DNA from: Lachnospiraceae bacterium JLR.KK008
Lineage (GTDB): Bacteria; Bacillota; Clostridia; Lachnospirales; Lachnospiraceae
Length of the DNA stretch: 64,000 bases
Direction of reading: 5' to 3'
NCBI GenBank assembly: GCA_037015955.1
Contig: CP143548.1
Location: forward strand, 954,001-1,018,000
Made by a program: the position numbers and the translations under genes. Below are positions 1 to 64,000 of this stretch, piece after piece (the stretch's first letter is position 1; each line of letters starts with the position of its first letter). Below the pieces are notes generated by a model. It was not told where the DNA came from, did not search any database, and saw only the letters and a program-made list of their open reading frames with translations.

Positions 1-1
1 G

Positions 2-1660
2 CTGGTCGAGATGAAACGGTCCGGGGAGCTGAAAAATGCCGACGGTACGGATGGCGTCAGACTTGTCTATATCGACCCGCCCTTTGCCTCGAAGCAGGAC
101 TTTACCAATAACGAGAAGGCTTATGCCGATAAGATCAAGGGCGCACAGTTTCTGGAATGGCTGCGCAGACGGCTTGTGCTGCTGCGGGAAGTGCTGTCTT
201 CAGACGGCAGTATTTTCGTTCATCTGGATTGGCACAAGGCGCATTACATCAAAGTGTTGATGGACGAGGTGTTCGGTGAGGGGAACTTTCGCAATGAGAT
301 TATCTGGCATTATGGAACTTATGTCGGGCAGACAAAAAATAAATTTCCGCGCAAGCACGATACGCTGCTCGTATATGGGAGGACGATTGATGCGCGGGTT
401 TTCTTTCCCCAAAGAGATGGCAATCCGGAGAATGATGCCAACTTTAAGCGGTGGATGAGCTATTTTAACGACAACAATGAGATCACGGGAGGCGACTACC
501 CGTCCGAAGATTCGAAATTTGACGGTTATGTCAAACGGTTTGTCAAAGAGCACGGCAGGCAGCCCGGGAGCGAGGATGTGTTGCTGCGGGTTGACGGTAA
601 GCTGGTAGACTCTGTCTGGGGCATTGAACCGGAAGAGGATGAGACGGTCTGGGATATTCAGTCAGTCAATCCGATGGCGAAGGAAAAGACCGGTTATCCA
701 ACACAGAAACCGGAAGAATTGCTGCGCAGAGTGATCGCTTCCTCCTCAGTAGAAGGGGATATCGTGCTGGACTGCTTTGGCGGTTCGGGCACGACGGCGG
801 CGGTGGCTGAGAAGATGGGACGCAGATGGATCACCGTGGATATTGGCAAGCTGTCCGTTTATATGATACAGAAGCGGATCCTCGGCATTGGCGGCCACAG
901 GGGCTTTGTCGTATACAATGCGGGCCTGTACGACAATACGAGGCTGAATGATTTTGACGAAGGGCAGTGGAAGCAGTTCGCCATGTCGCTGTGGGACGTG
1001 GAACCGCTGGAGAAGACGGTGAGAGGAATCCGCTTCGACGGGCACAGAGACGGTGCCCCTGTCAAAGTGTATACGCCGCAGGAACTGGAGCGGCTTGGCG
1101 GGCTGATCACGGAGGAGACGATCGGACAGCTGTACCGAAGACTCGGAGCCAGCGCCGGTAGAGAGCTCTATGTGATCGCACCGCGGGGGAAATTTGCCTT
1201 TGCCAGCGATGAACTGGACGGCGACGGTGACTGGGACGTGACCTTTTATTTCCTGCGCATCCCCAATTCAATGACCGAGCGGTTCACAGACAGCTTCAGC
1301 GCCCAGATTCAGGCGTCCGACACGGATTCGGTCAACGATGCGGTGGATGCGGTGGGATTCGATTTCATCCGTCCTCCAAGGGTGGCTTTTACGGTGGCGG
1401 ACGGACGACTGACGATCGATTCCTTCAGTGCGCAGGCGAGAATCCGGGGGAAATACGAGTACATGGGGATCGAAGCGTTCTCCATGCTGCTTGTTGATTT
1501 TTCCTATGATGGCAAAGTGTTCTCGGTGGATCATGTCTATTATCGGGATCACTTTAAAGAAAACAGTATCGATTTTCCGACGAAACGTGTCGCCGGGCAG
1601 GCAATGCTGATCTTTATCGATAAGTTCGGAAACGAGTACAGAACAATATACGGAGGCTGA
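2..1660 (+). CDS. mod: Type III restriction-modification methyltransferase (Mod), 5' truncated by window edge
   Basis: DNA N6-adenine or N4-cytosine methyltransferase that would also give target recognition to the type III complex. The frame is open to the first base of the window, so the N-terminus lies upstream. Numbered from the first Met in view (position 11), the catalytic motif IV DPPF is at residues 22-25 and the SAM-binding motif I (CFGGSGTT) is near residue 256. This motif order is typical of beta-class enzymes such as type III Mod. The long stretch between the motifs would be the target recognition domain. The stop lies 1 base before the res start codon, so the two are clearly one operon. 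What is known: type III systems need Mod for both modification and cleavage. Recognition sequence cannot be read from the protein. Confidence 0.9.
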   Translation: MVEMKRSGELKNADGTDGVRLVYIDPPFASKQDFTNNEKAYADKIKGAQFLEWLRRRLVLLREVLSSDGSIFVHLDWHKAHYIKVLMDEVFGEGNFRNEIIWHYGTYVGQTKNKFPRKHDTLLVYGRTIDARVFFPQRDGNPENDANFKRWMSYFNDNNEITGGDYPSEDSKFDGYVKRFVKEHGRQPGSEDVLLRVDGKLVDSVWGIEPEEDETVWDIQSVNPMAKEKTGYPTQKPEELLRRVIASSSVEGDIVLDCFGGSGTTAAVAEKMGRRWITVDIGKLSVYMIQKRILGIGGHRGFVVYNAGLYDNTRLNDFDEGQWKQFAMSLWDVEPLEKTVRGIRFDGHRDGAPVKVYTPQELERLGGLITEETIGQLYRRLGASAGRELYVIAPRGKFAFASDELDGDGDWDVTFYFLRIPNSMTERFTDSFSAQIQASDTDSVNDAVDAVGFDFIRPPRVAFTVADGRLTIDSFSAQARIRGKYEYMGIEAFSMLLVDFSYDGKVFSVDHVYYRDHFKENSIDFPTKRVAGQAMLIFIDKFGNEYRTIYGG

Positions 1661-1661
1661 G

Positions 1662-4241
1662 ATGGAATACCGGGAGAGCGATCTGGTGCTGGAAGTCAGC
1701 AAGAATGTAGATCCCAATGTGTGGGATGAGGGGAAATATGCGGCCTTTTTTGACCTTTTATTCCGGGACCGGGTTTATCAGAAGGAGGCGGCGGAGACGG
1801 CGCTGCGTTATTTGAACAGCGGTGTATATTCATGTATGGAGGATCTGGCGCGGGAAAATTTTGCTGCCAATGAAGTGATCCGGGAACGCTTTTACGGGAA
1901 CCTCAGCGCCTTTCTCGAGGACATCGGACTGCCGGACAGATTGTCGGGAACGATCGATCTGGCGACGGGCACCGGGAAAAGTTATGTGATGTATGCGCTG
2001 GCGGTCTGTATGCTGGCGGAAGGCAAGGTGGACCGGGTGCTTGTGCTCACGCCGAGTGTGACGATTGAGCGTGAGCTGACGCAGAAGTTCAGCGATCTGG
2101 CGCAGGACGAACATCTGAATGCCGCGCTCGGTGAGGACTATATTCCGCCTTCAATAATCAACGGCGCTCATTCGATTGTTGAAAATACCATTGTGATTGA
2201 AAACCGGGATGCCGTATATAAGAGTCAGGAGAATCGCAATTCGATCGTTGACAGCTTATCCGGCAGAGGAGAGCGGACGCTCGTCTTAAATGATGAAGTG
2301 CACCATGTGTTTTATACGGAGAATAACCAGTGGAAATATTTTATTGAGGATGAAGGCGGTCATGATATTCACTTTCGCTACGTGATCGGTTTTACGGGCA
2401 CCGCCTATAAGTGCAGGGCAAAGACGAAAAGCGGTGCGGCCAATGAATATTTGTCTGACGTGATCTACCGCTACAGCCTGCGGGAGGCTATCGAGCAGGG
2501 GTTTGTCAAAGACATCGAATACGTCGATAAAGAGGACATGCCAAAGGACAAGGATGACAGATGGAAAGTCATTGTCGATTCCCATGAAAAGATCGCAGAG
2601 CAGTTGGCACGCACAGCCGGGATCAGACCGGTGACGATCATAGTCACCGGAGAAAAGAGAAAGGCTGACGGGCAGGCGAAAAAGTTCAGGGCCTTTCTGA
2701 AAAAGCACCGGAACCTGACGGAGGAAGAGGCCGGAAGGCTCGTGCTCTGTGTGCACAGCGGTAACAGTGCGGCGGTGGACCGTCTGCGGTTGAAGGACGT
2801 GGACAAGCCAGACAATGTAGTGGAGTACATTTTCAGCGTCTCCATGCTCACGGAAGGCTGGGACGTCAAGCGGGTCTTCCAGATTGTTCCCGATGAGGAG
2901 CGGGCGTTTAATTCCAAACTGCTGATCGCACAGGTGCTCGGACGGGGACTGCGTCGTCCGGTTGGGTGGCAGAGCGAGTGGGGCGTGCCGAAAGTGATTG
3001 TGTTCAACCACGAGAGCTGGGCGCCGAAGGTGAAGACGCTTGTGGACGAACTGCTTGATTTTAAGAAGACAATCACCACGGGGATTGCTCAAGATTCTGT
3101 CTATCATTTCCAGATCCGTAATGTCTCATATAAGACCGAGGAGACGGCCAATTCCGAAAAGAAAAATCAGGAACCGATGGCCTTTCTGGAGCTTGGTTAT
3201 GTGCGGCTACCGACTGATTCCGAGCAGGGAAAGGTGGAGACGGAGCTGCTCGCAGTCAGCACGAACCGGGCGAGGAACCGCACCTTGTCTTATACGAAAG
3301 ACAGTTACAGTGTTTCACAGATGGCGCAGGAGATGTTCGATAAGTTTTCCGACCTGCCGACAGAGGAGAAGAAGGACTATTATGAAAGTCTGTGGCCTGT
3401 GGAGAAACTGGAAGCGATGATCGAGCGTTCACTCACTGAGAGCAGTAATAAAGTGATCACAAAGAAGCTGAAACAAACGTTTATCAACGCCATGAATGTG
3501 CTTTTTCGGGATTATACGAAGTCTGTGAGCTACACGTCCTCGCCCGATGATTATGCGTATATTTCCACGACCGCGCTGCGGGACGTGACGACGGAACTGT
3601 CGCTGCTCAGACGCAATAAGGCTCTTTTTTACGCGGATCATCTGGAAAAAAGCAGCCTCGACGATGTGTCGCGGGCGTCTTTGTCTGAGATCGAGGATAC
3701 GATGAATGGCTATTCGCACCAGAAGGTCGAGAACAGTTATTGCTTTAAGACGCCGCAGCTTGGTATCGTCACGACCGGAGAACCGGAGCGAAAATTTGTC
3801 AAGAGACTGACAGATCCGCAGACGGCCCGGCAGATCGACGCCTTTGTCAAATCGAATGATACCGGTTTTTATGAGTTTGAATACACGTGGCGCAAGGGCA
3901 CGCACCAGCAAAGCGGAACGTTCAATCCCGACTTTTTTATCAGGAAGAAAGATGTCATCGTTGTCGTGGAGATCAAGGATGACGGGCAGCTCAGCAATCC
4001 TGACCCGGAAAATATCGGCAAATACCGGGCGGCGCAAAAACACTTCCGATTATTGAATGAGCACGGGCGAGAGGCAGGGGAGGAAGGTACGTATAAGATG
4101 ACATTTCTGACGCCGAAAAGTTATGAGCGGTTTTTTGAACAGCTTACAGACAGCGATCCGCAGGCGATCCTGCACTTTAACAGTGAACTTGACGTCCGGC
4201 TGGACGAGAAGGTGCGGCAGAGCGGGGAACGCAAAGGGTAG
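1662..4241 (+). CDS. res: Type III restriction enzyme, Res helicase-nuclease subunit
   Basis: ATP-dependent endonuclease subunit that pairs with the preceding Mod. Visible motifs: Walker A ATGTGKS near residues 101-107, a DEAD-like box DEVHH near residue 211, motif III-like TGTAYK, motif V (SMLTEGWDVK), motif VI (QVLGRGLRRP), and a C-terminal PD-(D/E)XK nuclease site with PDFF near residue 756 followed by VVEIKDDG near residue 767-774. The 859-residue length is usual for the family and no motif is missing, so the enzyme looks intact. The start ATG follows an overlapping GGAGGCTG ribosome site inside the mod end. Expected role: cutting incoming DNA with unmodified, inversely oriented target sites. 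Confidence 0.93.
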   Translation: MEYRESDLVLEVSKNVDPNVWDEGKYAAFFDLLFRDRVYQKEAAETALRYLNSGVYSCMEDLARENFAANEVIRERFYGNLSAFLEDIGLPDRLSGTIDLATGTGKSYVMYALAVCMLAEGKVDRVLVLTPSVTIERELTQKFSDLAQDEHLNAALGEDYIPPSIINGAHSIVENTIVIENRDAVYKSQENRNSIVDSLSGRGERTLVLNDEVHHVFYTENNQWKYFIEDEGGHDIHFRYVIGFTGTAYKCRAKTKSGAANEYLSDVIYRYSLREAIEQGFVKDIEYVDKEDMPKDKDDRWKVIVDSHEKIAEQLARTAGIRPVTIIVTGEKRKADGQAKKFRAFLKKHRNLTEEEAGRLVLCVHSGNSAAVDRLRLKDVDKPDNVVEYIFSVSMLTEGWDVKRVFQIVPDEERAFNSKLLIAQVLGRGLRRPVGWQSEWGVPKVIVFNHESWAPKVKTLVDELLDFKKTITTGIAQDSVYHFQIRNVSYKTEETANSEKKNQEPMAFLELGYVRLPTDSEQGKVETELLAVSTNRARNRTLSYTKDSYSVSQMAQEMFDKFSDLPTEEKKDYYESLWPVEKLEAMIERSLTESSNKVITKKLKQTFINAMNVLFRDYTKSVSYTSSPDDYAYISTTALRDVTTELSLLRRNKALFYADHLEKSSLDDVSRASLSEIEDTMNGYSHQKVENSYCFKTPQLGIVTTGEPERKFVKRLTDPQTARQIDAFVKSNDTGFYEFEYTWRKGTHQQSGTFNPDFFIRKKDVIVVVEIKDDGQLSNPDPENIGKYRAAQKHFRLLNEHGREAGEEGTYKMTFLTPKSYERFFEQLTDSDPQAILHFNSELDVRLDEKVRQSGERKG

Positions 4242-4353
4242 AAAGTGAGAAAAGCGGGACGGGAGAGAGCCACAGGGAGCAAAACCGGGATGGAGAAGGA
4301 GCGCGGGAGACGCGAATCCGGATGGCATGAGCGGAAAAGGACAGTGAAGAACG

Positions 4354-5691
4354 ATGGATTTATTTGAGTATATGCGAAGCAACAATATGGAAAAGGAAGC
4401 GCCTCTGGCGGCGAGAATGCGGCCGTCGACACTGGAAGAGGTCGTCGGGCAAAAGCATATCATCGGTGAGGATAAGCTGCTTTACCGGGCGATCAAGGCG
4501 GATAAGCTCAGTTCCGTGATCTTTTACGGGCCGCCGGGAACCGGGAAGACGACGCTGGCGAAGGTGATTGCCAATACGACGAGCGCGCAGTTCACGCAGC
4601 TCAATGCGACGGCAGCGGGCAAAAAGGATATGGAAGAAGTCGTCTCTCAGGCGAAGGACGCCATGGGTATGTATGGGAAGAAGACGGTTCTGTTCATCGA
4701 CGAGATCCATCGGTTCAATAAAGGGCAGCAGGACTACCTGCTTCCGTTCGTGGAAGACGGAACAGTGGCACTGATCGGCGCCACGACCGAAAATCCTTAC
4801 TTTGAGGTAAACGGGGCTCTCATTTCACGGTCCATTATTTTCGAACTGAAGCCGCTGGAACGGGAAGACATCCGGGAACTGCTCATGCGGGCGGTCTATG
4901 ACAAAGATAAGGGGATGGGCGCATACGATGCGGAAATTGACGAGGAGGCGCTTGCCTTTCTCGCGGATGCGGCGGGCGGAGACGCCAGAACGGCGCTGAA
5001 TGCGATCGAACTGGGCATTATGACAACGCAGCGGGCGGAGGACGGTATAATTCACATCGACTTAAATACAGCGTCAGAGTGCATCCAGAAGCGTGTCGTC
5101 AGATATGACAAGACAGGCGATAACCATTATGACACGATCTCGGCCTTTATCAAGAGTATGAGAGGTTCTGATCCGGATGCCGCTGTCTACTATCTGGCGA
5201 AGATGCTCTATGCCGGGGAGAGTGTGACTTTCATTGCCAGACGGATTATGATCTGCGCGGCGGAGGATGTGGGCAATGCGGACCCCAATGCGTTGACCGT
5301 AGCGGTCAGTGCCTCTCTGGCGGTGGAGCGGGTCGGTATGCCGGAGGCGCAGATTATCCTTTCCCAGGCAGTATCCTATGTGGCAACCGCGCCGAAAAGC
5401 AATGCCGCAGTCAACGCCATCTCCGCTGCCATGGATACGGTCAGAGCAACCGGTAATTTGCCGGTACCGCCGCATCTGCAGGACGCCCATTACAAAGGCA
5501 GTGCAAAGCTGGGACGGGGGACAGGCTACCTTTATGCGCACGACTATCCGAACCATTATGTCAGACAGCAGTACCTTCCCTATGAACTGAGCGGGAAAGA
5601 ATTTTATCGCCCGTCAGGCAACGGCTACGAGGTGAAGATCAGAGAGCATATGCGCAGAATACGCACGGAGGCCGGGCAGGAGACGGAGTGA
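4354..5691 (+). CDS. rarA: Replication-associated recombination protein A (RarA/MgsA), AAA+ ATPase
   Basis: Clamp-loader-like AAA+ ATPase acting at stalled replication forks. Walker A GPPGTGKTT is near residues 59-67 and Walker B LFIDEIHRFN near 113-122. The N-terminal LAARMRPSTLEEVVGQ and the C-terminal tetramerisation region, with AVNAISAAM and LPVPPHLQDAHYKGS, are characteristic of the family. Length (445 aa) is normal. The G/A-rich 112-base gap after res has no clear terminator, so read-through from the restriction operon is possible. The start is the first ATG of the frame; an internal ATG 12 codons on (position 4390) is an alternative. Confidence 0.95.
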   Translation: MDLFEYMRSNNMEKEAPLAARMRPSTLEEVVGQKHIIGEDKLLYRAIKADKLSSVIFYGPPGTGKTTLAKVIANTTSAQFTQLNATAAGKKDMEEVVSQAKDAMGMYGKKTVLFIDEIHRFNKGQQDYLLPFVEDGTVALIGATTENPYFEVNGALISRSIIFELKPLEREDIRELLMRAVYDKDKGMGAYDAEIDEEALAFLADAAGGDARTALNAIELGIMTTQRAEDGIIHIDLNTASECIQKRVVRYDKTGDNHYDTISAFIKSMRGSDPDAAVYYLAKMLYAGESVTFIARRIMICAAEDVGNADPNALTVAVSASLAVERVGMPEAQIILSQAVSYVATAPKSNAAVNAISAAMDTVRATGNLPVPPHLQDAHYKGSAKLGRGTGYLYAHDYPNHYVRQQYLPYELSGKEFYRPSGNGYEVKIREHMRRIRTEAGQETE

Positions 5692-5716
5692 ACGGACCGG
5701 AGGGGGTTCCTGCCGA

Positions 5717-6232
5717 TCAGAACAGCTCCTGTGTGAGGTATTGATAGATTTCCAGACTTTTCTTCTGCCAGTTGTCACAGATGGCGGCGGCCATTTCTTC
5801 AACGGGGACGGAAAGGCGGAGGGTGACGAGGGGGACTCCCTTATCTTTGGCAGTCAGTTCCGCTTCGTATTCGCCGGATGTGGATTTGTAATAAGTTGCC
5901 TGCACCGACGTCTCATTGCGCAGTTCCAGTTCATGTTCGCGCAGATAACCGTCGATGTCTTCTTTGATAGCGCCGCTGACCCGGCTGCCAAAATAGGTAA
6001 GTGTCTGCTTTCCCTCGGCAGTGATCAGCAGATTCGTCCGGTTTCCCATCGATTTTGCGGAGAGCAGCCCGGCATCCTCCAGCTCGGAGATTGCCTGCTG
6101 GAGTGTCAGGAAGTCGGTATATTCCTTTCCAAGGATGAAATCATATACCTGTGCCTTTGTCAGCGGGAACGAGACCCGATTCAGCATATAGAGAACGATC
6201 AGTTTATAGAGAGTCAGTGCTTCCTGTGTCAT
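5717..6232 (-). CDS. DUF4364 family winged-helix-like protein
   Basis: A small protein of the DUF4364 family, common in Clostridia and thought to be a winged-helix DNA-binding protein (family knowledge, function not established). The N-terminal half (LYKLIVLYMLNRVSFPLTKA, then ISELEDAGLL and NLLITAEGK) reads like a PadR/MarR-type wHTH. The C-terminal half is a beta-rich ligand-like domain. Two ATGs are possible: 6238, overlapping the upstream stop as ATGA, or 6232. AAAGGAG at 6241-6247 lies 8 nt from the second and only 2 nt from the first, so 6232 is preferred. It is the last gene of a minus-strand group with the radical SAM protein and malic enzyme. Confidence 0.82.
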   Translation of the reverse strand: MTQEALTLYKLIVLYMLNRVSFPLTKAQVYDFILGKEYTDFLTLQQAISELEDAGLLSAKSMGNRTNLLITAEGKQTLTYFGSRVSGAIKEDIDGYLREHELELRNETSVQATYYKSTSGEYEAELTAKDKGVPLVTLRLSVPVEEMAAAICDNWQKKSLEIYQYLTQELF

Positions 6233-6234
6233 AA

Positions 6235-7233
6235 TCATAACTCCTTTCCCTGCCATGTGTTTCGAAGACACAGTTCCCGGTGAATGGTATTACATACATT
6301 TCTTTTGTCTGCGCTCCATTTGGGAGCGATCAGCAGATTCTTAGGCCCGTCACCCGTGATGCGGTGAACGACAATGTCCGGCCGCAGCCGTTCCAGACAG
6401 CCGATGATCAGATCGACATAATCAGTAAGTTCCAGCGTACGGAAGATTCCCTGCGCATAGTCGGCGGCCAGATCCGTATTTTGCAGGACGTGCAGGAGCT
6501 GCAGTTTGATGCCGGCCAGAGGCAGTTGATTCAGAAATCGGATCGTCTCGTAGATGTGCCGGTCCGTCTCTCCCGGCAGACCTAGAATAATGTGGACAAT
6601 ATATGGGATATCGGCTTTAGCCAGAGTCTCTGCTGCCCGTGTAAAGCAGGAAAGCGGATAGCCTCTGCGGATATAGACGGCGGTCTGCTCATGAATTGTC
6701 TGCAATCCAAGCTCGACCCAGATAAACTTGCCGGGATACGCTGTTTGCAGTTCTGTCAGCAGTGCCATTACATCCGGGCCCAGACAGTCCGGCCGGGTGG
6801 CAATGGAAATGCCTGCGATCTCAGGAGCGTCCAATGCCTGCGCATAGAGTGTCCGCAGGCGGCTGACAGGGGCATAGGTGTTGGTATAAGCCTGATAGTA
6901 GGCGATAAACCGGCTGCCTGTCTGCTTTCCGCGAAAGAGGGAGAGCCCCTGACGGATTTGTTCACTGATTGGAAGCGTCCGCACTATGGAAGCCGCCTGT
7001 ACCTCTGGGGCTTGCGGTTCAGTCAGACAGGAGCGGACGGCAAAATCGCCGCTGCCGCCCGCGCTGCAAAAGATACAGCCCCGGCTGCCGAGCGTGCCGT
7101 CCCGGTTGGGACAGGTCATACCGGCGTCGATGGCGATCTTGTATAATTTTTCGTGAAATACGTGTCTGCAATAGGCATTGAAAGAGTAATACGGCTTATC
7201 GAGCCAGAATGCGGGCCAGGGTTTGTCATTCAT
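6235..7233 (-). CDS. Radical SAM protein, TIGR01212/YhcC-YtqA family
   Basis: Radical SAM enzyme of unknown substrate (YhcC/YtqA-like). The cluster-binding cysteines are C41, C53 and C56 in MTCPNRDGTLGSRGCIFC, the spaced CX11CX2C form typical of this family rather than the usual CX3CX2C. An FDIEL-like core continues with GISIATRPDCL, WVELGLQT and VHIILGLPGE. Length of 332 aa fits. Its ATG overlaps the malic enzyme stop by 4 bases (ATGA) and its own stop overlaps the DUF4364 start region, so the three genes are translationally coupled. Confidence 0.88.
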   Translation of the reverse strand: MNDKPWPAFWLDKPYYSFNAYCRHVFHEKLYKIAIDAGMTCPNRDGTLGSRGCIFCSAGGSGDFAVRSCLTEPQAPEVQAASIVRTLPISEQIRQGLSLFRGKQTGSRFIAYYQAYTNTYAPVSRLRTLYAQALDAPEIAGISIATRPDCLGPDVMALLTELQTAYPGKFIWVELGLQTIHEQTAVYIRRGYPLSCFTRAAETLAKADIPYIVHIILGLPGETDRHIYETIRFLNQLPLAGIKLQLLHVLQNTDLAADYAQGIFRTLELTDYVDLIIGCLERLRPDIVVHRITGDGPKNLLIAPKWSADKRNVCNTIHRELCLRNTWQGKEL

Positions 7234-8393
7234 ACTGGCGCTTGTTCGATATGATCCCGCACAGCCTGTGCCACGGCCTCGGCCAGTTGTGGGAGAAAGG
7301 CCTCCGGCAGAATGTTCGTATCGCTTAATTCGTGGTCGGGCACAAGGCCGGCGATTGCATGAGCGGCAGCCAGTTTCATTTTTTCCGTAATCTGTGCGGC
7401 CCTTCCTTCGAGCGCACCTTTAAAGATACCCGGAAAGGCTACGACATTGTTGACCTGATTGGGGAAATCGGACCGTCCGGTGCCGATAATTCTTGCGCCG
7501 GCAGCTTTTGCCAGATCAGGCATGATCTCCGGGACAGGGTTTGCCATGGCGAAGAGAATGGAATCCCGAGCCATTGAGGCGACCATTTCCTGCGTGACGA
7601 TGCCCGGGGCAGATACACCGACAAAAATATCGGCTCCGCGCATGGCATCTGCCAGAAGTCCGGTTTCCTGGCCTGGATTGGTGAGTCCGGCCATTCTTTC
7701 CTGCATGTAATTGAGGCCGCTGCTCTGCCTGGAGATAATTCCGCATTTATCGCATAAGAGGATGTTACGGAAGCCATAGGTCAGCAGCAGCTTTGTGATG
7801 GCGATACCGGCACTTCCGGCGCCATTTACAACGACTTTACAGTCCTCTTTTTTCTTATTTACAACTTTCAGAGAATTGATAATACCGGCCAGTACGACGA
7901 TAGCCGTACCATGCTGGTCGTCGTGAAAGACGGGAATATCCAGGAGCTCTTTCAGACGTTCTTCGATCTCAAAGCAGCGGGGTGCACTGATGTCTTCGAG
8001 ATTGATACCGCCGAACGCGGGAGCGATATTGACGACTGTGCGGATGATTTCTTCCGTGTCCTGTGTGTTCAGGCAGATCGGCACGGCATTGACGCCGCCG
8101 AATTCCTTAAAGAGAACGGCTTTTCCTTCCATAACGGGCATAGCGGCATAGGGACCGATATTGCCAAGGCCCAGCACAGCGCTTCCGTCTGAGACGACGG
8201 CCACGGTATTGGCCTTGATTGTATATTGATAAGCGGCCTCGCGGTCTGCGGCGATCACTTTACATGGCTCTGCCACACCGGGTGTATAGGCAAGAGCCAG
8301 CGCTTCCCGGGAATTAATGGGTGATTTGGATACGGTCTCCAGCTTCCCGTTCCATTGTCTATGGAGTTCCAGTGCTTTTTCATTTGTTGTCAT
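7230..8393 (-). CDS. NAD(P)-dependent malic enzyme (oxaloacetate-decarboxylating)
   Basis: Converts malate to pyruvate and CO2 with reduction of NAD(P). The protein starts MTTNEKALELHRQWNGKLE at position 8393, after a GAGGAACTCTG ribosome site; an in-frame ATG further upstream (8456) is less likely because the added residues do not look like the family. Visible features: the Tyr/Lys catalytic region (AYTPGVAEPC and VMEGKAVLFK), the metal-binding VFHDDQHGT, and the Rossmann motif VVNGAGSAGIAI. The length of 387 aa matches the short bacterial form without a phosphotransacetylase domain. First gene of a three-gene minus-strand operon. Confidence 0.93.
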   Translation of the reverse strand: MTTNEKALELHRQWNGKLETVSKSPINSREALALAYTPGVAEPCKVIAADREAAYQYTIKANTVAVVSDGSAVLGLGNIGPYAAMPVMEGKAVLFKEFGGVNAVPICLNTQDTEEIIRTVVNIAPAFGGINLEDISAPRCFEIEERLKELLDIPVFHDDQHGTAIVVLAGIINSLKVVNKKKEDCKVVVNGAGSAGIAITKLLLTYGFRNILLCDKCGIISRQSSGLNYMQERMAGLTNPGQETGLLADAMRGADIFVGVSAPGIVTQEMVASMARDSILFAMANPVPEIMPDLAKAAGARIIGTGRSDFPNQVNNVVAFPGIFKGALEGRAAQITEKMKLAAAHAIAGLVPDHELSDTNILPEAFLPQLAEAVAQAVRDHIEQAPV

Positions 8394-8452
8394 CAGAGTT
8401 CCTCTTTTCCTTTTACTTATTGTAATGACAGATTTTACAGGTAATACATAAA

Positions 8453-8529
8453 TCAAAAACGTTTCACCACAACGGCGGCTTCTTCGTCAATAATCCATTG
8501 CTTCTTGTCAGCAACGTTGTTCTTATTAT
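8453..8529 (-). pseudogene. Fragment of a large serine recombinase
   Basis: Read on the minus strand this stretch encodes DKKQWIIDEEAAVVVKRF followed by TGA, with YNKNNVA in front. This closely matches the conserved segment of large serine recombinases, whose usual form is YGYxKDPxDKxxWxIDEEAAxVVxRIF (from memory of the family). An in-frame stop lies a few codons upstream of the tyrosine, so only about 25 codons are left. It falls in the malic enzyme leader. Inference: relic of a mobile element once inserted between the malic enzyme gene and rho. Confidence 0.55.
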
Positions 8530-8553
8530 AGCGTACTTATCCCTGTTTGTCAT
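8525..8553 (-). promoter_or_regulatory. Predicted sigma-A promoter for malic enzyme operon
   Basis: On the minus strand ATGACA (8548-8553) and a perfect TATAAT (8525-8530) are separated by 17 bp. The transcript would begin near 8518 and have a leader of about 125 nt holding the recombinase relic. The -10 element lies at the edge of the relic, so the promoter may have come with the lost element. Confidence 0.5.
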
Positions 8554-8643
8554 TGGACGGTTTTAAGGTTTTCGAATATTATGGGGGTTGTTATACAGTA
8601 GAGGTTATTTTTTCCCTATTTTTATTGTTTTTGCAAAATATGT

Positions 8644-8671
8644 TTGCATTCCGGGAAAAGTTATGTATAAT
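8644..8671 (+). promoter_or_regulatory. Predicted promoter for rho
   Basis: TTGCAT (8644-8649), 16 bp spacer and a perfect TATAAT (8666-8671). The leader to the rho start would be about 130 nt. A second -35-like TTGACA at 8704-8709 has no convincing -10. Rho is often autoregulated through its leader, but no terminator hairpin is evident here. Confidence 0.55.
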
Positions 8672-8804
8672 ATAGCTAGGTTTTCTTATTAAGCAAAATT
8701 GAATTGACATGTTTTCGGATAGTTCCTGTACATTTCGTACATTAATCCCATTAAACAGCAGAGAAAAATAAATACTTGATAAAAAACAGGGAGGATAATA
8801 TAGT

Positions 8805-10334
8805 ATGAGAGAAAAGTATGAGTCGCTGGCTTTGGCGGATCTGAAAGCGATCGCAAAGTCGAGGGGGATCAGAGGCACTTCCACGATGAAAAAGGCTCAG
8901 GTTGTGGAGGCGATGCTGGAGATGGATGCCAGAGCAGGGCAGGCCGGTCCGGCAGACAGTGACACAGGGACTTCCGAAAGGAATGACAGTGTGGAGGAGG
9001 CCGGGGGAAGTGCGGGAGCAGAGAGGAGCGAGCGGCCCGAGCGGCCGGAGGGAAGCGTGAGAGCGGAACGGAGCGAGCGGTCAGAGGGAAGTGCGAGAGT
9101 GGAGCGGATTGAGCGGATACAGCGTCCGGATCGGGCGGACAGAAGCGAGAGGCCGGAGCGCAGTGAGAGAGACAAGGCGGAGAATGAGAAAGCGCTGGCT
9201 GAGCTTGACAGCGGAGAGCTGGCCAACGGTATTCTGGAAGTGATGCCGGACGGATATGGGTTTATCCGCTGTGAAAATTATCTGCCGGGAGAGAACGATG
9301 TGTATGTGGCGCCCAGTCAGATCCGCCGTTTCGGGCTGAAGACAGGCGACATCGTGGAAGGCAATACGAGAGTGAAGACGCAGGCGGAAAAGTTCAGCGC
9401 ACTGCTGTTTGTGAAAAGGATCAACGGATATATGCCGGATGCAGCGGCGCGCCGTCGCAATTTTGAGGATATGACGCCCATTTTCCCGGATAAACGGCTG
9501 CGTATGGAGACGCCGGGCGCGAGTGTGGCGATGCGCATTATGGACCTGATGAGCCCGGTAGGCAAGGGACAGAGAGGCATGATCGTATCTCCTCCAAAAG
9601 CGGGTAAGACGACACTTTTAAAAGAAGTAGCGAAGTCGATCAAGAAAAATAATCCGGAGATGCACCTGATCATTCTTTTGATTGATGAGCGCCCTGAGGA
9701 AGTGACAGATATACGGGAAGTGATTGAAGGACCGAATGTGGAGGTGATTTATTCCACATTTGACGAGCTTCCGGAACATCATAAAAGAGTGTCGGAGATG
9801 GTCATTGAGCGGGCAAAACGACTCGTGGAGCACGGACGTGATGTGACGATTCTGCTGGACAGCATTACGAGACTTACAAGGGCATACAACCTTGTCGTAC
9901 CGCCGAGCGGCAGGACATTATCAGGCGGTCTGGACCCGGCGGCCCTTCATATGCCGAAACGCTTTTTCGGAGCGGCGAGAAATATGCGGGAAGGAGGCAG
10001 TCTGACGATCCTTGCCACGGCGCTTGTGGAAACCGGGAGTAAGATGGACGACGTGATATACGAGGAATTTAAGGGAACCGGCAACATGGAGATGGTGCTT
10101 GACCGAAAACTGTCGGAGCGCCGTGTGTTCCCGGCCATTGACATACCAAAGTCCGGTACGAGGCGGGAAGACCTGCTGCTCAGTCAGGAAGAGCTGGAGG
10201 CGATCAACATTATGCGTAAGGCACTGAACACGATGAAGCCGGAGGAGGCAGTAGATAAGATTCTTGATATGTTCTCCAGAACAAGGAATAATACAGAATT
10301 TGTAGGTATGGTAAAGAAAATTAAATTCTTCTAA
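8805..10334 (+). CDS. rho: Transcription termination factor Rho with a disordered Arg/Glu/Ser insert
   Basis: Hexameric RNA helicase that ends transcription. Order of parts: Rho_N domain ([20 protein letters not shown], residues about 6-40), a low-complexity insert of Arg, Glu, Ser and Pro (about residues 65-128, built of repeated ERSER/RPERP units), the cold-shock-like RNA-binding domain ([19 protein letters not shown]), the P-loop ([12 protein letters not shown]), and the motor with Q- and R-loops ([11 protein letters not shown]). At 509 aa it is longer than the 419-aa E. coli protein because of the insert. Start ATG follows GGGAGG at 8789-8794. Monocistronic by its own promoter; the next gene has a separate one. 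Confidence 0.97.
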
Positions 10335-10340
10335 AAATAC

Positions 10341-10369
10341 TTGCAAGAAAGAACAAGCTGTGATACAAT
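10341..10369 (+). promoter_or_regulatory. Predicted promoter for rpmE
   Basis: TTGCAA (10341-10346), 17-bp spacer, TACAAT (10364-10369), starting just after the rho stop. The leader to rpmE would be about 75 nt. Ribosomal protein L31 leaders are known regulators in Firmicutes, but a conserved fold was not recognised here by eye. Confidence 0.65.
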
Positions 10370-10450
10370 GATTAAGCTGTTTGTAGGAGTATTACAGACA
10401 TAAAAGTGTAAACATGAAGATCATTTTATTACAATAGAGAGGTGAAAACG

Positions 10451-10657
10451 ATGAAAGAAGGAATCCATCCCACATATTATCAGGCAACGGTGACGTGCAA
10501 CTGTGGAAATACATTTGTGACAGGGTCCACGAAGCCTGAAATCCACGTAGAAGTTTGTTCCAAGTGCCATTCATTCTACACAGGTCAGCAGAAGTCTGCA
10601 AGGGTTGCCGGACGAATTGATAAGTTCAATAAGAAATATGGCGTTGAAAGCAAATAG
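10451..10657 (+). CDS. rpmE: 50S ribosomal protein L31 (zinc-containing form)
   Basis: Ribosomal protein L31. Starts [20 protein letters not shown] at position 10451, placed by the GAGAGGTG ribosome site 6 nt upstream; the in-frame ATG three codons earlier is less well spaced. Cys residues in TCNCGN and CSKCHSFY make the zinc site, so this is the C+ form, with [16 protein letters not shown] in the C-terminal tail. 68 aa is the expected size. Followed by a strong intrinsic terminator. Confidence 0.95.
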
Positions 10658-10667
10658 CAGTACAGAA

Positions 10668-10700
10668 AAGGTTGAGGTTTATGATCTCAACCTTATTTTT
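10668..10700 (+). terminator. Intrinsic terminator after rpmE
   Basis: Perfect 9-bp stem AAGGTTGAG/CTCAACCTT (10668-10676 and 10686-10694) with a 9-nt loop, followed by ATTTTT. Confidence 0.88.
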
Positions 10701-10767
10701 ACACTTTTATACATTTCACAGGTCGAGGTACATAGATGATGGAATGTATAGATCCGGAGGTTTTACA

Positions 10768-11877
10768 ATGAGGAAGAAATGCAATCGTTCCTGTGGTATC
10801 GGCGGACAGGCGGTGCTGGAAGGCGTTATGATGAAAAACAAAGACGCCTATGCGGTGGCGGTCAGGAAACCGGACGGGGAGATCGTTGTCGAGACAGAAG
10901 AGTTTCACGGGGTGCTGCATGGCAGCGTGCTGAAAAAGATTCCCTTTGTGCGTGGTATCTTTCAGTTTCTTGATTCGATGATACTTGGTATGCGTACACT
11001 GACATTTTCGGCTTCTTTTTATGAGGACGGGGAAGAGAAACAGAAGGGCAATAAGCCTTCTTTGTTTGAAAAGATATTTGGCGATAAGGCAGAGGACATA
11101 GCGATGGGGCTTACGATGGCTGTCTCTCTCGTGCTGGCGGTGGCGGTCTTTATGATATTGCCCTTTTTTCTCTCCAGCCTGATGGGCAGTTATGTGCGCA
11201 ATGCCTCGCTTCTGGCGATTCTGGAGGGTGTGATCCGCATTGTGATCTTTGTGTTGTATGTCGTTGGCATCTCGGCGATGAAGGACATTCACCGATTATA
11301 CCAGTACCACGGAGCGGAACACAAATGTATTAACTGTATCGAAAAAGGACGTCCGCTGACCGTGCACAACGTGATGCGCAGTTCCAGGCAGCATAAGCGC
11401 TGTGGAACGAGCTTTTTGCTGTTTGTCATGTTCGTCAGTGTAGTTCTGTTCTTTTTTATCCGGGTGGAGCATCCGGTATACCGGGTAGCGGTCCGCATTG
11501 CGCTGGTTCCGGTTATTGCGGGAATCTCCTATGAGATCATCCGTCTGGCGGGAAACAGCAACAATATTTTTGTGAGAATGCTCTCTGCGCCGGGCATGTG
11601 GCTGCAAAAACTGACGACGAAGGAGCCGGATGAAGCGATGGTGGCGGTGGCGATTGCTTCCGTGGAAGCAGTGTTTGACTGGAAAGCCTATCTGAAGGAA
11701 ACGTTTGGATATGATGTCGACGATTCATGGCTGACAGACGGAGCGGGCGATGATGAGGAAGAGGATGAGATGGATTCTTCAGCCGTCGGTAAGGAGATGG
11801 CAGCCTCAGACAGTGACGAAGAGATGGCAGACGCAGGCGGTCAAAGGACGGAAAGCAATGTTGAGGAAAGCAGATAG
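10768..11877 (+). CDS. DUF1385 family membrane protein (YqhQ-like)
   Basis: Integral membrane protein of the DUF1385/YqhQ family, function unknown. The N-terminal signature GIGGQAVLEGVMMKNKDAYA and the YHGAEHKCINCIE motif (His and Cys pair, possible metal site) are diagnostic. Three to four hydrophobic segments lie between about residues 105 and 275 and are followed by a very acidic C-terminal tail (DDEEEDEMDS). The ATG at 10768 has CGGAGG 7 nt upstream; an earlier in-frame start is possible but lacks family similarity. The stop touches the prmC start. In many Firmicutes yqhQ precedes prmC-prfA, as here. Confidence 0.88.
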   Translation: MRKKCNRSCGIGGQAVLEGVMMKNKDAYAVAVRKPDGEIVVETEEFHGVLHGSVLKKIPFVRGIFQFLDSMILGMRTLTFSASFYEDGEEKQKGNKPSLFEKIFGDKAEDIAMGLTMAVSLVLAVAVFMILPFFLSSLMGSYVRNASLLAILEGVIRIVIFVLYVVGISAMKDIHRLYQYHGAEHKCINCIEKGRPLTVHNVMRSSRQHKRCGTSFLLFVMFVSVVLFFFIRVEHPVYRVAVRIALVPVIAGISYEIIRLAGNSNNIFVRMLSAPGMWLQKLTTKEPDEAMVAVAIASVEAVFDWKAYLKETFGYDVDDSWLTDGAGDDEEEDEMDSSAVGKEMAASDSDEEMADAGGQRTESNVEESR

Positions 11878-12720
11878 ATGCAATACCGGGAATTGTATGA
11901 GTATGGTGTGAAGTGCCTGCGTGAAGCGGATATTGCGGAGGCGGAGCTGGATGCCCGCCTGTTGCTGGAGCATATATGCCATACAGACAGGAACACGCTG
12001 CTTGTTCATGGTGAGAGGGAAGTCGGGCCCGGGCAGGAAAAGCGTTACGCAGAACAGATCATAGAGAGAAAGCGGCATGTTCCGCTGCAATATATTACAG
12101 GTGTGCAGGAATTTATGGGGCTTACGTTTGAGGTGAACCCTCATGTGCTTATTCCACGGCAGGATACGGAACTGCTCGTGGAGGAGGCTATGAAGGAGCT
12201 GCATGATGGCATGGATATTCTGGATATGTGCACCGGAAGTGGCTGTATCCTGCTCAGTCTGCTGCATTACTCCAATGACTGCAGTGGTGTCGGCGCCGAC
12301 GTCTCGCAACAGGCGCTGGACACTGCAGCCCGGAATGCGGCGGCGCTTTCCGTGAAAGGCGCGGAATTCGTGCGGAGCGATTTGTTTGCGGGACTGGAAC
12401 AGGGACGCAGGTTCGATCTGCTTGTCTCCAACCCGCCTTATATACCATCCGCAGTGATTCCGTCCCTGATGGCGGAAGTGCGTCTGCATGAGCCTCATAC
12501 CGCGCTGGATGGAAAAGCGGACGGGCTGTATTTCTACCGAACGATCAGCAGGGAAGCAAAATCTTATTTGTACAGAGGCGCCTCCGTGTTTTTTGAGATC
12601 GGATATGATCAGGGGGAAGCCGTGAGCGGCATTCTGGCCGAAGAAGGGTATCGGGAGATAGAAGTACGCAGAGACTTTGCCGGACTGGATAGAGTTGTCA
12701 AATGCGTGTTTCTGGAATAG
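11878..12720 (+). CDS. prmC: Peptide chain release factor N5-glutamine methyltransferase
   Basis: Methylates the Gln of the GGQ motif in release factors. The catalytic NPPY is present in LLVSNPPYIPS, and the SAM-binding motif reads ILDMCTGSGCILLSL. The N-terminal helical domain includes VPLQYITGVQEFMGL. At 280 aa it is full length. It starts immediately after the DUF1385 stop, with GAGGAAAG inside that gene as ribosome site. Its substrate RF1 is encoded just downstream. Confidence 0.94.
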   Translation: MQYRELYEYGVKCLREADIAEAELDARLLLEHICHTDRNTLLVHGEREVGPGQEKRYAEQIIERKRHVPLQYITGVQEFMGLTFEVNPHVLIPRQDTELLVEEAMKELHDGMDILDMCTGSGCILLSLLHYSNDCSGVGADVSQQALDTAARNAAALSVKGAEFVRSDLFAGLEQGRRFDLLVSNPPYIPSAVIPSLMAEVRLHEPHTALDGKADGLYFYRTISREAKSYLYRGASVFFEIGYDQGEAVSGILAEEGYREIEVRRDFAGLDRVVKCVFLE

Positions 12721-12767
12721 GCCGGTCTGAGACCGGAGTATGACAGGCAAGCGCCGGAGGGAAGAGG

Positions 12768-13841
12768 ATGTTTGATAAATTAGAAGATCTGATCAACAGA
12801 TTTGAAGAGATTATGAACGAGTTGAATGAGCCTGATGTGGCGAACAATCAGGAGCGTTTCCGCAGGCTGATGAAAGAACAGAGCGATCTGACACCGATCG
12901 TAGAGGCTTATAAAGAATATAAGAAATGCCGGCAGGACATTGAGGACAGTCTGGCCATGCTGGAGGAGGAAAGTGATGCGGAGATGCGGGAGATGCTCAA
13001 GGAAGAGCTGGTCGGCGGTAAGAAGCGGGTGGAGGAGCTGGAGCAGGAGCTGAAAATATTACTGCTGCCAAAAGATCCCAATGATGATAAGAACGTGATC
13101 GTAGAGATCCGTGCGGGCGCAGGCGGAGATGAGGCGGCACTGTTTGCGGCGGAGATTTACCGTATGTATGTGCATTATGCAGAGGGCAGACGATGGAAGG
13201 TAGAGACGGCAGAGGCGGAGGAGATCGGCATCGGCGGCATGAAGAGTGTGACCTTTATGATTACGGGAGCGGGCGCTTATTCTGTGATGAAGTATGAGAG
13301 CGGCGTGCACCGGGTACAGCGTGTACCGGAGACCGAGTCCGGAGGCCGGATTCACACTTCCACAATTACGGTGGCGGTTATGCCGGAGGCGGAAGAAGTG
13401 GACGTACAGATCGATGAGAAAGACATCCGTATTGATGTGATGCGTGCGTCCGGTAACGGCGGACAGTGTGTGAATACGACGGACTCAGCGGTGCGTCTGA
13501 CGCACTATCCGACTGGCATTGTCGTGTACAGCCAGACGGAGAAATCGCAGCTTCAAAATAAGGCCAAGGCGTTTGCTCTTCTGCGGGCCAAGTTGTATGA
13601 CATGGAATGCCAGAAGGCGCATGATGCGGAGGCAGAGGCGAGAAGGAGCCAGATCGGCACGGGAGACCGTTCCGAAAAGATACGTACGTACAATTTCCCG
13701 CAGGGGCGTGTGACGGATCACCGGATCAATCTGACACTGTATAAGCTGGATAAAATCATGAACGGAGATATTCAGGAGATTATTGACGCCTGCATTGCCG
13801 CCGATCAGGCGGCCAAGCTGGCAAAGATGGGAGAGGCATAG
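12768..13841 (+). CDS. prfA: Peptide chain release factor 1
   Basis: RF1 reads UAA and UAG stop codons. The catalytic GGQ is in [17 protein letters not shown], and the codon-recognition region contains the RF1-type PxT-like segment near [13 protein letters not shown]. 357 aa is the normal length. ATG follows GGAGGGAAGAGG. In operon with prmC; the next gene starts 6 bases after the stop. Confidence 0.96.
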
Positions 13842-13847
13842 GAAGCG

Positions 13848-16085
13848 ATGAGCATTGTATATCATGAGAACAGTAAAACCTTTCATCTGTATAACGATGT
13901 CATCAGTTATCTGATGACCGTGCTGGACAACGGACATATCGGACAGTTATATTTCGGAAAACGGGTCCATGACAAAGAAGATTTTTCTTACCTGCTGGAA
14001 CAAGGGATGCGGGGGATGTGTTCGTATCTTACCGAGGACGAAGAACCGCTGTCACTAGAGCATATCAAGCAGGAATTTCCGGTCTATGGAACGACGGATT
14101 ACCGTCATTCGATGACGGAAATCTTGCAAAATAATGGCAGCCGCATCTCGGATTTTCGCTATGAAAGCCATGTTATCACGGCGGGTAAGCCAAAACTGGA
14201 AGGACTTCCCGCTACCTATACGGAGAAGGACGAAGAGGCGGACACATTATGTATCGTCTTGAAAGATACTCTCACAGGAATCCGTGCGGAACTGTCTTAC
14301 AGTATTTTCGAGATGGGTGGGATCATTGCCCGAAATGTCCGTTTTGTCAATGAAGGCAGTGAGAGTGTGCATCTGACGCGGGCAATGAGTCTGTGTCTGG
14401 ATTTACCCGATCATGACTATGAATGGCTGCAGCTTTCCGGCTGCTGGGCGAGAGAGCGGCATATCATAAGCCGGCCTCTGACAGAGGGGCTTCAGGCGGT
14501 TGACAGTCTGCGTGGCAATTCATCCCACGAACAGAATCCCTTTGTTGTGCTAAAGCGCAGGCATGCAGATGAGGGACAGGGAGAGGTGCTGGGCGTCTCA
14601 CTGGTATACAGTGGAAATTTTCTGATACAGGCGCAGGTGGACACCTATGATACGACACGGTTGCTGGCCGGCATCAATCCGTATGGGTTTGACTGGAAGC
14701 TGGAATGCGGCGGTCAGTTTCAGACGCCGGAGGCGGTTCTCGTCTATTCGGACAAGGGTCTGAACGGTATGAGTCAGACTTTTCACAGGCTGTACCAGAG
14801 ACGGCTGGCGAGAGGATTTTGGCGTGACAGAGAACGGCCTGTCCTGCTCAATAACTGGGAAGCGACTTATTTTGATTTCACACAGGAGCAGTTGATTGAT
14901 ATAGCCACGAAAGCAAAAGAGTGCGGTGTAGAGCTGTTTGTGCTCGATGACGGCTGGTTTGGAAGCCGGACGGGAGAGCGGGCCGGTCTGGGTGACTGGG
15001 TGGCCAATCCGCAGAGACTGCCCGGCGGGATCACCGGTCTCGCGGAGCGCATCGAAGCGCTGGGGATGAAATTCGGTCTCTGGTTTGAACCGGAGATGAC
15101 AAATAAAGATTCGGATCTGTACCGGGCGCATCCGGACTGGATTCTGGCTACGCCCGACAGGAACCAGTCGCATGGAAGACATCAGTTTGTACTGGATTTT
15201 TCCAGAAAAGAGGTCGTAGATCATATCCATGCGATGATGGCAAAAATATTGCGGGAGGCCAAAGTTTCCTATGTGAAGTGGGATATGAACAGAAGCATCA
15301 CGGAGTGCTACTGCGCGGCCCTGCCCGCAGACCGGCAGGGAGAAGTATTCCACAGATATATACTCGGCGTATACGATCTGTATGAGCGGCTGCGGGAAGA
15401 ATTTCCGCAGGTACTCTTTGAGTCGTGCGCGAGCGGCGGCGGCCGTTTTGATCCGGGGATGCTTTATTACGCACCCCAGTGCTGGACAAGTGATGATTCC
15501 GATGCAGTGGAACGTCTGAAGATTCAGTACGGGACTTCACTCTGCTATCCGCTGAGCAGTATGGGCAGTCATGTTTCGGCGTCGCCGAATCATCAGCTTC
15601 TGCGCATGACTCCGCTGCATACGAGAGCGAATGTAGCATATTTTGGCACATTTGGGTACGAGCTCGATCTGAACAAATTGTCAGAACAGGAGATCTCGCA
15701 GGTAAAAGAGCAGATCTGCTTTATGAAGAAATACCGCCGCGTACTGCAGTTTGGTACATTTTACCGGCTGCAGAGCCCCTTTGAGAGTAATGAGACGATA
15801 TGGATGGCGGTGAGTGAAGACCGGAGTCTGGCGATTGTCGGCTGGTATCGTGTCTTAAATGGCATCTGCGGCGCTTATACGCGGGTCCGTCTGCAGGGGC
15901 TTGATCCGGACAGTCTGTATCACAGTCAGCGGGATGATTCTTTCTGCTTTGGGGATGAGCTGATGAACATCGGCCTGCTCACATCGGACGGGGCTTCCGG
16001 GAAAACCGGAGAAGGAGTGGAGCCTGGTATGGATTTTGACTCAAGGATTTATGTACTGGAGGCGGTGGCACAGAGCGGGAAATAA
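13848..16085 (+). CDS. Alpha-galactosidase, glycoside hydrolase family 36
   Basis: Hydrolyses terminal alpha-1,6-galactose from raffinose-family sugars or galactomannans. No signal peptide, so intracellular. The nucleophile Asp lies in YVKWDMNRSITE and the acid/base Asp in CWTSDDSDAVERLKIQ; LFVLDDGWFGSR and FESCASGGGRFDPGMLYY are further GH36 motifs. Length of 745 aa is typical of group I tetrameric enzymes. Start placed 6 nt after prfA with a weak AGGAAG site. Its place at the end of a translation-factor operon is unusual; no sugar transporter or regulator is next to it. Ends at a strong terminator. Confidence 0.94.
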   Translation: MSIVYHENSKTFHLYNDVISYLMTVLDNGHIGQLYFGKRVHDKEDFSYLLEQGMRGMCSYLTEDEEPLSLEHIKQEFPVYGTTDYRHSMTEILQNNGSRISDFRYESHVITAGKPKLEGLPATYTEKDEEADTLCIVLKDTLTGIRAELSYSIFEMGGIIARNVRFVNEGSESVHLTRAMSLCLDLPDHDYEWLQLSGCWARERHIISRPLTEGLQAVDSLRGNSSHEQNPFVVLKRRHADEGQGEVLGVSLVYSGNFLIQAQVDTYDTTRLLAGINPYGFDWKLECGGQFQTPEAVLVYSDKGLNGMSQTFHRLYQRRLARGFWRDRERPVLLNNWEATYFDFTQEQLIDIATKAKECGVELFVLDDGWFGSRTGERAGLGDWVANPQRLPGGITGLAERIEALGMKFGLWFEPEMTNKDSDLYRAHPDWILATPDRNQSHGRHQFVLDFSRKEVVDHIHAMMAKILREAKVSYVKWDMNRSITECYCAALPADRQGEVFHRYILGVYDLYERLREEFPQVLFESCASGGGRFDPGMLYYAPQCWTSDDSDAVERLKIQYGTSLCYPLSSMGSHVSASPNHQLLRMTPLHTRANVAYFGTFGYELDLNKLSEQEISQVKEQICFMKKYRRVLQFGTFYRLQSPFESNETIWMAVSEDRSLAIVGWYRVLNGICGAYTRVRLQGLDPDSLYHSQRDDSFCFGDELMNIGLLTSDGASGKTGEGVEPGMDFDSRIYVLEAVAQSGK

Positions 16086-16107
16086 AGAGTAAGAAGATAC
16101 CGGTAGC

Positions 16108-16140
16108 AAATGGGAAGGGCATAAACCCTTCCCATTTTTT
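16108..16140 (+). terminator. Intrinsic terminator, end of prmC-prfA-galactosidase operon
   Basis: Perfect 12-bp stem AAATGGGAAGGG/CCCTTCCCATTT (16108-16119 and 16126-16137) ending in a T run. The A-rich 5' side means it could also act for the minus-strand genes. Confidence 0.92.
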
Positions 16141-16187
16141 ATGATATTAAGAAATTACAATTTCTTTTCCGTAAGCAGACAGCAGTG

Positions 16188-16628
16188 CTATTCATCTCCG
16201 GCTTGAACGATGGCGATGGAAGAATCCCCTTTGCGTGCCTGCTCGATGACAGCAGCAGATAATTTTTCAAAGTTGCTGCCGGAGTGGCTGGCGCCGGTGA
16301 TGGCGTCCAGTTCATCCGGATTTTGTGTTTCGATCAGCTGTGCCACATATCTGCGCGTGTAGTCGTTGGGATATGTACTTCCTGTGGCAAGCATATTGTG
16401 CATGTAGGCATTATCCCACGCCTTGATATAACCGCTCGGATCCTTGGCGTTAAACTCCGCGTAGACGATCGCATCGTCCTTGACAAAAATACACAGATAT
16501 TCTTTCCAGCCGTGAGAATAGTCCGACATCTCTGCGGTATAGAAACCGTCTTTCATCTCTGATTTTAAACTGCATCCGTTTAACAAAACGATAAGGAAAA
16601 GCAGTGCAAGACAAATTCTTTTTTTCAT
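16188..16628 (-). CDS. Lipoprotein with FMN-binding domain
   Basis: Predicted surface lipoprotein: signal peptide with lipobox LLNGC (Cys19), then a single FMN_bind-like domain. The motif DAITGASHSG at residues 108-117 fits the [ST]-G-A-[ST] pattern that ApbE-type transferases use to attach FMN covalently. Comparable domains occur in PplA, RnfG and NqrC, which carry electrons to extracytoplasmic acceptors. GAGGAGG precedes the ATG. It lies 15 nt after the chemoreceptor stop on the same strand, so the two are probably co-transcribed. Actual flavinylation is inferred from the motif only. Confidence 0.75.
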   Translation of the reverse strand: MKKRICLALLFLIVLLNGCSLKSEMKDGFYTAEMSDYSHGWKEYLCIFVKDDAIVYAEFNAKDPSGYIKAWDNAYMHNMLATGSTYPNDYTRRYVAQLIETQNPDELDAITGASHSGSNFEKLSAAVIEQARKGDSSIAIVQAGDE

Positions 16629-16643
16629 GAATGGTCCTCCTCA

Positions 16644-18608
16644 TCATATCATTTCATTTATCTTCACTTGTGAGACATAATCTTTCAGGCTTTCGGACTG
16701 TGACAGTGAGTCGGCGGCTATATCGGTCATCTCTTCTGCCAGTCCTTTGTTTGCATCGGCAATGTCCTGTAAGGAGACAAGCTGGGAGTTGATTGCTGTG
16801 ACGGCGACTGTCTGGTCCTCCACCGTATCGGACAATTTGGATGAAATATTGTGGAATTGTTCCGCTACCTGTCTGATCTGTTCGAAGGCCTTTGCGGTCT
16901 GATCAGCAGTCTCATGCGCCTGCCGGATCGTCTGTACGGCATCCTGGGTAATGCTCATTGTCTGCTGTAAAGCCTGTGCAGTCTGGGCAGAGAGATGCCC
17001 GATCTCAGCGGCAACGACTGCAAAACCGCGCCCCGCCTCACCGGCAGCAGCGGCTTCAATCGCGGCGTTCAGGGAGAGCAGATTGGTTTCACTGGAAATA
17101 TCTTCAATCAGCAGGCTGATCTGAGATATTTTTTCTATGGAGGCGCTGATCTGTTTCATAGCATCCAGCATTTTTTGCATATAACTGTCGCCAAGCAGCG
17201 TTTTCTCGTTGGCGTTTTCGGAACACGACTCGATCTCAAGCACATTGTCTTTATTCTTTTCAATGGAAGCCATGATACCGGACATACCGCTTTCTAATTG
17301 AGTCAGCAGGGCTGCCTGATTCAGAGAGCCATCGTATAAAGACTTTGCATGGTCTGACACACTGACAGAGTTCTGGTTTACTTCCATGGAAGACTGATTC
17401 ATGCGCATCATTGTCTTGTTCAGAGACTCGGTAATGTTGACAAGAGAGTCATGGATTGACGCAAAATCGCCCTGAAAGTTATCAGGGACCGTTATCGTGT
17501 AGTCACCACCGGACAGAGAAGAGAGACAGTGTTGAATATCTTCTCTGTAATGGTTGAGACTGGTGATCATCTGATCAAGTGCATCTGTGAGGATGAGCGT
17601 CTCTTCGCTGCTGTCCGAGCGGACGACCGAATCTGTCAGATTGCCATTGGCAAGAGACTGGAGCCGTTTTGTCGCAGACAACAGAGAGTCCGAAATCTTC
17701 CGGGCCAGAGGAGTGATGACAGCGGCAGCCGTGAGCAGCAACAGGAGAGAGATCACGACAGTTACCCCGATAGAAGCTACCATAACGTTCATGTATTCAT
17801 TTTGTGGTACTTTAACGAGCAGAGACCAGTTTGTACCGGGAATCGGCGCATAGCCTACATAGTGATTGACATGCTTCATATATGTAAGTGCGGAGCCGGT
17901 CTGAAAGGCGCGTGCCCTGTCGAATATTTCTGCATTTTTATCTGAGGTATACAAATCGTAAATATTTTGCTGTTCGATGATCTTCTGTTTGGAACTGTCG
18001 CCGATGATGATACCTTCTTCGTTGATAATGCAGGCGCTTCCGGTGTCGCCAAGGATCAGAAGGCTGAGAACATCGTGCAGAAGATCGTATTTATAACTTC
18101 CGATGAGATAACCGGTCACCTGATCATCATTTTTCAGGGTGGTACCTACACAGAGCTGAAGGAGACCGTCCTCCTCGTATGGTTCGCCGATAACAGTGCT
18201 TTGTGTCTGGGTCAGATAAGAATAATATTTGGTGTCCGCGATGGAAGCCGGTGCGAGATCATCTCCGTATAATTTCTGACCGGACGGATCATAGGCGGCT
18301 ATCCACACAAATTCGATCAGCGTCTGGATTTCATCTATGCGGGCCTGTTTTTGCTCTGCCGGAACGGAAGGATCTGAAAAAACAGATTCCGCAGACAGAT
18401 TGAACATACGTTCCGTGAGCAGATGAAGATTGGAACTGATGCTTTGAGAAGCAATCCTTGTAGTGATCTGCATATTATCCAGTAAGATTGTGTTGGCAGA
18501 GTGGATGGTACCAACGGCCATCGTAATGGTAATCAGCGCTGCCAAGAGGATAGATACAGACATAACATAAAAAATAATTTTGTGTTTTAGGTTCTGGCTC
18601 TTTTTCAT
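16644..18608 (-). CDS. Methyl-accepting chemotaxis protein with extracytoplasmic Cache domain
   Basis: Transmembrane chemoreceptor of about 654 aa. A first membrane helix ([18 protein letters not shown]) is followed by a roughly 240-residue periplasmic-side double-Cache-like domain, a second helix near residues 275-297, HAMP, and a cytoplasmic signalling domain with the hairpin tip [20 protein letters not shown] near residue 515. The ATG at 18608 ([10 protein letters not shown]) is chosen because residues upstream of it do not fit the family; AAGGAG lies 12 nt away, slightly far. No flagellar or che genes are in the window. The neighbouring FMN lipoprotein suggests a link to redox or electron-acceptor sensing, an inference. 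Confidence 0.9.
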
Positions 18609-18701
18609 GTTAATACAATACTCCTTCTTATTTATTAGGTGATACCATCCGGAAGTATAACACAGACAAGACAATTTTTCCATAGTTTTGGCAAAAACTG
18701 C

Positions 18702-18731
18702 TTGACATGGCAGTGGAAAATCGCATATTGT
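18702..18731 (+). promoter_or_regulatory. Predicted promoter for the PH-domain protein gene
   Basis: Consensus TTGACA (18702-18707) with TATTGT (18726-18731) 18 bp away, 75 bp before the plus-strand start codon. On the minus strand an extended -10 (TGTTATACT) at about 18654-18662 could serve the chemoreceptor gene. Confidence 0.5.
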
Positions 18732-18806
18732 CTTGATATATAAGGTTGTAATTGATCCTGTTTTGGGACAAGATCCAATAACAGGACGACATTGGAGGGG
18801 AAAAGT

Positions 18807-19364
18807 ATGGATGATTACGATGGATATGGACAATTCACAGGGTGTCTGTTGTTTGATGAACATCTTGTGTGGAAAGGCAGGCCCGTAAAAGGGCATGTGT
18901 TTTCTCAGAGGGACATTTTTATGATACCGTTCAGCATTGTTTGGGGTGGTTTTGCCATATTCTGGGAGGTCAGTGCGGTGGTGTCAGGCGCGCCGGTTTT
19001 CTTTTGCCTGTGGGGCATTCCGTTTGTTCTCGTAGGACTTTATATGATTGCGGGACGTTTTTTCGTGCAGCAGTATATGCGCGGTATTACTTATTATGCG
19101 GTTACAGACAGGAGAGTGCTTATATCCCGGGGCGGTAAGATCAGCTCTCTGAACAGGAGCTGTGCTCCGGAAATGCACATGACTGTGAACAGAGACGGCT
19201 CCGGTACGATCATGTTTGGCAACGTCCGCAGCAATGCTTATGGATACTGGTGGACATATCATGGTTCGGCGCAGCAGGATATGAATGGATTTGCTCTGGA
19301 AAATATTCCGGATGTAAATCAGGTATACCGTCTGTTAATGGGAGTATCTCCGCAGGCAATATAG
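18807..19364 (+). CDS. Membrane protein with bacterial PH-like domain
   Basis: 185-aa protein with two adjacent hydrophobic segments ([20 protein letters not shown] and a second around [16 protein letters not shown]), then a PH-like domain starting at [11 protein letters not shown], the typical YdbS/bPH signature ('YxVTDxRV'). Start ATG at 18807 has GGAGGGG 6 nt upstream; a TTG start 5 codons earlier would put the ribosome site inside the gene. Function unknown. Not obviously linked to neighbours. Confidence 0.72.
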
Positions 19365-19422
19365 CTCACAGGCGCTGACAGGATTATCAGGACTGAAAAT
19401 ACAAACATAAGGAGAAAAAGAG

Positions 19423-19872
19423 ATGAAACAGTATGAGACATCTCATTTGGTAAAGCAGGAAGATCTGAATCACCACGGCACGCTGTTTGCTGCCAGAGCG
19501 GCGGCGTGGTTTGTGGAAGCGGCATTTGTGGCGGCAGGCTGTGAATGTGGCACGTGTGAAGGGATCGTGTGCAGAAATCTTCACGACATGTCATTTCGCA
19601 GACCGGTGCAGAAGGGAACGATCGTACGCTTTCTGGCGAGGGTGGTTCTGACAGGCGGGAGCAGTTTTACAGTTGCGGTCACAGCGCTGAATGCACTGAC
19701 GGAAGAAGTCTGCATTGAGGGAATGATTACATTTGTCGTAACCGACGGATGCGGGGGCAAAGGCAAGTGTCCGATCCGGATGGACGAACCGGAAGACGGC
19801 AGAGAACGCAGTCAGCGGATGAGTGCGGAAACGATAAGGAATAAGCAGTCTGTAAAGAATTCGTTTGATTAG
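19423..19872 (+). CDS. Hotdog-fold acyl-CoA thioesterase
   Basis: Acyl-CoA hydrolase of the YciA/cytosolic thioesterase type. The segment DLNHHGTLFAARAAAWFVEAA corresponds to the family motif N..GTLFGG..L.W.DE.A, though here the usual catalytic Asp position reads Val-Glu, so Glu may take the role. A hydrophobic helix and beta-strands (FRRPVQKGTIVRFLARVV) follow. The C-terminus is polar and likely disordered. AAGGAGAAAAAGAG precedes the ATG. Two codons of spacing to the next gene suggest an operon with the ArsC-like protein. Confidence 0.78.
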   Translation: MKQYETSHLVKQEDLNHHGTLFAARAAAWFVEAAFVAAGCECGTCEGIVCRNLHDMSFRRPVQKGTIVRFLARVVLTGGSSFTVAVTALNALTEEVCIEGMITFVVTDGCGGKGKCPIRMDEPEDGRERSQRMSAETIRNKQSVKNSFD

Positions 19873-19883
19873 AAGGAGGAAAT

Positions 19884-20240
19884 ATGATGTTGTTTTTATG
19901 GTATCCGAAATGCAGTACTTGTCAGAAGGCAAAAAAATGGCTTGATGAACATGAGATCTCTTATGAGATGAGGGATATAAAGACAGAGAATCCGAATGCG
20001 GAAGAGCTTGCGGCCTGGTATGAAAAGAGTGGATTGGAGATTAAAAAGTTTTTCAATACGAGCGGTCTCATCTATAAGTCAATGAATCTGAAAGAAAAAT
20101 TACCACAGATGTCGGAACAGGAGAAGCTGGAGCTTCTTGCCACAGACGGTATGCTCGTAAAACGTCCTCTGCTTATTGCGGAGAACGGAGTACTGACAGG
20201 GTTTAAAGTATCGGCATGGGAGGAACTGCTCGCAGAGTAA
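19884..20240 (+). CDS. ArsC/Spx family thioredoxin-fold protein
   Basis: 118-aa thioredoxin-fold protein of the arsenate reductase/Spx/MgsR family. The N-terminal redox motif is CSTC (in WYPKCSTCQKAKKWL) and the C-terminal part has VKRPLLIAENGVLTGFK with the conserved Arg-Pro. The CxxC motif and chain resemble MgsR/YffB proteins more than true plasmid ArsC. No ars transport genes are nearby, so arsenate reduction is not supported by context. AGGAGG gives two adjacent ATGs (19884 and 19887). Confidence 0.85.
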   Translation: MMLFLWYPKCSTCQKAKKWLDEHEISYEMRDIKTENPNAEELAAWYEKSGLEIKKFFNTSGLIYKSMNLKEKLPQMSEQEKLELLATDGMLVKRPLLIAENGVLTGFKVSAWEELLAE

Positions 20241-20318
20241 GGAGACAGCAGAAAAGAGTATGAAACAGTAAAAAACTGGAAATCCTTTCCCTTATAATGG
20301 GTGAAAGGAGCACGATAT

Positions 20319-21485
20319 ATGAGTCTGGCAGAAAAAGAACTGATTCATTTTATGGGGAGATTTAAGGAACGGCCGTTTCAAATGGTCATTCATGGGAACA
20401 AATATCTGATCGGGGAGGGAGAGCCTGATTTTACAGTGATCGTGCACAGGCTGGCTTCTGTCCAGGAACTTTTAAAAAGTACTTCTCTGGCATTGGGTGA
20501 GGCGTATATGCACGGAGATATTGAGATAGAAGGCGATCTGTATCAGGCTTTGTATAGTTTTCTCGGCCAGATGGGTCAGTTTTCAACCGACAGAAAGGCT
20601 TTGAAGCACTTGATTTTCACTTCCGGGTCAAAGAACAATCAGAAAAAGGAAGTGACTTCTCATTATGACATTGGAAACGACTTTTACAGTCTCTGGCTGG
20701 ACGAGACGATGAGTTATTCCTGCGGCTATTTTCAGTCGGAAGAGGATAGTCTGTATGAGGCGCAGTGCCATAAAGTGGATCGGATACTGGAAAAATTATA
20801 TTTACAGGAGGGAATGCGCCTCTGTGACATTGGCTGCGGCTGGGGATTCCTCTTGATAGAGGCAGCGAAAAAGTATAAGATATATGGCACCGGCATTACG
20901 CTGAGCATAGAGCAAAAGAAGAAATTTGAAGAGCGAATCCGCGAAGAACATCTGGAACAATATCTGACGGTGGAATTGATGGATTATCGCGATCTTTCCG
21001 GGCTGAATCAAAAATATGACAGGGTTGTCAGTGTGGGGATGCTCGAGCATGTGGGCAGAGACCAGTATGAAACGTTTATGAACTGCGTCAAAAAAGTTAT
21101 GAAGCCCGGCGGCGTCTTTCTGCTCCATTTCATCAGTGCTCTTTCCGAATATCCGGGCGATGCCTGGATAAAAAAATATATTTTTCCGGGAGGAGTCATT
21201 CCGAGTCTGCGGGAGATCATCCATCTTGCAGGAGACCTTTCCTTTTATACCGTCGACGTGGAGAGTCTGCGCAGACATTACAGCAGAACGCTGCTGTGCT
21301 GGAATGAAAATTTTCAGCGGCATAAGGAGACGATCACGGAAAAGTTTGGAGAGGAGTTTACGAGGATGTGGGAGCTCTACCTGTGTTCCTGTGCGGCAAC
21401 TTTTATGAATGGCGTCATAGATCTGCATCAGATTGTCTTTACGAACGGAGTCAGCAATGAACTGCCGATGACAAGGTGGTATTGA
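20319..21485 (+). CDS. cfa: Cyclopropane-fatty-acyl-phospholipid synthase family methyltransferase
   Basis: SAM-dependent enzyme that adds a methylene bridge to double bonds of membrane phospholipid acyl chains. Signature stretches: VTSHYDIGNDFYSLWLDETM, YSCGYFQSEEDSL, SAM-binding CDIGCGWGFLLIEAA, and VSVGMLEHVG. An N-terminal 100-residue domain (FQMVIHGNKYLIGEGEPDF) binds lipid in this family. 388 aa from the ATG at 20319, chosen for GAAAGGAG 8-9 nt upstream. Followed by a terminator, so it ends a unit. Confidence 0.92.
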   Translation: MSLAEKELIHFMGRFKERPFQMVIHGNKYLIGEGEPDFTVIVHRLASVQELLKSTSLALGEAYMHGDIEIEGDLYQALYSFLGQMGQFSTDRKALKHLIFTSGSKNNQKKEVTSHYDIGNDFYSLWLDETMSYSCGYFQSEEDSLYEAQCHKVDRILEKLYLQEGMRLCDIGCGWGFLLIEAAKKYKIYGTGITLSIEQKKKFEERIREEHLEQYLTVELMDYRDLSGLNQKYDRVVSVGMLEHVGRDQYETFMNCVKKVMKPGGVFLLHFISALSEYPGDAWIKKYIFPGGVIPSLREIIHLAGDLSFYTVDVESLRRHYSRTLLCWNENFQRHKETITEKFGEEFTRMWELYLCSCAATFMNGVIDLHQIVFTNGVSNELPMTRWY

Positions 21486-21535
21486 GCTGATTAATATATA
21501 GAATAATTATAATTAATTATAGTACTGACTGAGGA

Positions 21536-21580
21536 TAGAGTCCCGCAGGCAGAAATTTTGCCTGTCGGATTCTATTTTTT
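21536..21580 (+). terminator. Intrinsic terminator after cfa
   Basis: Long imperfect stem (TAGAGTCCCGCAGGCA against TGCCTGTCGGATTCTA, with one G-T wobble) followed by six T. Confidence 0.85.
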
Positions 21581-21669
21581 TATCGTTGATCTGTGGTATA
21601 ATTTTGTCACACTATCGTTGTCATACATAAGTACTCGATAATTAACGAAAGAGAAACAGGGGAAAGAAT

Positions 21670-22851
21670 ATGAAAAACAGAACATGGAAAGGGGCGGTCT
21701 GGTGCCTTGCGGCGATCCTGTTTTTGGCAGTGGCCATATCGATAAGCGGCCTGCAGGGAACGGGCGGAGAGTCAGAAACCCAGGCGCCTCCGGATCAGAC
21801 AGAGAGCAGACAGCATACAGGGGACGGTAATTCTCAGGCAGAGATACATTTCATTGATGTGGGGCAGGGAGATGCCACATTGATCAAATGCGGAGAACAT
21901 GCGATGCTGATCGATGCGGGTGAGAATGACAAAGGCACCGCACTGCAGCTATATCTGAAAAAACAGGGAATCGAGAGGCTGGATTATCTCATACTGACAC
22001 ATCCCGACGCGGATCATATCGGCGGGGCCGATGTTATTATCACAAAATTCCCGATTGGCACGGTGTTTATGTCTGACTATACGAAGAACAATAAGACCTA
22101 TCAGAGAGTTATTCAGGCTCTGGCGGACCGGAATCTGAAATGGACCACACCTGACGTGGGCGCCAGTTTTGGTCTCGGCACAGCTCAGTTTACGATTCTG
22201 GCTCCGGTGGACAGTTATGACGATCCCAATAATTCGTCGATAGCCCTGCTGTTTCAAAATGGGGAGAACCGGTTTCTGTTTACCGGAGATGCACAGGGAG
22301 AGGCGGAACAGGACATTTTGGAAGAAGCGCTCTCTGTCAGGGCGGAAGTATATAAAGTCGGGCATCATGGGAGCGACACCTCGTCCGGCGGGGAATTTCT
22401 GGAGGCGGTAGATCCGGATTGGGCGGTTGTCAGCTGCGGTGTGGACAATTCTTATGGGCACCCACACGCTGCTGTGCTTAACAGTCTGCGTGCCATGGGT
22501 GTAAAACTGTTTCGCACGGACGAGCAGGGAAGCATCGTCGCTTTGTCCGACGGCAAAGAGATCACATGGAACTGTGCGCCTTCTGAGACGTGGCAGGCAG
22601 GCGAGCGGAAAGGCTCTTCTGCGCAGGATACCCGTGCTTCTCAGGGGGATTTTGCAGAGAAAGACACCGGAACGGACAGCGACACGGCATCGGCGGCAGA
22701 ATACGCATATATCGGCAACACAAAGAACGGCAAGCTACATCTGGCGACTTGCAGCAAGCTGCCGAGTGAAAAAAACAGAGTGCTGTTTGAGACGAAGGAA
22801 GAGGCTGTGCAGGCGGGCTATGACGATCCATGTCAGGTATGCGGGCCATAG
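21670..22851 (+). CDS. Secreted ComEC/Rec2-type metallo-beta-lactamase-fold hydrolase with Ada-like metal-binding tail
   Basis: Exported MBL-fold protein. An N-terminal membrane helix or signal (AVWCLAAILFLAVAISISGL) is followed by a Gly/Gln/Glu linker and the MBL domain. Metal ligands are visible in LTHPDADHIGG, FTGDAQGE and VGHHGSDTSSG, with YGHPHAAVL near the end; this matches the C-terminal nuclease-like domain of ComEC. The last 45 residues (YIGNTKNGKLHLATCSKLP to DPCQVCGP) resemble the Ada-type Cys4 metal-binding module often fused to such proteins. DNA uptake or nuclease activity is possible but not shown. GGGGAAAGAAT precedes the ATG. Confidence 0.85.
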   Translation: MKNRTWKGAVWCLAAILFLAVAISISGLQGTGGESETQAPPDQTESRQHTGDGNSQAEIHFIDVGQGDATLIKCGEHAMLIDAGENDKGTALQLYLKKQGIERLDYLILTHPDADHIGGADVIITKFPIGTVFMSDYTKNNKTYQRVIQALADRNLKWTTPDVGASFGLGTAQFTILAPVDSYDDPNNSSIALLFQNGENRFLFTGDAQGEAEQDILEEALSVRAEVYKVGHHGSDTSSGGEFLEAVDPDWAVVSCGVDNSYGHPHAAVLNSLRAMGVKLFRTDEQGSIVALSDGKEITWNCAPSETWQAGERKGSSAQDTRASQGDFAEKDTGTDSDTASAAEYAYIGNTKNGKLHLATCSKLPSEKNRVLFETKEEAVQAGYDDPCQVCGP

Positions 22852-22894
22852 TGAATGATACTGTGGAGGATTTTCGGAGGAAAAGGAGAGGACT

Positions 22895-23281
22895 ATGAGA
22901 GAGGACAGAGAGAGGGAAGCCGCCTGGCGCTTCGCTGCGGATCTTTGCCGTCTGGCGGATCAGGATGCGGTTTTTCTGGAGCAGTTCTGGACATCGCTGT
23001 GCAGGGAGGAAGAGATACTGGAAGAGTTCTGCTATTATGCGGAAAACCGGCAGTTTGCGTGTAAGGCGTCCGTGCGGGGATGTACGGTGATCGATATTAT
23101 GGTGTGGCAGATCGATCACTTTAAGGCACAGCTCGACAGAGGCGAGCCGGGGATGCGTGATAATGGTGGAAAAATGCTGCTGCTGGCTTTTGATACAATG
23201 CTGAAAATGAAACGGGAGCCGGAGAGGTATCTGCGGATGATGCAGCAGGAGACGGGTACGGATTATCCGGATAAATATTGA
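22895..23281 (+). CDS. Conserved hypothetical protein, helical
   Basis: 128-aa cytosolic protein I cannot assign to a named family. It looks all-alpha and charged, with a central RGCTVIDIMVWQIDHFKAQL segment and a C-terminal KMLLLAFDTMLKMKREPERY helix; no signal, membrane helix or metal motif. AAAAGGAGAGG precedes the ATG. It is one of a closely spaced run of genes (MBL hydrolase, this, YigZ, MgtE). Confidence 0.65.
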   Translation: MREDREREAAWRFAADLCRLADQDAVFLEQFWTSLCREEEILEEFCYYAENRQFACKASVRGCTVIDIMVWQIDHFKAQLDRGEPGMRDNGGKMLLLAFDTMLKMKREPERYLRMMQQETGTDYPDKY

Positions 23282-23414
23282 GCGGCTGCGGAAACGGGGA
23301 CTGCTATTATTGAGTCATACATGTGTTTATCATGGCAGAGAAATTTACACGGTTGGAAAAAATCAGCCGACGTGCTAAAATAGTGTGCATGACGGAAGAA
23401 GGAGGGATGGACGA

Positions 23415-24068
23415 ATGGAGAAGCAGGAGCGGCACGGGAGTTACCGGGTGATAACGGATGCGGGCTGTGGTGAGATTGTGGAAAAAAAATCCCGTTTTAT
23501 CGCCTCTTTGATGCCTGTGGGTTCGGAGGAGGAGGCGCTTGCCTTTATTGCGTCCGTCCGCAGGAAATATTATGATGCCAGACATAACTGCTTTGCATTC
23601 ATTACCGGAGAGGACGGAGAGACAGAGCGGTGCAGCGACGACGGGGAGCCGAGCGGCAGTGCGGGCAGGCCGATGCTGGAAGTACTGCGTGGCATGGGTC
23701 TGACCAATACGGCGGCTGTCGTCACCAGATATTTCGGCGGCACGCTGCTGGGGACAGGCGGGCTGGTCCGCGCCTACACACAGGCGGTGCAGGCGGCGCT
23801 TGAGAACTGTACGGTCATCACGATGCACAGTGGCGTCCGTTTTTATGTGACAATCGATTATGCGCTGACAGGAAAGCTGCAGCACTTGTTTGCCGAAAGG
23901 CAGATTATGACAGAAGATACGGTCTATACTGATAAGGTGAGATACCAGATCATTGTACCTTACGGGCAGGAAGAGGCTTTTCAGAAAGAGCTGACAGAGC
24001 TGACGGCGGCTCAGGTATGGATCGAGAAGGCGGGAACCGTTTATTATCAGGGCAGGGGAACAGAATGA
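23415..24068 (+). CDS. YigZ/IMPACT family protein
   Basis: Member of the UPF0029/YigZ family, with the conserved KKSRFIASLMPV, CFAFI, CSDDGEPSGSAGRPMLEVL and VVTRYFGGTLLGTGGLVRAY motifs. The C-terminal domain resembles EF-G domain IV-like folds (DUF1949). The exact role in bacteria is unsettled; eukaryotic IMPACT regulates Gcn2. Start ATG at 23415, 8 nt after GGAGGG. The stop overlaps the mgtE start (ATGA). Confidence 0.9.
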   Translation: MEKQERHGSYRVITDAGCGEIVEKKSRFIASLMPVGSEEEALAFIASVRRKYYDARHNCFAFITGEDGETERCSDDGEPSGSAGRPMLEVLRGMGLTNTAAVVTRYFGGTLLGTGGLVRAYTQAVQAALENCTVITMHSGVRFYVTIDYALTGKLQHLFAERQIMTEDTVYTDKVRYQIIVPYGQEEAFQKELTELTAAQVWIEKAGTVYYQGRGTE

Positions 24069-25417
24069 GTGAGCTGAGAGAAGAACTGAAGGAACTGAAA
24101 GAACTGCTGAATACCAAACAGTATACAAGGCTCAGGCAAAGTCTGTCGGAAGTCAACGATGCCGATATAGCGGCCTTCATCGAAAGTCTGGATGAAGAAG
24201 ATCTGCTGAAGGTGTTCCGCATTCTGCCCAAATCGAGTGCAGCCGACGTGTTCTCCTATATGGAAGTGGAAAACCAGCAGTTTATCATCACCGCTCTTTC
24301 GGAAAAAGAGGCGGCGGGTATCATCGATAATCTGATGGCGGACGATGCGACGGACCTCCTGGAGGAGATGCCGGCCAATATTGTCAAAAAGCTGCTTGCC
24401 AATGCCAGTCCGGATACAAGGCGGGATATTAATCATCTGCTGCGCTATCCGGAGGACTGTGCCGGCAGCATAATGACAGTGGAATATGTCGATCTGAAAG
24501 AAAATATTACGGTACAAAATGCGATAGAACGGATTCGCAAGGTGGGTGTGGACAGTGAGACGATCAACATCTGTTATGTGCTCGACAGTAAGCGCACACT
24601 GCTCGGTACGGTTTCTCTTCGCTATTTGCTGCTCAGTCAGCCGGAGGCGATTATCGGCGACATCATGCACGAAAATGTGATTTCTCTGCACACTCTGATG
24701 GATCAGGAAGAGGTTGCCAGACAGTTTCAGAAATATGACTTTACGTCCATGCCTGTTGTCGATAATGAAAACCGTTTGGTAGGCATCGTCACGGTCGACG
24801 ACGTCGTGGACATCCTGCAGGAAGAGGCTACGGAAGACATCGAGAAGATGGCGGCGATCGTGCCTTCCGATAAACCATATATGAGAATGGGTGTGGTCGA
24901 GACATGGAAAAAAAGGATTCCGTGGCTGTTACTGCTGATGATCTCCGCCACATTTACAGGGCGGATCATCACCTCTTTTGAGGGGGCGCTGAGCAGATAT
25001 GTAGTGCTGACGGCGTTTATCCCGATGCTGATGGACACCGGGGGAAATGCCGGCGGACAAGCCAGTGTCACGATCATCCGCGGTCTGTCCCTGAATGAGA
25101 TCGAGTTCAAGGATCTCTTCCGCGTGGTCTGGAAAGAGGGGCGGGTGGCGCTCCTTTGCGGGGCGACGCTGGCCTGTGCCAATTTCGTCAAACTGCTCGT
25201 GCTCGACAGAGTGGGACTGGCAGTGGCAGGAGTCGTCTGCCTCACTCTGGTAGTAGCAGTGTTTATCGCCAAACTGGTAGGATGCAGCCTGCCAATGTTT
25301 GCCAAGAAGATCGGCTTTGACCCCGCGGTCATGGCCAGTCCTTTTATTACGACGATTGTGGATGCCATTTCTCTGATCGTGTATTTTCAGATTGCCACGG
25401 TGATGTTATCGATCTGA
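24065..25417 (+). CDS. mgtE: Magnesium transporter MgtE
   Basis: Mg2+ channel/transporter. Order: N-terminal MgtE_N superhelical domain (about residues 1-130), two CBS domains (DYCAGSIMTVEYV region and VARQFQKYDFTSMPVVDNEN), the plug helix, then five transmembrane helices with PMLMDTGGNAGGQASVTIIR and ASPFITTIVDAISLIVYF, the pore signature. 450 aa is normal. Translationally coupled to YigZ by an ATGA overlap. No M-box riboswitch is seen upstream, in keeping with gating by the protein's own cytosolic domain. Confidence 0.95.
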   Translation: MSELREELKELKELLNTKQYTRLRQSLSEVNDADIAAFIESLDEEDLLKVFRILPKSSAADVFSYMEVENQQFIITALSEKEAAGIIDNLMADDATDLLEEMPANIVKKLLANASPDTRRDINHLLRYPEDCAGSIMTVEYVDLKENITVQNAIERIRKVGVDSETINICYVLDSKRTLLGTVSLRYLLLSQPEAIIGDIMHENVISLHTLMDQEEVARQFQKYDFTSMPVVDNENRLVGIVTVDDVVDILQEEATEDIEKMAAIVPSDKPYMRMGVVETWKKRIPWLLLLMISATFTGRIITSFEGALSRYVVLTAFIPMLMDTGGNAGGQASVTIIRGLSLNEIEFKDLFRVVWKEGRVALLCGATLACANFVKLLVLDRVGLAVAGVVCLTLVVAVFIAKLVGCSLPMFAKKIGFDPAVMASPFITTIVDAISLIVYFQIATVMLSI

Positions 25418-25520
25418 CGGGGCGGCTGCGGAAGCGGATGCCGGAAAATTTGTCGGAGAGAGCCGGAGTATGGAAACCGGAATCAGAGAAGTCTGAGTGA
25501 TAAATGCAAGAGGAGAAATT

Positions 25521-26276
25521 ATGAAACTGATTTCATGGAATGTCAACGGTCTGCGCGCCTGTGAAGGAAAAGGGTTTTCGGACTTTGTGCGGACACAGCA
25601 GCCGGATATCCTGTGTGTGCAGGAGACGAAGCTGCAGCAGGGGCAGATCGAACTGGATCTGCCGGAGTATGAGATGTACTGGAACTATGCGGAGAAGAAG
25701 GGGTATTCCGGTACCGCACTGTTTACGAAGATAAAACCGACAACTGTGTCATATGGAATCGGCGTGGCCGAGCATGACCGGGAAGGCCGTGTAATCACTG
25801 CGGAATATGAGAATTTTTATATGGTGACTGTCTATACGCCCAATTCACAGAGTGAACTGGCAAGACTGTCCTACCGGATGGAATGGGAGGATGCCTTTTT
25901 CGCTTATCTGAAGAGGCTGGAGGAAAAGAAACCGGTTGTTTTCTGCGGCGATCTGAATGTGGCTCATCAGGAGATCGATCTGAAAAATCCCAGGACGAAC
26001 CGCAGGAACGCCGGATTTACCGATGAGGAAAGAGAAAAGTTCGGTAATCTGCTGGCAGGCGGCTTTATCGATACCTTCCGTTATTTTTATCCGCATCAGG
26101 AAAACAGCTATTCCTGGTGGTCTTATCGATTCCGGGCCAGAGAAAAAAATGCCGGATGGCGGATCGATTATTTTCTTGTCTCTGATGTGCTGCGTGACCG
26201 GCTGGAGGATGCGCTGATCTATGCGGATGTATATGGTTCCGATCATTGTCCGGTAGGGCTTGAGATTAGATTATAA
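25521..26276 (+). CDS. xth: Exodeoxyribonuclease III
   Basis: AP endonuclease and 3'-5' exonuclease in base excision repair. Family motifs: [63 protein letters not shown] and [11 protein letters not shown] with the catalytic His. 251 aa is the usual size of the ExoA type. Start ATG at 25521 follows GAGGAGAAATT. No terminator follows directly; the purA promoter and hairpin come 30-80 bp later. Confidence 0.95.
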
Positions 26277-26309
26277 GCAATACTTATGATATGTATAATA
26301 AATATTGAC

Positions 26310-26338
26310 TTTACTTATAAATAACAGTTGTGTATACT
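26310..26338 (+). promoter_or_regulatory. Predicted promoter upstream of purA
   Basis: TTTACT (26310-26315) with 17-bp spacing to TATACT (26333-26338). A TTGACT just upstream (26305-26310) is too far (22 bp) to be the -35. The predicted start near 26345 puts the following hairpin almost at the 5' end of the RNA. Confidence 0.5.
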
Positions 26339-26355
26339 ATATAGGTAAAAGAGGG

Positions 26356-26383
26356 AGTGAGGCTTTTACGCCTCACTTTTTTT
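26356..26383 (+). terminator. Intrinsic terminator hairpin between xth and purA
   Basis: Perfect 8-bp stem AGTGAGGC/GCCTCACT (26356-26363 and 26370-26377) with loop TTTTAC and seven T. It may simply end xth transcription, but it lies downstream of the purA promoter candidate and could attenuate purA. Confidence 0.85.
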
Positions 26384-26458
26384 ATATTTGATTGTGCAGG
26401 ATGGAGAGGAAGCTGCTGCCTGCGCAGTCGGTAAATGTATTTGAGAGGAGTCAGGGAA

Positions 26459-27754
26459 ATGGTAAGAGCGGTTGTGGGAGCAAACTGGGGAGACGAAGGA
26501 AAAGGTAAGATCACGGATATGCTGGCAAAGGAGGCGGATATTATCGTCCGTTTTCAGGGCGGCGCCAATGCAGGACATACGATCGTAAACAATTATGGAA
26601 AATTTGCTCTGCATACATTGCCGTCGGGGGTATTTTACGGACACACGACAAGTATTATCGGAAACGGGGTGGCGCTGAATATTCCGGTATTGTTTGAAGA
26701 AATCAGATCGGTCACAGACAGAAATGTACCGGAGCCTAAAATACTCGTATCCGACCGGGCACAGATCGTCATGCCCTATCATATTTTATTTGACCAATAC
26801 GAGGAGGAACGTCTGGGCGGTCGTTCGTTCGGTTCTACCAAATCGGGAATTGCGCCCTTTTATTCGGATAAATATGCGAAGATCGGGTTCCAGGTCAGCG
26901 AACTGTTTGACGACACTCTGTTGGAGGAAAAGGTAAAGAGTGTCTGTGAGATGAAAAATATACTGCTGGAACATTTGTATCATAAGCCTTTGCTTGACCC
27001 GCAGGAGCTGCTTGCGACTCTGCGCGGGTACAGAGAGATGGTTGCCCCCTATGTATGCGACGTATCCGCATATCTCGACCAGGCGGTCAGAGAGGGGAAA
27101 AATATTCTTCTCGAAGGACAGCTCGGCACATTGAAAGACCCGGATCACGGCATATATCCGATGGTGACGTCTTCCTCCACGCTGGCGGCTTACGGCGCAA
27201 TCGGCGCAGGGATTCCGCCCTATGAGATCAGGCAGGTCATTACTGTGTGCAAGGCGTACTCCTCGGCGGTAGGCGCGGGCGCTTTTGTTTCCGAGATTTT
27301 CGGAGAGGAAGCGGATGAACTGCGCAGACGAGGCGGAGACGGCGGAGAATTCGGGGCGACGACGGGACGGCCGAGACGGATGGGCTGGTTCGACTGTGTT
27401 GCCTCCAGGTATGGCTGCCGTCTGCAGGGAACGACCGATGTGGCGTTTACTGTCCTGGATGTGCTTGGCTACCTGGATGAAATTCCGGTATGCGTAGGAT
27501 ATGAGATCAACGGGGAGGTGACGACAGAGTTTCCGGTCACGGCCAGACTGGCAAAGGCGAAACCGGTGCTCAAGTCTCTGCCAGGGTGGAAGACAGACAT
27601 CCGCGGTGTTCAGAAATACGAACAGCTTCCCGAAAACTGCAGAAAATATATCGAATTTATCGAGGAACAGATCGGTTATCCGGTGACGATGGTCAGCAAC
27701 GGACCGGGCCGCGACGACATCATTTATCGCGACAGTCCGCTCAGCCGTCGATAA
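26459..27754 (+). CDS. purA: Adenylosuccinate synthetase
   Basis: GTP-dependent step from IMP to adenylosuccinate in AMP synthesis. The N-terminal VVGANWGDEGKGKITDML phosphate loop, GGANAGHTIV, and GxxxLDPDHGIYP-like segments (EGQLGTLKDPDHGIYP, VTSSST) are present. The sequence differs somewhat from the E. coli type, as in the Clostridia branch, but catalytic Asp and His are in place. 431 aa. Start ATG at 26459 with GAGAGGAG upstream. The last 14 bases overlap the convergent HAD gene. Confidence 0.93.
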   Translation: MVRAVVGANWGDEGKGKITDMLAKEADIIVRFQGGANAGHTIVNNYGKFALHTLPSGVFYGHTTSIIGNGVALNIPVLFEEIRSVTDRNVPEPKILVSDRAQIVMPYHILFDQYEEERLGGRSFGSTKSGIAPFYSDKYAKIGFQVSELFDDTLLEEKVKSVCEMKNILLEHLYHKPLLDPQELLATLRGYREMVAPYVCDVSAYLDQAVREGKNILLEGQLGTLKDPDHGIYPMVTSSSTLAAYGAIGAGIPPYEIRQVITVCKAYSSAVGAGAFVSEIFGEEADELRRRGGDGGEFGATTGRPRRMGWFDCVASRYGCRLQGTTDVAFTVLDVLGYLDEIPVCVGYEINGEVTTEFPVTARLAKAKPVLKSLPGWKTDIRGVQKYEQLPENCRKYIEFIEEQIGYPVTMVSNGPGRDDIIYRDSPLSRR

Positions 27755-28427
27755 TGGGCAGGATCGCCCATAGATTTTTGATGATATAGTCAAGCCGGAC
27801 ATCGGCAGGTGCAGGCAGGCCGTGAGGGTTATACCAGCAGCAGGCGATACCGGCGTTGTTACCGCCGCGCATATCGCTGGTGAGAGAGTCGCCGATAATG
27901 ACAGCGTCCTCCTTTCGGAAATTGGCAATCCGGGAGAAACTTTTATCGAAAAAGGCAGGGGACGGCTTTTCACATCCGAGTTCCTCAGAGATAAAGCAGC
28001 CGTCAAAATACTGGTCCAGACCGCTCAAAGCGAGCTTGTTTCTCTGTGTGGATGCCACACCGTTGGTGACGATATACTGTCTGTGTGTCTGATGAAGTCT
28101 CTGACAGAGAGCGAGCGAGTCGTCCAGGTAATAATAGGTGCTGCCAAGCAGCGTCTGATAGGTATCTTTGAAAAGGTCCGTATCGACGCCGGTGATGCCC
28201 ATGGAGTCAAAGAAGCGGACGAAACGCTGAGCCAGCAGCTCATCCCGCGTGATCTCTCCCCGTTCCAGCATTTTCCAGAAGGAGAGATTGATCCTGGAGT
28301 AGGCGGCCAATAGCTCATCGCTGGGAGTGAGGCCGGCGTTCTCCAGACATGTGTCAAAGGCATATTTTTCGGAGGCGTTAAAGTCCAGAAGCGTATTGTC
28401 AATATCCCACAGTATTGTCGTATACAT
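27741..28427 (-). CDS. YjjG-type HAD nucleotidase
   Basis: HAD-superfamily hydrolase of the noncanonical pyrimidine nucleotidase (YjjG, TIGR02254) type. Motif I is ILWDIDNTLLDFN, motif II the VTNGVAST segment, motif III/IV EKPSPAFFDKSF and IGDSLTSDMRGG. Such enzymes remove damaged or non-standard nucleotides such as 5-halo-dUMP. 228 aa. Transcribed toward purA, with the ends overlapping by 14 bases. Confidence 0.87.
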   Translation of the reverse strand: MYTTILWDIDNTLLDFNASEKYAFDTCLENAGLTPSDELLAAYSRINLSFWKMLERGEITRDELLAQRFVRFFDSMGITGVDTDLFKDTYQTLLGSTYYYLDDSLALCQRLHQTHRQYIVTNGVASTQRNKLALSGLDQYFDGCFISEELGCEKPSPAFFDKSFSRIANFRKEDAVIIGDSLTSDMRGGNNAGIACCWYNPHGLPAPADVRLDYIIKNLWAILPIIDG

Positions 28428-28509
28428 AGCTGATCTCCTGTTGTGCGCGCAAAGGCGGAGTGATGATGTGACAGGAAAATTCTAACAGATGCGGGGCGTA
28501 GATGCAAGG

Positions 28510-29409
28510 ATGAACAACCTGGAATATTATAAAGTGTTCTATTATGTGGCAAAATGTGGCAGCCTGACACTGGCAGCCGAGGCGCTTTCCGTTTCCCAGC
28601 CTGCGGTGAGCCAGAGTCTGCGTCAGCTCGAACAATGGCTGGGGGCCAGTCTTTTTGTGCGCAGCGCGAAAGGCGTCCGGCTGACCCGGGAGGGAGAGCT
28701 GCTGCACTCTTATGTGGCCAAGGGCTATGAGCAGATTGTGCAGGGGGAAAAACTGTTGCAGCAGATGATGAATCTGGAGTTGGGAGAGATCAGGATCGGC
28801 GCCAGTGATATGACGCTGGAATTTTATCTTCTGCCCTATCTGGAACGGTTTCATGAACAATATTCCGGCATCAAAGTGAGAGTCACCAATGCGCCGACAC
28901 CGGAAACGCTGCACTATCTGGAGGAAGGAAAGATTGATTTCGGGGTGGTGAGCACACCCTTTCCTGTGGACGAGGGGCTGTGTGCGCACGCGGTGAGAGA
29001 GATCGAGGACATTTTTGTGGCGGGGCGGCGGTTTATGTCATACAAATACAAGACGCTTGACTTGCAGGAGCTGGAGACGCTGCCGATCATTTCCCTGAGC
29101 GGCAATACGAGTACGAGAACTTATATGAATCACTACCTGCGGGAAAACGGTGTGGAACTGCATCCGGAGTTTGAACTTGCCACGAGCGATATGATCGTGC
29201 AGTTTGCACTGAGAAATCTCGGCGTGGGCAGTGTGATGAAAGACTTTGCCAGAAAGGAGCTGGAGTCGGGAAAACTGTTTGAGCTGCGCTTTAACAAAAG
29301 AATTCCCAAACGACAGTTCTGTGTCGTCACGAGACCGAAAAATCCGTTGTCGGCGGCGGCAAAAAATTTGCTGGCTTTGCTGGAAAGAGAGGAAGAGACA
29401 GATGATTAA
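28510..29409 (+). CDS. LysR family transcriptional regulator
   Basis: LysR-type regulator: N-terminal winged helix (NLEYYKVFYYVAKCGSLTLA, SVSQPAVSQSLRQLEQ) and a periplasmic-binding-like effector domain (LGEIRIGASDMTLEFYLLPYL). 299 aa. The ATG at 28510 matches the family start; its ribosome site is weak (GCAAGG). Overlaps the next HAD gene by 8 bases, so they are one operon; divergent from the YjjG gene 83 bp away, a usual arrangement for a LysR target. Effector unknown. Confidence 0.92.
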   Translation: MNNLEYYKVFYYVAKCGSLTLAAEALSVSQPAVSQSLRQLEQWLGASLFVRSAKGVRLTREGELLHSYVAKGYEQIVQGEKLLQQMMNLELGEIRIGASDMTLEFYLLPYLERFHEQYSGIKVRVTNAPTPETLHYLEEGKIDFGVVSTPFPVDEGLCAHAVREIEDIFVAGRRFMSYKYKTLDLQELETLPIISLSGNTSTRTYMNHYLRENGVELHPEFELATSDMIVQFALRNLGVGSVMKDFARKELESGKLFELRFNKRIPKRQFCVVTRPKNPLSAAAKNLLALLEREEETDD

Positions 29410-30010
29410 AAATATCATATTTGACATTGGCAATGTATTGACACATTATACGTGGAAAAAGCATATCTGCAGTTTCGGATTTTCCGAAGAAGTCTGGCGG
29501 CGGGTTGCGGACGCTACGGTGAAAAGCGATCAATGGAATGAATTTGACAGAGGGGTGCTGGAGGATGATGCGGTCATCGATCTGCTGGTGAAGAACGACC
29601 CCGGCGTGGAGAAGGAGATCCGACAGATGCTGAGTGATATGGGCGGTCTGGTGGAAAAGGCGGACTACGCGATTCCCTGGATTCAGGAATTAAAAGAGAA
29701 GGGCTATCATGTCTATTATCTTTCCAATTTTTCTTACAAAGCGGGCCGCGATTGCAGCCATGCGCTGGATTTCCTGCCTTATACGGACGGCGGCATCCTC
29801 TCCTGCGAAGAGAAGCTGATCAAGCCCCAGCCGGAGATTTACCGGCGTCTGTTAGAGAAATATGCGCTGACGGCAGCGGAATGTGTGTTCCTCGATGATC
29901 TGGAGACAAATGTGGAGGCAGCCAGAGCGGAAGGCATGGAGGCCATTTTGTTCACGACCAAAGATGCGGCGCTGCCGGAACTGGCCAGACTGGGCGTGAA
30001 ACAGGCATAA
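29402..30010 (+). CDS. HAD family phosphatase
   Basis: YihX-like HAD hydrolase (203 aa). Motif I IIFDIGNVLTHY, with Asp nucleophile but Gly-Asn in place of the more usual second Asp spacing; motif II YYLSNFS; motif III KPQPEIYRRLLEKY; motif IV FLDDLETNVEAA. Likely substrates are small phosphorylated sugars. Starts inside the LysR gene and is translationally coupled to it. Confidence 0.85.
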   Translation: MIKNIIFDIGNVLTHYTWKKHICSFGFSEEVWRRVADATVKSDQWNEFDRGVLEDDAVIDLLVKNDPGVEKEIRQMLSDMGGLVEKADYAIPWIQELKEKGYHVYYLSNFSYKAGRDCSHALDFLPYTDGGILSCEEKLIKPQPEIYRRLLEKYALTAAECVFLDDLETNVEAARAEGMEAILFTTKDAALPELARLGVKQA

Positions 30011-30043
30011 AGCAGGATTCCGAATACATATCTGCCGAAGCCG

Positions 30044-30262
30044 TCAGTCTCTGGGCTGTTCCTCTCTTTCCTTTCGTTTTCGGCAGAGGATGAGATAAAT
30101 CCAGAGAAGGATGGGGATGCCGATCGTGGCAGTCAGACATGACTGGAACAGCCGGTCCCAATTCGGAATGTCCAGAAAGGCTGTGACAAGCGTGAGCAGA
30201 TACAGAAGTACGAGAGCGGCGATGCCGATACAGGCAGCGACCGCTTTGTTGTCTTTTTTCAT
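30044..30262 (-). CDS. Small two-helix membrane protein
   Basis: 72-aa protein with two predicted transmembrane segments (VAACIGIAALVLLYLLTLVT and ATIGIPILLWIYLILC) and a positively charged tail (CRKRKEREEQ). No named family recognised. AGAAAGGATATGTT precedes the ATG. Divergent from the LytTR operon, with a shared regulatory gap holding phased repeats, so it may be a target of that system (inference). Confidence 0.65.
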   Translation of the reverse strand: MKKDNKAVAACIGIAALVLLYLLTLVTAFLDIPNWDRLFQSCLTATIGIPILLWIYLILCRKRKEREEQPRD

Positions 30263-30304
30263 AACATATCCTTTCTGACAGGGTCATTACTGTCTATGTA
30301 CAAG

Positions 30305-30333
30305 ATCATACTGCCTCTGTCGTTTTTCTGCAA
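30305..30333 (-). promoter_or_regulatory. Predicted promoter for the small membrane protein gene
   Basis: Minus strand TTGCAG (30328-30333), 17-bp spacer and TATGAT (30305-30310), 40 bp before the start codon. Confidence 0.5.
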
Positions 30334-30351
30334 GTGCCTCTTTTCCGGTTT

Positions 30352-30435
30352 ATGACATTTTCCTGCCTTTTATGGCATCAGAATGTCTTTTCATGACATT
30401 TCATTCTAAATAGTTTTCGTTTTATCCGATATAAT
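30352..30435 (+). promoter_or_regulatory. Phased ATGRCAT repeats and -10 box upstream of LytTR operon
   Basis: ATGACAT (30352-30358), ATGGCAT (30372-30378) and ATGACAT (30393-30399) lie 20 and 21 bp apart, the same face of the helix. A perfect TATAAT follows at 30430-30435 without a recognisable -35. With a start near 30442 the repeats centre at about -87, -67 and -46. Direct repeats about 21 bp apart are the usual layout for LytTR regulators, so autoregulation is likely. Confidence 0.5.
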
Positions 30436-30470
30436 AAAAGAAAATTCTGATTGGAAGGCGGGATGGCATT

Positions 30471-31175
30471 TTGAAAATTGCAGTCTGTGATGATGAGAAA
30501 GAAATCAGAGAACAGATCAGGGAGCTGACAGGCAAAAGCAGGCCGGACTGCGCGGTGACTTTATATGAAACGGGGGAAGAGCTGCTTGAATCAGGCATTC
30601 ATTTTGATGTGATCTTTCTGGACATCCAGCTGGAGGGAAAGAATGGAATTGAAACTGCAAGGGCGCTGCGCGAGGCCGGGGAAGAGGCGATCCTGATATT
30701 TATCTCCGGTCTGAAGGAATATGTGTTTGATGCGTTTGATGTGGGGGCCTTTCATTATCTTTTAAAGCCTGTCGATGAGAAAAAATTTATACAGGTATTT
30801 GAACGGGCTGCGGCCGGAGCGGAAGGAAAAAAACGGCGGGAGACATTTGTCATCAGGACCCGCAGCCGCAATGTGACGATCCGGACCTGTCATATTCTCT
30901 ATGTGGAGAGCAGGATGAGAAAGGTGGAGATCCATACGTGCCAGGAAGTCTACGAGATTTACGGTACGATGAACGGACTGGAAAAGGAGCTTGGAGAGGG
31001 GTTTTACCGCTGTCACAGAGGGTATCTCGTCAACCTGGCGCATGTGTCGGAGTATACGTCGGACAATATCCGCCTGTCGGATGGCACCCGTGTCTATCTG
31101 TCAAGAGAAAAATATAATGAATTTGTAAAAATATATATGAATTATCTGCAGGCCGGAGGGGCTTCCTATGTATAG
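30471..31175 (+). CDS. LytTR-family response regulator (AgrA/VirR-like)
   Basis: Response regulator of 234 aa. Receiver domain with acidic pair in AVCDDEKEI, phosphoacceptor Asp51 in VIFLDIQLEG and Lys in HYLLKPVDEKKF; C-terminal LytTR DNA-binding domain with VESRMRKVEIHTCQEVYEIY and FYRCHRGYLVNLAHV. The start codon is TTG at 30471: it begins the canonical MKIAVCDDE, GGAAGGCGGGA lies upstream, and the only nearby ATG is out of frame. Overlaps the histidine kinase gene by 8 bases. Confidence 0.9.
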   Translation: MKIAVCDDEKEIREQIRELTGKSRPDCAVTLYETGEELLESGIHFDVIFLDIQLEGKNGIETARALREAGEEAILIFISGLKEYVFDAFDVGAFHYLLKPVDEKKFIQVFERAAAGAEGKKRRETFVIRTRSRNVTIRTCHILYVESRMRKVEIHTCQEVYEIYGTMNGLEKELGEGFYRCHRGYLVNLAHVSEYTSDNIRLSDGTRVYLSREKYNEFVKIYMNYLQAGGASYV

Positions 31176-32649
31176 CTTTACGATAGAGATGGCGGACATA
31201 CTGGTTGCTCTGCTGCAGGGATATGTGCTTGCATGGATGCTGGGCAGTTTCCTGGAGACAAAACTGAGAAACCGCTATGGAAGCAGATTCTATGCGGTAT
31301 TTTTTTGGACATTTTTAAAGCTCGGCATACAGACGCAGAGTGCGGACAGCTACAGCGGTATCCGTTCCCTGTTAAAACTGACGATGTTGTCAGTTTTTCT
31401 CTTTTTGTTTGTAGTTTTGTTTTATCAGGGGGAGAGGATTTTTCAGTTTTACATCACCACAGTGTTTATGGCGCTCAGTGAAATCAGTTTTCTGATTGCC
31501 TATATGATCATTGTCCTTGGAAATCATATTTTTGATCTGTATCTGTGGTATATGAGCAGAGGCCAGGTGACAGAGCAGTCTCTTACCGCCTTTTGTCGAC
31601 TGATAAATGCCACGGAAGTCACTTTGCTCTGTTCTGAGCAGACTGCTTTTCTGCTCATCCTCTGGCTGTCAGTGAAAAGCCTTGTGGGCAGATACAGAGA
31701 AAAAGAGTATACGATAAAGAAAACGGAACATTTATTTCTGATTGCCCCTGCCATGTGTGGTCTTTTCATCTGCGCGCTGCTGCGTGTAATTATCGTTACG
31801 ATGGAGGATGGAGTTCCCACCATACTGTTTGACCGCTATCCATTGTTTATCTTTATCATACCGGCCATTCAGCTGTTATCGCTCGTCTCGATCCTCTCCA
31901 GCGTGCAGCTTTTTCAGGATATGGTCGCTCTTGGCCGGGAAAAGAGCGGCAGACTGATCATGGAACAACAGATACGGAGCCTGCAGGAACATATACAGGT
32001 GATGAACCGGACCTATGCCGGTATTCGCAGTATCCGGCATGATATGAGGAATCAACTGGCAGTCGTACGTGAACTGATGAGACAGACAGGACGTGGCGGC
32101 GGGGGCGAACAGGAGCTGGAGACCTATATGGAGGCGCTGGAGCGGACGGCGGACAGTCTGGAACCGAAGTTTAAGACAGGAAATATTATTGCGGATGCGA
32201 TCATCAACTTAAAATACCAGGAAGCGGCGGCAGCGATGCCGGATGTGGATATAGATGCCGACGAGCTGATTTTCCCGGCGGATTCAGGTATTGAAAATTA
32301 TGATATTGCCGTGATTTTGTGTAATGGACTGGACAATGCCATAGAAGCCTGTAAAAAGCTGGGAGAGGAGCAGGAAAAAAGGATCTCTCTCTTTTCTTTT
32401 CAGAGAGGCAGCTTCTTTTTTCTGAAGATTGAGAACAGCTTTGACGGTCGCCTTCAATGCAGAAGAGACAGGGAATTTCCCGCGACCGATAAATCCGAGA
32501 AGCGGCTGCATGGGATCGGGTTTCTCAATATGAAAGCGGCTGCCGGCAAATATTGTGGCAGTGTGGACTGGAAAGCGGAGAATGGAACCTTTTATCTGAC
32601 GGTGATGATGAAAGATATGAAAGCGGGAAAAGGTACCTTTGTCCACTGA
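31168..32649 (+). CDS. Sensor histidine kinase, GHKL/AgrC-like
   Basis: 493-aa kinase partner of the preceding regulator. The N-terminal half has several membrane helices (about six to seven between residues 5 and 250). The phosphoacceptor is His291 in SIRHDMRNQL, the N-box is CNGLDNAIEACKK near residue 386, and a G-box GIGFLNMKAAAGKY is near residue 451. This layout (no PAS, multi-helix sensor, HPK10-type) is like AgrC/VirS peptide sensors, but no agrB or agrD-like gene lies beside it. Overlapping start with the regulator. Confidence 0.88.
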   Translation: MYSFTIEMADILVALLQGYVLAWMLGSFLETKLRNRYGSRFYAVFFWTFLKLGIQTQSADSYSGIRSLLKLTMLSVFLFLFVVLFYQGERIFQFYITTVFMALSEISFLIAYMIIVLGNHIFDLYLWYMSRGQVTEQSLTAFCRLINATEVTLLCSEQTAFLLILWLSVKSLVGRYREKEYTIKKTEHLFLIAPAMCGLFICALLRVIIVTMEDGVPTILFDRYPLFIFIIPAIQLLSLVSILSSVQLFQDMVALGREKSGRLIMEQQIRSLQEHIQVMNRTYAGIRSIRHDMRNQLAVVRELMRQTGRGGGGEQELETYMEALERTADSLEPKFKTGNIIADAIINLKYQEAAAAMPDVDIDADELIFPADSGIENYDIAVILCNGLDNAIEACKKLGEEQEKRISLFSFQRGSFFFLKIENSFDGRLQCRRDREFPATDKSEKRLHGIGFLNMKAAAGKYCGSVDWKAENGTFYLTVMMKDMKAGKGTFVH

Positions 32650-32680
32650 GGGTAATCTTGCACAAATGTAAAAAAATAAC

Positions 32681-32708
32681 TTGTACTTTTTTCATAGTAT
32701 GGTACGAT
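32681..32708 (+). promoter_or_regulatory. Predicted promoter for nagB
   Basis: TTGTAC (32681-32686) and TACGAT (32703-32708), 16 bp apart, 42 bp before the start codon. Confidence 0.5.
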
Positions 32709-32749
32709 ATTAATATGGGATATGGCAAAATGTACAGGAGGATTTAATT

Positions 32750-33478
32750 ATGCAAATCATTAAAGCGAATGATTATTATCACATGAGCCGTATGGCGGCA
32801 AACATTATCTCTGCGCAGGTAATCATTAAACCTGACTGTGTTCTGGGACTGGCTACCGGCTCTACGCCGATCGGTACTTATGAACAGCTGGTTCGCTGGT
32901 ACAACAAGGGCGACCTGGATTTCAGTGAAGTAAAGAGTATCAACCTGGATGAATACAAAGGTCTGGCTCCTGATAATGATCAGAGTTACCGGTATTTTAT
33001 GAATGAGCATCTTTTCAAACATATCAATATCAAGCCGGAAAATACGTATGTACCGGACGGTCTTGAGGAAGATCCGCAAAAGGCATGTGCTGCGTATAAT
33101 GAGATTATCAGACAGTCAGGCGGCATTGATCTGCAGCTTTTGGGACTGGGATTGAATGGACATATCGGGTTTAATGAGCCGGGTGTGGCATTCGAACAGG
33201 AGACGCATTGTGTTCAGCTGACACAGAGCACGATCGATGCAAACTCCCGTTTCTTTGCTACGATGGATGATGTGCCGAAGCAGGCTTATACGATGGGGAT
33301 CAAGACGATCATGCAGGCGAAAAAAGTAGTGCTTATCGTCAGCGGCGAGTCCAAAGCTCAGATCGTGAAAGATGCGTTCTTTGGGCCCTGCACACCTCAG
33401 GTTCCGGCTTCTGTGCTTCAGCTTCACAATAATGTGACACTGGTAGGCGACGAGGGAGCGCTCTCGCTGCTTCCTTAA
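32750..33478 (+). CDS. nagB: Glucosamine-6-phosphate deaminase
   Basis: Converts glucosamine-6-phosphate to fructose-6-phosphate and ammonia. Family motifs: GLATGSTPIGTYEQL, SINLDEYKGLAPDNDQSYRYFM, LLGLGLNGHIGFNEPG with catalytic residues, and YTMGIKTIMQAKKV. 242 aa, the short monomer-type. AGGAGGATTTAATT precedes the ATG. Own promoter and a strong terminator, so a single-gene unit; no nagA is adjacent. Confidence 0.95.
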   Translation: MQIIKANDYYHMSRMAANIISAQVIIKPDCVLGLATGSTPIGTYEQLVRWYNKGDLDFSEVKSINLDEYKGLAPDNDQSYRYFMNEHLFKHINIKPENTYVPDGLEEDPQKACAAYNEIIRQSGGIDLQLLGLGLNGHIGFNEPGVAFEQETHCVQLTQSTIDANSRFFATMDDVPKQAYTMGIKTIMQAKKVVLIVSGESKAQIVKDAFFGPCTPQVPASVLQLHNNVTLVGDEGALSLLP

Positions 33479-33548
33479 ATTCCAGGGAAACAGGATTGTT
33501 GTGACTGGCTGTGTTGTGTCTGGCCAGTGAGAATTCAATTATCAGGAT

Positions 33549-33606
33549 CAAAAGGGTGCACTTGCCGGATCTGTTTATATCTTATTCGGTAAGTGCACCT
33601 TTTCTG
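33549..33606. terminator. Bidirectional terminator between nagB and SEC-C gene
   Basis: Long stem, AAAAGGGTGCACTTGCCGGAT against ATTCGGTAAGTGCACCTTTT, with A run before and T run after, so it can stop both convergent genes. Confidence 0.85.
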
Positions 33607-33638
33607 TTTCTGTTCCCTATGAGCAGGGTATTCAGATC

Positions 33639-34145
33639 TTATTTATTTTTACCACAACATTTTTTGTACTTCTTACCGCTTCCGCATGGGCAGGGATCGT
33701 TCGGATAGACCTTATCGCCCTTGACAACAGTAGTGGAAGATTTCTGCTCTTTGTACAGTTCCTTCCGCTTCTCCTCATCAAAAATATCGTTCCATTCTTC
33801 CAGCCCGTACAGCCAGTCAGCGTCAGCGCCGACCATGTTTTTATAGAGAAGTTCCTTGTCAAAACCGAGATTGACCCTGGTGTCTTCCTCCATCTCATCG
33901 ATCGGGTTGGCCTCCTTCAGGCTGTCGTTAATTCCATCCAGAAAGCCGGTCATTGTCATGATGTCTATGTCAAACCGGTCAGCGAGTTCCTTTACCGTGC
34001 CTTCTACGACTTCGTCAGGATTTTTCAGGAGTTGTGCGTAGATTTCTTTCTCTTTTTGAAAATAAGCGGTCCAGAGTCTCTGGAGATCGCCTTTGTTTGC
34101 TTTTTCGTCGTAAGCTCTGTCTCTCCACTGCTTTAATAATGCCAT
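33639..34145 (-). CDS. SEC-C motif protein
   Basis: 168-aa protein ending in a SEC-C zinc module ([18 protein letters not shown], residues about 148-165), as at the C-terminus of SecA. The N-terminal 120 residues are helical and acidic ([20 protein letters not shown]), resembling a family of stand-alone SEC-C proteins in Clostridia. May bind ribosomes or SecB-like partners; function not established. AAAGGGGAAGAAGAA precedes the ATG. Confidence 0.83.
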
Positions 34146-34351
34146 TTCTTCTTCCCCTTTATATTAGATTGATTGATTTTGGGTTACATGTGAGGTAATC
34201 AATACCGTATATCCTGCTCATTATATAACAAATCGTTCTGCCTGTCCATACGGGAAGTCACTTTCGTAGAGACTGGAGGGCAGCCACCGGAAAATCGCAT
34301 CCTGCTTTCCATCCAATGATACAGACCTGATTGCAGCATGGATGACAGTTA

Positions 34352-34380
34352 TTGAAAAAATTTTAAAAACTGTGTATAAG
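34352..34380 (+). promoter_or_regulatory. Predicted promoter of candidate sRNA
   Basis: TTGAAA (34352-34357), exactly 17 bp, TATAAG (34375-34380). Start predicted near 34387. No coding sequence follows until 34610. Confidence 0.6.
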
Positions 34381-34386
34381 AAGTAA

Positions 34387-34523
34387 AAAGCGGGGTCATA
34401 CTATGATTAATCAAATGGACCCCCTCCTTTGATTAAACTTTTACGGAAGATACAAAATACTTATCCTCCCCTAAAAAAGCCTTCGGGACTGCGATAACAG
34501 CGGTTTCGGGGGCTTTTGTTTTT
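34387..34523 (+). ncRNA. Candidate small RNA with C-rich loops (or attenuated leader of the DUF1540 gene)
   Basis: About 135 nt from a promoter to a terminator, without an open reading frame of note. Parts: a perfect 9-bp hairpin TTAATCAAA/TTTGATTAA (34407-34415, 34428-34436) whose 12-nt loop is TGGACCCCCTCC; a second C-rich single-stranded motif TCCTCCCC at 34464-34471; and a terminator stem AAAAGCCTTCG/CGGGGGCTTTT (34475-34485, 34507-34517) followed by GTTTTT. Both C-rich motifs are complementary to Shine-Dalgarno sequences, the feature of RsaE/RoxS-type sRNAs. GGGGTC at 34392-34397 can pair with GACCCC in the loop, giving a closed alternative fold. The rest of the 34146-34609 gap shows nothing else clear. 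Confidence 0.5.
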
Positions 34524-34609
34524 GCAGGGTACATTTTGCATAATAAGAAAGTGGATCAGGCATACTATGACATGACGATATAAACAGGACAGAGAAAGGA
34601 GCGAACAGA

Positions 34610-34933
34610 ATGGCTCAGTTAGACTGCCGCGCAGAGAACTGCGTATATAACAAAAATCAGAGTTGCTGCAAAGGTGATATTATGATCGGAGGAAAACATG
34701 CGGACCGCAAGGATGATACTTGCTGCGAGAGCTTTTCTGCCAGAAGGGCAGAAAATTCTTATGTAAGCGCATTGGAACATCCGTGCAGAACAATCAGCAT
34801 CGACTGTGAAGCGTGCAACTGCATGTATAATACAAACTACAAATGTCATGCGGAACATGTCGACATTGCCGGACAGGGTGCATGTGACTGCCATCAGACA
34901 GCATGCGGCACATTTAAGGAAGATCAGCAGTAA
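34610..34933 (+). CDS. DUF1540 protein with two Cys-rich modules
   Basis: 107-aa protein with two DUF1540 modules: LDCRAENCVYNKNQSCCKGD to CCESF and IDCEACNCMYNTNYKCHAEH to CGTF. Each has four or more conserved Cys, probably a metal site. Found mostly in Clostridia, where such proteins are small and abundant; function unknown. AGAAAGGAGCGAACAG precedes the ATG. It lies 87 bp after a terminator hairpin, which could attenuate it. Confidence 0.85.
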   Translation: MAQLDCRAENCVYNKNQSCCKGDIMIGGKHADRKDDTCCESFSARRAENSYVSALEHPCRTISIDCEACNCMYNTNYKCHAEHVDIAGQGACDCHQTACGTFKEDQQ

Positions 34934-34947
34934 CAGAAAAACAGTGG

Positions 34948-34979
34948 AAAGACGCGTGGCAGAAACCATGCGTCTTTTT
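34948..34979 (+). terminator. Intrinsic terminator after DUF1540 gene
   Basis: 12-bp stem AAAGACGCGTGG/CCATGCGTCTTT (34948-34959, 34966-34977; one G-T pair) with a T run. Confidence 0.85.
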
Positions 34980-35071
34980 CACAACGTGGGAGAAAAGAAG
35001 GACATTTATGCTCTCTGACGATTTTGTACTGATATTCCGCTTTTTTTATCCTACAAAATTGACAGTTAAGC

Positions 35072-35080
35072 TGGTATAAT
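35072..35080 (+). promoter_or_regulatory. Extended -10 promoter for PHP gene
   Basis: TGGTATAAT, an extended -10 with a perfect hexamer, 34 bp before the GTG start. A consensus TTGACA at 35059-35064 is only 10 bp upstream and cannot be the paired -35. Confidence 0.5.
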
Positions 35081-35113
35081 CTAAATATACATAAAAAAGG
35101 AAGTGATTGAGTC

Positions 35114-36097
35114 GTGATAGATTTACATATGCACAGCAGATATAGCGATGACGGAGAACTGGAGCCTGGAGAGCTGGTGCGACAATGCGCCGAGGCGGGG
35201 ATTCGGATCATGGCGATTACGGATCATAATTGTACGCGGGCATATCGGGAGGCGCTGCGGAGCGCTGTGGAGGGAGAGCGGGAAATTTCCAATATGGTTC
35301 CTTACGGTATCGTCGAAGTACCGGACACAGGTGGAAAGAAGATCATGATTATTCCCGGTACAGAGATCGATTGTGTGTGGAGGGGGATTAACTTTCACCT
35401 TCTCGGGTATGGGATCGACAGTAATGCGCCGGATTTCAGGAAGATAGAGAATGATATTGCCGTTCAGAGTGCGGATGCTTCTCTGCAAATGCTGCACAAT
35501 ACACAAAAGCTGGGGTTTTATATCACAAAAGAAGAAATGTGGCAGCTCGGGCAGGAACATCACCGACAGGACTGCTGGACGGGAGAAATGTTCGCGGAAG
35601 TATTGCTGGACAAAGAAGAATATCGGGATCATCCGCTCCTTGCACCTTACAGACCGGGTGGTATGCGGAGTGATAATCCCTACGTGAACTTTTACTGGGA
35701 CTATTATGCACAGGGGAAACCCTGTCATGTGGAGATGCACTATCCGGCGCTGGAAGAGATGATAGATGTGATCCATAGAAATCACGGAACTGCGGTGCTG
35801 GCGCATCCCGGTATGAATCTGAAAGGAAAGGAAGAGCGCATCCGGGAAATGTTCCCGCTGGGACTTGACGGCGTGGAGGCGTTCAGCAGCTATCACACAA
35901 AGGAACAGACTGCCTGCTTTTACAGGGAGGCCAGAAAAGCAGGGCTGGGATTAACATGTGGCAGTGATTTTCATGGCAAGACAAAGCCGGCGATCAGGCT
36001 GGGAGGCATCAATTTCGGAGCTGCAGATGAGAGAGCGGAGTTTGAGGATGAGGTCATCAGATTCCTGCAGGAAAAAGCATTGACAGATGCAAGGTAA
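35114..36097 (+). CDS. PHP domain metal-dependent phosphoesterase
   Basis: 327-aa PHP-family hydrolase. Metal ligands in IDLHMHSRYSDDGELEPGEL, AITDHNCTRAYREAL, IPGTEIDC, VLAHPGMNL and CGSDFHGKTKPAIRLGG. The last part is typical of the YciV/TrpH-like group that acts on nucleotides or oligonucleotides. Start codon is GTG (35114), 9 nt after GGAAGTG. The promoter of the infC operon lies inside its 3' end. Confidence 0.88.
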   Translation: MIDLHMHSRYSDDGELEPGELVRQCAEAGIRIMAITDHNCTRAYREALRSAVEGEREISNMVPYGIVEVPDTGGKKIMIIPGTEIDCVWRGINFHLLGYGIDSNAPDFRKIENDIAVQSADASLQMLHNTQKLGFYITKEEMWQLGQEHHRQDCWTGEMFAEVLLDKEEYRDHPLLAPYRPGGMRSDNPYVNFYWDYYAQGKPCHVEMHYPALEEMIDVIHRNHGTAVLAHPGMNLKGKEERIREMFPLGLDGVEAFSSYHTKEQTACFYREARKAGLGLTCGSDFHGKTKPAIRLGGINFGAADERAEFEDEVIRFLQEKALTDAR

Positions 36098-36108
36098 TAT
36101 GATATTGT
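36080..36108 (+). promoter_or_regulatory. Promoter of infC-rpmI-rplT operon
   Basis: Consensus TTGACA (36080-36085), 17 bp, TATTGT (36103-36108). It overlaps the last codons of the PHP gene. Confidence 0.75.
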
Positions 36109-36114
36109 ATTTGG

Positions 36115-36278
36115 GTATGATGCAGAACAATCAAGCAGAGTATCCACTCTCACCCTGCGGCGACCGGGCTTCAGGCGTTTATCGTTTTGGTACATGATAC
36201 TGATGGAAGGTATTGCATGTATGGATATGACAGTGGATAGCTATGCTATCCATTTTTTATGTGCGGGAGGTAACCACC
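36115..36278 (+). promoter_or_regulatory. infC operon leader with attenuator terminator
   Basis: Leader of about 165 nt between promoter and infC. A GC-rich structured part (CCCTGCGGCGACCGGGCTTC, 36153-36172) is followed by an intrinsic terminator, TGGATAG-CTATG-CTATCCA plus six T (36234-36258), just before the infC ribosome site. In Firmicutes this operon is autoregulated by L20 binding its leader and driving premature termination; the layout fits, though the L20-binding fold was not proven here. Confidence 0.7.
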
Positions 36279-36785
36279 ATTAGCGATTTAATGATTAACG
36301 AACAGATTAGAGACAGAGAAGTACGTGTCATCGGTCAGGATGGAGAACAGTTGGGCGTTATGCCATCCAGAGAGGCTATGAGACTTGCGGAGGAGGCTGG
36401 GCTGGATCTCGTAAAGATTGCGCCTACGGCAAAGCCGCCTGTCTGCAAGATCGTTGATTATGGCAAGTTCAAATATGAACAGACCAGAAAAGAAAAAGAA
36501 GCTAAGAAAAAGCAGAAGACCATTGATGTCAAAGAAATTCGTTTATCTCCGAACATCGATACCAATGACCTGAACACAAAGGTCAATGCAGCGAGAAAGT
36601 TTTTGTCAAAAGGGGATAAGGTAAAGGTCACACTGCGTTTTCGCGGACGTGAGATGGCGCATATGGCAAACAGCAAACATATTTTAGATGATGTGGCACA
36701 GCAGCTTTCCGATATTGCCGTGGTGGAAAAGGCGCCGAAGGTGGAAGGCAGAAGTATGACAATGTTTTTAACTGAGAAACGTTAG
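36279..36785 (+). CDS. infC: Translation initiation factor IF-3
   Basis: IF-3, 168 aa, with ISDLMINEQIRDREVRVIG at the N-terminus, the linker helix (KYEQTRKEKEAKKKQK) and the C-terminal domain (GDKVKVTLRFRGREMAH). The preferred start is the ATT at 36279: GGGAGG lies at 36265-36270, 8 nt before it, and IF-3 genes characteristically begin with rare codons that IF-3 itself discriminates against. The first ATG in this part, at 36291, has a poorly spaced ribosome site. First gene of the infC-rpmI-rplT operon. Confidence 0.95.
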   Translation: MSDLMINEQIRDREVRVIGQDGEQLGVMPSREAMRLAEEAGLDLVKIAPTAKPPVCKIVDYGKFKYEQTRKEKEAKKKQKTIDVKEIRLSPNIDTNDLNTKVNAARKFLSKGDKVKVTLRFRGREMAHMANSKHILDDVAQQLSDIAVVEKAPKVEGRSMTMFLTEKR

Positions 36786-36849
36786 TTCGTACAGTTAAAA
36801 TATAGAGTTGACTACAGTTTGATTTTTATTTGACAGGAGGAATGTAGCG

Positions 36850-37047
36850 ATGCCCAAAATGAAGACAAGCAAAGCAGCAGCAAAACGTTTTAAAGTAACC
36901 GGAACGGGAAAATTAAAGAGAGCGAAAGCTTACAAGAGCCATATCTTAACGAAGAAGTCCACAAAGAGAAAAAGAAATCTCAGAAAGCCTGCGATTACTG
37001 ATGCAACCAATGTTAAGAATATGAAGAAGATTTTACCGTATTTATAA
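36850..37047 (+). CDS. rpmI: 50S ribosomal protein L35
   Basis: 65-aa, very basic L35: [20 protein letters not shown] and [17 protein letters not shown] are the conserved parts. GACAGGAGGAATGTAGCG precedes the ATG. Middle gene of the operon. Confidence 0.97.
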
Positions 37048-37068
37048 GTCGCAAGGAGGAAATGAGAG

Positions 37069-37425
37069 ATGGCAAGAATTAAAGGCGGTTTAAACGCAAA
37101 AAAGAGACATAACAGAGTTCTGAAGCTGGCGAAAGGCTACAGAGGCGCAAGATCCAAACAGTACAGAGTGGCAAAGCAGTCCGTGATGAGAGCGCTTGCT
37201 TCCTCTTATGCCGGAAGAAAAGAAAAGAAACGTCAGTTCCGCCAGCTGTGGATCGCACGTATCAATGCAGCGGCAAGAATGAATGGTCTGTCTTACAGTA
37301 AGTTTATGCACGGATTAAAACTGGCCGAGATTGATATTAACAGAAAGATGCTCGCTGAGATGGCAGTCAACGACGGGGAAGGTTTTGCAAAACTGGCTCA
37401 GATCGTGAAAGAGAAGATCGCATAA
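37069..37425 (+). CDS. rplT: 50S ribosomal protein L20
   Basis: 118-aa L20 with [40 protein letters not shown] and [21 protein letters not shown]. Early 23S rRNA assembly protein and the likely feedback regulator of this operon through the infC leader. AGGAGGAAATGAG precedes the ATG. Confidence 0.97.
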
Positions 37426-37473
37426 GCAGACAGCAATTTGCGACAGGCAATGAATCAAAGATAGCGTATCAAT

Positions 37474-37505
37474 AAAAAAGAAGCTCTGTGAAGAGCTTCT
37501 TTTTT
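37474..37505. terminator. Strong terminator after rplT, usable both ways
   Basis: Perfect 14-bp stem AAAAAAGAAGCTCT/AGAGCTTCTTTTTT around GTGA. A run on one side and T run on the other serve rplT and the convergent repeat-protein gene. Confidence 0.92.
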
Positions 37506-37550
37506 ATTAATCTGACACATTTCGTTCGATCATATTACGGACTGGCCTGC

Positions 37551-39122
37551 TTAGGGAGCAGGGGCGGGAGGCGTGACAGGTGGTGTTTCCACAGTTCTTG
37601 TCTCCATGATCTGTCCACATCTGGTGCATTTTCTCACTTCAGTTCCCTCTGCGGAACCTTCTTCCCATCCACCGGCCTTATGACCCAGTGCACGTAACGA
37701 AGAAGTGTAATAATAGCCGCAGGCACAGGAGTGCTTCTTGGTTCCGCTTGCTGTGCAGGTAGCGGCTCTTGTCACCGAGTCGGTATAGACATGTGTGTGT
37801 GTTTCCTGCTGTTTGGGAATGCTCTCCCTCGTCACGACTTCGTTACAACGGCTGCAGTATTGAACACGCTCGCCGTCCTCCGCTGTCGTTGCTTTTTTTG
37901 TCACTACCCAGATACCGGTAGGCTTGTGTCCAAGCGCCTCAGGCACTGCTTCCGTATAAGTGTCACCACAGCTGCATTTGTATGTGGTCACGCCGGCCTC
38001 AGTACAGGTGGCTGCTGTCGTCACCGAGGAAGTATACGTATGTTTATGTGACGGATCATTGGAACCGTTGTTTCCACCGTTAGAGCCGTTGTTTCCGCCA
38101 TTGGAACCGTTGTTTCCACCGTTAGAGCCACTATTGGAGCCGCCGTTGGAGCCACTATTGGAACCACCGTTAGAACTGCCGGAAAGTTTGGAAATGCTCT
38201 TTGTCTGCTGTTCGCCGCATTTTCTGCATGTTCTCGTTCTCACGCCCTCGGCAGTGGCCGTAGGCGCGGTTGTCGTCGACCAGGAACTCCAGTCATGGTC
38301 ATAGCTGAGTGTTTCCGAAGAGATGACTGCATCGCAGATATTACAGATCACTTCGATCTTGCCCGGATTGGCACAGGTACCTTCCGTGCGCACCGTCTTT
38401 CTGCTTGGATGATTGGTAGCGGGTATCGATGTCTCAAAAGTACTGCCACAGACAGTGCAGGTATAAGTCTTTTCCCCTTTTTCCGTACAGGAGGCTTCCT
38501 CTGAGATCTCATATGTATAGGTATGACGATGGTTGTCAGTGGAATCCTTATCATCTTTCTCTTTATTTTTGTCGGTATCCGTGGACGTTGTCACCGGAGC
38601 TGCCAGCATCGGAAGCGTTTCTTCCTCAATTACCCTGCCGCAGGTAGTACATGACTTCTGTCTCAGTCCCGTCTGTGTGGCCGTCGCAGACCTTACCGTA
38701 ATCCACTGTCCGGGCGTATGCTCCAGCACCGGAATCGCATCCACATAGGAATCGCCGCAATAACAGGTATGCTTCATTTCGCCGGTCTGTGTGCAGGTAG
38801 CCGGACGGAGCACGGTATCCGTATAAGTATGCTCATGACCACTCTCCGGAGAAATGCCGGAAGCAGATGCGTCGCCTGACGACAGACCGGGATCGGCGGC
38901 TGATTCCTCCGTCTCTGCGGTCTCTGTCTCCGTCTCTTCTGTCTCTGCGGCATTATCTGCCGTCTCCATTCCCGGTTCTGTCGGAACCTGTGCCTCTGCG
39001 GAAGCGGTTTGTTCCTCTTCCGGTTTGACCATGTTATAATAGAGAATAACACCTGTCCCGATAACAGCAATAATACCAAGCGCGATCAGGACGCTTTGAA
39101 TCCCTTTTAAAATTGCACCCAT
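37551..39122 (-). CDS. Membrane-anchored Cys-rich repeat surface protein
   Basis: 523-aa protein with an N-terminal membrane anchor (SVLIALGIIAVIGTGVILYY, residues about 10-29), an acidic Glu/Thr-rich stalk, and about five copies of a His/Cys repeat. Each copy runs roughly HTYT-ATCTETGxxTYTCxCGxxYTExIPALGHxPG followed in most by a second CxxCGxVxxxExIP half (for example AVPEALGHKPTGIWVV, CSRCNEVVTRESIP). Cys pairs with CG turns look like zinc ribbons. A Gly/Ser/Asn linker near residues 320-360 repeats NGGNNGS and GSNSG units. Such repeats are frequent in exported Lachnospiraceae proteins; adhesion or wall function is a guess. AAGGAG lies 11 nt before the ATG. Confidence 0.75.
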   Translation of the reverse strand: MGAILKGIQSVLIALGIIAVIGTGVILYYNMVKPEEEQTASAEAQVPTEPGMETADNAAETEETETETAETEESAADPGLSSGDASASGISPESGHEHTYTDTVLRPATCTQTGEMKHTCYCGDSYVDAIPVLEHTPGQWITVRSATATQTGLRQKSCTTCGRVIEEETLPMLAAPVTTSTDTDKNKEKDDKDSTDNHRHTYTYEISEEASCTEKGEKTYTCTVCGSTFETSIPATNHPSRKTVRTEGTCANPGKIEVICNICDAVISSETLSYDHDWSSWSTTTAPTATAEGVRTRTCRKCGEQQTKSISKLSGSSNGGSNSGSNGGSNSGSNGGNNGSNGGNNGSNGGNNGSNDPSHKHTYTSSVTTAATCTEAGVTTYKCSCGDTYTEAVPEALGHKPTGIWVVTKKATTAEDGERVQYCSRCNEVVTRESIPKQQETHTHVYTDSVTRAATCTASGTKKHSCACGYYYTSSLRALGHKAGGWEEGSAEGTEVRKCTRCGQIMETRTVETPPVTPPAPAP

Positions 39123-39207
39123 AATTTTTTACACTCCTTACTAATACTATTACACAATATTTCGGCAAAAATTGCAATCATTTAATCAAAATTTTAGAGA
39201 AAAAGAA

Positions 39208-39236
39208 TTGCGGGACAAACAGAATAGCGGTAGAAT
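39208..39236 (+). promoter_or_regulatory. Promoter for VanZ-like gene, probably giving a leaderless mRNA
   Basis: TTGCGG (39208-39213), 17 bp, TAGAAT (39231-39236). The expected transcription start (about 39243) is 1-2 nt before the ATG at 39245, and no Shine-Dalgarno sequence is present. Confidence 0.5.
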
Positions 39237-39244
39237 CTAGTATT

Positions 39245-39781
39245 ATGAGATATTTAGGGCTATTTATAAAAAAGTTATTGCGGTATTTATTAAAACCTCT
39301 TTCTTTTCTGCCGGCGATCGTGGTCATGTATCTGATTTTTTCCCTGTCTGCGCAGGATGGCGCTTCATCGGCGGAACTCAGCCGCAGGATCAGCCATAAG
39401 GTAGTGGTGATGGCGGACGAGACGCTGGGTCAGGAATGGAGCGAGGCACAGATTCAATATTATACGGAGAGGATTCATTATTATGTGAGAAAGACGGCGC
39501 ATGTGACGGAATATTTCGTGCTGGCTGTCACGGTGGCCTTTCCGCTGTATGTATATGGGATCAGAGGGCTCTGGCTGGTGTTTTTTGCGGGGATATTCTG
39601 TGTGGCATTCGCCGGACTGGATGAGTATCACCAGTCGTTTGTGGCCGGGAGGGGACCTTCCATCCGTGACGTCGCCATAGACAGCATCGGTGTGCTGCCC
39701 GGCATCCTGCTTGTGAGGATCGTAGGCTTCATCGGCAGAAAGACGATATTCAGACCGCTGTCTATCCGGAGGAAGAGATGA
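39245..39781 (+). CDS. VanZ-like membrane protein
   Basis: 178-aa protein with four predicted membrane helices and the VanZ signatures YVRKTAHVTEYFVLAV and DEYHQSFVAGRGPSIRDVAIDSIG. VanZ of Enterococcus gives low-level teicoplanin resistance; chromosomal homologues in Clostridia have no proven role. No van genes are near. The ATG at 39245 has no ribosome binding site. Confidence 0.88.
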   Translation: MRYLGLFIKKLLRYLLKPLSFLPAIVVMYLIFSLSAQDGASSAELSRRISHKVVVMADETLGQEWSEAQIQYYTERIHYYVRKTAHVTEYFVLAVTVAFPLYVYGIRGLWLVFFAGIFCVAFAGLDEYHQSFVAGRGPSIRDVAIDSIGVLPGILLVRIVGFIGRKTIFRPLSIRRKR

Positions 39782-39866
39782 TATGCCGGAAGGGAAAAGA
39801 TACGCTGCCCGGCGAAGAAAGTAAAACAGAGCTTTTTTCGTCTTTATTTTGGTGGGAGGAGAGGAA

Positions 39867-40886
39867 ATGCAAAAAGAGGACATCAGGATAAAACATGTGA
39901 TCGTACATATACTGGACTCATCGGTGGGGCTGCCGGTGTTATCGGACAGAGAGATTGAGTTCGGTTCGGATTTCGCGGAATTTCTGCGTGAGCATATCTT
40001 TCGGGTCGTTGCCGGGGATGACAGCAAAGACTGTGAATTTTACCGGGAGCAGTCGGAACTGTACCGGATGTTGACAGAGTATGAGGATGACAATTTCGTC
40101 GAGGTCAGCAGACAGGCCGCAGAGCTTTTGTATGGGATCATGAACAGCAACATTGAGATACCGGCCGCCGATCTGGCAGTCGTGCGGTTTAAGGCCGGAG
40201 AGGGAGAATTTCTCGGACTGCTGAAAATGAATTTTAAGACTTCCTACACACACCGCACACTCTCAGGAGAAGAGGGAAATCTGAACGAAATTATTCGCTA
40301 CAAGGCAACCCTGCCAGCGCAGTCGCAGCGGCTTGAGGAGGCGGCAGTTATTGATCTGCAGTCGCTGGCCGTGCGCCTGATCGAGAAGAAATATGAGGTG
40401 AATGGGGAAAAGACCAATTATTTTTCCTATCTGTTTCTCAAATGCAGCGGGCGTCTGTCTCCGAAATCAAAGTTGTCGATCGTAGCCAGAGCGGTGGAGA
40501 ATATTCAGAAGAAAAACTGTGAAGAATATGAGCAGTATGAGGAACATATGCGGGCCAAGAGTATTATTCAGGAAGAACTGGCGGAAAACGGCGGGTTTGT
40601 GGTGGAAGAGCTGGCGGAGAAAATATTTGAGGGCAGCACTGAGATGCGGGAGCAGTTTCAGGAACAGATGGAGCGATACGATATGGTCAAAGAGGAAGTG
40701 CTGCCACAGAGCGATGCGACGATCAAAAAATTTCAGACGCAGCATTTGTTCACCGATACCGGTATCGAGCTGAAGATCCCAATGGATCAGTATAAAGATC
40801 AGGGCAGAGTAGAATTTATCACGGAGGCTGACGGCAGCATATCCGTGCTGCTGAAACAGATCGGCCATATCCAGGCCAGATTTTAA
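39867..40886 (+). CDS. 37-kDa nucleoid-associated protein (NdpA/YejK family)
   Basis: 339-aa protein of the NA37/YejK family. The N-terminus IRIKHVIVHILDSSVGLPVLSD, a central EFLGLLKMNFKTSYTH and the C-terminal KIPMDQYKDQGRVEFI are characteristic. Binds nucleoid DNA in Gram-negatives; in Firmicutes its role is unclear. Start ATG at 39867 with GGAGGAGAGGAA directly upstream. Followed after 8 bases by the DUF2974 gene. Confidence 0.87.
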   Translation: MQKEDIRIKHVIVHILDSSVGLPVLSDREIEFGSDFAEFLREHIFRVVAGDDSKDCEFYREQSELYRMLTEYEDDNFVEVSRQAAELLYGIMNSNIEIPAADLAVVRFKAGEGEFLGLLKMNFKTSYTHRTLSGEEGNLNEIIRYKATLPAQSQRLEEAAVIDLQSLAVRLIEKKYEVNGEKTNYFSYLFLKCSGRLSPKSKLSIVARAVENIQKKNCEEYEQYEEHMRAKSIIQEELAENGGFVVEELAEKIFEGSTEMREQFQEQMERYDMVKEEVLPQSDATIKKFQTQHLFTDTGIELKIPMDQYKDQGRVEFITEADGSISVLLKQIGHIQARF

Positions 40887-40894
40887 GGAGTTTT

Positions 40895-42082
40895 ATGGGC
40901 AACATCATTGACTATCTGAAGGAATATGGGGAGTATTCGCTGCTGGAACGCCCCTTTTGCGATGAGGACAGTCTGGTGCTTGCCCAGTTTTCTTATTTAA
41001 AGCTGGAAAATATAGTGCCGGGGCTTTCACGGGGGGAACCGGGTGTCACGCCGGGGGAGATCGGCCGTCTGAAGAACAAAGAGGAATTGTTTGCGGACGA
41101 GCGTTATGCGCGGCAAAATGCCGCTTTGTTTGAGGCGATCCGCAGGAGCCGGCGCTTTCAGACAATGAAATTGACCGGCTATATTAACCGGATCGATGTC
41201 AGGGAACCGTCGCAGTTTTCTGCAGTGACCTGTCTTCTGGAAGACGATTCGGCATATGTGGCTTTCCGGGGTACGGATGAGACGCTGAGCGGGTGGAAGG
41301 AAGATTTTGCCATGGCGTACAGGGCACCTGTCAGAAGTCAGGAACTGAGTGTCGATTATCTGAACCGGACTATGGTCTATAGCGGCGGAGCGCTGATTGT
41401 CGGCGGGCATTCCAAGGGCGGAAATCTGGCGGTATACGCGTCGATGTACTGTGAGGAGGCAGTCAGGAAACGGATCAGGAGGATTTATAATCTGGATGGT
41501 CCGGGGTTTTGTCCGCAGCTTCGCGAAAACGGCGCATATCGGGAGATCGCGCCGCGCATTCGTAAGATCGTGCCGCATTCTTCCGTCGTCGGGATGCTGC
41601 TGGAGGACACGGGCTGCTATGAGACAGTCGAGAGCAGTGCGTTCGGAGTGTTGCAGCACGATCCGTATTCCTGGGTTATAAAAGACGGAAAATTTGTGAC
41701 AGTCTCCGATGTGTACCGGGGACGGCGGGCGGCTATGGAAGTGCTCAACCGGTGGATACGCTCCTTGACAAAGGAAGAGCTTGGCAATATGATAGAAGAA
41801 ATATTTGACATCATCGGTGCGTCGGGCGCGCAGACGCTGCTGGACTTTTCCGGCAACTGGAGACCGGCGGCGCGGCGGATGGCAGCAGCGTTTCATGACA
41901 TGGAGAAGGAGAGAAAAAAAGAGCTCTGGAGAGCCATGGCTGCGCTGCTCCCGGCTGTCAGGGAAGTATGGCGCCGCGCAGATGAGGAACAGGGGCCGGC
42001 AGAGGGAACGCAGGGATATACGCCGGTCAGAGAAGCGGAAGGAAATGCGGGGAAGTCAGCGGCAAGGGAGGGCGAAGGATGA
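40895..42082 (+). CDS. DUF2974 alpha/beta hydrolase
   Basis: 395-aa protein of the DUF2974 (Mbeg1-like) family with a lipase-like fold. The nucleophile elbow is GGHSKGGNLAVYAS, in which Ser is the likely catalytic residue; AYVAFRGTDETLSGWKEDF is the oxyanion-side strand. N-terminal FSYLKLENIVP is typical. The last 50 residues are charged and variable. No signal peptide. The next gene starts in its stop (ATGA). Confidence 0.82.
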   Translation: MGNIIDYLKEYGEYSLLERPFCDEDSLVLAQFSYLKLENIVPGLSRGEPGVTPGEIGRLKNKEELFADERYARQNAALFEAIRRSRRFQTMKLTGYINRIDVREPSQFSAVTCLLEDDSAYVAFRGTDETLSGWKEDFAMAYRAPVRSQELSVDYLNRTMVYSGGALIVGGHSKGGNLAVYASMYCEEAVRKRIRRIYNLDGPGFCPQLRENGAYREIAPRIRKIVPHSSVVGMLLEDTGCYETVESSAFGVLQHDPYSWVIKDGKFVTVSDVYRGRRAAMEVLNRWIRSLTKEELGNMIEEIFDIIGASGAQTLLDFSGNWRPAARRMAAAFHDMEKERKKELWRAMAALLPAVREVWRRADEEQGPAEGTQGYTPVREAEGNAGKSAAREGEG

Positions 42083-42849
42083 AGAGACGGTTTGTAAAGA
42101 GAGCGGCGGTATGGATGGGTGTGGCGGCCCTGCTCTGCGCGGTTTCAGGGATGGATGTACGTGCGGAGAATGGAGCGGGAGAGGAGATCACAGCGCAGTC
42201 GAGAGCGATCGTGGCTTACTCGGAGGATCACACGATGGGAAGTGTGTCCTGCCTGTGCAACGGCGTCACGTTTCAGGACAACATTTATGCGTCGGCCTAT
42301 GACAGCATCGCAGTGGGTGCATATCCCAACAGTGGATATTCGTTCGCATATTTTACTGACAATGGCGTCATTGTGACAAAGAGTGCATATTATTCTTTCA
42401 ACCCGGGCTATGATGACCATACGATCGTCGCTCATTTTGTGAAGCGCAGTGACAATGATGACGATGATGTCCCCCGGGTAAACTGGTCGAACAGTGCCTG
42501 CGTGTTCGCTCCGGGTTATAAGATCGATGCTGTCAGCATTACAACTGACCAGGTCGTGCAGGGCAGAAAATGCCGGGAGGCGTTTGACTCTGTACTTGGA
42601 GATTACCAGTACATCGGTATGTATAATATTTCGTTTGCCCATGCGGGGAAGCCGATGGATAAGCTGAACCACAGCGTGCAGCTGCTGTTTGACATTCCGG
42701 CCCAGTATCAGAAAGAAGGACGGCAGTTCCGGATGATCCGCGTGTACGCAGGACAGCCCGAAGTCCTGGAAAATCTGGATGACCGGGGCAATAAGGTACA
42801 GTTTGAGACAGATTGTACCGGCGCCTATGCGCTTATATATAAAGATTAA
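42079..42849 (+). CDS. Secreted protein of unknown function
   Basis: 256 aa with a signal peptide (VWMGVAALLCAVSGMDVRA, cleavage near residue 30). The mature part has a SYSFAYFTDNG-like segment (YPNSGYSFAYFTDNGVIV) similar to InlB B-repeat-type extracellular modules, an acidic spacer DNDDDDVPRV, and a beta-rich C-terminal domain ending CTGAYALIYKD, as found in Clostridia proteins with SCP-like or Ig-like tails. Overlaps the DUF2974 gene by 4 bases, so they are co-expressed. Confidence 0.7.
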   Translation: MKRRFVKRAAVWMGVAALLCAVSGMDVRAENGAGEEITAQSRAIVAYSEDHTMGSVSCLCNGVTFQDNIYASAYDSIAVGAYPNSGYSFAYFTDNGVIVTKSAYYSFNPGYDDHTIVAHFVKRSDNDDDDVPRVNWSNSACVFAPGYKIDAVSITTDQVVQGRKCREAFDSVLGDYQYIGMYNISFAHAGKPMDKLNHSVQLLFDIPAQYQKEGRQFRMIRVYAGQPEVLENLDDRGNKVQFETDCTGAYALIYKD

Positions 42850-42878
42850 ATTTAATTGCAAAAATTTGTAAAATAGTA

Positions 42879-42910
42879 TTGACTTTCGTCATATGAAGTG
42901 GTAGTATACT
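42879..42910 (+). promoter_or_regulatory. Promoter of the tRNA-Leu pair
   Basis: TTGACT (42879-42884), 17 bp to TAGTAT (42902-42907), with an overlapping TATACT (42905-42910). Confidence 0.6.
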
Positions 42911-42926
42911 ACTTGCGGCACGAGAT

Positions 42927-43010
42927 GCGGGAGTGCTGGAATTGGCAGACAGGCAAGACTAAGGATCTTGTGTCTGTATAGACGTGTGGGTTCAAGTCCC
43001 ATCTCCCGCA
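42927..43010 (+). tRNA. tRNA-Leu (anticodon AAG)
   Basis: 84-nt class II tRNA. Acceptor arms GCGGGAG/CTCCCGC, anticodon stem CAAGA/TCTTG with loop CTAAGGA (anticodon AAG), a long variable arm, and GGTTCAAGTCC T-arm. CCA is not encoded in full. Reads CUU, and CUC if edited to inosine. Confidence 0.92.
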
Positions 43011-43015
43011 CGTAT

Positions 43016-43100
43016 GCAGGAATGGCGGAATTGGCAGACGCGCACGGTTCAGGTCCGTGTGAGCATTGCGCTCATGAGGGTTCAAGTCCCTTTTCCTGCA
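43016..43100 (+). tRNA. tRNA-Leu (anticodon CAG)
   Basis: 85-nt class II tRNA, 5 nt after the first. Acceptor arms GCAGGAA/TTCCTGC, anticodon stem CACGG/CCGTG with loop TTCAGGT (anticodon CAG), long variable arm, GGTTCAAGTCC T-arm. Reads CUG. Confidence 0.93.
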
Positions 43101-43115
43101 CTTTATGCCACAGGT

Positions 43116-43150
43116 AAAAGAATCCGTGATATACGGGTTCTTTTATTTTT
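43116..43150 (+). terminator. Terminator after tRNA-Leu pair
   Basis: 12-bp stem AAAAGAATCCGT/ACGGGTTCTTTT (one wobble) followed by ATTTTTT. Confidence 0.85.
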
Positions 43151-43198
43151 TCATATCAGGAAATTTCGTTGCTTTTTCTATATTTTTCCTAAAGTATC

Positions 43199-43228
43199 TT
43201 GCAGTTCATTCCGATATAGTAGTATAAT
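43199..43228 (+). promoter_or_regulatory. Promoter of FliD-like orphan gene
   Basis: TTGCAG (43199-43204) and perfect TATAAT (43223-43228), 18 bp apart. Confidence 0.55.
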
Positions 43229-43302
43229 AGCAGTAATAAAAATCAGTGATAACATAGCAACAATGACAGGCACGGATGCCGAGATTTCAAAGGAGTGAGG
43301 GT

Positions 43303-44037
43303 ATGGGTAATTTTAGTTTATTTGGGAGCAGTTCTTCGGATGGCGGTCTTTATTCTCTTTTGTCTGAGTACAACAATATCAGAAATGGCAGTTACTATAA
43401 AGTAGTAAAGGCTTATTATGCAAAACAGAGTAATAAAGCGTCAGATTCCAAGAGCAGCGACAAGAGCAAGCAGAACACATCCACAGAGCAGAATAAACTG
43501 ACTGCGACACAGAGTGATGCCCAGTCTCTGCAGGCAGCAGCAGATGCACTGATTACCAAGGGAAGTAAGTCTCTCTTTACGGAAAAAGACATTACGACGA
43601 AAAATGAAGACGGAACAGAGACGACTGTCAAAGGATATGATACCGATGCAATCTATGAGGCAGTGAAGAAATTTGCCGACAGTTATAACAGTCTTCTGGA
43701 TTCCGCATCTTCCACCGATTCCAAAACGATTCTCAATTCGACACTGAATATGACGAACAATACGAAGTCTTATTCAAAGCTGTTGAATAAAGTGGGAATT
43801 ACGATTGGCAAGGACAATAAGCTGAGCATAGACAAGGAAGCATTTAAGAAAGCGGATATGAGTACGGTCAAGACGCTGTTTAACGGGACATCTTCTTTTG
43901 CTTATAGCGTGTCAACGAAAGCGTCCATGATTAATATCTCTGCCAAGTCAGAGGCAAATAGAGCCAGCACGTATAACAGCAGAGGCGGCTATAACAAAAA
44001 TTATTCAACAGGGAGTATGCTCAACGGCTTATTCTGA
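43303..44037 (+). CDS. FliD C-terminal-like helical protein, unassigned
   Basis: 244-aa Ser/Lys/Asn-rich protein without signal peptide. The second half (FADSYNSLLDSAS, then LLNKVGITIGKDNKLSIDKE and MSTVKTLFNG) strongly resembles the C-terminal coiled-coil part of flagellar cap protein FliD. The N-terminal half is Ser-rich and low complexity, and the usual FliD N-domain is missing. No flagellar genes lie in the window. Probably a filament-like or exported structural protein of unknown role; not a normal FliD by length. ATG at 43303 with AAGGAGTGAGGGT upstream; strong terminator after. Confidence 0.6.
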   Translation: MGNFSLFGSSSSDGGLYSLLSEYNNIRNGSYYKVVKAYYAKQSNKASDSKSSDKSKQNTSTEQNKLTATQSDAQSLQAAADALITKGSKSLFTEKDITTKNEDGTETTVKGYDTDAIYEAVKKFADSYNSLLDSASSTDSKTILNSTLNMTNNTKSYSKLLNKVGITIGKDNKLSIDKEAFKKADMSTVKTLFNGTSSFAYSVSTKASMINISAKSEANRASTYNSRGGYNKNYSTGSMLNGLF

Positions 44038-44070
44038 GATCACAGATTTGAATGGAATGATATATCAAAG

Positions 44071-44099
44071 AAAAGGGTTCTGGTCACAGAACCCTTTTT
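44071..44099 (+). terminator. Terminator after FliD-like gene
   Basis: Perfect 12-bp stem AAAAGGGTTCTG/CAGAACCCTTTT around GTCA, followed by a T. Confidence 0.9.
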
Positions 44100-44233
44100 A
44101 TGCGCAGCCCCGTGCAGAGGAACTAAGCCGCAAGGCGGCGCATGGGGCGCGCGGCGAGTAGTGGAGAAGGTCGTTCCCCTACTCGATTTATGCAGGAAAT
44201 TCCCATACGATAAAAAGTCAAAATGCGTAGCCC
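44100..44233. repeat. Structured intergenic element with flanking direct repeats
   Basis: Non-coding, GC-rich. Nested stems: GCCCCGTGC/GCATGGGGC (44107-44115, 44140-44148) enclosing GCCGC/GCGGC (44127-44131, 44135-44139), then GAGTAG-T-GGA/TCC-C-CTACTC (44156-44165, 44075+100 to 44184). ATGCGCAGCCC (44100-44110) recurs as ATGCGTAGCCC (44223-44233). The form fits a REP- or MITE-like palindromic element or a structured RNA. Copy number elsewhere cannot be judged from this window. Confidence 0.45.
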
Positions 44234-44267
44234 GGGGAGTGGAAACTACTGCTGAGGACTTCCGGTT

Positions 44268-44603
44268 TCAGCTGTCCTTTCTCAGCTCCGACGAGAGTCT
44301 GATTCCGTCATGCAGGCCCAATCGGTAGGCCGCTGTGCCATATGCCGCGCCGCACTGGTTTGTGGCGGAGATCGCTCTGTCAACGATGAGGCTCTGTTCT
44401 CTGTTCAGGCCTGCCTTCTGCAGTATGGTAAATGCCCGGTCCTGCTGTTTCAGCGCGTCGAGATAGCCTTTATTTCGGGCGACAGCTCTGTCCAGGGCTT
44501 TGTGTGTCCTCACCTTTACGAATATTTCTAACAGAGGTTTCTTTGTTTTTGATGCTTTCTTTTTTCCTTGCATTTTAAATGTGTCTGACAGTTTTCTTTT
44601 CAT
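44268..44603 (-). CDS. DUF6809-like small protein
   Basis: 111-aa basic protein. The C-terminal 75 residues (ALDRAVARNKGYLDALKQQD, LNREQSLIVDRAISATNQCG, AAYGTAAYRLGLHDGIRL) match the DUF6809 family pattern common in Clostridia; function unknown. The frame is open 61 codons further upstream, but AAAGGAG at 44611-44617 lies 7 nt before the ATG at 44603 (MKRKLSDTF), so the short form is chosen. A Lys-rich N-terminus (QGKKKASKTKK) may bind nucleic acid. Confidence 0.65.
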   Translation of the reverse strand: MKRKLSDTFKMQGKKKASKTKKPLLEIFVKVRTHKALDRAVARNKGYLDALKQQDRAFTILQKAGLNREQSLIVDRAISATNQCGAAYGTAAYRLGLHDGIRLSSELRKDS

Positions 44604-44705
44604 GCGTACGCTCCTTTGCGGATCAGACCAGTTAAGAGATGGCGCTTGTCCTCTGTCTGGCAGGGTGTTCTGTTTCCTCTGGTACATATGCTCATACATA
44701 AACCT

Positions 44706-44734
44706 ACTATAACAAGTCAGAGACAATATTACAA
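44706..44734 (-). promoter_or_regulatory. Promoter of the DUF6809-like gene
   Basis: Minus strand TTGTAA (44729-44734), 17 bp, TATAGT (44706-44711) with an upstream TG (extended -10). Leader of about 95 nt. Confidence 0.5.
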
Positions 44735-44845
44735 TCATATGTGACAGATTCTTTTCGGCTTTCCTGTAATTTCTTTCATAATTCACAAAAATAAAAAAGG
44801 AAATCGGTCCGGCGCGGCGAATAATAAAAACGGAGGGATTGCAAT

Positions 44846-45850
44846 ATGACCATTCGGGAACGGCTGGAACTCCGGGAAAAGGAATATTTAAGTCCTTATG
44901 CTGCTTTCAGCATGGATTCGAAAGGGCGCCGGAAAGAAGAGGAGTCCTGCGACATCCGCCCGGTATTTCAACGAGACAGAGACAGGATCTTACATAGCAA
45001 ATCGTTCCGGCGGCTGAAAGACAAGACACAGGTGTTTCTGACGCCGCAGGGTGACCATTACCGGACAAGACTGACGCATACACTTGAGGTATCTCAAAAT
45101 GCGCGGACGATTGCCAAGGCGCTGAAGCTCAATGAAGATCTGGTGGAGGCGATCGCGCTCGGACATGATCTGGGACATACGCCTTTCGGACATGCCGGGG
45201 AGCGGGCGCTGGAGGAAGTATGCCCTTACGGCTTTTGTCACAGCGAACAGAGTGTGCGTACGGTAGATCTGCTGGAGAAGGATGGGCAGGGGCTGAATCT
45301 CACGTACGAGGTGCGGGACGGCATCTTGAACCATCAGACGAGTGGCATGCCCGGTACGCTGGAGGGAAAGATCGTGCGGTTTTCCGACAAGATCGCCTAT
45401 ATCCATCACGATATGGACGATGCGATTCGGGCCGGCATTTTGAAGGAGTCTGATATTCCGGAAGAGATTGCGGAGGTGATTGGAGACACGCTTGGGAAGC
45501 GTCTCAATCATTTTATCCATGATCTTGTGACGACAAGCGCAGGAACGGATGATATTCGCATGTCAGCGCCGGTGGCGCAGGCAATGCAGAAACTGCGCGC
45601 ATTTTTATTTGAACATTTATACACGAATCCTGCCGCCAAAGGGGAGGAAGAAAAGGCGGAAGGGCTCATGAAGACATTATATGATTACTATGGAAAGCAC
45701 ATAGAATTGCTTCCTGCGGAATACCATATGCTTATGGACAGGGGAGAGCCAAAAGAAAAAGTGCTTTGTGATTACATAGGCGCAATGACGGACCGGTTCG
45801 CGATTGCGCAGTATGAGGAGATCTATATCCCAAAGTGCTGGCACGGGTAG
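44846..45850 (+). CDS. dgt: Deoxyguanosinetriphosphate triphosphohydrolase-like protein
   Basis: HD-domain dNTP triphosphohydrolase. Metal and substrate motifs: RLKDKTQVFLTPQGDHYRTR, LTHTLEVSQNARTIAKAL, and ALGHDLGHTPFGHAGERAL with the HD pair. 334 aa, the short Firmicutes type without the C-terminal lobe of E. coli Dgt. GGAGGGATTGCAAT precedes the ATG. In Clostridia dgt commonly precedes dnaG-rpoD, as here. Confidence 0.93.
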   Translation: MTIRERLELREKEYLSPYAAFSMDSKGRRKEEESCDIRPVFQRDRDRILHSKSFRRLKDKTQVFLTPQGDHYRTRLTHTLEVSQNARTIAKALKLNEDLVEAIALGHDLGHTPFGHAGERALEEVCPYGFCHSEQSVRTVDLLEKDGQGLNLTYEVRDGILNHQTSGMPGTLEGKIVRFSDKIAYIHHDMDDAIRAGILKESDIPEEIAEVIGDTLGKRLNHFIHDLVTTSAGTDDIRMSAPVAQAMQKLRAFLFEHLYTNPAAKGEEEKAEGLMKTLYDYYGKHIELLPAEYHMLMDRGEPKEKVLCDYIGAMTDRFAIAQYEEIYIPKCWHG

Positions 45851-45904
45851 CAGGGCGCCGACAGAGACCGTGAATGCGCAGGAGCGACAAAAGAGGAGAG
45901 GTAC

Positions 45905-47680
45905 ATGTATTATCCGGAAGAGCTTGTGGAAGAAGTGCGGATGAAAAACGATATTGTGGATGTAATCTCCGGGTATGTCCGTCTGCAGAGAAAGGGTGGC
46001 AGTCATTTTGGACTTTGCCCGTTTCACAACGAGAAATCGCCTTCCTTTTCCGTCTCACAGAGTAAGCAGATGTACTACTGTTTTGGATGTGGGGCCGGTG
46101 GTAATGTGTTCACGTTTCTCATGGAATATGAGCATGATACGTTTCAGGAGGCGATCCAGATACTGGCGGAGCGGGCCGGCGTCAATCTGCCGGAAGCGGA
46201 ATATACCGAGGAGATGCGGCAGAAGGAGAGCCGCAGAGCCAGATTACTGGAAGTGAACAAAGAAGCCGCAAAATATTTTTATTATCTGCTCCGCAGGAAA
46301 GAAGGACAGCAGGGGCTGGGGTATCTGCAGAATAGGCAGCTTACCGCAGAGACGATGAAAAAGTTTGGTCTCGGGTATGCGAGTAAATACAGTGATGATC
46401 TGACGAAATATTTGAAAGGCAAAGGCTACCGGGAAGAGCTGATACGGGAGGCTGGCCTTTGCAGCATTGATGAAAAATATGGAGCCCATGATAAATTCTG
46501 GAACCGGGTCATATTTCCGATTCAGGATATGAATCACCGCGTGATCGGTTTTGGCGGCAGGGTCATGGGAGAGGGGACGCCTAAGTATCTCAATTCTCCG
46601 GAGTCGCCGATTTTTGACAAGAGCCGCAATCTGTATGGGCTGAACTTTGCCCGCACTTCCAGAGCGGGGAATATCATCCTGTGTGAGGGCTATATGGATG
46701 TGATCGCCCTGCATCAGGCCGGATTCGGACAGGCTGTGGCCTCTCTGGGAACTGCGTTTACGGAGAGTCAGGCGGGACTACTGCACAGATATACGGAGAG
46801 CGTACTTCTGTCATATGACAGCGATGGGGCCGGGGTGAAGGCCGCGCTGCGGGCGATCGGTATCCTCAGGGAAGCAGGACTTGCCGGGAAGATCATCCAT
46901 CTGGAACCATATAAAGATCCGGATGAATTTATCAAAAATATGGGCGCAGAGGCGTTTCAGGAGAGGATCGACAGCGCGGAGAACAGTTTCTTTTTTGAGC
47001 TGCGGATTCTGGAGCGCGATTATGACCTGAAGGACCCGGAGGGAAAGACGCGGTTTCATCAGGCGGTAGCCAGGAAGTTATGCGGCTTTGCACAGGAGGT
47101 GGAGCGTGAGAATTATATAGAAGCGGTGGCGGACAAATATCATATCGGCTTTGAGAATCTGCGCAGGCTTGTCGTCAGCTATGCGGCCAGTATGGGGCCG
47201 GCAAAAGAGGCGATACGTCCCAAGTCACTGTCGCAGAAAAAGAAGACGCCGGAAGACGGGGCCAAACGGGCGCAGAGACTTTTGATTACCTGGCTTTGTG
47301 AGGACCCCGGCCTGTATCCGAAGATCGCGGATTATATATCAGCAGAGGATTTTACAGTGGATCTTTACAGAAAGGCGGCAGAACTGCTCTTTGCGGAACT
47401 GGAAAAGGGAAGCAGCAATCCGGCGGCCATCATCAGCCAGTTTGAGGACGAGGAAGAGCAGCGGGAGGTGGCGTCCATGTTTCATACGCGGCTGCCTGCA
47501 CCGAGTGAGGACAAGCGGGAGCGGGAAAAGGCGTTTCATGACATTGTCGTCAGTGTAAAAACATACAGTTATGAGTACTACAGTGCCCGAATGGGGAGCG
47601 ACATCAGTGCGCTGGGCAGGGTCATCGAGGGTAAAAAGGCGTTGGAAGAGCTAAAAAATGCGCATATTTCCTTAGATTAG
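45905..47680 (+). CDS. dnaG: DNA primase
   Basis: Primase of 591 aa. The CHC2 zinc-binding domain has C38, H41, C59 and C62 (LCPFHNEKSPSF and YYCFGCGAGG). TOPRIM core: IILCEGYMDVIAL with the catalytic Glu, and SYDSDGAGVKAAL with the DxD pair. The C-terminal helicase-binding domain begins near residue 440. AGAGGAGAGGTAC precedes the ATG. Part of the macromolecular-synthesis chain with dgt and rpoD. Confidence 0.97.
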   Translation: MYYPEELVEEVRMKNDIVDVISGYVRLQRKGGSHFGLCPFHNEKSPSFSVSQSKQMYYCFGCGAGGNVFTFLMEYEHDTFQEAIQILAERAGVNLPEAEYTEEMRQKESRRARLLEVNKEAAKYFYYLLRRKEGQQGLGYLQNRQLTAETMKKFGLGYASKYSDDLTKYLKGKGYREELIREAGLCSIDEKYGAHDKFWNRVIFPIQDMNHRVIGFGGRVMGEGTPKYLNSPESPIFDKSRNLYGLNFARTSRAGNIILCEGYMDVIALHQAGFGQAVASLGTAFTESQAGLLHRYTESVLLSYDSDGAGVKAALRAIGILREAGLAGKIIHLEPYKDPDEFIKNMGAEAFQERIDSAENSFFFELRILERDYDLKDPEGKTRFHQAVARKLCGFAQEVERENYIEAVADKYHIGFENLRRLVVSYAASMGPAKEAIRPKSLSQKKKTPEDGAKRAQRLLITWLCEDPGLYPKIADYISAEDFTVDLYRKAAELLFAELEKGSSNPAAIISQFEDEEEQREVASMFHTRLPAPSEDKREREKAFHDIVVSVKTYSYEYYSARMGSDISALGRVIEGKKALEELKNAHISLD

Positions 47681-47721
47681 GGTAAAAATAAATAACAAGT
47701 TATGGAAGGATGGACCATAGA

Positions 47722-48831
47722 ATGGATGAAAACACAAGGGCAAAGTTTGAGGAAAAGTTGAAAGAAATCTTAAACATTGCCAAAAAGAAGAAAAATGTTC
47801 TGGACTATCAGGAGATCAGCGATTTTTTTGCGGATCTGTCTCTGGAAGAAGAGCAGTTTGATCAGATTATAGAGACGTTGGAACAGAACCATGTGGATGT
47901 ACTGCGCATAACCGAAGATACCGTAGATGAAGAGGAGATCATTTTGACGGAAGAGGACGAGGTGGATGTGGAAAACATTGACCTCTCGGTTCCTGACGGC
48001 GTCAGCATTGAAGATCCGGTGAGAATGTATCTGAAAGAGATTGGGAAGGTTTCCCTGCTGAATGCCGAGGAAGAGATCGAACTTGCGAAAAGAATGGAGA
48101 TGGGTGACGCCGAGGCGAAAAAGCGGCTTGCCGAAGCCAATCTGCGTCTTGTTGTCAGCATTGCCAAGCGTTATGTAGGCCGTGGGATGCTGTTTCTCGA
48201 CCTGATCCAGGAGGGAAATATGGGTCTGATCAAGGCTGTGGAAAAGTTTGACTATCGCAAAGGCTATAAGTTTTCCACTTATGCGACATGGTGGATTCGT
48301 CAGGCGATTACAAGAGCGATCGCCGATCAGGCGAGAACGATTCGTATTCCGGTGCATATGGTGGAGACGATCAATAAACTGATCCGTGTGAGCAGACAGC
48401 TCCTGCAGGAACTCGGGCGAGAACCTACCCCGGAAGAGATTGCGGAAGAGATGAATATGCCGGAAGAACGGGTGAGGGAGATTCTGAAGATCTCTCAGGA
48501 ACCGGTTTCTCTGGAAACACCGATCGGAGAAGAAGAGGACAGCCATCTGGGAGATTTTATTCAGGATGACAATGTACCGGTCCCTTCTGATGCCGCCGCT
48601 TTTACACTGTTGAAAGAGCAGCTTGTGGAAGTGCTCGGAACACTGACAGAGAGAGAACAGAAAGTACTGCGGCTTCGCTTTGGTCTGGATGACGGACGGG
48701 CGAGGACACTGGAAGAAGTGGGAAAAGAATTTAATGTAACACGTGAACGTATCCGTCAGATCGAGGCAAAGGCGCTCCGTAAGCTGCGTCATCCGAGCAG
48801 AAGCCGAAAGCTGAAGGATTATCTGGACTAG
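47722..48831 (+). CDS. rpoD: RNA polymerase primary sigma factor (sigma-A)
   Basis: Housekeeping sigma factor of about 369 aa. Region 1.1 is short and acidic; regions 1.2-2 include [19 protein letters not shown] and [17 protein letters not shown] (2.3-2.4, -10 recognition and melting); region 4.2 has [17 protein letters not shown] (-35 helix-turn-helix). The ATG at 47722 is preferred because GGAAGG at 47704-47709 is 12 nt upstream; the ATG at 47710 directly abuts it. Follows dnaG by about 40 bases. Confidence 0.96.
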
Positions 48832-48840
48832 GGGAAGCAA

Positions 48841-49653
48841 GTGGAACTGTCAGAGAGACTGCAAGCGGTGGCACATATGGTGACTGCTGGAAATCATGTT
48901 TGCGATGTGGGATGCGATCACGGATATATCCCGATCTATCTTGTCCGCAGCGGTATCAGTCCCGGTGTGATCGCTGTAGACTGCAACGAGGGTCCTCTGA
49001 GACGTGCCAGAGAGCATATCAAAGCCTTTGGCCTGGAGGAGTACATAGTGACACGACTGTCAGATGGAGTGGCGGCGCTGGAAAAAGAGGAAGCGGAGAC
49101 ACTGGTCATAGCGGGCATGGGAGGCAGACTCATCGTCAGAATCCTGACCGAAGGCAGGGAAAAAGTCCGGATGATGAAAGACCTGATCCTGCAGCCCCAG
49201 TCGGATATTGCAGGAGTCAGGCAATTCCTGCGAAATGAAGGGTACGCAATCGCAGAGGAAGATATGGTATATGAGGATGGAAAGTATTATCCGGTCATAA
49301 AGGCTGTACAGGCGCCGGAAGAGGACACGGACGGTTCTGACAGGAGCGCACGGACAGACCGGATGCCGGAAATTCCTCAAGGGCTGTCTGATGCTTACAG
49401 CCCGCCGATATGGCAGGCAGCCTGCGACAGATACGGTCCGTGTCTGCTGTGCCACAGGCATCCGGTGCTGTATCGCTATCTGCTATGGGAGCAGGAGAGA
49501 GAGGAGACGGTGGCCCGCAGGCTTACCGCCGCCGGGGAGGCGACCAGCCGGCGCAGGGAACGGGAGGCGGAACTGGCGCAGTCGGCGCAGGTGAGAGCGT
49601 GTGCGCTTGCCTGTTTTGCGTCTGCAGATCAGACGAACGGCAGGTTGCGCTGA
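48841..49653 (+). CDS. trmK: tRNA (adenine(22)-N1)-methyltransferase
   Basis: SAM-dependent tRNA m1A22 methyltransferase of the TrmK/YqfN family. SAM motif HVCDVGCDHGYIPIYLV, acidic VDCNEGPLRRA, and VIAGMGGRLIVRIL with the NPPY-equivalent GMGG. 270 aa. The C-terminal third carries an insert with CLLCHRHPVLYRYLLWEQ and an Arg/Ala-rich coiled tail, longer than the B. subtilis form. Start codon is GTG (48841), 9 bases after the rpoD stop. trmK-nif3 after rpoD is the usual Firmicutes order. Confidence 0.9.
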   Translation: MELSERLQAVAHMVTAGNHVCDVGCDHGYIPIYLVRSGISPGVIAVDCNEGPLRRAREHIKAFGLEEYIVTRLSDGVAALEKEEAETLVIAGMGGRLIVRILTEGREKVRMMKDLILQPQSDIAGVRQFLRNEGYAIAEEDMVYEDGKYYPVIKAVQAPEEDTDGSDRSARTDRMPEIPQGLSDAYSPPIWQAACDRYGPCLLCHRHPVLYRYLLWEQEREETVARRLTAAGEATSRRREREAELAQSAQVRACALACFASADQTNGRLR

Positions 49654-49677
49654 CGGAGTAACAAAGAGGAGTCATAG

Positions 49678-50460
49678 ATGAATTGCAGAGAATTGACGAA
49701 GACACTGGAAGCGCTGTGTCCCCGTTCTTATGCGGAGAGCTGGGACAATGTAGGGCTTTTGGCAGGCAGATATGAGAAAGAGATCCATACGGTATTGCTG
49801 GCGGTAGACGCTTCGGACGAGACCGTGGAGGAGGCCGTGAGGTGTGGAGCGGATCTGCTGCTGACGCACCATCCGCTTATCTTTTCGCCGAAAAAATCTG
49901 TCAACGACGGAGACTTTGTGGGCAGACGGCTCGTCACACTTCTTCGGAATGATGTCTGTTATTATGCCATGCACACGAATTTTGACGTGCTCTGTATGGC
50001 AGATGCGGCAGCAGAACGGATCGGGCTGGCAGACAGAGAGGTGCTGGATGTCACCTGTGTGCTGGAAGGCAGAGAGAATGGCATTGGCCGGATCGGCAGC
50101 CTGCCTTCTCCAATGTCTCTGTATGAATGTGCACAGATGGTCAAGCGTGTGTTTGCGCTCGACTCCGTGAAACTATTTGGCGGACGGGATCAAAGAACAG
50201 TGAGAGCCGCCATCTGTCCCGGTTCCGGCAAGAGCGTCATTGAAAAAGCCGCAGCGATGGGGGCGGATGTGCTGATCACGGGAGATGTCGATCATCACAG
50301 CGGCATTGATGCCATGGCTATGGGGCTGAATATCATTGACGCGGGACATTATGGTCTGGAGAAGATCTTTGTTCCATATATGGAGAGAGTTTTGAAAAAG
50401 GAGTGCCAAATGCTCAACGTTATGTGCGCGCAGGAGAGCAGTCCATTTTGGGTAATATAA
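49678..50460 (+). CDS. Nif3-like dinuclear metal centre protein
   Basis: YqfO/NIF3 family hexameric protein (260 aa) with metal ligands in LLTHHPLIFSPKK, YAMHTNFDVL and GDVDHHSGIDAMAMGL. The B. subtilis YqfO insert domain is absent, giving the short form. Proposed to act as a GTP cyclohydrolase-like or metal chaperone; role unsettled. AAGAGGAGTCATAG precedes the ATG. Confidence 0.92.
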   Translation: MNCRELTKTLEALCPRSYAESWDNVGLLAGRYEKEIHTVLLAVDASDETVEEAVRCGADLLLTHHPLIFSPKKSVNDGDFVGRRLVTLLRNDVCYYAMHTNFDVLCMADAAAERIGLADREVLDVTCVLEGRENGIGRIGSLPSPMSLYECAQMVKRVFALDSVKLFGGRDQRTVRAAICPGSGKSVIEKAAAMGADVLITGDVDHHSGIDAMAMGLNIIDAGHYGLEKIFVPYMERVLKKECQMLNVMCAQESSPFWVI

Positions 50461-50483
50461 TGGTAAAAACTGGGAGGTATGGT

Positions 50484-52139
50484 ATGGTTACGGTAACGAT
50501 CAACGGGGAAGCGAGACAGTATGAGGAGGGAACGACTTACGAGGCGATCGCGAAGGAGTACAGTAAATGCTATGAGGATATTATTGCCCTTGTCACTGTG
50601 AACGGAAAGATACAGGAACTGATGAAGAAAGTGGAGAAGGACTGTGAGCTGCGGTTTCTCACGCTGCAGGACACAGCGGGGCATAAGGCATATGTCCGCA
50701 CTGCGATCATGCTTCTGATCAAATCTCTGTATGATGTGGAATCGCGGGAAAATATCGAAAAGATCAAGGTAGAGTTTGCTGTTGGTCAGGGATATTATTG
50801 CAGTCTGAAAGGCAGGGTGAAAGTTGACGATACGCTGATTGAACGGCTGAATGTGAGAATGCAGCAGCTTGCGATGGAAGACATTAAGATCGAGAAGAAA
50901 ACATATCCGATCGAAGAGGCGCTGGCGCTGTTTGACCGTTTTGGCATGGAAGACAAGAAGAAACTCTTTCGTTACCGCAGAAGTTCCACCATTAATGTGT
51001 ACCGGATGGATGATTATTATGATTACTATTATGGTTACATGCTTCCTTCCGCCGGCTATGTGAAATACTTTCAGGTCATCGCTTACGAGAGCGGCCTGAT
51101 GCTGTTATTGCCGGACAGAAAAGATCCAAAGACGCTCAATTATTTCGAACCGCGGGAGAAATTGTTCCATGCTCTGCAGCAGACGACCGCGTGGGGAGAA
51201 AAGATGGAGATTGACACGGTAGGTGATCTGAACGATCATATCTGCAAGGGACTGATCTCCGAAGTAATACTCGTACAGGAGGCGCTGCAGGAGCGGAGGA
51301 TCGCGGAGATCGCGGAAGATATTGCCGGTCGGGAAGGGGTGAAGTTTGTGATGATCGCAGGCCCTTCTTCTTCAGGCAAGACGACGTTTTCTCACCGGCT
51401 GTCTGTCCAGCTCCGTTCTTATGGCCTGAAGCCTCATCCGATTGCGGTGGACGATTATTTTGTGGACAGAGAGCGCACGCCGAAGGATGAGAATGGAAAC
51501 TATAATTTCGAGTGTCTGGAAGCGATCGACATTGAGAAATTCAATGAAGATATGTGCGGCTTACTGCAGGGGAAAACGGTGGAGTTGCCGGCCTTTAATT
51601 TTAAGACGGGAAAACGGGAGTACAACGGGAATTTTAAGACGCTGGGCTCCGATGACATTCTTGTGATTGAGGGCATTCATGGCCTGAACGACAAGATGTC
51701 CTATGCGCTTCCGGATAAAAGTAAATATAAGATTTATATCAGCGCGCTCACAAGCCTGAATATCGATGAACACAACAGAATCCCGACGACCGACGGACGC
51801 CTGCTGCGGCGCATGGTGCGGGATGCCAGAACGAGAGGCTCTTCCGCGAAACGGACGATCGCCATGTGGCAGTCTGTGCGCAGGGGAGAAGAGAAGAACA
51901 TTTTTCCTTTTCAGGAGAGCGCGGATGCGACCTTCAACTCTGTGCTCATCTATGAGCTGGCGGTGCTCAAGCAGTATGCGGAGCCGCTGCTTTTCAGCAT
52001 TGAGGAGGGAGAACCGGAGTATTATGAGGCCAAACGCCTTTTAAAGTTTCTGGAATATTTTCTCGGCGTGAGCAGTGAGAATCTGCCGAAGAATTCGATC
52101 GTCCGGGAATTTGTGGGCGGCAGTGTGTTTCAGGTGTAA
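50484..52139 (+). CDS. Nucleoside (uridine-like) kinase with N-terminal TGS/editing-like domains
   Basis: 551-aa fusion. Residues about 1-65 form a TGS-like ubiquitin fold (VTVTINGEARQYEEGTTYEA), the middle resembles the second additional domain of threonyl-tRNA synthetases, and the C-terminal half is a uridine-kinase/phosphoribulokinase P-loop domain: IAGPSSSGKTTFSHRL, AVDDYFVDRERTP, and LVIEGIHGLND. This fusion is typical of Clostridia and Bacteroidetes and usually annotated as a nucleoside kinase. The ATG at 50484 is fixed by GGGAGG 6 nt upstream; the earlier in-frame ATGs lie in the overlapping Nif3 gene end. Confidence 0.9.
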   Translation: MVTVTINGEARQYEEGTTYEAIAKEYSKCYEDIIALVTVNGKIQELMKKVEKDCELRFLTLQDTAGHKAYVRTAIMLLIKSLYDVESRENIEKIKVEFAVGQGYYCSLKGRVKVDDTLIERLNVRMQQLAMEDIKIEKKTYPIEEALALFDRFGMEDKKKLFRYRRSSTINVYRMDDYYDYYYGYMLPSAGYVKYFQVIAYESGLMLLLPDRKDPKTLNYFEPREKLFHALQQTTAWGEKMEIDTVGDLNDHICKGLISEVILVQEALQERRIAEIAEDIAGREGVKFVMIAGPSSSGKTTFSHRLSVQLRSYGLKPHPIAVDDYFVDRERTPKDENGNYNFECLEAIDIEKFNEDMCGLLQGKTVELPAFNFKTGKREYNGNFKTLGSDDILVIEGIHGLNDKMSYALPDKSKYKIYISALTSLNIDEHNRIPTTDGRLLRRMVRDARTRGSSAKRTIAMWQSVRRGEEKNIFPFQESADATFNSVLIYELAVLKQYAEPLLFSIEEGEPEYYEAKRLLKFLEYFLGVSSENLPKNSIVREFVGGSVFQV

Positions 52140-52223
52140 TCCGAGTCACAGATGAAAAGAAAGCGGTAATATGAAAAGAGAGCGGTGAGCTCAGATCTTC
52201 GGAATTCGATAAATTACATAAAA

Positions 52224-52575
52224 GAATAAGTAGGACAAATGATCGCGGCTGCAATCGCCGAAAGGCAGCAGGTGAGGAAAGTCCGGGCTTCACAGGGCAG
52301 AATGCCGGATAACGTCCGGTGGAGGCGACTCCAAGGAAAGTGCAACAGAAATAAACCGCCGGGAAAACCGGTAAGGGTGGAAAGGCAGTGTAAGAGACTA
52401 CCGCTCTGCTGGTAACAGCGGAGGCACATGTAAACCCCATTCGAAGCAAGACCGAAACGAGAGCGACAGGCCGGCCCGGCCTGCTCTCAGGTGGGTCGCT
52501 GGAGGCTGCTGGCAACAGCAGTCCTGGATAGATGATCATTCAACGACATAACCCGGCTTATCGTCCTGCTTATTC
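52224..52575 (+). ncRNA. rnpB: RNase P RNA, class A
   Basis: Catalytic RNA of RNase P. The conserved core is visible: GAGGAAAGTCCGGGCTTC (from 52274), ACAGAAATAAACCGCC, GGTAAGGGTGGAAAGG, and the 3' strand GATGATCATTCAACGACA-TAACCCGGCTTATCG. The 5' end GAATAAGTAGGAC (52224-52236) pairs with GTCCTGCTTATTC at 52563-52575 as P1. Class A, as usual for Clostridia. No intrinsic terminator follows; the next bases belong to an AT-rich foreign-looking segment. Confidence 0.96.
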
Positions 52576-52578
52576 TCT

Positions 52579-53268
52579 TTATATCAAATGAGGCTGAAAC
52601 TTTGCAGTGGGGGCGGCATCCTTAAGCGGATCCCTCGAAACGAGAGGAACGCGGCTCATATAAGTTTGATTTACATGATTCCAATTTATGATATGAAACC
52701 AGTCGTCGATATAATCTGACTTTTGGTAATAATGTTTTAAATAATATGCATGTTCCCAGACGTCTATATTCAGGACAGGAAACAAGCCCATCTCTAATGG
52801 GGTATCCTGATTCTGTGTTGTGATAATACAGAGATTTCCTGTTGCATTTACTACGAGCCATGCGTATCCGGAGCCAAATACAGTTAATGCGGCCGTTTTG
52901 AATTGTTCCTGAAATGACAGATAGCTGCCAAATTCATTGTTAATTGATTGGTTTAGTATTCCAACAGGCTGTAATGAGGTTGGATTCGCAAGATTGGAAA
53001 AGTAGAATTGATGATTAAAAACACCGCCGCTGTTGTTTTTTATATTAGTTTGAATATCTTTAGGAAGGCATGGTACATTAATGATAAGCTGTTCAAGTGA
53101 CCAGCTCTGTAATTCCGGATGTTTACTAAGTGTATTGTTCAGGTTGTCAATATAATTCTGCAAATGTTTATTATGGTGCAGGTACATGGTCTTTTTGTCA
53201 ATATAGGGTTCCATGGCTTCATACATATACGGTAAGGGGGTATTGATAAACTTATAGTGGTTGTTCAT
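52579..53268 (-). CDS. Iron/manganese superoxide dismutase family protein
   Basis: Fe/Mn-SOD. Metal ligands are His31 (YLHHNKHLQNY), His86 (FNHQFYF), Asp169 and His173 (DVWEHAYYL), and the gateway His35/Tyr39 pair is kept, so activity is likely. Unusual changes: Trp to Phe in NHxxFW and Leu at the second KHH His. The Asn/Lys-rich composition differs from the host genes around it. SODs usually end shortly after the NW-x-V-x-x-x-Y motif (here near Tyr203); residues 204-229 (VPLVSRDPLKDAAP and onward) are an added tail encoded by more GC-rich DNA next to rnpB. Confidence 0.82.
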   Translation of the reverse strand: MNNHYKFINTPLPYMYEAMEPYIDKKTMYLHHNKHLQNYIDNLNNTLSKHPELQSWSLEQLIINVPCLPKDIQTNIKNNSGGVFNHQFYFSNLANPTSLQPVGILNQSINNEFGSYLSFQEQFKTAALTVFGSGYAWLVVNATGNLCIITTQNQDTPLEMGLFPVLNIDVWEHAYYLKHYYQKSDYIDDWFHIINWNHVNQTYMSRVPLVSRDPLKDAAPTAKFQPHLI

Positions 53269-53491
53269 ATTAAAATCCTGTTTTTCTTATTTTATGATCG
53301 ATACAAACAGGTGTGATGATTTATATATTTTTTTATGAGAAAGAATCATTGATGTATGGAAACTCTAATATAATTTTCATGATGTAAAAATACAGAAAAC
53401 AGATGATGCGTTTATAATAATATAATCGTAACACAGATGAGATATGAGAAAATGAAAAGACATAAGTAATAATTACACAAAATAAAAAGAA

Positions 53492-53564
53492 TGGAGATAG
53501 CGAGACTCGAACTCGTGACCTATACGTTGCGAACGTATCGCTCTCCCAACTGAGCTATATCCCC
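53492..53564 (-). tRNA. tRNA-Ala (anticodon CGC)
   Basis: 73 nt on the minus strand. Acceptor GGGGATA/TATCTCC (one G-T), D-arm GCTCAGTTGGGAGAGC, anticodon stem ATACG/CGTAT with loop TTCGCAA (CGC, reads GCG), T-arm GAGTTCGAGTCTC. CCA not encoded. The 5' side faces the prophage and the 3' side the SOD gene. Confidence 0.92.
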
Positions 53565-53572
53565 ATGTCATT

Positions 53573-53600
53573 ATTATAACATTATTATTTTAAATTTCAA
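53573..53600 (-). promoter_or_regulatory. Promoter of tRNA-Ala
   Basis: Minus strand TTGAAA (53595-53600), 16 bp, perfect TATAAT (53573-53578) with TGT before it (extended -10). Start predicted within 2-5 nt of the mature tRNA. Confidence 0.7.
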
Positions 53601-53692
53601 GTGTAGATAAAAGAAGTATATATTACATAAGTACCCTCAGTGGACAAAGGGTATGATGAAACGGTGTAGAAAAGGATAGAAGAGGATGTACC

Positions 53693-53977
53693 TCAACTAT
53701 CCCTGTTATTATTTTCAGGCTCTTTGTAACTATCATGCTGATCGGATGTAAAGATATATGTTTCATCATCCAGTTTGCGATAGATATATTTCATTTTACT
53801 GAAATCTCCCTGAACCTTCAGATTATTTTCATTCAGCTCTTTAAATCCACTTCTCATATTGATCATATCCTTGTCACTTAAATCTGAGTGAAAACGACAT
53901 TTTATCCGTGATAAATCGTAGACGGACAGCTCGACATCGATAATGTTATTACTGTTGTTGAATTTTATTTTTTGCAT
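53693..53977 (-). CDS. Small phage-region hypothetical protein
   Basis: 94-aa protein, Asn/Asp/Lys-rich, no family recognised. The end SYKEPENNNRDS is disordered; the middle has alternating strands (NIIDVELSVYDLSRIKCRF). Last recognisable gene of the minus-strand tail module. GGAAGAAAGGAAGTTAT precedes the ATG. Confidence 0.55.
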   Translation of the reverse strand: MQKIKFNNSNNIIDVELSVYDLSRIKCRFHSDLSDKDMINMRSGFKELNENNLKVQGDFSKMKYIYRKLDDETYIFTSDQHDSYKEPENNNRDS

Positions 53978-54116
53978 ATAACTTCCTTTCTTCCGGGACC
54001 GCTAGCAAAAGCAGTATTCATTCTTTTGCATGGTTGCTTACAGTTTTATTTCAATGTTTCAATATTTCATCATTTGTCTTTCATTTTTCTTGCCGCGATT
54101 TTCATTTCGTACAAAA

Positions 54117-54797
54117 TTAATATACAACCTTGACGCTGCAAGTTAAATTAAAAGAACCCGTATGAAGTTGCTCGCTCAGTCCCTTTTGAACAAGACTGAC
54201 AGAAGCTCCATAGTTTGTTATTGTAAATATACCAGTATTTGGATTATAATTTTTAGTAATTCCAAACCCATGAAATCTGGCACTCCAATGGATGTTGGGG
54301 TTATCTTCAGTTCCATCACCCACAGTATGCGCTCCTGCTCTGCAATCTACTACGAAATTATCAGCGGTTAATTCTCTATAGTTAGGGCATATTCCGGAAA
54401 CATTAAAGGAATACCCATTCCCTAAGTCTCTGACGCGCGGTTTCGTGCTGATAGATCTGATATTATCTGTCATAGCTGCGAAAGTGGCATCCGCTGCCGT
54501 ACTTACGCCTTTACTGGTTATCGCTGACGCAATGGCGCTTTTGCCGTCAGCTACAGATTTTTTTAACGCATTGATGCTTTCATTCACCGCTTTTGCATCA
54601 GCAGCCCAGCCGTTTTCCGTTACAGTGGTAGAAGTGGTAATTCCTTTAATCGCCCCAACCTTTGTTTCCAGATTTTCTCCGTCGTCAGCGTCGACGGATC
54701 TTGCATTGGTTAAAAAATAGATTCTTTCCCATACCCTGTTTAGTTCATCGATCAATACTCTGTAAATTTTTCTCTCTTTGATATTCTCACTTGCCAT
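54117..54797 (-). CDS. Phage tail fibre/baseplate-type protein
   Basis: 226 aa. The middle (DGKSAIASAITSKGVSTAAD, ATFAAMTDNIRSI) is the characteristic short repeat of tail fibre and upper-baseplate proteins in Firmicutes phages. The N-terminus is helical (YRVLIDELNRVWERIYFLTN), the C-terminal half beta-rich with a distal domain ending in SFNLTCSVKVVY. Four bases separate it from the preceding gene. Probably part of the adsorption apparatus. Confidence 0.7.
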   Translation of the reverse strand: MASENIKERKIYRVLIDELNRVWERIYFLTNARSVDADDGENLETKVGAIKGITTSTTVTENGWAADAKAVNESINALKKSVADGKSAIASAITSKGVSTAADATFAAMTDNIRSISTKPRVRDLGNGYSFNVSGICPNYRELTADNFVVDCRAGAHTVGDGTEDNPNIHWSARFHGFGITKNYNPNTGIFTITNYGASVSLVQKGLSEQLHTGSFNLTCSVKVVY

Positions 54798-54800
54798 TTC

Positions 54801-55226
54801 CTAAATACCTCCGTTTTGTTTTTTTATTTCTTCCCATGTATAATCTGATATTTGATTCCATGTATGATTTGATGCTGCCTGCCATGTGCCATTCCCGTTA
54901 TCTTTATCTGTTTCAGAAGAGACCCAATGTGTTCCGTCTCCGGGGGACGCAGACTGGAAAGGCTGATATGTAACAAGCGGTTCTTTGGGTGGGAGATCAG
55001 CCAAATAATCATAGATTGCGTGTAAACGTTTTTCGAACAGGTTAAGCAGCCATGCTCCATAAAAAAAGACTTCCGAATCATTTAAAAATTCGGAAGCCTT
55101 TGTATAATTTTTTGCGTTTAACAGTAAATTGTACTGTTTCATTGTTTGTGTCTGGGTGAGATTTATGTCTTGAAAAAAGATTCTGTCATCGACATATTGC
55201 GGAAATTTTGTTTCAGTATTTTTCAT
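54801..55226 (-). CDS. Phage tail-module protein, unassigned
   Basis: 141 aa. N-terminal helices (TQTMKQYNLLLNAKNYTKAS, FEKRLHAIYDYLADLPP), then a Trp/Gly-rich C-terminus (GTHWVSSETDKDNGNGTWQA and HTWNQISDYTWEEI) as often seen in baseplate-linked small proteins. Overlaps the preceding gene's stop by 4 bases (ATGA). Position suggests a fibre-attachment or assembly role. Confidence 0.6.
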   Translation of the reverse strand: MKNTETKFPQYVDDRIFFQDINLTQTQTMKQYNLLLNAKNYTKASEFLNDSEVFFYGAWLLNLFEKRLHAIYDYLADLPPKEPLVTYQPFQSASPGDGTHWVSSETDKDNGNGTWQAASNHTWNQISDYTWEEIKKQNGGI

Positions 55227-55567
55227 ATTAATATATTTTCTCTACCTCCTATCCAAACGTCAAAGGTTGTTGCCCATTCCGGCTCTTCTTCCAGGTAATA
55301 GATACTTTGTTTTTTAGAAACTGCATATATTTCCAGATTTCTTATCTCTTCATCTAACCTGTTAATATGTTCAGCTCCAAGGCAATATTGACTGAGCATA
55401 TCTTTGCTTTCCTGGATAATATCGCTTACTTTATCGTACTTTCTCTGCGCCTGTAAGATTTTTATCTGATTTACTAAAGATCCGATGGAATCATCAACAT
55501 CTTTAAAATGATGTAGCGACATGAGTTCATGTGGGAAGCTGCTGTATTCGTTTGTGTAATGTGCCAT
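55223..55567 (-). CDS. Phage tail-module helical protein
   Basis: 114 aa, predicted mostly coiled (SLVNQIKILQAQRKYDKVSD, LDEEIRNLEIYAVSKKQS), ending EWATTFDVWIGGREN. The same 'WIGG/WIGDEQI'-like end is seen in the 425-aa tail protein (YDIWIGDEQI). No named family. Sits between the receptor-binding protein and the small gene above. Confidence 0.6.
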   Translation of the reverse strand: MAHYTNEYSSFPHELMSLHHFKDVDDSIGSLVNQIKILQAQRKYDKVSDIIQESKDMLSQYCLGAEHINRLDEEIRNLEIYAVSKKQSIYYLEEEPEWATTFDVWIGGRENILI

Positions 55568-55589
55568 TTTATTTTGCTCCTTTAAAAAC

Positions 55590-57356
55590 TTATTTATGTG
55601 GTGGTTTACAAGAAAGTGCTACTGAAAATGCTTGACTTGAAAGATTATGCGCAATTTGTAAATTCGTTTCGAATGCACCAGACAGGTAATTCTCTCCAGA
55701 TGCGCCACCTAAAATAGCATAGGATACTTTGTTATTGTTATAATACAATGCATCACATTCTTTTGATGTTGTAGAACCATTTGTTTTATAAGGAATTCGC
55801 CCAAATTTTAAATCAACAGTATCGGTTATTATACCGCCAGATGTCCCTTCCGGGTTTGCTCCATTTACAACGATATATCCATTACCGTCTAAATTAAAAT
55901 TAGAAGATGTTGACCCGTCATGAGTCCCCCAGGTAATCTTGATTTTTTGTGTTCCATTATTATTAATCCATCCGGCAGTTCTGCGTCCAATATTTCCCCA
56001 CCAATTCTCCATTCCAAATACTTTAACACCATAACTCGTATCTCTGGTACCCCAAAACAATCCTTTATCATTCATTGTTCCTTGGCCTATTGATGAATAA
56101 TCATTTTGAACAGTCCTTCCCATTCCATATACTTCCTGCGTATTTGTATTTTTTGCCATCATTACTAGTAAATCCTGAATTAAAAGCCTGTCAGATAGGA
56201 ACTCTATATACCATCCATCACCATTTTTTACTGCATAATTGATACCAGCTTCTGTAGTGATATTATAATAATTAGACTTACCAGAGATAGAACATAACTT
56301 ATTTAAAGATTGATTTTGTGCATTATATATTAATCCGCCAAAGTATATTGGAGTATAGAAATGATCAATGACATTATTATTTTTGTCATAATTACACCAG
56401 CAATCATATTCTTGATCAATCTTTACATCTGAACACCTGAAATGGTAAATACCGTTCTCAGTCCATCTTTTCGTATAAATTTTTGGCCATTCCATCATTG
56501 CATTCGCCCCGAAGGTTACATCAGCAACATGTGAATTTACACCATCTATTGTTCTGGTGTAATCATCCAGATCTAAATATTCTGCGACTGTACAGTCACA
56601 TTTTAACATACATGGTCTGGGCATAAATTTTTCTCCTGGTGCAATAGACCATCCACCATAATCAAATTGATCTGAATCGAAATTCATGCAAGCAGGTGTA
56701 AAATTGGCGTTATCTACATCGGACGGATATATGACACGTGCATCAGGATCATCGACATCTTTCATCAAATCATAACCAAATAGATAGTAATCCCTTGCAG
56801 GAGCAACTTTTACACGGTTTGCTTTATTTCGGTTATATACGCCTTGTACTGTATAGGGAAAAGCAGCATAATAATAAGTAGTTCCAGTAATTACATTTTC
56901 ATCAATGATTTCTTGGTTTTCGGTAATGTCAGCAATTAAATCACCACTATATTCATCATTAGGATAGCCGTCAGTACTTCTCCTGATGGTGGCTCCTGCC
57001 ACAGTACATAGTGTCTGCTCATTAACGACAGTATCGTTTGGAAGCTCTGCATTAATTTTTACAACTGAATTTTCATATTTTGCTGAAAAAGTGATCATGT
57101 TAGAAGGTTCTATACCACAAATCTCATCTCGCCATCCAGGATTCCCGTTGGCATCAGTCTTCCAGACTTTGTTTGCCTGTCCATTACCGGCAGCAACATA
57201 TCCTTCATTAGAGTTACTATTTTCTTTCCAAGTATCTGTATCTGTTGTTTTAAAATCACTGTCATTTATGAGCTGACTTGTTTTCGTAGGTATCAGTGCC
57301 AGCAGTTTATTTTTAAAATGTTGAATCGCTGACAGATTTACTATTTTTTCTTTCAT
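55590..57356 (-). CDS. Phage receptor-binding/tail fibre protein with C-type-lectin-like end
   Basis: 588 aa. N-terminal segment ([40 protein letters not shown]) is a common attachment motif of tail fibres in Firmicutes phages. The C-terminal 200 residues ([20 protein letters not shown], then [20 protein letters not shown], ending [11 protein letters not shown]) read like the C-type-lectin/formylglycine-enzyme fold of adhesins, including targets of diversity-generating retroelements. No reverse transcriptase or template repeat is visible in the window. Very AT-rich. Confidence 0.68.
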
Positions 57357-57371
57357 CCGTACGACCTCCTG

Positions 57372-57593
57372 TTATTGCGCAAATAATCCATGGATTTCTT
57401 CTTCTGTGACCGATTCAAATCCGTCTCCGATTAATTCCTCAATGATACCAACCTTGGAATTGATCGGAGCGATTGTGCTTGCCAGATCATTTAAATTCCG
57501 GTCAACAATATCCATGTTCTCATTTAACAAATCGATATTGACTTTCTCATTTGCCTCTGGTTTGTTTAATTGATAATTCGTTGTACTTTTCAA
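57372..57593 (-). CDS. Small phage tail/baseplate protein
   Basis: 73 aa. YQLNKPEANEKVNIDLLNEN is a short motif found at the N-terminus of many phage fibre and baseplate proteins; here it is a stand-alone gene with a helical tail. Lies between the receptor-binding protein and the hub-like protein. Confidence 0.65.
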   Translation of the reverse strand: MKSTTNYQLNKPEANEKVNIDLLNENMDIVDRNLNDLASTIAPINSKVGIIEELIGDGFESVTEEEIHGLFAQ

Positions 57594-57610
57594 TAATAAT
57601 CACCTCATTC

Positions 57611-59287
57611 TCACAAGTACAAATCATAAAATTTCATTAACTGCCAGGTGGTAGTGCCGCCGCTTAAATCATGTGCGACTGACTTGACGATATATTGATG
57701 TGTTTCCCTTTGATCACTTCTCCGGTAACTTACTTTTATGTTTACATCGGCGAACGGGCACAGCTTTGTGGTGATCGTGATGGAGTCTGGCAATCTGCAG
57801 TTTTTCCAGTTTTCATATTCGGCGCGGGAGAGAGCGAGAGAGTCGGAAGTGATATTTTCATACTCGCCACCTTGTTTTACGTCTAAAATTTCACCCAGTT
57901 CCTGTACTGTAAAGGGACTGTCCGGTATCACTGTGAAATCAACGCTGTCACAGTGATAGACCGATTGAAAATACTCTTTGGAAAATACTTTTACAACCTT
58001 GCCGTCCTGTGTTGTATAATCCATATCACTGATAAAACCGTTTGTGAGTACATTGATCCCGTGTGCCTGCCATTGTCCGAGATAATAGGCATAAGTAACC
58101 GTATCATTATTTACACGTTTTGTTTTCAGTTTGAAGACATATGTTGATCCCGCTTCGAAAACATTTGGCGCTATCGGTTCCTCCGTATTTTCGTCTATTA
58201 TATTGATCTCACCGAGCTCGTTTATATTTAACTGGCATCCGGCATCGTTTGAAGAAGGAACTTTTACTGCAACCATATCACCACTTTTGTACTTATCATA
58301 AGAATCAACATGACAAGTAAGACAATTTCCAGTATAAGCACAGTCTTCCGTATAATAGTCTGCATCTAAGGATCGTCCCCATACTTCGCAAATATTTCTT
58401 ACTTTGGTTAAATCAATCGTTGTATTCTCAGATATTAAGATTTTTGAAAAGAAAGAGTTGTCAAATGTAATCATATCTTCGTAACAACCCGGAATCATTT
58501 TGCATACAAATACGCCGTCTTCGTCAAAATACATTTCATAATTCGGGTATAAGTCACGGAATGTTGTCAAAATAGAAAGAACGCTGCATCCTGCGGTAAA
58601 TTCCTGATCGCAGGGCAGCGCGTTCCATGTTTCCATATAAGTGCCGTCTTTTACCTGTACTTTTGACTGTTCCCGATATTCCAGGTAGTCCGCATTGTAA
58701 GCGGGCATTCCCTTGAACTCGCCGATTTCGTCGATTTCATATTCCGTGACTTTCCCGAGCCGTGTCAGGGTGGTAATGATTGCGTCACGTATGGAATTAT
58801 ATTTGACGATCTGCCCTGTCGCAGGGTCCGCTTCATATGCCGGGAACTTTATTGTCAGAGCTCCTAACTGTCCACTTTTTGTTCCGTCAAGTTTCGTCAT
58901 CAGATCGGAACAGCTCATGCTGATCTGATTGCTGGCAGAGTCATAGTTTGCGGTAGTATTGGAAAATACATAGGTTCCCTGTCTGTACCAGCGCCACTGA
59001 TTCCATATGTTATCTTGTATTCCAATCTGTATTTTGATGATCCGATTGGGCCATATAATACCGTCTTTATCTACTGCCAAATATCTGTTTTTTAACGGAA
59101 CAGCAGTAGCGGAAAAACTACGTCTGACATCCGATTCGGCGTCAATACTTGAGGAACCGTTGATAAGCCCACACTCCAAAGTATCAAGATGTTCTCCATT
59201 TTGCTCGTCATAGACGTCTATTTTTATTCGAATATCCAGTATATTTTGAGCGATTATTTTTAAGTCTCTTGTATTTACCTGCATCAT
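57611..59287 (-). CDS. Phage tail/baseplate hub-like protein
   Basis: About 559 aa. N-terminal DLKIIAQNILDIRIKIDVYD and IDAESDVRRSFSATAVPL, then NSTTANYDSAS-type strands and a long beta-rich body (GSTYVFKLKTKRVNNDTVTY), typical of siphophage Tal/hub proteins of Clostridia, sometimes named DUF5048 (low certainty). The last part (PDSITITTKLCPFADVNIKV, HQYIVKSVAHDLSGGTTTWQ) resembles the closing domain of hub proteins. No peptidase motif recognised. Two adjacent ATGs (59287, 59284) overlap the stop of the next gene upstream. Confidence 0.68.
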   Translation of the reverse strand: MMQVNTRDLKIIAQNILDIRIKIDVYDEQNGEHLDTLECGLINGSSSIDAESDVRRSFSATAVPLKNRYLAVDKDGIIWPNRIIKIQIGIQDNIWNQWRWYRQGTYVFSNTTANYDSASNQISMSCSDLMTKLDGTKSGQLGALTIKFPAYEADPATGQIVKYNSIRDAIITTLTRLGKVTEYEIDEIGEFKGMPAYNADYLEYREQSKVQVKDGTYMETWNALPCDQEFTAGCSVLSILTTFRDLYPNYEMYFDEDGVFVCKMIPGCYEDMITFDNSFFSKILISENTTIDLTKVRNICEVWGRSLDADYYTEDCAYTGNCLTCHVDSYDKYKSGDMVAVKVPSSNDAGCQLNINELGEINIIDENTEEPIAPNVFEAGSTYVFKLKTKRVNNDTVTYAYYLGQWQAHGINVLTNGFISDMDYTTQDGKVVKVFSKEYFQSVYHCDSVDFTVIPDSPFTVQELGEILDVKQGGEYENITSDSLALSRAEYENWKNCRLPDSITITTKLCPFADVNIKVSYRRSDQRETHQYIVKSVAHDLSGGTTTWQLMKFYDLYL

Positions 59288-60204
59288 CTGTTCCACCATT
59301 CCTCAGTAGCAGTAATGAACCCTGCATCGTAAAGATCTCTTTCCCGCTCCGGATCGCCTACTTCCGTACAGGTAAAGGTTATTTTTCTGTTCCTGTAATC
59401 ATCGACTGCCGTATCTGACGGGGGAGTAGTAACGTATACGAGCCATAGATTGCCGTCAACGCTTTTTAATATTTTCGGTTTCCCGTTTCTTAAAAATAAT
59501 TTTGCCGCATTGTTATAGTTAATCCGGCGCTGGTCATCATCCAGTATGTATTCGCACCCATTATCAGCTGTTGGAAAGAATTGTGCATTCACAGTAATTT
59601 CCTCATAATTTGCTTCTGTATTTCGGACAATCGTTGGATACTTGTCATACATAGTCGTGACGGTCTGTTGCGGGACGATAGAAGTGTTGTCCAGATAGTT
59701 ATCACTTAAATTTGTGTTCCATACTTCATCCTGATCGGCTATCATCAAAGAATTTGATTTTACTTCTACATTGCAGGTAAAATAAAATCCTTCTCTGCCA
59801 TTTATGATTGGAACAGCGGCATATTGATACGCATAGTCTGGTCTTGCAGTTATATCAATATTTTTTATGTTGAAATCGGCAATCGTTTCAACTTTGTGTG
59901 TCTCAAGTGTGATCCACTTAAAATCGCCTGCCTTTTTACGTTTGATAATCAAATGTGATACCGTATCAAGTCTCCAATTCACATTACCGGCGCATGTATT
60001 GCCATTAAATTTTGCATGTAAAATAGTGTCCCAGTCCCATTCTTGCGGTATCGTTACTTTCAGTTCGTCTGTCACATTTTGTGATACGCGCAGATCATCA
60101 TATTCCCCGTCCGATAAGTCTGCCTTTACTATATTATTCATATCTGTAGGGGTACATGGAACAGACATAATATCTGCACAGAACATACTACCCAAAAATA
60201 TCAT
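59284..60204 (-). CDS. Phage tail protein, unassigned
   Basis: 306 aa, beta-rich. DELKVTIPQEWDWDTILHAKFN, TARPDYAYQYAAVPIINGRE and LDDDQRRINYNNAAKLFLRNG are recognisable as a family that accompanies the hub protein in Clostridia prophages, but I cannot give a name. Overlaps both neighbours by 4 bases. Likely a distal-tail or hub-adjacent protein. Confidence 0.6.
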   Translation of the reverse strand: MIFLGSMFCADIMSVPCTPTDMNNIVKADLSDGEYDDLRVSQNVTDELKVTIPQEWDWDTILHAKFNGNTCAGNVNWRLDTVSHLIIKRKKAGDFKWITLETHKVETIADFNIKNIDITARPDYAYQYAAVPIINGREGFYFTCNVEVKSNSLMIADQDEVWNTNLSDNYLDNTSIVPQQTVTTMYDKYPTIVRNTEANYEEITVNAQFFPTADNGCEYILDDDQRRINYNNAAKLFLRNGKPKILKSVDGNLWLVYVTTPPSDTAVDDYRNRKITFTCTEVGDPERERDLYDAGFITATEEWWNR

Positions 60205-61478
60205 ATCTGTTCATCTCCAATCCATATATCGTATTTATTTTCCGCTAAATATTCCGGTTGATCCGGCATATAAAATACAGTCACATGATCTTTATCTATA
60301 CGCGTAACTCCTGTCTCCCCATTTTGTATCCAAATGTCATATAAGGCTAAACTGCTGTTTGTCGGCCGCCTGTCACCCCACCACATATTATGTTTTTCTT
60401 CGTATTCTGTATCAACAAAGCATACTAACTGGTATATATGATTGATTCTGCGGATATGTACCGTTACAATATCACTTGCGTCTGGCATAACGGGATCAGA
60501 ATATAGGATATAGCTGCATATTCCGTTTGGCACAGTCAGTTTATACCGCATCCGTCTATCGTCATAAATGTATGAGGATACGGTAAAGCCATAATTTGCA
60601 TTCGAACATTTGAGAATTGTAGTGTTTCTGTACATGTTTGTCCCGCGGATCGACATGGTAAAGTCGCCGTCGATGATAAAATCTCTGTCATAGACAAGCG
60701 TTTTTCCAATCAGATTTATGAAGCTGTTATTGTATTTATACTGATCGTCATATCCGGGAATATCAGACTGGCTGGGATTGATAACCGTAAAATTTGTCGC
60801 GTAAGTAACAACACTGTTATTAGCGTTGCATTTTGCATATATATTTGAAAAGTCAGAAGGGTTTTTATATTTTACATATATTTTTATATAGCCTGTATCA
60901 AGGGCGATGCCATTAACGGTCATTCCTACGGCGCGGATTTGATAGAACGTCTCGTTTTCAAAGCCTCGGAACGCATAATTCATAGTATCTGTCGTGTAAA
61001 AAATTTCACTTTCCGTCAATAAGCGCTGCACTTCGTCATATAATTGAAATCTGAACTCTGCAATATCTTCCCATTCCGGCTGATCGTATACCAGTTCCGC
61101 ATATAAGGAAGCGGTAGTAACAGTGTCGCCTTCATTTATGTTCTGGAAATAGAACAGGGGAGTGGAAGCCGTCCAGAAATATGACTTATCTGATAAGGCG
61201 CTCTCTGCCCCGGATGAGTCCATGACCTGACCCTGTACGGCATATTTTTTGCCGTTTGTCAATGTATTTGCCGGTATTGTATGCTCTAAGGAAAGCAGAG
61301 AGTGATTACCGGAAGTTGTGTGATCGTATACCGGAGAAAATGTTTTTGCATCATATATGATCACACGGTTACGATAAGGCATATTTCCGATATATGACAT
61401 AGACAGGGTATAATCTTTTGTCGCATCAAATGGTATGATTTTATTAATAATTGGTTTTGCTATATTCGCCACCTCCAT
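60201..61478 (-). CDS. Phage tail protein with fibronectin-like repeats
   Basis: 425 aa. Two Ig/fibronectin-like stretches early (SMSYIGNMPYRNRVIIYDAK, YAVQGQVMDSSGAESALSDK) and a lectin/concanavalin-like middle (FTMSIRGTNMYRNTTILKCS, IYQLVCFVDTEYEEKHNMWW). Such a layout fits a tail tip or adsorption protein. The C-terminus YDIWIGDEQI overlaps the start of the next gene. Exact role not known. Confidence 0.6.
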   Translation of the reverse strand: MEVANIAKPIINKIIPFDATKDYTLSMSYIGNMPYRNRVIIYDAKTFSPVYDHTTSGNHSLLSLEHTIPANTLTNGKKYAVQGQVMDSSGAESALSDKSYFWTASTPLFYFQNINEGDTVTTASLYAELVYDQPEWEDIAEFRFQLYDEVQRLLTESEIFYTTDTMNYAFRGFENETFYQIRAVGMTVNGIALDTGYIKIYVKYKNPSDFSNIYAKCNANNSVVTYATNFTVINPSQSDIPGYDDQYKYNNSFINLIGKTLVYDRDFIIDGDFTMSIRGTNMYRNTTILKCSNANYGFTVSSYIYDDRRMRYKLTVPNGICSYILYSDPVMPDASDIVTVHIRRINHIYQLVCFVDTEYEEKHNMWWGDRRPTNSSLALYDIWIQNGETGVTRIDKDHVTVFYMPDQPEYLAENKYDIWIGDEQI

Positions 61479-61493
61479 TCTGCCGTTTTTGTG

Positions 61494-61751
61494 CTACCTT
61501 TTCGCACATATGTATGCTTCATTCATGCTGTGTTTTCCATTTGGGGTCTTTACCCATACGGCGGTTCCTACCGTCGGATGGATATTTACGCCGTCCTTCA
61601 CCCAATAGTCGTTTCCGTCTATCTTCACCTGATATTGACCAGAAGATATGGCGGTTACAACAGTGGCAATCTCCGTATTTTTTGCATGGTTTGCCAATGC
61701 CTTATCCAGCGTGATTCTGATAGAATTGATGAGTTCTTCCTGTAAATCCAT
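61494..61751 (-). CDS. Small OB-like phage baseplate protein
   Basis: 85 aa. The IATVVTAISSGQYQVKIDGN and VNIHPTVGTAVWVKTPNG segments resemble the OB-fold proteins at the tail tip (gpV/gp5-like or DUF2577-type small proteins). First gene after the structured gap, with AAAGGAAAGGAAATAACCT as ribosome site. Confidence 0.6.
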   Translation of the reverse strand: MDLQEELINSIRITLDKALANHAKNTEIATVVTAISSGQYQVKIDGNDYWVKDGVNIHPTVGTAVWVKTPNGKHSMNEAYICAKR

Positions 61752-61781
61752 AGGTTATTTCCTTTCCTTTTGTTTTTGCCT

Positions 61782-62013
61782 GTCACGCTGCACAAATGAT
61801 TTGCTTCCGCTCAAAGACTGCGGACATAAGAATTTCTAACTGTTCTGACGAGGGTAACTGATCTGCGAGGCAATCGGCTGATATTCGCCATCCGGGCTCA
61901 GATCAGCCTTTTTCGGACATCCCTGTCCGAAAATTGCCGGGAGATGACAGAACAGTAAGAAATTCTAATATCCTTCGTATATCGCGTTCCTCAAATCATT
62001 TGTGCAGCGTGAC
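61782..62013. other. Large nested inverted-repeat structure (candidate structured RNA or folded element), part 1
   Basis: Gene-free. Outer perfect 22-bp inverted repeat: 61782-61803 against 61992-62013 (begins GTCACGCTGCACAAA). Inside: 19-bp inverted repeat with one mismatch, 61829-61847 against 61948-61966 (AGAATTTCTAACTGTTCTG); 8-bp stem CTGATCTG/CAGATCAG (61858-61865, 61899-61906); 10-bp hairpin TTTTCGGACA/TGTCCGAAAA (61910-61919, 61924-61933); short hairpin TCCGC/GCGGA (61806-61810, 61820-61824). The fold would be a long rod closing a multibranch loop. Minus-strand read ends just before the next gene's ribosome site. Weak extension of the stem runs to about 61767 and 62030. Confidence 0.7.
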
Positions 62014-62040
62014 GAAACCAAAAAGAAAAGCAGGCTTTTT

Positions 62041-62181
62041 CTTCCGCAAAAACATGAAAGTCAGACACGCCGGACATTTCGATGAGCCTGTGAATACAAA
62101 AGCCATGTTCCGCAAAGGCTTCCATGGTTTTACAGTCTCATCTCCATGGCGGTCAAATGCCTTTCTTTGTTTTTGTGGAAG
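62041..62181. other. Second inverted-repeat domain beside the 22-bp structure
   Basis: Stem CTTCCGCAAAAAC (62041-62053) with GTTTTTGTGGAAG (62169-62181); the one mismatch is a G-T pair only if the plus strand is the RNA. It encloses CCATGG repeats near 62119 and 62148 and lies 28 nt from the first domain. Together they fill the 465 bp between the tape measure gene and the small baseplate gene. Confidence 0.5.
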
Positions 62182-62215
62182 AATTGATTGCGTTTCGTAA
62201 ATACCTTTTGTTCCC

Positions 62216-64000
62216 TTACCTGCTAATCATACTTTTCTGGTATGCCTTCATCGCCAGTCCGGTAAATTCATGTTCCAGTGCGATTCCTACCTGTTTCATT
62301 ACCTGTTGGTCGGTCACGCCGGGGCAGGTGATCGTGACGCCTCCCATGTTAATGATCGGTTGCATATGATTGTTCGTAACAACAGTTGAATTGGTGATCT
62401 GCCTCAGCATACTCTCCATCTGCTGTTCGTGCCGGGCCATCGCATTGACAGAGAGAAATTCCGGCCCGCCCATCCTCTGCACATACGCATCAAACCGTTT
62501 CCCCATCAAGATGTCGGGATGGTCGTCGGGCAGCGGGGTGTATACATGCCCGTCAGAGCCGAGGAAGCTCCCTCTGGGATAGGGATTGCCGTTTTTATCC
62601 AGCATGACGGCGCCGTCTCTGTCCCTGAGCAGCCCATCGTTTTGTTCGATGACCGTATCCTGTCCGGTTTTCAGCCCGGTGATCGTATCCAGCAGCTTTT
62701 GGAACTGCTCGCTGTCCCACAGCTCGCGGATACTGCCCTCCAGTACGCTGACGGAGGAGGCGTCCGCCGTTCCCGAGGCGAAGGCGCCGATCAGCTTCCC
62801 GCGGCCGCCGCCCGAGGTGACGCGGTGGTATCGCTTTAGTTCTTCGGTCTGTCTGTGGTTGAAGACGATGTCTCCCTTTTTGAGCTGTACTTCCTGCGCA
62901 CCGCCGGTGATCTCGTACAGCGTTCCCCCGCGGGCGATCATCTCGTTTCCCAGTTCGTTGACAAGGGAGGTCTGGTCTCTGGCAACGGCGCCGCTTCCGT
63001 CAGGGGAAGAGAGCGTGCCGTATGCGTTCGCAGCGCTGACCGGATGGGCCGCATAGCCGCTTGTTACCTTGTCGATCTTGTAGGCGCTGGTATTCTTAGC
63101 CTGCAGCTCCTTTAATGCTTTTAAGGCCGCGTTTACCATGTCAATGACTTCGTTAGCCATGTCCGTGGTCATGGTGCATACGGAGGCGCAGATGCCGTCG
63201 ATGGAAGAGGCGAAGGACTCAAAGCCGGGAATCCATTCCTCGTTTAAGGCGGCAGCGGCGGCCTGTCCTCCGGCGGTGATGGTCCCGACGATGGTGCCGT
63301 CGCCGGCGCTTTCTTTTCCGGAGGCGGAGGCATTTGCCGACGACGGGCCGAGGATGTCGGCCAGTTTTCCGCCGGTTCTCTTTTCCGGCTTTTCTGCGGA
63401 TGAGATGCCGATGATGGCCCCGAGGTCGGTGTTAAACTGGGTCCATGCGCCCGCGTATTCTGTCAGTTTCGTGTCGATGGCAGTCTTTGCAGTGTCCATG
63501 GCAGTCAGGAGAGGGGCGAAGAGGGCGTCGCAGCCTGTGGCCTGTCCGGAAGCGGTTTCCTGTCCGCTTATGGACTGGATCATGCCGTTCCAGATAGAAG
63601 GGATCTCGAGGCAGATCCCGCGGAATCTCTCGATAAAGGCATGTAACTGTCCGAGGATGCCGCCGGCTCCGTCTTCCCCTGAAAGGGCGGCGGCGAACTG
63701 CCGGGTATCAAGGGCGGGGATGGAAAGGCTCTGGACCTCGGAGGTAAGCGTATCCAGCGTTTGGGTAACTCCTTCCACCTGCTGCTGCATTTCCTGTGCG
63801 GATGCGCCCGCAGTGTGGAACTGTTCGCTGGCAGCCGTGGTGTCCGCCGCGTTTAACGCTTCCCCGATCTGCCTGGAGGAGTCGGCGGTCTGGCCGATGG
63901 CGAGGCCGAGCAGGCCGGCTTTCCCGGTCAGTTCGTCCATGGACAGTCCGGACAGGCGCATGGCGTTGTCCATAGAGACGGAGACTCCGGCAAGCTCTCC
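62216..64000 (-). CDS. Phage tail tape measure protein, C-terminal part (5' end beyond window)
   Basis: At least 595 residues, open to the window end, so the N-terminus is outside. Helical, Ala/Gly/Ser-rich, with coiled stretches (EMQQQVEGVTQTLDTLTSEV), a typical TMP end (NELGNEMIARGGTLYEITGG, VQLKKGDIVFNHRQTEELKR) and IGAFASGTADA. Sets tail length in siphophages. Its GC content is clearly higher than that of the tail genes after it, so the module looks mosaic. Confidence 0.82.
   Translation of the reverse strand, partial: GELAGVSVSMDNAMRLSGLSMDELTGKAGLLGLAIGQTADSSRQIGEALNAADTTAASEQFHTAGASAQEMQQQVEGVTQTLDTLTSEVQSLSIPALDTRQFAAALSGEDGAGGILGQLHAFIERFRGICLEIPSIWNGMIQSISGQETASGQATGCDALFAPLLTAMDTAKTAIDTKLTEYAGAWTQFNTDLGAIIGISSAEKPEKRTGGKLADILGPSSANASASGKESAGDGTIVGTITAGGQAAAAALNEEWIPGFESFASSIDGICASVCTMTTDMANEVIDMVNAALKALKELQAKNTSAYKIDKVTSGYAAHPVSAANAYGTLSSPDGSGAVARDQTSLVNELGNEMIARGGTLYEITGGAQEVQLKKGDIVFNHRQTEELKRYHRVTSGGGRGKLIGAFASGTADASSVSVLEGSIRELWDSEQFQKLLDTITGLKTGQDTVIEQNDGLLRDRDGAVMLDKNGNPYPRGSFLGSDGHVYTPLPDDHPDILMGKRFDAYVQRMGGPEFLSVNAMARHEQQMESMLRQITNSTVVTNNHMQPIINMGGVTITCPGVTDQQVMKQVGIALEHEFTGLAMKAYQKSMISR

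Follow-up and report, generated by a model that had tools for sequence, protein, structure and literature searches.

The closest described relative of the structure discussed here is the TwoAYGGAY RNA (RF01731). In 2010 it was listed as a probable RNA, probably without a cis-regulatory role and with no known function (PMC2864571, accessible excerpts), and Rfam gives it the type 'Cis-reg'. In 2014 it was proposed, from motif matches, to be a CsrA-binding small RNA (PMC4333381, excerpts). Accessible portions of open-licence PMC articles that name TwoAYGGAY do not mention a mobile element. The binding site of CsrA was defined by SELEX as RUACARGGAUGU, with ACA and GGA invariant and the GGA placed within a hairpin loop in 51 of 55 ligands (PMC7652899, excerpts). 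CsrA and MITEs are both covered, separately, by the Rfam 12.0 paper (PMC4383904, in part), and the links of csrA genes with phages or plasmids are discussed in PMC7366521 (in part). Among the open-licence PMC papers listed, in their accessible text, no work was found that joins MITEs with CsrA or CsrA with phage sponge RNA, nor any that joins MITEs with structured RNA in Lachnospiraceae or Roseburia or with Rfam covariance models.

The window analysed here is a stretch of 64,000 nucleotides from Lachnospiraceae bacterium JLR.KK008 (own genome, G000; other G numbers denote the genomes of sampled relatives). Two minus-strand ORFs near its end are separated by 464 bp, which agrees with the roughly 465 gene-free bp reported between two tail-side ORFs in the initial annotation. 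This block is best explained as two adjacent dispersed MITE-like copies, each with a conserved RNA core in palindromic arms; together with the CsrA-binding proposal given below, this reading is assigned a probability of roughly 0.7. The features, in the direction of the minus strand, are:

62216..63973, minus strand: the operon's upstream ORF, 585 aa when counted from the first ATG, open to the window end
62193..62205, minus strand: terminal-repeat-like left end of the second element, GGTATTTACGAAA, for which a counterpart on the right was not found
62028..62186, minus strand: second structured RNA family, match to model R1 at 168.8 bits (inner core 62075-62145)
61992..62013, minus strand: palindromic arm on the 5' side of the TwoAYGGAY element, not covered by the Rfam model, 22/22 complementary to 61782-61803
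61815..61980, minus strand: TwoAYGGAY RNA core (RF01731), model positions 1-168 of 168, 109.1 bits (cut-off 43), E 1.4e-18
61915..61928, minus strand: hairpin 1, GGACAGGGAUGUCC, which includes the ACARGGAUGU of the CsrA SELEX consensus
61887..61897, minus strand: tip of hairpin 2, GCCCGGAUGGC, with the second GGA, placed by the RF01731 alignment
61782..61803, minus strand: 3' palindromic arm of the TwoAYGGAY element, 22/22 complementary to 61992-62013
61494..61751, minus strand: downstream ORF of the operon, 85 aa, with a homologue in G008 (65% identity)

Both elements thus sit between the upstream and the downstream ORF. The order along the minus strand is a phage gene, 10 bp, the second element (left end and core), the TwoAYGGAY element and the next phage gene. 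The upstream ORF, a putative tape measure gene in the initial annotation, is without a PHROGs or Pfam match. The proposed tail-operon setting has support because two ORFs further downstream (57611-59299 and 55590-57356) match PHROGs tail families. A bacterial class A RNase P RNA gene (52227-52576, 309 bits) and a tRNA gene adjoining the phage-like region (53492-53564) also lie in the window. A homologous junction is found in G008, where the upstream protein is 54% and the downstream protein 65% identical to those of the window, and where the space between them contains two different ORFs (200 and 62 aa). In the second prophage of the own genome, the upstream DNA is 93% identical and just 73 bp lead from the upstream gene to an 86-aa ORF, for which tblastn gave no match to the 85-aa protein of the window. 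The junction in the window looks like a variable site that receives cargo. The two extra ORFs of G008 (L067, G008:C22, 1437-2209) are both without a Pfam match; the 200-aa ORF weakly matches a PHROGs family of unknown function.

Dense nesting of inverted repeats had been described for this block, and its main parts were recovered. The perfect 22-bp inverted repeat (61782-61803/61992-62013) spans 232 bp, and a 26-nt pair with 88% complementarity lies inside it (61822-61847/61948-61973). A 10-bp hairpin is nested at 61910-61933, and the second stem domain was found as a 16-nt stem of 94% complementarity (62039-62054/62168-62183). When both strands of 61740-62210 were folded, energies of -182.9 kcal/mol (plus) and -181.1 kcal/mol (minus) were obtained, with z values of -11.67 and -10.88; on neither strand did any of 100 shuffles equal the fold. 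The inverted repeats are judged to be real.

The block was compared to Rfam 15 by cmscan, which gave no match besides RF01731 in 61740-62215 at E up to 1. The window copy passes the gathering score over the full model length. It carries two GGA-bearing apical hairpin loops, AGGGAU and CGGA; the strict AYGGAY is absent from these loops, as it is from many other copies above the cut-off. The strand had been left open in the initial annotation, and the minus strand is now supported because the RF01731 match lies on it. The proposal of a novel large structured RNA stands as regards structured RNA; the main domain belongs to a known family, and it is the second domain that is not in Rfam.

Scattered genomic copies, which the initial annotation had proposed to look for, do occur: the own genome contains eight RF01731 matches over the cut-off, which makes this a dispersed repeat and not one phage-specific RNA. 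Matches were found in 9 of the 61 sampled genomes, own included (at least 38 each in G002 and G006, 20 in G013, 18 in G031, 17 in G001, 8 in G000, 7 in G017 and 2 each in G008 and G032). Five of ten genomes of the same genus (own included) are without RF01731. The family sample comprised 299 Lachnospiraceae genomes from 298 genera, nearly every genome another genus, and RF01731 was found in 45 of them (43 over the cut-off); in the phylum sample it was found in 51 of 398 genomes (34 over the cut-off). These family and phylum scans scored the best 9 and best 6 candidates per genome, so that copy numbers are minimum values and some of the genomes scored negative may in fact carry RF01731. No DNA similar to the block was found in 50,697 phage records, and none of 17 pattern stretches in viral contigs encoding the upstream protein proved to be a relative. 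One TwoAYGGAY copy of the own genome (L006, G000:C1:1024636-1024805) has the second end type described below and lies between two phage-like ORFs, one of which encodes a PhageMin_Tail protein (PF10145); a partial copy at C1:1036982 lies inside the second prophage region. Near pairs of elements (gap below 600 bp) are arranged head to head, so that their RNA 5' ends point at each other, in 11 of 12 cases among the matches listed, according to a hand-compiled list (G001:C18, G002:C85, G006:C22, C53 and C65, G017:C33 and C47, G070:C123, G240:C69, G223:C1, G264:C1).

The anatomy of the element was derived from 75 TwoAYGGAY copies of relatives, picked from the matches in the 61 genomes for having flanking sequence. 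Many G002 copies are bounded by common ends, ATTCGGGTGTCAAAAG...CTTTTGACACCCGAAT, at a distance of about 307 bp, and the own-genome copy at 1189138 bears them as well (306 bp). The exact 16-mer end is present in at least 115 stretches of named genome contigs, mostly from Lachnospiraceae among the matches listed. From all loci, 76 distinct end pairs were collected, 74 of which had enough flank. With the element defined as GATTC...GAATC, the flanking 7-mers agree at 6 or more of 7 bases in 41 of these 74 elements, compared to 3.1% in controls in which left and right flanks from different elements were paired. The family thus has the terminal inverted repeats and 7-bp target duplications by which a MITE is recognized. 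The TwoAYGGAY core is present in 34 of the 37 elements that measure 261-360 bp and in 2 of the 39 that are shorter; the shorter elements look like deletion derivatives. Several copies in G006 and G000 are delimited by a second end type, CAAACGCATGAATGAATAAA, and for some of these direct repeats of about 10 bp were seen by eye, without statistics. Judged from the repeats and duplications, TwoAYGGAY in related Lachnospiraceae travels as a MITE, as the core of an element of about 307 bp.

In the TwoAYGGAY copy of the window neither end type was found and no terminal inverted repeats were recognized. The idea of a folded MITE-like insertion therefore holds for the family, because the same core lies elsewhere within terminal inverted repeats and target duplications, but the window copy is without such ends. 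The window copies have lost most of their end repeats. They are called MITE-derived rather than intact MITEs because the TwoAYGGAY copy is end-less and the second element has its left end only, and both are probably immobile now. A clean empty site for the copy at 1189138 was not obtained; at this locus, which is deoD-like by eye, relatives have a gap of about 1.1 kb. A search by terminal repeats in the loci around the copies did not find an autonomous partner: four end pairs lie 0.9-5 kb apart, 0 of them with matching 7-bp flanks. The elements have no preferred orientation relative to genes, and a transcription-orientation bias was rejected on these counts.

Outside the Rfam core, the arms of TwoAYGGAY elements pair within a copy and are often unlike the arms of sister copies. 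Own-arm agreement over 40 nt was 0.79 in G001, 0.77 in G031 and 0.82 in G006, compared to 0.54, 0.51 and 0.57 when the same arm was matched across copies (0.46-0.50 after shuffling). The difference is small in G002 (0.72 vs 0.70) and G013 (0.81 vs 0.72), and the signal is weak in G000 (0.57 vs 0.52). The second family behaves likewise in G264 (0.80 vs 0.54) and G139 (0.97 vs 0.55), but not in G208 (0.74 vs 0.91). If the arms were kept by RNA pairing, GU mismatches should outnumber AC mismatches. The arm mismatches of TwoAYGGAY are strand-symmetric (GU 172, AC 171), those of the second family are 54 GU and 69 AC (p 0.21), and the arms look DNA-maintained because GU does not outnumber AC in them. 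The basal core stem of TwoAYGGAY has 153 GU cells and 67 AC cells (p 6.5e-9), or 33 vs 20 when each position is counted once per genome (p 0.098). By genome, the GU:AC ratio of this stem is 19:0 in G001, 40:4 in G002, 38:7 in G006 and 12:2 in G000; there is no excess in G013 (24:29) and G031 (20:25), where less than half of the basal cells pair in the alignment. Hairpin 1 shows no bias (10:9), hairpin 2 has 7:16 (p 0.093), and the junction stem, with 6 GU and 18 AC (p 0.023), is opposite to the RNA reading. Stretches that included 32 nt of the core gave 239 GU vs 178 AC; when these were split, the arms were even and the excess lay in the basal stem. The mismatch pattern thus points to DNA-level upkeep of the arms and, with moderate strength, to an RNA constraint on the basal core. 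Instead of RNA pairing, a DNA-level process probably keeps the arms complementary: it may be template switching from one arm to the other, which can create and maintain hairpins (PMC8794818, excerpts), or selection for the palindrome in the DNA. That every insertion builds its arms afresh from the flanking DNA is not favored because 4 of 8 G139 copies share, by eye, the arm motif CAGGATC. The arms in general are without the strand asymmetry of the basal core stems, which suggests that long stems can covary without having a function as RNA.

The second domain (about 62205-62036) lies upstream of TwoAYGGAY on the minus strand. Three further near-full copies with 83-91% identity are present in the own genome, and a model built from five sequences detects the domain (E up to 0.001) in 14 of the 299 family genomes; with the best 9 candidates scored per genome, several of the 14 have at least 5 to at least 9 matches each. 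Covariation, proposed earlier as a check, was analyzed in an alignment of 37 matches (36 distinct; two rows are the opposite strand of other rows), where 36 of 38 pairs have changes on both sides, a strong signal. In this alignment 93.1% of cells pair, compared to 70.0% when shuffled and 37-45% when slid, the alignment being fitted to the structure, which favors pairing. The inner pairs have 64 GU vs 24 AC cells; two columns contribute about half of these GU cells. The core, taken from 12 loci, gave no match in Rfam at E up to 0.1; a sub-cut-off Clostridiales-1 match in L312 lies away from it. The second domain is an RNA family separate from TwoAYGGAY and absent from Rfam, a candidate new RNA family. 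Some of its copies have the ends GGYGWTTGCGAAA...TTTCGCAAWYRCC about 280 bp apart, of which the window copy keeps the left one only. In 7 of the 8 G139 copies the arms are 83-146 bp long and 84-94% identical with gaps included in the count, while the contig end truncates the remaining copy. Just beyond the window start, a further copy (G000:C1:953300-953440) has left and right ends about 282 bp apart. The element L309/L319 (G139:C90) is terminated by CAAACGCAAGAATGA...TCATTCTTGCGTTTG, which closely resembles the second end type of TwoAYGGAY elements, and the two cores may therefore share a transposon type.

The link with CsrA starts from the loops. Hairpin 1 of the window matches ACARGGAUGU exactly, and hairpin 2 retains only the GGA of the ACA/GGA pair. 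Loop columns were used as the index for all copies, since a GGA anywhere in the apical regions (73 of 75 copies have both) also counts a GGA in a stem. The GGA of loop 2 is kept in 74 of 75 copies. For loop 1, the 73 sequences listed comprise 47 with a full NGGA, 25 with CACGATG or CACGACG (mostly G002) and 1 with CAGGATG. In G002, the lineage with the most MITE copies, one G is missing from loop 1 (ACGAU) in most copies, as though one of the CsrA sites could be spared during amplification or was released by it.

The own genome encodes CsrA (G000:C1:476983-477141, E 2.2e-24). With kinship ignored in all of these tests, csrA was found in 9 of 9 TwoAYGGAY carriers vs 34 of 52 others in the first sample (p 0.047), in 44 of 45 carriers (exception: G200) vs 110 of 254 non-carriers in the family sample (p 1.7e-13), in 36 of 37 vs 88 of 209 among its more complete genomes (p 3.4e-11), in 49 of 51 (exceptions: G510 and G563) vs 236 of 347 in the phylum sample (p 4.1e-6), in 46 of 48 phylum carriers outside the own family (p 1.1e-5), and in 33 of 34 vs 252 of 364 when only over-cut-off phylum carriers were counted (p 0.0002). 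The second family, which serves as a control in the same family sample, has no such link (9 of 14 vs 145 of 285, p 0.42). TwoAYGGAY is best read as a mobile RNA, putatively expressed, that probably binds CsrA.

A mechanism can be proposed. Position and strand suggest that the elements are transcribed together with the neighboring operon, here the tail operon. The GGA hairpins of the transcribed TwoAYGGAY core would bind CsrA; every new insertion would then supply a transcript with additional CsrA sites, and a large number of copies could jointly act as a CsrA sink. The second core is a separate RNA family, spread in the same kind of chassis, and may have a different partner. In its most general form, the proposal describes palindromic bacterial transposons with protein-binding RNA cargo: TwoAYGGAY would be a mobile CsrA sink that spreads among hosts with csrA and travels in prophages too, the second family would use the same chassis for another partner, and the variable arms would be held by DNA-level correction. 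This generalization is offered tentatively, with doubt outweighing confidence.

The elements could also be palindromic repeats of the MITE or REP-like kind that act at the DNA level without any RNA function, their RNA-like covariation having arisen secondarily from template switching between the arms or from selection for the palindrome as DNA. The strand-symmetric arms, the absence of an orientation preference, and the terminal repeats with target duplications all fit such repeats, as do the loss of the loop 1 GGA in most G002 copies, the non-significant core test per position and the ability of template switching to make and keep hairpins (PMC8794818, as excerpted). The GU excess among the cells of the basal core stem and among the inner pairs of the second family (64 vs 24), the near-universal GGA of loop 2 and a tight csrA link that is absent from the second family argue against them, and we regard a purely DNA-level repeat as unlikely. 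Another view accepts TwoAYGGAY as a structured RNA, attributes the csrA link to shared ancestry or motility and assigns the RNA another partner or role, for example as an attenuator or mRNA stabilizer. The presence of csrA is indeed clade-structured, the co-occurrence tests ignore kinship, and Rfam's 'Cis-reg' type would suit this role. However, the link spans 45 family genomes of almost all different genera, persists in the other families of the phylum (46 of 48, p 1.1e-5) and is not shared by the second family, and the SELEX core lies within hairpin 1; one chance in four or so seems a fair description of this view.

The initial annotation had also considered a single large, ornate RNA belonging to the phage and comparable to ROOL or GOLLD, as size, nesting and prophage position would allow. 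Such a single RNA is contradicted because the two domains have separate distributions: they lie apart in the own genome and occur in different genome sets. Moreover, RF01731 is the sole Rfam match at E up to 1, so that the ROOL and GOLLD models are not matched, and 50,697 phage records hold no similar DNA. This candidate was rejected as highly improbable. The two adjacent MITE-like copies with RNA cores remain the preferred reading. With it, TwoAYGGAY, listed without function since 2010 (PMC2864571, excerpts), gains a natural history as the core of a transposable element. It also gains a named candidate partner by strong genomic co-occurrence, CsrA having first been proposed from motifs (PMC4333381, excerpts), and the second RNA family, in the same chassis and without csrA co-occurrence, provides an internal control.

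Compared to known systems, the window copy resembles TwoAYGGAY in its full-length match to RF01731 and its two GGA apical hairpins. It differs in lying within a dispersed palindromic element whose long arms extend beyond the model, and in its loops AGGGAU and CGGA, which deviate from the name-giving AYGGAY. Like the CsrA-sequestering small RNAs of the CsrB/RsmY type, TwoAYGGAY presents GGA in hairpin loops in genomes that encode CsrA; unlike them, it has two sites instead of many and is dispersed in many copies rather than encoded by one dedicated gene, and its sequestration of CsrA is putative. With bacterial MITEs the family shares terminal inverted repeats, 7-bp target duplications, deletion derivatives and the lack of coding capacity. 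In contrast to bacterial MITEs, its elements carry a conserved structured RNA core, their arms vary among copies yet pair inside each copy, and no autonomous partner was found in the loci around the copies. As in template-switching hairpins (PMC8794818, in the accessible excerpts), the arms stay complementary while their sequence diverges; here, however, this is deduced from the strand symmetry of a dispersed element instead of an ancestral reconstruction.
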